A stretch of 17,619 nucleotides of DNA. Origin: Gemmatimonadota bacterium. GTDB lineage: Bacteria; JBHIER01; G020348925. The stretch lies in the NCBI GenBank assembly GCA_020348925.1, contig CP070758.1, positions 1,019,762-1,037,380 on the forward strand. The letters are read 5' to 3'. The notes below the pieces were generated by a model that saw only the letters and a list, made by a program, of their open reading frames with translations, searched no databases and was not told where the DNA came from. This document shows, piece after piece, positions 1 to 17,619 of the stretch (position 1 is the first letter of the stretch; every line of letters begins with the position of its first letter). Made by a program: the position numbers and the translations under genes.

Positions 1-960
1 TAAGAAAAGTAATAGTAAACCTAATGCGGTTAATGTAATTGATTGGAACCAGCCCATAATCTGGAAAGACAGCAGACAAATCAATAAACCCGGGAATATA
101 ATTTTGTAAGTACCAATTTTCTGAGAAAGATTTCCGGCAAAGGGTGCAATGAGTGCGGTAATTCCAGCGAAACTTATCCAACCTACATCACCCGATGAAA
201 AGTGAAAAGGAGGTGCTATTAGCCTGTATGTTAAAAAAGTAACCATTCCGAGAAATCCAAAAATCAGACTGAATCCGGCCAGGAGCAGTGATAGAATTTT
301 GGGGTTGAAAAAGAGCCGTATTGAATTTGCATATAACCTGGTTAACTTTTGATGATTTTTTGACTTTTCATCATGCTTTTCAACAAGAGAAAGAAAGGTT
401 AACGCTGAAAGAAACAAAAGAACAAAAGAAACAATTCTAAATGAAAACTGCCAACCGATAGCGGATGTCAGAAGACCCATCGAAACTCTGCCGAGAATAA
501 CACCCAACGTTCCAGCGGCAACAATTGACCCCATATAAATGCCGATTTTGTTTTTTGGAGAGGTTTTCGCTATGTGCGGGAACATTGATGCCGGTATTGA
601 TGCGGCGCAAATTCCCATCAAAGCCATGGCTATTAAAAACAAACTGAAACTTGCCGCATAGGATGAGTAGAAAACCGTCACAGCCAGCAAAAGAACTCCG
701 GATACAGCAATTTTTGGTAAATCAAATTTATCAGCGGCAGGACCGAGAAATAAAAAGGATGCGGAGTAAAATAATGAAACAATGCTGAATGAAAACCGCG
801 CCTGGGTGATGCTGATTTTAAAGGATTCAGAAAGTTCTAAAAAAATTGGTTGCGTCATAAATACAGTAGAAACTGCCAGCAGATTAATTGTGCATGCGAT
901 TAATATCTTCGTCCTGTTTATTTTTAGAGTTGATTCAAGCAAAACCGTTTTTCTTATCAA
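1..960 (-). CDS. Major facilitator superfamily transporter, C-terminus off the window (cassette 4)
   Basis: Reverse-strand frame open for 320 codons from TTG at 960 to the window edge; an in-frame TAA lies directly before the TTG, so the start is there or a little downstream. The product is very hydrophobic with MFS layout: helix 1 near residues 15-35 followed by MTQPIFLELS, a motif-A-like GPAADKF between helices 2 and 3, and further helix pairs separated by a charged central loop (EKHDEKSKNHQK). It is probably a proton-driven drug or metabolite exporter of the YnfM/arabinose-efflux kind; the substrate cannot be read from sequence. The start lies only 10 nt after the attC core at 970-976, the normal position for a gene in an integron cassette. 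The ribosome-binding site is weak and at least one C-terminal helix is outside the window. Confidence 0.85.
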   Translation of the reverse strand, partial: MIRKTVLLESTLKINRTKILIACTINLLAVSTVFMTQPIFLELSESFKISITQARFSFSIVSLFYSASFLFLGPAADKFDLPKIAVSGVLLLAVTVFYSSYAASFSLFLIAMALMGICAASIPASMFPHIAKTSPKNKIGIYMGSIVAAGTLGVILGRVSMGLLTSAIGWQFSFRIVSFVLLFLSALTFLSLVEKHDEKSKNHQKLTRLYANSIRLFFNPKILSLLLAGFSLIFGFLGMVTFLTYRLIAPPFHFSSGDVGWISFAGITALIAPFAGNLSQKIGTYKIIFPGLLICLLSFQIMGWFQSITLTALGLLLLFL

Positions 961-969
961 TTATTTTAG

Positions 970-1019
970 TTCTAACGTTGCGGCTCAGCGGCTCCGTCCG
1001 TTGGAGCCGGTGGTTATGC
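970..1019 (-). repeat. attC site of the GNAT cassette (50 bp)
   Basis: On the minus strand the site opens with GCATAAC (1013-1019) and closes with GTTAGAA (970-976), the inverse core and core boxes of an integron attC. The inner arms CGGCTC and GAGCCG pair, followed by a GCGG/CCGT arm with one wobble and an unpaired A/TG bulge, as expected for the extrahelical bases recognised by integron integrases. It starts 11 nt after the acetyltransferase stop codon. The opening box GCATAAC is the exact complement of GTTATGC at 1645-1651, which begins the same cassette. Confidence 0.85.
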
Positions 1020-1030
1020 ATTTCATCGAG

Positions 1031-1609
1031 TCATGTTTGTGAATCTCTTAACATATATCGATTTTTGACACCGAAAATTTCGGACTCAGAAACAACTTTG
1101 AACCCGAATTTCTCATAAAAACGTACATTTATATCCAAATCTGTTTCTAAGTATGCTTTTGCCATACAAGCATCCACTTCCTTACAAAAACGTTCCATAA
1201 GTATGGAGCCAATACCTAATCCTTGATGAGTTGGCAGCACACCAATCGGACCAAGATGCCAATGTTGTTCAACCGGATCATGCTTTGCCCATTCTTTAAA
1301 CCAGACAGATTTCCTCCAATCGATATCATTTTCATCTTCAAATACATCGGGATCATCAATTACTTTGCCAATGCATGACTTCATCCTCATGACTCCGATG
1401 ATTTTTTCATTTTCCTTTGCCAGAAAGACAACCCCGGGCAGGTTATTGAAGAGTTCGTAAAACATTTTTTCGATTTCCAGACGTTCCTTTTCGCCATTAC
1501 CCAGAAATACGCGAATATGGTGTGGATTGTTAAGCATGGCAATGCTCAGTACTTTCGCAGATTGTTGGACGTCATTTTGTTCCATAAAGGAAATTTGAAG
1601 GTTGCTCAT
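1031..1609 (-). CDS. GNAT-family N-acetyltransferase (cassette 3)
   Basis: A 192-residue acetyl-CoA-dependent N-acetyltransferase. The acetyl-CoA loop (motif A) is clear at HLGPIGVLPTHQGLGIGSIL (Q-x-x-G-x-G type), followed by a motif-B-like YLETDLDINVRFYEKFGF. The acceptor is unknown; a small molecule such as an antibiotic or amine is typical for cassette-borne members. The open frame extends back to 1732, but that part is the attC of the preceding cassette. I chose ATG 1609 (MSNLQISF) because it follows the cassette core (1645-1651) and has GGA about 8 nt upstream; an ATG at 1627 is the alternative. It is a single-gene cassette of about 675 bp, bounded by matched recombination boxes, and is AT-rich like its neighbours. 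Confidence 0.88.
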   Translation of the reverse strand: MSNLQISFMEQNDVQQSAKVLSIAMLNNPHHIRVFLGNGEKERLEIEKMFYELFNNLPGVVFLAKENEKIIGVMRMKSCIGKVIDDPDVFEDENDIDWRKSVWFKEWAKHDPVEQHWHLGPIGVLPTHQGLGIGSILMERFCKEVDACMAKAYLETDLDINVRFYEKFGFKVVSESEIFGVKNRYMLRDSQT

Positions 1610-1644
1610 ATTCAATCCGTGAGTCATTTGAGGTTTTAATCGAT

Positions 1645-1769
1645 GCATAACGTTAGCATCAGCTGCCCTAGGCTTAGGAACGCTGCGCGTTAAGATTAGA
1701 TAGAACTCGTGCACTGACGGTTTGGATTTCACCGAACCGCTCTCGGGTCAACTGCATGCATTGTTATAG
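1645..1769 (-). repeat. attC site of the ABC-transporter cassette (about 125 bp, long type)
   Basis: Minus strand: opening box CTATAAC (1763-1769), closing box GTTATGC (1645-1651). The segments inside the boxes pair imperfectly: GCATGCAGTTGACCC near the start and GGGCAGCTGATGC near the end align as GCAT-CAG-TTG/CTG-CCC with single extrahelical bases. The length is close to Vibrio cholerae VCR sites (about 120 bp), unlike the 50-56 bp sites flanking it. The opening box complements the core that begins the same cassette (GTTATAT, 3773-3779) at 6 of 7 bases. Confidence 0.8.
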
Positions 1770-1844
1770 CGCTTGCATAATGAATCCTTTTTCAAGAAAA
1801 CATTCCAATTCTTATTGTTTACCCTTACAGGAAACCTACAACCA

Positions 1845-2645
1845 TCAAACCAGAATATCCTTTTTACGGTAAAAGACATAACTTAACATAATCAATAAAC
1901 AAGACATTCCAAAAAAATATATCAATCGCCAAGCATCGAAACCATAATCTGGAGAGTGTGCTTTAAGATTGATGTATTTAAATGGAGAAAGGTACAGGAG
2001 AAACTGAACCCTGCCAAATATTCGAATCATCATGTCAAAAAAGTATGTGCCCAGGACGATCCCTATTCCAATTCCTGTAATGGCTTTCGCACGTTTCATG
2101 ACTACTGTTATAAAAAAACCCAGTATCCCGAAAAGTAAACATATGAGACAGCCATACGTGTGCAGGATTATTAATGATTTTAAATTGATTTCCCACTTCG
2201 AAACGATACCGCTTCCAAATAAAGCGGTAATAAACGCCAGTATGTTAATTCCCAGTATATGAATAAAAAAAGTAAAAAGTTTGCTTGAAATAATCTGATT
2301 TCTTGATAACGGTCGGGATAATAAAAATTCAGCAGTTTTGTTCTGTTCCTCCTTGGATAATAACTTTGTACCGAGAATAATAGAATAGCATCCAATAATA
2401 ATAGGTACAAAATAAACAAAATAGGTAACGTAATACCCTAATACCTTATCCCATTGACTAAAATTCATAAACACCCGAAGTGATTGCGGTAGGGTGTAAT
2501 AAAAATCTGTAGCCTGCGAGATAATTGTCTTCATTGATGCATATATGAAAAACGTAAAAGCAGTATATAATACAACAACAAGACTCGTTATAACAGTCCC
2601 CTTAAGATTATTTTTAAATTCTTTCAAAAATAAATTTAGATTCAT
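1845..2645 (-). CDS. ABC-2 type transporter permease (cassette 2, gene 2)
   Basis: A 266-residue integral membrane protein with six predicted hydrophobic segments (around residues 20-38, 70-92, 124-146, 158-180, 190-206 and 238-258) and a KEEQNKTAEFLLSRPLSRNQI cytoplasmic stretch. That stretch is typical of the ABC-2/BcrB-like permease family, where the segment after helix 2 contacts the ATPase. Its ATG directly follows the stop codon of the ATPase gene (TAAATG), so the pair is translationally coupled and should form one exporter. Related systems export or confer self-protection against peptides and other drugs; the substrate is unknown. The stop codon lies about 75 nt before the cassette attC. 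Confidence 0.88.
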   Translation of the reverse strand: MNLNLFLKEFKNNLKGTVITSLVVVLYTAFTFFIYASMKTIISQATDFYYTLPQSLRVFMNFSQWDKVLGYYVTYFVYFVPIIIGCYSIILGTKLLSKEEQNKTAEFLLSRPLSRNQIISSKLFTFFIHILGINILAFITALFGSGIVSKWEINLKSLIILHTYGCLICLLFGILGFFITVVMKRAKAITGIGIGIVLGTYFFDMMIRIFGRVQFLLYLSPFKYINLKAHSPDYGFDAWRLIYFFGMSCLLIMLSYVFYRKKDILV

Positions 2646-3545
2646 TTAATTCTTCTCACGACGAGAATGACTTTCATAGTAATGCATAAAAACTTCCTCC
2701 AAGTCTGGCTCAGTAATGGTAATTTTTTCAATAGGTAACTGGGAAAGTTCTTTCAATAATAGAGGTATTTCCCCTTGATAAAGAAAGGATGTACCATCTT
2801 TGGTTTTTTCCAATGAAATAACACCTGGTGATCGTAATGTGGTTTCATCCGTCCCTTCCTTAAGTCGAAATGTAATCCGACTCAAGAGTTTTTCTTTTAG
2901 TGAATGAATGTCATCCTCAATAATAATCCTTCCATCTTTAATAAAGGCTATCCTATGACAAAATTTTTCGACATCACTGAGAACGTGTGAAGAAAAAAAG
3001 ATGGTAGTGCCCTTCTCATTCTGTTCATTGAGAATATCAAAAAGATGATTTTGTATAAGCGGATCCAACCCACTCGTCGGCTCATCCAAAATAAGTAATC
3101 GAGGTTTATGAATCAGGCTTTGGACTACAGCCACTTTCTTCTTATTGCCCATGGATAATTCAACAATTTTCCGAGACAGATCGAGATCCAGCGCATCAAC
3201 CAACTGATAAAAGTGATGATCAAGAGAGATCTTGTAAAAGCGGGCAGAATATTCAATAAGTTCTTTAACGGTCATGGTTTCATAATAATTAACTTCTGTT
3301 GGTATAAAGCCAACAATCTTTTTGATTCTTGGGCCATCCTTTGCTATATCATAATTAAAGATCTTGCCGCTACCACTCGTTGGAAATAATAAGCTGAGAA
3401 AAAGACGAATCGTGGTCGTCTTTCCTGATCCATTGGGGCCAATAAATCCAAAGATTTCACCTTCGTTTACCTTCAGATTAAGATCTATGATCCCCCTATC
3501 TTTACCATAGTATTTAGTTAGTCCTTCTGTCTCTATGGCATACAT
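2646..3545 (-). CDS. ABC transporter ATP-binding protein (cassette 2, gene 1)
   Basis: A 299-residue nucleotide-binding subunit of the BcrA/CcmA type. All ATPase motifs are intact: Walker A GPNGSGKTT, Q-loop region GFIPTEVNYYETMTV, signature LSMGNKKKV (the LSxGNKKK variant common in ABC-2 exporters), Walker B LLILDEPTSGLDP and H-loop SSHVLSD. A C-terminal domain of about 90 residues follows. The frame opens at TTG 3563, but ATG 3545 (MYAIETEGLTKYYG) fits the family start and has AGGA 9 nt upstream, so I use it. It powers the permease encoded immediately downstream. About 230 nt separate the gene from the cassette core at 3773-3779, a long leader for a cassette that could hold its own promoter. 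Confidence 0.92.
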   Translation of the reverse strand: MYAIETEGLTKYYGKDRGIIDLNLKVNEGEIFGFIGPNGSGKTTTIRLFLSLLFPTSGSGKIFNYDIAKDGPRIKKIVGFIPTEVNYYETMTVKELIEYSARFYKISLDHHFYQLVDALDLDLSRKIVELSMGNKKKVAVVQSLIHKPRLLILDEPTSGLDPLIQNHLFDILNEQNEKGTTIFFSSHVLSDVEKFCHRIAFIKDGRIIIEDDIHSLKEKLLSRITFRLKEGTDETTLRSPGVISLEKTKDGTSFLYQGEIPLLLKELSQLPIEKITITEPDLEEVFMHYYESHSRREKN

Positions 3546-3772
3546 TCCAATTTTTCCTATCAATTGCTTGGGATTGTATCAAAATTATAATTCAGCATTT
3601 ACAAGAAAACGTAAATCTTTTTACTGAGTATTATGAAGATCAAATTATATTACCAGGTTCTGTTCATAAACCGTACTGTTTTATAAACATTGAAAATCCC
3701 AAAGAACTGGATGCTCTTCACATCTTTTGTAGTGGAACAATAATACTCATTTACAGACCTGAAATATTAGCA

Positions 3773-3828
3773 ATATAACGCCCGGGCTCAGCGGCGCGAT
3801 TAGCGTCCGCTGTAGCCCATTGTTGGGC
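3773..3828 (-). repeat. attC site of the deaminase cassette (56 bp)
   Basis: A textbook attC on the minus strand: inverse core GCCCAAC (3822-3828), inner arms GGGCT-A-CAGCGG and CCGCTGAGCCC that pair over 11 bp with a single extrahelical A, a short loop, and core GTTATAT (3773-3779). It begins 10 nt after the deaminase stop codon. The opening box is the exact 7-base complement of GTTGGGC at 4722-4728, which starts the same cassette. Confidence 0.92.
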
Positions 3829-3837
3829 ATCAAATTG

Positions 3838-4704
3838 TCAGTTCTCTACCTTTATTATCATTTCTTCACAGTACGGTTTAAATGGTCGCAAAGAATCATA
3901 ATTTCGTTTGAAACGCAAGTTCGGATGGAGTTGTTGAAGTAACGCCTGAGTAGGCTCTTCGTTTAATTGTCTGCAAACATCACGAGTATCCAAACCCAAT
4001 ATTTTGCATGCTTCAAGGGTAGGGCAAAAGTTTTTTGAATGAATCACTAGTTTGTTGTCCTGCTTGTCCACAATAGGAGCTTCTTCAGCACTGATGCCAA
4101 GCTTCGTAAGAAAAAGTTGATAAGCAGTATCCAAAACATCATCATTATCACACTGGATATTTTGATTTTTAAACCAGTTAATCCTTTTATTTCTTAATTT
4201 ATCAGCTAAATGGGAAAGTTCTTTTGAATCCACATTTCTTAATTGTTTAATACTTTTTCTAACTTGATTGTTGTAGAGAAGACTACACTCCTCTTTTTTC
4301 ACATCTGTTATAATTTCGATTGAGGCACCTGCACGTTCGAATAACTCGCTACAAGTCAGATTGATGCGCCTTCTTCCCTGGGCTAATGAGTCCTTAATTG
4401 AATACCCGAATGCAATTTGCTTAAGACCTGCCCAGACAATTGCCGTAGAGCACATAGGACAAGGTTCGTGAGTTGAAACAAGCATGCAATTACTAAAATC
4501 ACTGTCAAGTTGAACAGACGCATGTCGTATCACATTGATTTCCGCATGTGCTGTTGGATCTTTTGAAGTATTATCTGTATCGTGTGCTTTTGAGACAAGG
4601 ACATTGTCTTTTATGATAACTGCTCCAAATCCACTATTTCCCTCTTGAAGTGATTTTTTTGCTTCATTGATTGCAATGTCCATATAATCAAGCGGATTAT
4701 TCAT
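3838..4704 (-). CDS. Cytidine/guanine-deaminase-family protein fused to a Cys-rich C-terminal domain (cassette 1)
   Basis: A 288-residue two-part protein. Residues 1 to about 140 form a zinc-dependent nucleoside/nucleobase deaminase domain of the guanine deaminase/TadA type, with the zinc and catalytic motifs HAEIN and PCPMC in place. After a charged linker, the last 70 residues (NFCPTLEACKILGLDTRDVC ... HPNLRFKRNYDSLRP ... YCEE) resemble, by my reading, the fold family of L-2-amino-thiazoline-4-carboxylate hydrolase (Cys-Pro, R-x-x-C, HP and a late Cys); this second assignment is tentative. The substrate is unknown. The upstream ATG at 4710 is only 2 nt from AGGA, whereas ATG 4704 is 8 nt away, so 4704 is the likelier start. 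It is the first cassette of the array, nearest the junction with plain chromosome. Confidence 0.8.
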   Translation of the reverse strand: MNNPLDYMDIAINEAKKSLQEGNSGFGAVIIKDNVLVSKAHDTDNTSKDPTAHAEINVIRHASVQLDSDFSNCMLVSTHEPCPMCSTAIVWAGLKQIAFGYSIKDSLAQGRRRINLTCSELFERAGASIEIITDVKKEECSLLYNNQVRKSIKQLRNVDSKELSHLADKLRNKRINWFKNQNIQCDNDDVLDTAYQLFLTKLGISAEEAPIVDKQDNKLVIHSKNFCPTLEACKILGLDTRDVCRQLNEEPTQALLQQLHPNLRFKRNYDSLRPFKPYCEEMIIKVEN

Positions 4705-4721
4705 TGGCATTTTCCTATGTT

Positions 4722-4728
4722 GCCCAAC
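4722..4728 (-). other. Recombination core (GTTGGGC) opening the first cassette; right border of the cassette array
   Basis: GTTGGGC on the minus strand matches the GTTRRRY integron core and is the perfect complement of the opening box of the attC at 3822-3828. I see no attC stem-loop and no integrase gene beyond it up to 5340, so this is either a relict attI, a secondary integration site, or the end of an array whose integrase lies elsewhere or is lost. Confidence 0.75.
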
Positions 4729-4766
4729 AATGAATATATTGGTCAGAATAAGAACAGAGACCTTCC

Positions 4767-4791
4767 ATTCCTGTCAGTATAAGACAGGAAT
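4767..4791 (-). promoter_or_regulatory. Inverted repeat enclosing a -10-like box upstream of the cassette array
   Basis: Perfect 9-base arms (ATTCCTGTC / GACAGGAAT) separated by 7 bases. On the minus strand the spacer plus the edge of the repeat reads TATACT, a 5/6 match to a sigma-70 -10 box, about 70 nt before the deaminase start. This would suit an operator overlapping the promoter that reads into the cassettes. The matching -35 region is poor, so the promoter role is an inference. Confidence 0.4.
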
Positions 4792-4869
4792 TTTCTGTCG
4801 TTCATAATCAAGGTTAAGCATCATGTTTTTCATGCTATTCTCCGAGACCAAATCATTTATTGCACCGTC

Positions 4870-4887
4870 TTATATGGATCCATATAA
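4870..4887. repeat. 18-bp perfect palindrome centred on GGATCC
   Basis: The half site TTATATGGA is followed directly by its complement. Such uninterrupted palindromes in gene-free DNA are typical dimeric regulator sites, but no regulator gene or clear promoter adjoins it. Function unknown. Confidence 0.5.
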
Positions 4888-5076
4888 AATACCCTCTCCT
4901 CTGTCTCATAAATTAACCACTGGGCTGCGAATACTTTTCCCACCACGGTTTAAAACATGAGTGTATATCATTTTGGAATATCCGCCACTTGAACATTCGA
5001 TGTCATGATGAGTTTTTTCTGGTTGCTTAATCAGCTTAAGCATATAAAAACTTCTGCAGAAAGTCAAGAGAAAAAA

Positions 5077-5096
5077 ATTGACAAAAAATTGTCAAT
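5077..5096. promoter_or_regulatory. 20-bp operator-like inverted repeat
   Basis: Arms ATTGACAA and TTGTCAAT are perfectly complementary around AAAA. TTGACA (5079-5083 plus the next base) is also a consensus -35 hexamer on the plus strand. The site stands just before a 17-codon open frame that may be a gene remnant. The regulator is unknown. Confidence 0.4.
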
Positions 5097-5178
5097 AATG
5101 AATTTATGGACTCATGCGTGTATGCGAAAAGGTGAGTATATCCTAAGCTGAGCGATTTATGAACTCAATGTACCAGTT

Positions 5179-5291
5179 TTGTTATTCTGAATCCCGAATC
5201 AAGTTCGGGACAGGCTCCGCAAGGCGAAGTGAAGAATCTCACTCATGAGGTAAGAGATTCTTCGTCCGATAAATCGGACTCAGAATGACAT
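5179..5291. repeat. MITE-like intergenic element with three hairpins
   Basis: The ends form an imperfect terminal inverted repeat (TGTTATTCTGAATCC against the complement of GGACTCAGAATGACA). Inside are three perfect hairpins: TCCCGAA/TTCGGGA (5192-5210), GAAGAATCTC/GAGATTCTTC (5231-5263) and GTCCGAT/ATCGGAC (5264-5279). It resembles the widespread ATTCTGA...AAGAATCT class of bacterial intergenic repeats. There is no coding capacity. Confidence 0.7.
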
Positions 5292-5387
5292 TCAAGTCAT
5301 GTCGTTTGCCAAGAATCTTTCAATTTATGTATATGTAAATGTGAGAGATAAGAGGAAGACAGCTGCGGTCAGGTGTTGTGGTGTTGA

Positions 5388-5578
5388 ATGCCCTGAAACG
5401 TGAGCTGCTGGACCGTCCGGCGAGCGGAGTGGCCGTTTTTTCCGCTGTTTGAGGGCAAGCGAAGCGAAACCGAGTTCGGAAAAAACAGCGCAGCGAGCCG
5501 TCGACGGTCCCGGCGAACGTTTTTCGGGCTGGCCTTTCTTTTTGATTCTTTTTCTTTGGCCAGCAAAGAAAAAGAAGG
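5388..5578 (+). repeat. R element copy 1 (structured repeat, about 190 bp)
   Basis: Starts at ATGCCCTGAAACGTGAGC and ends in a pyrimidine/purine hairpin. Nested stems: GGACCGTC (5410-5417) with GACGGTCC (5503-5510); GTTTTTTCCG (5435-5444) with CGGAAAAAAC (5477-5486); GTTT (5447-5450) with AAAC (5467-5470). The 3' module has GGCC (5531-5534), loop TTTCTTTTT (5535-5543), stem TTCTTTTTCTTTG (5546-5558) with CAAAGAAAAAGAA (5564-5576), and a second GGCC (5558-5561) able to pair back. Open frames on both strands here vary in reading between copies and are not genes. The 45 bases upstream (from 5343) are also duplicated in copy 2. Confidence 0.9.
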
Positions 5579-5713
5579 ACTTTCCTCTCAACAAAGGGTT
5601 CGAAGAAAACTAGACCGCCCAGGAACTTAGAGGGAAGATTGTAGTTTCAAGATGCGACCCCTTCCTTATGAGAGATAAGAGGAAGACAGTTGCGTCAGGT
5701 GTTGTGGTGTTGA

Positions 5714-5905
5714 ATGCCCTGAAACGTGAGCCGCTGGACCGACAGGCGAGCGGAGTGGCCGTTTTTTCCGCTGTCTGAGGGCAAGCGAAGCGAGACCGAG
5801 TTCGGAAAAAACAACGCGGCGAGCCGTCGACGGTCCCGGCGAACGTTTTTCGGGCTGCTCTTTCTTTTGCTTCCTTTTCTTTGAGCACACAAAGAAAAGG
5901 AAGGG
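5714..5905 (+). repeat. R element copy 2 (tandem to copy 1)
   Basis: About 90% identical to copy 1 up to the terminal module and shifted by 326-327 bp, including the leader GAGAGATAAGAGGAAGACA (5670 here, 5343 in copy 1), so a unit of about 240 bp was duplicated. Paired changes keep the folding: GTCT/AGAC (5773-5776, 5793-5796) replaces GTTT/AAAC. In the 3' module TGCTC/GAGCA (5856-5860, 5883-5887) replaces TGGCC/GGCCA. The stem is TTCCTTTTCTTTG (5871-5883) with CAAAGAAAAGGAA (5890-5902). Confidence 0.9.
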
Positions 5906-6216
5906 CGTACAGGAAAGGGTATAAATGGAATCAGAGTTTTCCGACCTCTGCGTTCCCAGACAGAGTTTTGGAACGAGAGCGTCTCTCCTCAACCTTCTCG
6001 AAAAGAACGTATATCCCGTTTTACACAATCAATCGACTCTTTCGCAGTTCTCTTTGAACTTTCCTTTGTATCCGATTGAAAATAATATATATTTATATCT
6101 CTGAAAAAGTGAGCGAGACCAACCAATGTCGCGGCAGTCAGAGCTGTTTCTTGAACCTGCCTCATGTTCGTAACTTGATGTAATTTAAGAAGTTTAAATT
6201 TATTTTCTGAGGAATA
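5906..6216. other. Leader region of the threonine aldolase operon
   Basis: No convincing gene. It contains a known kind of scattered repeat at 5951-5975 (listed separately) and an AT-rich stretch (about 6060-6200) with several TTGAAA/TATAAT-like hexamers where the operon promoter probably lies; none is good enough to single out. A 78-codon reverse-strand frame (5989-6225) overlaps the aldolase start and has no recognisable features. Confidence 0.5.
5951..5975. repeat. Short dispersed repeat of the PKLCLGT type
   Basis: CGTTCC and GGAACG bracket 13 bases. The reverse strand would read PKLCLGTQ, a peptide string I know from spurious translations of a dispersed repeat present in many bacterial genomes. 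It is a repeat rather than a coding segment. Confidence 0.5.
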
Positions 6217-7254
6217 ATGGAACACGTCATCGACCTCCGAAGCGACACAGTCACAAAACCCTCCCCCGAAATGCGTCGGGCCATGGCCGAGGCGGTCGTG
6301 GGCGACGACGTCTTCGGGGAAGATCCGACGGTGAACAGGCTTCAGGAGAGGGTGGCCGCGCTTTTAGGCAAAGAGGCGGCCCTCTTCGTCCCCTCGGGAA
6401 GTATGGCCAACCTGGTGGCCATCAGCGCCCACACCGAGCGCGGGGATGAGGTCATCATCGAAAAGAACGGACATACCTTCAACTACGAAAGCGGCAGTGT
6501 GTGTGCCGCAGCCGGCATTCAACTCCACCCGCAGCAGGGAGAACGAGGTGTATTGGACGCCGCTCAGATTGAAGCGGCCATCCGGCCCCCGGACCACCAC
6601 TTCCCCCCGACCCGGCTCATCGTCCTGGAAAACACGCACAACCGTGGTGGCGGCACCGTCTATCCCATCGAAAAGATCGGGGAGATCAGGGAGCTGGCTC
6701 TCTCCCGGGGCATACAGATGCATCTCGACGGCGCCCGTCTGTGGAACGCCTGTGTGGCCTCCGGTCGCCGCCCCAGCGAGTACGCTCGGTACTTCGACTC
6801 GCTCATGATGTGCTTCTCGAAAGGACTCGGGGCGCCCATCGGATCGGTTGTTGTTGGCTCGAAGGACTATATCGAGGTGGCCCACCGCTATCGGAAGCTC
6901 TACGGCGGCGGCATGCGACAGGTGGGTGTGATCGCTGCGGCCGCCCAGTACGCATTGGATCATAACGTCGACCGACTGGCCGAAGACCACGACCACGCGA
7001 AAATGCTGGCACAGGCCCTGGCCGGTTGTCCGGGCGTTGCCCTCAACCCTGATCTCGTCGAGACGAATATTATCATCTTCGATGTCTCATCCTCCGGCCG
7101 AAGCGGACCGGACATAGTCCAGGATTTCAGAGAACAGGGAGTCCTCATGCTTGCCACAGGCCCTGCCTCTATCAGAGCGGTCACGCATCTGGACGTGTCG
7201 AAAGAGAACATTGAAAAAGCTATCGAGGTGGTACAACAATCCTTCAGGAAATAA
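6217..7254 (+). CDS. ltaE: Low-specificity L-threonine aldolase
   Basis: A 345-residue PLP-dependent (fold type I) enzyme splitting L-threonine or L-allo-threonine into glycine and acetaldehyde in the cytoplasm. Family marks run in order: N-terminal [25 protein letters not shown], the cofactor-contacting [10 protein letters not shown], and the Schiff-base lysine K202 in [10 protein letters not shown], then MRQVGV. The length matches bacterial LtaE (about 330-345). ATG 6217 has GAGGA 5 nt upstream. It is the first gene of a tight operon with the methyltransferase (4-nt gap), macrodomain and P5C dehydrogenase genes. Acetaldehyde from this reaction is a possible substrate for the aldehyde oxidoreductase encoded further downstream, an inference from proximity only. 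Confidence 0.95.
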
Positions 7255-7258
7255 TCGT

Positions 7259-8023
7259 ATGTCCGCTACAAATCCGGTCCATCACGTTCGACGCACGGCG
7301 CACGACATGGCGAAATCAATCATGACCAGAATCTTTGGCACCTCTCTCCTCTCCATAATCCTCATCACAGGCATGATCACCTCATGTCAAGGACCGCGTC
7401 AGGAGGAAGAAGCGGCAGGGATCTCTGAAAGGACGGCGATGCCGGAGCAGGAGATTCTGAAATTCCTGGATACGCTTTTTGTGTACGGTCAGGAGCACGA
7501 AATGTTCAACATGCCCCCTGGCGACGGTGAATTTCTCCGGCTCTGTGTGGCCGGCAGCGGCGTGCAACGGGCCCTGGAGATCGGAACCTCCAACGGGCTC
7601 TCGGCCATCTGGATCGGCCTTGGATTATTGGAGTCGGGGGGAACATTGACGACCCTTGAAATCGACCACGAGAAGGCCGAGGAGGCAAAACGGAACATCC
7701 GGAAGGTCGGTATGGAGGATGTGATCGAGGTGATCGAGGGCGATGCCTTCGAAGTGATTCCAAAACTTGAGGGGACCTTTGATTTTGTCCATCTCGACGC
7801 CTGGAAAGAGGAATACAAAAGGTTTTTTAATACGTTCAATCCGAAACTGGAGCGCGGAGGCCTCATCGCCGCCCACAACGCCGTCCTCATGGCCAGCTAC
7901 ATGCAGGATTACTTGGACGCCGTCCGGGCCGATCCCGAGTATATTACGGCCACCGTTCAAACCAGCAACGACGGTTTTGCTCTCAGTTATAAGAGAAATT
8001 CGCATTCCCGGGACAACGATTGA
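7259..8023 (+). CDS. Class I SAM-dependent O-methyltransferase-like protein with a lipoprotein-type N-terminus
   Basis: A 254-residue protein. The N-terminus has basic residues, a hydrophobic stretch (TSLLSIILITGMI) and the lipobox-like ITSC at residue 43; starting at the internal Met22 it would be a classical 22-residue lipoprotein signal. The rest is a Rossmann methyltransferase domain of the O-methyltransferase/CmcI-like kind: motif I ALEIGTSNG (residues 105-113), TLEIDHEKAEEAKRN after strand 2, GDAFEVIPKL and FDFVHLDAWKEEY. ATG 7259 has AGGA 9 nt upstream; ATG 7307 and 7322 are alternatives without a clear ribosome site. Export of a SAM-dependent enzyme is unusual because SAM is cytosolic. 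The substrate is unknown, and it may be a repurposed domain. Confidence 0.8.
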   Translation: MSATNPVHHVRRTAHDMAKSIMTRIFGTSLLSIILITGMITSCQGPRQEEEAAGISERTAMPEQEILKFLDTLFVYGQEHEMFNMPPGDGEFLRLCVAGSGVQRALEIGTSNGLSAIWIGLGLLESGGTLTTLEIDHEKAEEAKRNIRKVGMEDVIEVIEGDAFEVIPKLEGTFDFVHLDAWKEEYKRFFNTFNPKLERGGLIAAHNAVLMASYMQDYLDAVRADPEYITATVQTSNDGFALSYKRNSHSRDND

Positions 8024-8553
8024 AAAGAGCCGTTCATCATTCTTTTATCGAACTCGTCCAGGGCGATATCACGGGGATGGAGACCGACGCCATCGTCAAT
8101 GCGGCCAATGAGCGCTTGGCCCACGGGGGTGGTGTGGCCGGCGCCATCGTTCGGAGGGGCGGTCGCGTCATTCAGGAGGAAAGCACCCGCTGGGTCCAGG
8201 AGCGCGGACCGGTCACCGTCGGTACTGCGGCCATCACATCGGGCGGCAACCTCAAAGCGAAACACGTCATCCACGCTGTGGGTCCGCGAATGGGTGAGGG
8301 GGATGAGGACGCCAAACTGAAAGGGGCAACCCTCAGCAGTCTCGAGCTGGCCGACGAGTACGGTCTCAAAAGTATCACGTTCCCGGCCATCAGCACCGGC
8401 ATCTTCGGTTACCCCCTGGAGCGCTGCGCCCCAATTATGCTGACAAATACATTTGCATACTTACAGGGAAAGACCAATCTGGAATTGGTTGTTTTCTGCC
8501 TCTGGGACAAAGAAGCATTTCATACTTTCCAGCAGACGTTAGAAGAACTGTAG
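8020..8553 (+). CDS. Macrodomain protein (ADP-ribose binding, MacroD/YmdB type)
   Basis: A 177-residue single macrodomain. It has QGDITGMETDAIVNAANERL followed by GGGVAGAIVRRGG (the adenine and distal-ribose contacts), the GTAAIT-SGGNL-AKHVIHAVGP segment, and the phosphate loop ISTGIFGYPLERCAP. The NAAN and GGGVAGAI motifs are those of hydrolases that remove ADP-ribose from proteins or deacetylate O-acetyl-ADP-ribose, so activity is likely. The start is TTG 8020, overlapping the methyltransferase stop (TTGA), which indicates translational coupling. The next gene begins 48 nt later behind a strong ribosome-binding site. Confidence 0.93.
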   Translation: MKRAVHHSFIELVQGDITGMETDAIVNAANERLAHGGGVAGAIVRRGGRVIQEESTRWVQERGPVTVGTAAITSGGNLKAKHVIHAVGPRMGEGDEDAKLKGATLSSLELADEYGLKSITFPAISTGIFGYPLERCAPIMLTNTFAYLQGKTNLELVVFCLWDKEAFHTFQQTLEEL

Positions 8554-8601
8554 AACCTTCATTCTATTTACTACATAAAATCCATCAAGGAGGTTTATTC
8601 T

Positions 8602-10233
8602 ATGTCCAACGGATTCATTCACGTTTCAAAACCGAAAAATGAACCTGTCCGTTCCTATGCTCCGGGTACACCTGAACGCGATTCGCTGAAAGCGAAGCTG
8701 GAGGAGATGAGGAGCCGGGAAATCGAGATCCCGCTTCTCATCGGTGGTGAGGAGATCAGAACCGGGAAGATGGCCAAGTGCATCTGTCCCCACGACCATC
8801 AGCATGTTCTCGCTCAGTACCATAAGGCCAGCACGGCCGAGGTGAACCGTGCTGTCGAAGCAGCGCGCAAGGCCTGGGCCGAATGGTCGGACATGGACTG
8901 GCGCGACAGGGCGTCCATCTTTCTCAAGGCCGCAGAACTTTTAGCGACGAAGTACCGGGATATTCTCAACGCGGCGACGATGCTGGGGCAATCGAAAACC
9001 GTCTTTCAGGCCGAGATCGACTCCGCCTGCGAGCTCATCGATTTCTACCGCTTCAACCCCTATTATATGAATGTAATTTACGAGCATCAACCCGATTCCT
9101 CCCCCGGCATTTGGAACTACATGGAGCATCGGCCCCTGGAGGGATTCGTTTTCGCCGTCACCCCATTCAACTTCACGTCCATCGCCGGGAATCTGCCGAC
9201 ATCGCCGGCCATGATGGGCAATACGGTCCTGTGGAAACCGGCCTCCTCAGGCGTCTACCCGGCCTATTTTCTCATGCGATTGTGGAGAGAGGCAGGGCTG
9301 CCGGACGGCGTCATCAACTTCGTTCCCGGTCCCGGCGGTCAGGTGGGCGATCCGGCCATGAACAACGAGGAGCTGGCCGGCATCCATTTTACAGGATCGA
9401 CCCAAATCTTTCAGGATATGTGGAAGACAATCGGCAACAACATAGCCAAATATCGTTGCTACCCGCGCATCGTCGGCGAGACGGGAGGGAAAGATTTCGT
9501 CTTCGTCCACGCCTCTGCCGATACCGAGGCCACCGCAACGGCTCTGATCCGAGGCGCCTTCGAATATCAGGGACAAAAATGTTCGGCAGCCAGCCGGGCC
9601 TATATCCCCGATACCCTCTGGCCGAACATCAAGGAGTCTCTTCTGGCACAGTTGAAAACGCTCAAGATGGGCGATCCCATGGACTTCACCAACTTCATGT
9701 GCGCCGTCATCGACAAGGCGGCCTTCGGTGACATCACCGGCTACATCGACTATGCTAAGGAATCAAACGAGGCCGAAATACTGCACGGCGGCAACTACGA
9801 CGATTCCATCGGTTACTTCATCGAGCCCACTGTCGTTCTGACGACGAACCCCAGGTTCAAGCTCATGGAGGAGGAGATTTTTGGGCCGGTGTTGACCGTC
9901 TACGTCTATCCGGAAGCAAAATACGCCGAGACTCTTGAGCTGTGCGACACGACGTCGCCGTATGCCCTCACCGGTGCCATCTTCGCCACCGACCGGGCCG
10001 CCATTGCCCAGGCTTTCAAAGCGCTCCGGCATGCAGCGGGTAATTTCTACATCAACGATAAGCCCACCGGGGCGGTCGTCAGTCAGCAGCCCTTCGGTGG
10101 TGCCCGAGCCTCCGGTACGAACGATAAAGCCGGGTCGGTGCTCAATCTCATTCGCTGGGTCAGTCCCCGTTCGGTCAAGGAGACCTTTGTCCCACCCACG
10201 GATTATCGCTATCCGTTCATGGCGGAAGAATAA
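8602..10233 (+). CDS. pruA: 1-pyrroline-5-carboxylate (L-glutamate gamma-semialdehyde) dehydrogenase
   Basis: A 543-residue NAD-dependent aldehyde dehydrogenase of the ALDH4 group, oxidising glutamate semialdehyde to glutamate in proline, ornithine or arginine breakdown. The catalytic base is Glu293 (ETGGKDF) and the nucleophile Cys327 (GQKCSAASRAY); the 34-residue spacing equals that of the human enzyme. ALDH4-type marks include TPFNFTSIAGNLP, EEIFGPVLTVYVYP and QQPFGGARASGTNDKAG. The length fits stand-alone ALDH4 rather than bifunctional PutA; no proline dehydrogenase gene is in the window. ATG 8602 follows AAGGAGG by 7 nt. It is the last gene of the ltaE operon. Confidence 0.95.
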   Translation: MSNGFIHVSKPKNEPVRSYAPGTPERDSLKAKLEEMRSREIEIPLLIGGEEIRTGKMAKCICPHDHQHVLAQYHKASTAEVNRAVEAARKAWAEWSDMDWRDRASIFLKAAELLATKYRDILNAATMLGQSKTVFQAEIDSACELIDFYRFNPYYMNVIYEHQPDSSPGIWNYMEHRPLEGFVFAVTPFNFTSIAGNLPTSPAMMGNTVLWKPASSGVYPAYFLMRLWREAGLPDGVINFVPGPGGQVGDPAMNNEELAGIHFTGSTQIFQDMWKTIGNNIAKYRCYPRIVGETGGKDFVFVHASADTEATATALIRGAFEYQGQKCSAASRAYIPDTLWPNIKESLLAQLKTLKMGDPMDFTNFMCAVIDKAAFGDITGYIDYAKESNEAEILHGGNYDDSIGYFIEPTVVLTTNPRFKLMEEEIFGPVLTVYVYPEAKYAETLELCDTTSPYALTGAIFATDRAAIAQAFKALRHAAGNFYINDKPTGAVVSQQPFGGARASGTNDKAGSVLNLIRWVSPRSVKETFVPPTDYRYPFMAEE

Positions 10234-10244
10234 TTACGAGAAAG

Positions 10245-10327
10245 GGTTACGTTTGCGGTTGAGAAACCCGTATCTGTTTACGGTTACGTTTTTCGTCACG
10301 GAATTTCAGACGTAACCGTAACCGTAT
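10245..10327. repeat. GGTTACG repeat block with a 10-bp hairpin
   Basis: Contains GGTTACGTTTGCGGTT, a second GGTTACG and the complementary GTAACCGTAACCGTAT. Arms ACGGTTACGT (10280-10289) and ACGTAACCGT (10310-10319) pair perfectly around 20 bases. A related block stands at 15901-15958. It lies just after the P5C dehydrogenase stop but lacks a T-run, so it is not an ordinary terminator. Confidence 0.65.
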
Positions 10328-10483
10328 AACATATCCCCATAGAATCGGTAAGCCCTTGCCACCAGGCAAACTATATACTATCTTTAGTGCTCGATGTCCG
10401 AATCGTATGACGATTTAGGGGCTGGGCTTGCTAAAATGAAGATTCTATATATGTGATAGTCTACCATTCATTCAGAGGCATCT
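10328..10483. other. Leader of the aldehyde oxidoreductase operon
   Basis: No gene seen. A small operator-like inverted repeat AATCGT-ATG-ACGATT lies at 10401-10415, about 70 nt before the polyferredoxin start. The promoter is probably between it and 10470, where the sequence is AT-rich (TATATATG). Confidence 0.4.
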
Positions 10484-10900
10484 ATGGAAATCAAAAGACT
10501 GAAAGTATCACCGGGCAAGTGCAGCGGATGCCGATTGTGTCTGCAGATTTGCGCTATCAGCCATCATCATGAAACCAATCCCAAAAAGGCCAGATTGAAA
10601 ATCGAGGCACGTTTCCCGCAGCCGGGAAAATACAAGCCCAGAGTCTGCGTGCAGTGCGGCAAGTGTATGGAGGTTTGCCCCGAGGGCGCCATCTCCCGCC
10701 GCGATGACGGTGCCTATATCGTGCTCACAGAACAATGCACCAATTGCGGCGAATGTATCCCGGTCTGCAAGCCCGATGTGATATTCCAGCACCGTGACAT
10801 AGGGCATGTTTTAATCTGCGACAACTGTTTCAAATGCGTCGAGCTGTGCAACACCGGCGCACTCACAATGCAAACCAGGCTGGTAAAGGAGACCAAGTAA
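10484..10900 (+). CDS. Four-cluster ferredoxin-type electron-transfer protein (AOR partner)
   Basis: A 138-residue soluble iron-sulfur protein with four complete C-x2-C-x2-C-x3-C motifs (CSGCRLCLQIC, CVQCGKCMEVC, CTNCGECIPVC, CDNCFKCVELC): sixteen cysteines, enough for four [4Fe-4S] clusters. This is the layout of the electron-transfer subunits of the CooF/HycB/DmsB family. It overlaps the oxidoreductase start by one base (TAATG), so it should be made with that enzyme and carry its electrons, probably to ferredoxin, a hydrogenase or a heterodisulfide-reductase-like complex. ATG 10484 has AGAGG at about -10. Confidence 0.93.
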   Translation: MEIKRLKVSPGKCSGCRLCLQICAISHHHETNPKKARLKIEARFPQPGKYKPRVCVQCGKCMEVCPEGAISRRDDGAYIVLTEQCTNCGECIPVCKPDVIFQHRDIGHVLICDNCFKCVELCNTGALTMQTRLVKETK

Positions 10901-12837
10901 TGGCGAACGGCTCTACGAGTTCCAGGGGACTGGCCGGTACGACGCTGCGTATCGATCTCACCACCGGGGAGATCAAGAGAAGTCCCACCGATGAGAAGCT
11001 GATGCGCGAATGGTTCGGAGGACGGGGCGCCATCGCCAAGATTCTCTACGATGAGGTCCCCCGCGACGCCGATCCGCTCGGGCCGGAGAATCTTTTCATC
11101 ATCTGTCCCGGCGTCATGAGCGGCTGCTTTATCCCGGCCGGCTCCAAAGTCGAATTCGGCTCGGTCTCCCCCCTGACAAACGGCCACGGCGATTCCAACA
11201 TGGGCGGCCATCTGGGCCCGGCCCTCAAATTTGCCGGCTACGATATGGTGATTCTATCCGGCATCTCCCCCAGACCGGTGTATCTCTTTATCGATGACGA
11301 TAGGGTCGAGCTTCGCGATGCATCTCAGTATTGGGGCATGGGGTCTTTGGAATGCGAACCTGTGATGAAACAGGATCTGGGCGAGGATTTCGAAATCGCC
11401 ACCATCGGACCTGCCGGCGAGAATGGCGTTCGCTTCTCGTGTATCACGCACGATTTCGGCCGCCAGGCGGGACGGACCGGGCAAGGGGCTGTCATGGGCT
11501 CGAAGAAGCTCAAGGCCATCGCTATCAGGGGCAGCAGGGGCATCGTGGTGCACGATCTCGAGAAGCTGACAGAACATGTGACGGCCATCATGAAGCGGAC
11601 GCAGACGCATCCGAACATGGCTCCGTGGCAAAAATACGGCACGGCCTTCTTCATCGAATGGTCCAACACGAACGCCGTCATCCCGACCCGGAATTTCCAG
11701 ACCACATATTACGAGAACATCGAGGGCATTAGCGGCGAGGCGTTGGTGGAGAAGTGCCTCATCTCGCACAAAGCCTGTTTCGGATGCTGGATGAACTGCG
11801 GCAAGTACACCAAGGCGGTCCTGCCGGGCAAACAAACGGTCTATCTCGAGGGTCCCGAATACGAGACCGGCGCGCTGTGCGGCTCGAACCTCGGCATGAC
11901 CGACATCAACCAGGTCGCCTATCTCAACTGGCTGATGGACAATGCCGGCATGGACACCATGTCTGGCGGCGGCGTGGTTGCGTTTGCCATGGAGTGCTTT
12001 CAGCGCGGGCTGATCACCGCCGACGATCTCGAAGGGCATACGCTCAACTGGGGTTCGGTGGAGGATGCCGAACACTTCATCGACATGGTGGTGCATCGCC
12101 GCGGGACCGGCGACTATTTCGCGGGCGGCACCAAGCGAGCCGCGGAGAAGATCGGACGGGGCAGCGAGAAATTCGCCATGCAGGTGAAAGGGCAAGAGAT
12201 GTCGGGGTACGATGGTCGCTACGCCCCAGGAATGCTGCTTTCGTACATGACGTGCGACATCGGCGCGCATCACAACCGCTCGTGGACCATTACGGTCGAC
12301 ATGGCCGAGGGGCGCGACACCATCGAGGGGCGCGCCAAGGTGGTGATTTACCTGCAGCATATCCGATCGCTGTTCGACATCTGGTGCATCTGCCGCCTCT
12401 TCTGGGGCGAGCTCGATGTTGAGCCGGAGGAGATTGTCGAGGCGCTCAAATATATCACCGGGTGGGATGTCGATACCGCCGAGGCGCTGGTAACCTCGGA
12501 AAAGATCTGGAATCTGGTGCGATGCCATTACCTCGAACGCAACAGGGCCAACGGCCGCACGTTCGATTACCCGCCGGCGCGATCCTGGGAGGAAAAAATT
12601 CCGACCGGCCCCAGCGCCGGCAAGGGGCTGACCAAGGATCAGATCGAGGCGATGCTCGATGAATATTACGCCGGCCGCGGGTGGGATAAGAACGGCAACC
12701 CCAGCCGCGCGGTGCTCCATGATTTGAACCTCGATTTTGCGGCGGACAATATCGAAAAGATCGGGCTCCTGGGAAAACCGCTTTCCAATGGCATTCCGGC
12801 TGTCCGCGGCGAACGATATAAGCCGAAGGCGTTTTAG
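10900..12837 (+). CDS. aor: Aldehyde:ferredoxin oxidoreductase (tungsten/molybdopterin enzyme)
   Basis: A 645-residue AOR-family protein that oxidises aldehydes to carboxylic acids, or the reverse, with a bis-pterin tungsten or molybdenum cofactor and one [4Fe-4S] cluster. The N-terminal domain has GRGAIAKILYDEVP, SGCFIPAGSK and GHGDSNMGGHLGPALKFAGYD. Cluster ligands are Cys293, Cys296 and Cys300 (CFGCWMNC) plus Cys496 or Cys498 in LFDIWCICRLFW, near-identical spacing to Pyrococcus AOR (288/291/295/494). The pterin contact DNAGMDTMSGG is present. The frame extends to 10834, but ATG 10900 has GGAG upstream and matches the family N-terminus. The 528-codon reverse frame opposite it is a GC-codon shadow. 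Substrate specificity is not readable. Confidence 0.95.
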   Translation: MANGSTSSRGLAGTTLRIDLTTGEIKRSPTDEKLMREWFGGRGAIAKILYDEVPRDADPLGPENLFIICPGVMSGCFIPAGSKVEFGSVSPLTNGHGDSNMGGHLGPALKFAGYDMVILSGISPRPVYLFIDDDRVELRDASQYWGMGSLECEPVMKQDLGEDFEIATIGPAGENGVRFSCITHDFGRQAGRTGQGAVMGSKKLKAIAIRGSRGIVVHDLEKLTEHVTAIMKRTQTHPNMAPWQKYGTAFFIEWSNTNAVIPTRNFQTTYYENIEGISGEALVEKCLISHKACFGCWMNCGKYTKAVLPGKQTVYLEGPEYETGALCGSNLGMTDINQVAYLNWLMDNAGMDTMSGGGVVAFAMECFQRGLITADDLEGHTLNWGSVEDAEHFIDMVVHRRGTGDYFAGGTKRAAEKIGRGSEKFAMQVKGQEMSGYDGRYAPGMLLSYMTCDIGAHHNRSWTITVDMAEGRDTIEGRAKVVIYLQHIRSLFDIWCICRLFWGELDVEPEEIVEALKYITGWDVDTAEALVTSEKIWNLVRCHYLERNRANGRTFDYPPARSWEEKIPTGPSAGKGLTKDQIEAMLDEYYAGRGWDKNGNPSRAVLHDLNLDFAADNIEKIGLLGKPLSNGIPAVRGERYKPKAF

Positions 12838-12892
12838 CATTGTTATACAAAGCGTTATAGAATATGTTCACACGTATGATAGTTCTTCTTCT

Positions 12893-12994
12893 ACAACCCC
12901 CTCATTCCCCCTTTGACAAGGGGGACGTGCATTCCGCAATGGCCAAGCATGAATTCGAGTCTCCCCTATCAAGGGGAGATAACAGAGGGGTGTC
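12893..12994. repeat. Double-hairpin MITE-like element inside the AOR cluster
   Basis: The outer ends ACAACCCCCTC and GAGGGGTGT are imperfectly complementary. Inside stand hairpins TCCCCCTT/AAGGGGGA (12906-12925) and TCTCCCCT/AGGGGAGA (12960-12979). It separates the oxidoreductase from the MoaD-like gene by 245 bp in an otherwise compact cluster, suggesting later insertion. A one-sided relative is at 17393-17426. Confidence 0.7.
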
Positions 12995-13082
12995 ACAACA
13001 CAGTCTTTCATGCAAAGACTTCTGACGCCATGTATAAGAAAATGACTGTTTGAGATGACACACTTTTTTATTGGACTGAAAT

Positions 13083-13322
13083 ATGACAATCTTTCTTCGA
13101 GCTGGTGGTCAGCTTCGGGCCATGCTGAAACCTGACATCGATCACTACACCCGTAAGGTCGAGATCGACGGCGAAAAGACAATTGGCGAAATTCTCAAGG
13201 ATATTTCGCTGGATCCCGCCTACGTCGCTCTTATTTACGTCGATGGCGTCATGAAGGACTTATCATTCAGACCATCCGACGGTCAGACAATTACTCTCCA
13301 GCCGCCCGTTTCCGGCGGTTGA
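13083..13322 (+). CDS. MoaD/ThiS-like sulfur-carrier protein
   Basis: A 79-residue beta-grasp protein ending in ...PPVSGG; the terminal Gly-Gly is the site of adenylation and thiocarboxylation in MoaD, the small subunit of molybdopterin synthase. The body fits the family: an N-terminal strand MTIFLRAGGQLRAML and YVALIYVDGVMKDLSFRPSDGQTITLQPP near the end. It stands 12 nt before a MoeB/ThiF-like activating enzyme and downstream of AOR, the arrangement seen in tungsten-pterin oxidoreductase clusters, so it probably serves pterin dithiolene synthesis for AOR. The ribosome-binding site (GGA at -10) is weak. Confidence 0.88.
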   Translation: MTIFLRAGGQLRAMLKPDIDHYTRKVEIDGEKTIGEILKDISLDPAYVALIYVDGVMKDLSFRPSDGQTITLQPPVSGG

Positions 13323-13334
13323 GCATCGTATCCC

Positions 13335-14078
13335 ATGTCCCTTTCGACATCCGAAATTGAGAGGTACCAGCGTCAACTCACGGTTGACGGTTGGAACCAG
13401 GAGAGGCTCAAAAGCGCCCGGGCTCTTGTTGTCGGAGTTGGAGGATTGGGCGGGGTGAGTGCGACCTATCTGGCCGCGGCCGGGGTGGGGTATCTGCGTA
13501 TATGCGATAGCGACAGGGTTGAGCTATCCAACCTGAATCGCCAGATTCTGTTTACCACCGAGGATATCGGCAAACCCAAGGCGGCCCTGGTGGCACAGAG
13601 GCTCTCGGCACAAAATCCCGAGATAAAAATCGAGCCCCTGTCGGACAAGCTGACCGAGACGAACGCCAGCGAGTTGGCCTCAGGATGCGACCTGATCATC
13701 GATGGCCTGGATAATCACGCCGACCGTTTGAAATTGAACAAGGCATCATTCGATCTCAATATCCCCTTTCTCTACGGGGCAATAAATGAATGGCTGGGTC
13801 AGTTGAGCTTTTTCCATCCACCGGAAACCGCCTGTCTGGCGTGTCTTTTGCCCGAGGAGCTGCAAGACCCCAAGCCGACGCCGGTGTTCGGTCCATTGCC
13901 AGGTGCGATCGGATCTCTTCAGGCGACGCTGGCGCTGCGGTACTTAATGACTGGTGAACATCCCGTTTCGAACACTCTCCTGGTCTTCCGCGCCGATACA
14001 ACGGTGTTTGAGACGGTGAGGTTTGAGAGACGGCCAGGGTGTGGGGTGTGCGGGAAGACCGTGCCGTCAGGTCACTGA
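13335..14078 (+). CDS. MoeB/ThiF/HesA-family adenylyltransferase (E1-like)
   Basis: A 247-residue E1-like enzyme that activates the C-terminal glycine of a MoaD/ThiS carrier by adenylation. It has the N-terminal YQRQLTVDGWNQERLKSARA helix, the nucleotide loop GVGGLGG, DSDRVELSNLNRQILFTTEDIGKPKA (Arg and Asp of the active site), DGLDNHADR, and zinc cysteine pairs CLACLLP and CGVCG. There is no rhodanese domain, so the sulfur donor must be another protein. Its likely partner is the carrier gene 12 nt upstream. The family is certain; MoeB rather than ThiF is inferred from the AOR setting. Confidence 0.92.
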   Translation: MSLSTSEIERYQRQLTVDGWNQERLKSARALVVGVGGLGGVSATYLAAAGVGYLRICDSDRVELSNLNRQILFTTEDIGKPKAALVAQRLSAQNPEIKIEPLSDKLTETNASELASGCDLIIDGLDNHADRLKLNKASFDLNIPFLYGAINEWLGQLSFFHPPETACLACLLPEELQDPKPTPVFGPLPGAIGSLQATLALRYLMTGEHPVSNTLLVFRADTTVFETVRFERRPGCGVCGKTVPSGH

Positions 14079-14170
14079 CACTGACGGCTTACATCTGTTA
14101 CCAGGGGGCTGACCCTGCCGATCCAATCCGTTTATCCCAGGTTTTCTGTGGGACTTGATAATAAACTATT

Positions 14171-14434
14171 GTGTCGATTCATCTCATGCAGGATAAAAAC
14201 TATCTTAAACGAAGGGAAACGGCAGTCACCCTTGACACCCCTGTCGAGGACCTGGCCCAACAGCACCCTGCAGCCGTCGATTTTCTCAACCGCCGCAATA
14301 TCCGCTGCATTCGGTGCGGCGAGCCGCTGTGGTGCACCCTCGGTGAGCTGCTGCAGAAAGAGGGTGTACCGAATCTTCGGCAGTTCCTCGAGGAGTTGAA
14401 TGACTTTTTATCTCAAAATGATGAGAGGAAATGA
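14171..14434 (+). CDS. Small DUF1858-like protein
   Basis: An 87-residue protein with TLDTPVEDLAQQHPAAVDFLNRRNIRC-IRCG-EPLWCTLGELL, the pattern of DUF1858 domains (a helix pair, then Cys-x-x-Cys-Gly and a downstream TLxEL helix), often found with redox or iron-sulfur proteins. Cys residues in CIRCGEPLWC could bind a metal or form a disulfide. The start is uncertain: GTG 14171 or ATG 14186, neither with a clear ribosome site. It is the last gene of the AOR group, about 90 nt after the E1-like gene; a role in AOR maturation or electron flow is only suggested by position. Confidence 0.7.
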   Translation: MSIHLMQDKNYLKRRETAVTLDTPVEDLAQQHPAAVDFLNRRNIRCIRCGEPLWCTLGELLQKEGVPNLRQFLEELNDFLSQNDERK

Positions 14435-15097
14435 GAGAGATAAAGAGGAATGAGGTTATATTTAAAACATTATCGTTTTGAACAGTCTTTCTCTGCAATG
14501 ATAAATCGTTGCACTCCGCCTTTTTTCTATCTTGTTTTCGCTTAAAAACTGATCCCGGAGTGGAGTGAAATGATTCATCATTTCAGAATGTTCGACAATC
14601 TCAGCTTCATTTCAAAAGGGGAGGCTCAGCGATGATGTTTAGAATTATATACTTTTCATATCCATGAACCAAAGGATTATATAATATCATGATGCCTTGA
14701 CTCTTCAATGCCCTGAAGCCTGAGCCGTTAGACCGACAGGCGAGCGGAGCGGCAGTTTTTTCCGTGTCTGAGTCCCCGAGAATCGGGGACGAGTTTGGAA
14801 AAAACAGCGCAGTGAGCCCTTGATGGTCTCGGCGAAGGATTTGGGCTGGCCTTTCTTTTTGTTTCTTTTTCTTTGGCCAGCAAAGAAAAAGAAAGGGAAT
14901 GCTGGTTTTACTTCTTCAGGGAATTGATTGGTGCCCCTTGGTCAAATGTCTTTACGGGCCTGTTTTTCCGTCACCCATCGATCCAAGATTCGGGGTATTA
15001 CAGAAACGAATTCGATAACGTACGCATACATTCTTGCAATAGGACGAAAAGAGAAAAATCACGTCATATAACATACCGGAAAGTGAGGTGAATAACT
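14435..15097. other. Gene-free stretch holding R element copy 3
   Basis: Besides the R element (14708-14897) it contains a perfect inverted repeat TGAAATGAT-TC-ATCATTTCA at 14566-14585, operator-like but without an adjacent gene. Bases 14900-15080 presumably carry the promoter of the aldolase gene; I cannot point to clear hexamers. I see no coding frame that I trust. Confidence 0.55.
14708..14897 (+). repeat. R element copy 3
   Basis: Same start motif (ATGCCCTGAAGCCTGAGCCG) and same ending as copy 1. The outer stem has changed in a paired way (AGACC/GGTCT instead of GGACC/GGTCC). The T6/A6 stem is kept. The apical part is swapped for a strong hairpin GTCCCCGA/TCGGGGAC (14772-14790). Terminal module: GGCC (14848-14851), TTTCTTTTT (14852-14860), stem TTTCTTTTTCTTTG (14862-14875) with CAAAGAAAAAGAAA (14881-14894). 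Confidence 0.9.
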
Positions 15098-15886
15098 ATG
15101 GATTGGGGGATGAAAAATCGCCTCTCACGGCTCGTGCAACCTGATGGACATTGTTTCTTCTTGCCCATTGATCACGGATATTTTCAAGGGCCGACCCGAT
15201 GTCTGGAAAAGCCGGCGGAAACGATCGACCCGCTTCTCCCCTACTGCGACGCCCTCTTCGTGACGCGGGGCGTGCTTCGCGCTGTCGTCGATCCAGCTCT
15301 TCAAACACCTGTCATTCTCAGAGTATCGGGCGGGACGAGCATGATCTGCAAGGACCTTGCCCACGAGGGGATCACGGCATCCATGAAAGACGCGGTCAGG
15401 CTGAATGTGGCCGCCGTGGGCATCTCGGTTTTTATCGGCAGCGAATACGAACACGAGACGCTCTTGAACCTGGCCAAGCTTGTCGACGAAGGTGAAGAGT
15501 ACGGCGTCCCGGTTATGGCCGTGACCGCCGTGGGCAAAGAGCTTGAGAAGCGCGATGCCCGTTATCTCGCCATGAGCTGTCGTATTGCTGCCGAATTGGG
15601 TGCCAAGATTGTGAAAACCTATTGGTGCGAAGATTTTGACAAGGTTGTCGAGGGTTGTCCCGTGCCAGTGGTCATGGCCGGTGGTCCCAAATGCGAGACC
15701 GAGCGCGAGGTCTTCGAATTCGTCCACGACGGCATGCAAAAGGGAGCCATCGGGGTGAACTTGGGCCGGAACGTCTGGCAAAACCCTCAGCCAGTCGCTG
15801 TGATGAAGGCACTCCGTGCCATCATTCACGAGAATGCTACAGTGGATGAGGCGCAGGAGATATTTGAGCAAGTAAAGGGCAAATAA
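15098..15886 (+). CDS. lsrF: LsrF-like class I aldolase/thiolase
   Basis: A 262-residue TIM-barrel protein of the DhnA/class I fructose-bisphosphate-aldolase superfamily, closest in my reading to LsrF, the thiolase that splits 3-hydroxy-5-phosphonooxypentane-2,4-dione in autoinducer-2 breakdown. Shared stretches are DWGMKNRLSRL, LPIDHGYFQGPTRCLE, DALFVTRGVLRAVV, IGSEYEHETLLN, MAVTAVGKELE, the catalytic lysine K173 in GAKIVKTYW, VPVVMAGGPK and GVNLGRNVWQ. It lacks the roughly 30-residue N-terminal extension of the E. coli protein. GAGGTGA lies about 7 nt before ATG 15098. No other lsr gene is present, so its substrate may differ; a related sugar-phosphate aldolase is the alternative. It is flanked by R elements. 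Confidence 0.85.
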   Translation: MDWGMKNRLSRLVQPDGHCFFLPIDHGYFQGPTRCLEKPAETIDPLLPYCDALFVTRGVLRAVVDPALQTPVILRVSGGTSMICKDLAHEGITASMKDAVRLNVAAVGISVFIGSEYEHETLLNLAKLVDEGEEYGVPVMAVTAVGKELEKRDARYLAMSCRIAAELGAKIVKTYWCEDFDKVVEGCPVPVVMAGGPKCETEREVFEFVHDGMQKGAIGVNLGRNVWQNPQPVAVMKALRAIIHENATVDEAQEIFEQVKGK

Positions 15887-15900
15887 GCAAACTGTAACAC

Positions 15901-15958
15901 TGGTTACGTTTTGCGGTTAGGGTCACGAAGCCCGTTTCGTAATTCGGTTAGGGTTAGG
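15901..15958. repeat. GGTTACG repeat block, second copy
   Basis: GGTTACGTTTTGCGGTT followed by CCCGT and GGTTAGGG aligns with the block at 10245-10327. It again begins within about 15 nt after a stop codon. Confidence 0.55.
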
Positions 15959-15971
15959 TTTCAACAAAAGA

Positions 15972-16185
15972 ACGCCCTGAAGCCTGAGCCGTCAGACCGA
16001 CAGGCGAACGGAGCCCTTCGACTTCGCTCAGGACAGGCTCTGTTTTTTTAGTGTCTGAGTCCCCGATATTCGGGGACGAGTTTGGAAAAAAACAGCGCAG
16101 TGAGCCGTTGACGGTCTCTGCGAAGGCTTGGGGCTGCCCTTTCTTTTGCTTCGTTTTCTTTGGGCAAACAAAGAAAATGAAGGGG
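15972..16185 (+). repeat. R element copy 4 with an internal replaced arm
   Basis: Begins ACGCCCTGAAGCCTGAGCCG. One arm carries a different dispersed repeat (CCCTTCGACTTCGCTCAGGA, about 16013-16040). The internal stem is lengthened on both sides to T7/A7 (CTGTTTTTTT with AAAAAAACAG), while other copies have six of each. The apical hairpin is GTCCCCGA/TCGGGGAC (16059-16077). Terminal module: TGCCC (16135-16139), TTTCTTTT (16140-16147), stem TTCGTTTTCTTTG (16150-16162) with CAAAGAAAATGAA (16169-16181), GGGCA (16162-16166). Confidence 0.88.
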
Positions 16186-16201
16186 ATATCAGAAGCTGAG
16201 A

Positions 16202-16289
16202 TCGCACAGGATATGTATCCTGTGCGAAGGGATGGATAGGGATATATATCCCATTAAATATTTTCGCCCAGCATACATATACTGGGCGA
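16202..16289 (+). promoter_or_regulatory. Three palindromes at exact 31-bp spacing upstream of the alcohol dehydrogenase
   Basis: Palindrome 1 (16202-16227) has 12-base arms TCGCACAGGATA/TATCCTGTGCGA. Palindrome 2 (16239-16252) is GGGATATATATCCC. Palindrome 3 (16264-16289) has arms TCGCCCAG/CTGGGCGA with an inner ATA/TAT. Centres are 16214.5, 16245.5 and 16276.5, so both steps are 31 bp with 11-bp spacers. Outer copies differ by a compensated pair (A-T to C-G). The set ends 64 nt before the dehydrogenase start and may be a cooperative regulator site; no regulator is identified. Confidence 0.6.
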
Positions 16290-16353
16290 TCAAGTTTTTC
16301 CTTATTCTACGGGGCGGGCTTCGTTACCGTCACCGAACAACGAGGTCGAAAAT

Positions 16354-17376
16354 ATGCGCGTCGCCATGTACTACAACAACCAGGACGTGCGTCTCGAAGA
16401 GATGTCTGTACCTCAGATCGGACCCAGCGAGATCCTGGTGAAAGTGATGGCCAGCGGCATCTGTGGCAGTGATGTCATGGAGTGGTACCGTCTCAAAAAA
16501 GCTCCTCTGGTATTGGGTCACGAAATTACCGGGGAGATTGTCGAAGTCGGTAAAGGAGTAACATATAAAGTCGGTGATCGGGTCTTCGTCTCCCATCATG
16601 TTCCCTGTAACGAGTGTCGTTACTGTCAAGACGGACATCACACAGTGTGTGATACCCTCCGCTCGACCAATTTCGATCCCGGTGGCTTTGCGGAGTACCT
16701 CCGGGTCCCACCCATCAATGTCGCATGCGGTACGTTTTTACTCCCTGACGAAATCTCTTACGAGGACGGGACTTTCATCGAGCCTCTGGCCTGCGTTCTG
16801 AGAGGGCAACGCATAGCGCATTTCCAGTCCGGGCAGAGCGTCCTCGTTCTGGGCAGTGGCCTTTCCGGATTACTTCACATCAAACTGGCCCGGGCTCTGG
16901 GTGCGAGTCGGATTGTTGCAACGGACATTCATGAGTATCGCCTGGAGGTGGCGAAACGATCCGGAGCTGATGCCGTCATTCATGCCGAAGAATTTACTCC
17001 GGCATACCTTCGCGAACAAAACAATGGTTGTCTGGCCGACCTCGTCATTGTGTGTACTGGTGCCATTCCAGCGATCCACCAGGCCTTTCATTCAACCGAG
17101 CGCGGCGGCACAATCCTCTTCTTCGCCCCGACGGAGCCTAGTGTAGAGATACCCTTTCCCATGTGGGATCTCTGGCGGGACCAGATCACCATGCTCTCGA
17201 CTTACGCTGGCAGTCCTGAGGACATTATGCAGGCGATAGAATTGGTCCGCGCGCGAAAGGTAGACGTGCGGGATATGATCACCCACCGCTTGGGCCTGGC
17301 CGAGACAGGCCTCGGCTTTCAGCTCGTCCTCAAGGCCCAGGACTCCATCAAAGTCATCATCGAACCACAACGATAG
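16354..17376 (+). CDS. Zinc-dependent medium-chain alcohol (polyol/threonine-type) dehydrogenase
   Basis: A 340-residue NAD(P)-dependent dehydrogenase. Catalytic zinc ligands are Cys37 (GICGSD), His56/Glu57 (GHEITG) and probably Glu143 (EPLACV). The structural zinc site C-x2-C-x2-C-x7-C is Cys85, 88, 91 and 99. The nucleotide loop is GSGLSG (167-172), with Asp191 at the end of the second strand favouring NAD. Overall it resembles sorbitol, galactitol or threonine 3-dehydrogenases; the substrate is undetermined. GAGGT stands about 9 nt before ATG 16354. It may work with the LsrF-like enzyme 470 bp upstream, but an R element and the phased palindromes separate them, so it probably has its own promoter. 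Confidence 0.92.
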   Translation: MRVAMYYNNQDVRLEEMSVPQIGPSEILVKVMASGICGSDVMEWYRLKKAPLVLGHEITGEIVEVGKGVTYKVGDRVFVSHHVPCNECRYCQDGHHTVCDTLRSTNFDPGGFAEYLRVPPINVACGTFLLPDEISYEDGTFIEPLACVLRGQRIAHFQSGQSVLVLGSGLSGLLHIKLARALGASRIVATDIHEYRLEVAKRSGADAVIHAEEFTPAYLREQNNGCLADLVIVCTGAIPAIHQAFHSTERGGTILFFAPTEPSVEIPFPMWDLWRDQITMLSTYAGSPEDIMQAIELVRARKVDVRDMITHRLGLAETGLGFQLVLKAQDSIKVIIEPQR

Positions 17377-17378
17377 AC

Positions 17379-17426
17379 GGAGGAAATAAAAGTCCCCCTT
17401 TTCCAAGGGGGGGGAGATAGGGGGAT
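17379..17426. repeat. Half copy of the CCCCCTT hairpin element after an orphan ribosome-binding site
   Basis: CCCCCTT/AAGGGGG (17394-17411) followed by GGAGATAGGGGGAT matches one side of the 12893-12994 element. It is preceded by GGAGGA (17379-17384), a strong ribosome-binding sequence with no start codon behind it, as if the element had landed at the start of a lost gene. Confidence 0.5.
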
Positions 17427-17450
17427 TATTCAGATATTTTGCTCACCAAC

Positions 17451-17475
17451 CCCTGACCACTGTTCCCTGACCACT
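17451..17475. repeat. Short tandem repeat CCCTGACCACT (two units, period 14)
   Basis: CCCTGACCACT occurs at 17451-17461 and again at 17465-17475. No function can be assigned. Confidence 0.5.
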
Positions 17476-17523
17476 ATTCAAAAATCCATCATCAGAAAAA
17501 GCAGCCTGTCCCCTTTTATTCCG

Positions 17524-17619
17524 ATGCCCTAAAGCCTGAGCCGTCAAGACCATCCGACGCATGGAGCGGCCGTTTTTTCCGTGTCTGAGGACGAGCTGTG
17601 CGAGCCCGAGTTTGGAAAA
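17524..17619 (+). repeat. R element copy 5, cut by the window edge
   Basis: ATGCCCTAAAGCCTGAGCCG, then GCGGCCGTTTTTTCCGTGTC and GAGTTTGGAAAA at the edge. The T6 arm and the start of the A arm are visible; the apical part (GAGGACGAGCTGTGCGAGCC) differs from all other copies. The terminal hairpin module would lie beyond the window. Confidence 0.85.

Follow-up and report, generated by a model that had tools for sequence, protein, structure and literature searches.

Telomerase RNA and related H-type pseudoknots carry major-groove U.A-U triples in which loop 1 (L1) lies in the deep groove of stem 2 (S2), and only a few RNA classes are known in which a triple-helix pseudoknot is naturally conserved. 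Triplexes that contain cytosine depend on pH, as a C+.G-C triple requires protonation, and triplex-stabilized RNA ends provide the analogy from which exonuclease protection can be argued. Among DNA motifs, the class IV intrastrand triplex (Hoyne/Maher classes; ITxF database) is defined by tract order alone, and instability has been associated with intrastrand triplex motifs (PMC4666352).

The window analyzed here is the whole 17,619-nt stretch at positions 1,019,762 to 1,037,380 of a 5.04-Mb genome assembled as one scaffold, for which no relative closer than the domain level is found among the genomes compared. An initial annotation had proposed that a 49-nt motif at 5528-5576 can form an H-type pseudoknot with a built-in triple helix. 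We observe that this motif is the 3' terminus of an interspersed element of about 190 nt, and we assign a probability of roughly 0.6 to the reading that the element works as a folded strand, likely RNA, made up of a rod and a triplex pseudoknot that may serve as a 3' cap.

An interspersed element of about 190 nt

BLAST searches of the source genome with the first copy in the window returned 40 dispersed matches, about 26 of them near full length and about 14 fragments, with a cluster of about eight copies within 1025-1048 kb. Five copies lie on the forward strand of the window. Copy 1 (5390-5577) runs from the conserved block that starts with GCCC at 5390 to the 3' end of S2, and comprises a rod, from its basal helix P0 to an apical hairpin, followed by the putative triplex pseudoknot. 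Copy 2 (5716-5903) has a stem 1 (S1) of the GCTC/GAGC type and an 8-nt L1, copy 3 (14710-14894) is of the GGCC type with a 9-nt L1, and copy 4 (15974-16182) is of the GCCC/GGGC type with an 8-nt L1 and an insertion of about 22 nt in the rod. Only the 5' part of copy 5 is present (17526-17619), truncated by the window end and an assembly gap just past it; that this copy runs into a run of N (17619 onward; L092:3482) suggests that the repeat broke the assembly. Directly after copy 4, at 16200-16291, there are two more palindromes, GATCGCACAGGATATGTATCCTGTGCGA and TTCGCCCAGCATACATATACTGGGCGATC.

Across 23 copies from this genome, majority-base conservation is 0.37 to 0.64 in the 30 nt before GCCC and 0.98 in the first five bases of the block, and on the 3' side it drops from values of 0.85 to 0.99 close to the end of S2 to 0.43 just after it. 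The unit of the element is the predicted fold, in that the conserved block begins and ends with the proposed structure. The same 23 copies show no direct repeat common to their flanks, no conserved promoter was found for the element, and its copies have no preferred orientation relative to neighboring genes, occurring in both directions. Searches against plasmids and phages gave partial matches only. Minus-strand open reading frames across the copies were dismissed as side effects of the tract, because structure-preserving changes account for the conservation. We consider an interspersed, mobile origin likely.

Layout of the 3' module

The proposed third strand, L1 (TTTCTTTTT, 5535-5543), stands in parallel register with 5565-5573, inside the purine 3' arm of S2 (CAAAGAAAAAGAA, 5564-5576), whose pyrimidine 5' arm is TTCTTTTTCTTTG (5546-5558). 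The 3' arm of S1, GCCA (5559-5562), lies within the S2 loop. In the initial annotation L1 had been placed at 5535, 5861, 14852, and 16140 and the A-rich arm at 5565, 5891, 14882, and 16170, and all of these positions are confirmed. S1 had been given as GGCC (5531-5534) pairing with a second GGCC; the 3' arm so drawn (5558-5561) overlaps the 5' arm of S2, and G5558 is counted twice. Apart from this one base, the original observation is real. The clean, non-overlapping S1 is TGGC (5530-5533) with GCCA (5559-5562), which gives 4 bp, and C5534 can compete for G5558.

An exact 30-nt offset between L1 and the purine arm had also been claimed, and it holds in all four complete copies of the window; it is not universal elsewhere, where the register is still kept. 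Within the source genome the subtypes maintain the offset by compensation, a 9-nt L1 going with a 5-nt S2 loop and an 8-nt L1 with a 6-nt loop. Overall the S2 loop measures 3 to 7 nt (6 nt in 63 of 98 rows). An L1 of 8 to 9 nt plus a 2-nt linker fits the crossing of S2, but loop 3 (L3) has only 1 to 2 nt with which to span an S1 of about 4 bp, so that the caveat first raised for a loop of 2 to 3 nt not only stands but is somewhat worse. Such an L3 over a 4-bp stem is shorter than in any pseudoknot we know of, and because of it, full S1 and full S2 may not both form at once.

Plain RNA folding recovers S2 alone, with modest z-scores (-0.8, -2.6, and -3.8), and the support for the module is for this reason comparative rather than energetic. 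An antiparallel pairing of L1 with part of the purine arm, over 7 to 9 bp, is possible as well, and RNAalifold prefers it.

Compensatory changes in stem 1 and the third strand

For S1, one element was drawn per genome or contig (31; an earlier version of the test had n = 29), and in the permutations the loops were dealt to other genomes. At least three contiguous Watson-Crick pairs are found in a mean of 27.4 of the 31 (minimum, 26), against 7.5 expected and a maximum of 15 in 5,000 permutations; for at least four pairs, the corresponding values are 20.7 of 31 against 2.4 expected (maximum, 9). Compensation thus maintains the pairing in about 27 of the 31, far above the permutations. The 40 distinct S1 helices of at least 3 bp include TGCG, CTGGC, TGTC, CGGC, TGTG, CGTC, GCGG, and GTGGC, and S1 is missing from a Burkholderia cepacia locus (L357), from L129, from one copy in genome G819, and from some further single copies.

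The third strand was compared at places chosen by S2 only, blind to L1, a selection used to avoid circularity. In 40 of these 42 places TTTCTTTT runs parallel to the purine arm and matches it exactly at 8 of 8 positions (T.A-T or C.G-C), with one of the remaining places reaching 7 and the other 3, whereas the same comparison on the other DNA strand scores 0 to 3. A telomerase-type triplex calls for a third strand that runs parallel to the purine strand of S2, with T.A-T or C.G-C at each position, and the module fulfills this. Where variants have moved the C-G position, all three strands have changed in concert. In two viral loci (L265 and L127) a AAAAAAGAAA purine arm comes with the third strand that matches it exactly, TTTTTTCTTT; in L265 there is in addition an S1 of CGCCC/GGGCG. 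An S2-only scan for TTTCTTTTTT..AAAAAAGAAA gave 95 viral stretches, which are mostly unrelated hairpins, and the moved-C pattern TTTTTCTT does not occur in 299 Pseudomonadota. In the phylum of genome G022, G103 has TTTTT with AAAAA and an S1 of AAAAGGG/CCCTTTT, and G126 to G128 have CTTTT with GAAAA and an S1 of CTTGAA/TTCAAG; these were found by a search that requires S1 and were left out of the S1 test.

In the source genome, all 13 copies whose arm has A carry T as the ninth L1 base, and none of the 9 copies whose arm has T, G, or C does, a pattern that reflects two subfamilies and not 22 independent events. The outer part of S2 contains 22 G.T wobbles and no A-C; every wobble is on the L1 strand, with its G in the 5' arm, as expected if the L1 strand folds alone. 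Copies that break the pairing or the register without compensation had been named in advance as what would refute the structure; with many more copies checked, this is not borne out overall. Two crossing helices, each with compensatory changes (outer S2 pairs are C-G, A-T, G-T, and T-A), meet the helix criterion for an H-type pseudoknot. On this comparative evidence, we regard it as highly likely that a pseudoknot with an S1 of about 4 bp and an S2 of about 13 bp would form directly after P0, and nearly as likely that L1 would be the third strand of S2. Pseudoknot and third strand are well supported as a predicted single-strand structure, with a steric doubt that comes from the 1- to 2-nt L3.

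A rod with variable 3' ends

RNAalifold, applied without prompting to 22 copies from the source genome (alignment A1), returned a long rod of 49 pairs, 21 of them with two-sided changes, in which GCCC closes with GGGC directly 5' of the S1 5' arm and so adjoins the pseudoknot. In the named structure 88.6% of cells are paired, and its covariation is 0.210; shuffling lowers this to 0.120 (0/500) and sliding to 0.082 or less. The internal loops of the rod are symmetrical and rich in G.A (GCGAGC/GCGAGC; TGTYTGAG/CGAGTTT), and these tandem G.A loops look RNA-like.

A covariance model (R1) built only from source-genome copies, without S1, matches five copies in G022, a genome of another phylum, over positions 1-188 (E values of 4e-14 to 5e-10), and its matches in other genomes have E values of about 1e-8 to 1e-10. 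Folding of the DNA upstream of the module also gives rods that close beside the S1 5' arm in G022 (134 nt, 46 pairs), G557 (148 nt, 49 pairs), G705 (137 nt, 48 pairs), and others; since closure near this arm was what the search looked for, this result is no more than supportive. Within the G022 phylum, 23 of 98 genomes contain the motif TGTYTGAG..CGAGTTT, with up to 67 places in one of them. The triplex module is one among several 3' ends of rods in this phylum, and with many of these rods lacking a triplex pseudoknot, the pseudoknot is therefore not needed for spread. We note that G160 and other genomes of the phylum (L371 to L382) hold up to 67 rods per genome, with different 3' hairpins that replace the triplex module. 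In proteobacterial rods (L209, L182, L193, L165, and L170) there are ANGGA-loop hairpins, for example GCACAAGGATGTGC, that resemble CsrA sites.

Distribution of the module across bacteria

With exact patterns, the module was located seven times each in G022 and G819, in viral contigs, and in 6 of 299 Pseudomonadota, one of which has 38 copies; the reversed control pattern gave no match in any genome searched with the module pattern. A generic structural scan that required an S1 of at least 3 bp (4.4 Mb, both strands counted) retrieved the element family and two AT-rich, low-complexity matches, and an S2-only search of 321 genomes of one class was positive in 17. In some unrelated bacteria the module reaches tens of places per genome. 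The same predicted knot recurs in unrelated bacteria of several groups, with compensating changes.

Megaplasmids of Paraburkholderia (L354, L355, L356, and L132) contain outward-facing inverted pairs of elements, about 0.5 to 0.7 kb apart; each holds tens of element pieces, and copies and inverted pairs are common to strains. Paraburkholderia caribensis is a carrier that has been cultivated. No clean empty site was found in these megaplasmids, and the site in P. phymatum differs over about 800 bp. One G022 copy (L139:2072-2421) lies about 0.5 kb from a tmRNA gene.

Interpretation and alternatives

Whether the folded strand is RNA or single-stranded DNA is the first choice to be made. In a DNA version the pseudoknot is real and the 3' module is a terminus that is recognized, as in REP or attC, by a Y1 transposase (IS200/IS605 or RAYT type) or a similar enzyme on the lagging strand. 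The element is interspersed and multi-copy, inverted pairs occur in Paraburkholderia and in G126, and the source genome has two Y1 transposase genes, one about 2.2 kb from a copy; single-stranded DNA hairpins tolerate G.T pairs too. An association of Y1 genes with the module is nevertheless not supported, since they are about equally common in carriers (19 of 24) and non-carriers (12 of 16), and five carriers (G022, G634, G697, G703, and G650) have no Y1 match, so that the REP/RAYT criterion of a dedicated transposase in the same genome is not met. There is also no fixed flanking tetranucleotide or target, and the tandem G.A loops speak for RNA. We consider the DNA version unlikely without dismissing it, and favor RNA because of the internal loops of the rod and the Rfam families that touch the element; that the element acts as RNA is probable, not proven, and there are no transcript data.

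The other alternatives concern the triplex itself. The shortness of L3, the antiparallel 7-bp pairing of L1 with the purine arm that RNAalifold selects, and the loops of G103 and G126, which are almost wholly complementary to the S1 5' arm (7 and 6 bp), would suit a two-state switch between a plain S2 hairpin and S1 with L1 antiparallel to the purine arm, without a triplex pseudoknot at any one time. Such a switch seems rather improbable to us, as the parallel match is complete in the variants (8/8, 9/9, and 10/10) whereas the antiparallel one is partial (7 to 9), and the register begins at the first A of the purine arm. The initial annotation had left RNA and H-DNA side by side, and in favor of the latter, the pyrimidine tract comes close to a perfect mirror repeat and meets the homopurine-homopyrimidine criterion, from which an intramolecular triplex in supercoiled duplex DNA could affect replication or genome stability. 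Duplex H-DNA predicts neither S1, nor the rod, nor strand-specific G.T wobbles, and because of these wobbles and the covariation of the rod we exclude it as the main cause and give it hardly any weight; what remains of the earlier pair is a single-strand structure.

Under the preferred reading of a folded, probably RNA, element, we infer that it would multiply as a non-autonomous interspersed repeat and, in the absence of a conserved promoter, be transcribed by read-through from its neighbors. The rod would fold first and the 3' pseudoknot last, and the triplex might then be a 3' cap at which 3'-5' exonucleases stall, allowing the element RNA to persist, while the exposed rod, which differs between lineages, would have different binding partners. 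The data support the fold alone; protection from exonucleases is an analogy that we hold tentatively, and a function in protecting the 3' end has not been shown and remains speculative. It is likewise no more than a possibility that these elements form a cross-phylum family of bacterial mobile RNAs that multiply in folded RNA form, with a telomerase-like triple-helix pseudoknot as 3' cap and a rod adapted by lineage to binding, for example, CsrA. If the account is true, a repeat that evolves on all three strands would be a large natural library for the rules of triplex formation and a candidate 3'-protection device in bacteria, and it would explain why the repeat has reached databases only in fragments, as spurious small open reading frames, Bp1_684, and TwoAYGGAY.

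Comparison with known systems

No published description of the element was found, including by literal sequence strings (subscription papers were outside the search), and there is no Rfam match at gathering score over the window, only a chance microRNA match (E = 0.24). The element seems undescribed as one family, with Rfam overlapping it only at its edges and in some lineages. In B. cepacia and Paraburkholderia, Bp1_684 (RF02421, a Burkholderia sRNA candidate) sits at the module's 3' edge and begins with AGAAAAGU, which is the end of the S2 purine arm; the model cuts through S2 and is without the L1, S1, and rod of the element. At L357:2533-2644 it starts inside the purine arm, so that the Rfam model has apparently been cut short on its 5' side. 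Candidate 684 is not mentioned in the main text of the Bp1_684 source paper. TwoAYGGAY (RF01731) and other RNAs that bind CsrA/RsmA resemble the element in the ANGGA-loop hairpins of its proteobacterial rods, and gathering-score matches to TwoAYGGAY overlap the rod in G372 loci. The copies in the source genome and in G022 differ in having no ANGGA loops; several such loops are the criterion for a CsrA-sequestering RNA, and they are absent from the A1 rods of the source genome.

REP/RAYT, ERIC, and MITE-type repeats are, like the element, short, non-coding, dispersed, intergenic, and structured. The element differs from them in that neither terminal inverted repeats nor a target-site duplication, the MITE criterion, was found, and in a fold that is conserved across phyla. 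The Bordetella BRE repeat (PMC3110155), which is GC-rich and about 90 bp long, is not the element. BoxC (TM_ECO) of Escherichia coli is also multi-copy and dispersed, and its other strand has the same three-part order (CCCTCACCC-TAA-CCCTCTCCC-TCA-GGGAGAGGG); it is G/C-rich and has a 3-nt loop, and neither of the two copies read has complementary S1 arms. As a relative it was rejected, with the third-strand order common to both and S1 lacking in BoxC, and the A/T-rich module does not meet the G/C-rich BoxC pattern CCCTCNCCC.

The class IV motif shares with the element the succession of third strand, pyrimidine arm, and purine arm on one strand, with parallel T.A-T and C.G-C triples. It has no S1, pseudoknot, or rod, and the word pseudoknot does not appear in its description (PMC4666352). 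Compared with telomerase RNA, the element has a much shorter loop 3, is a multi-copy bacterial repeat, and comes with no template or reverse transcriptase that we could see; what it has in common with telomerase-type pseudoknots is a loop 1 that runs parallel to the 3' purine strand of stem 2.
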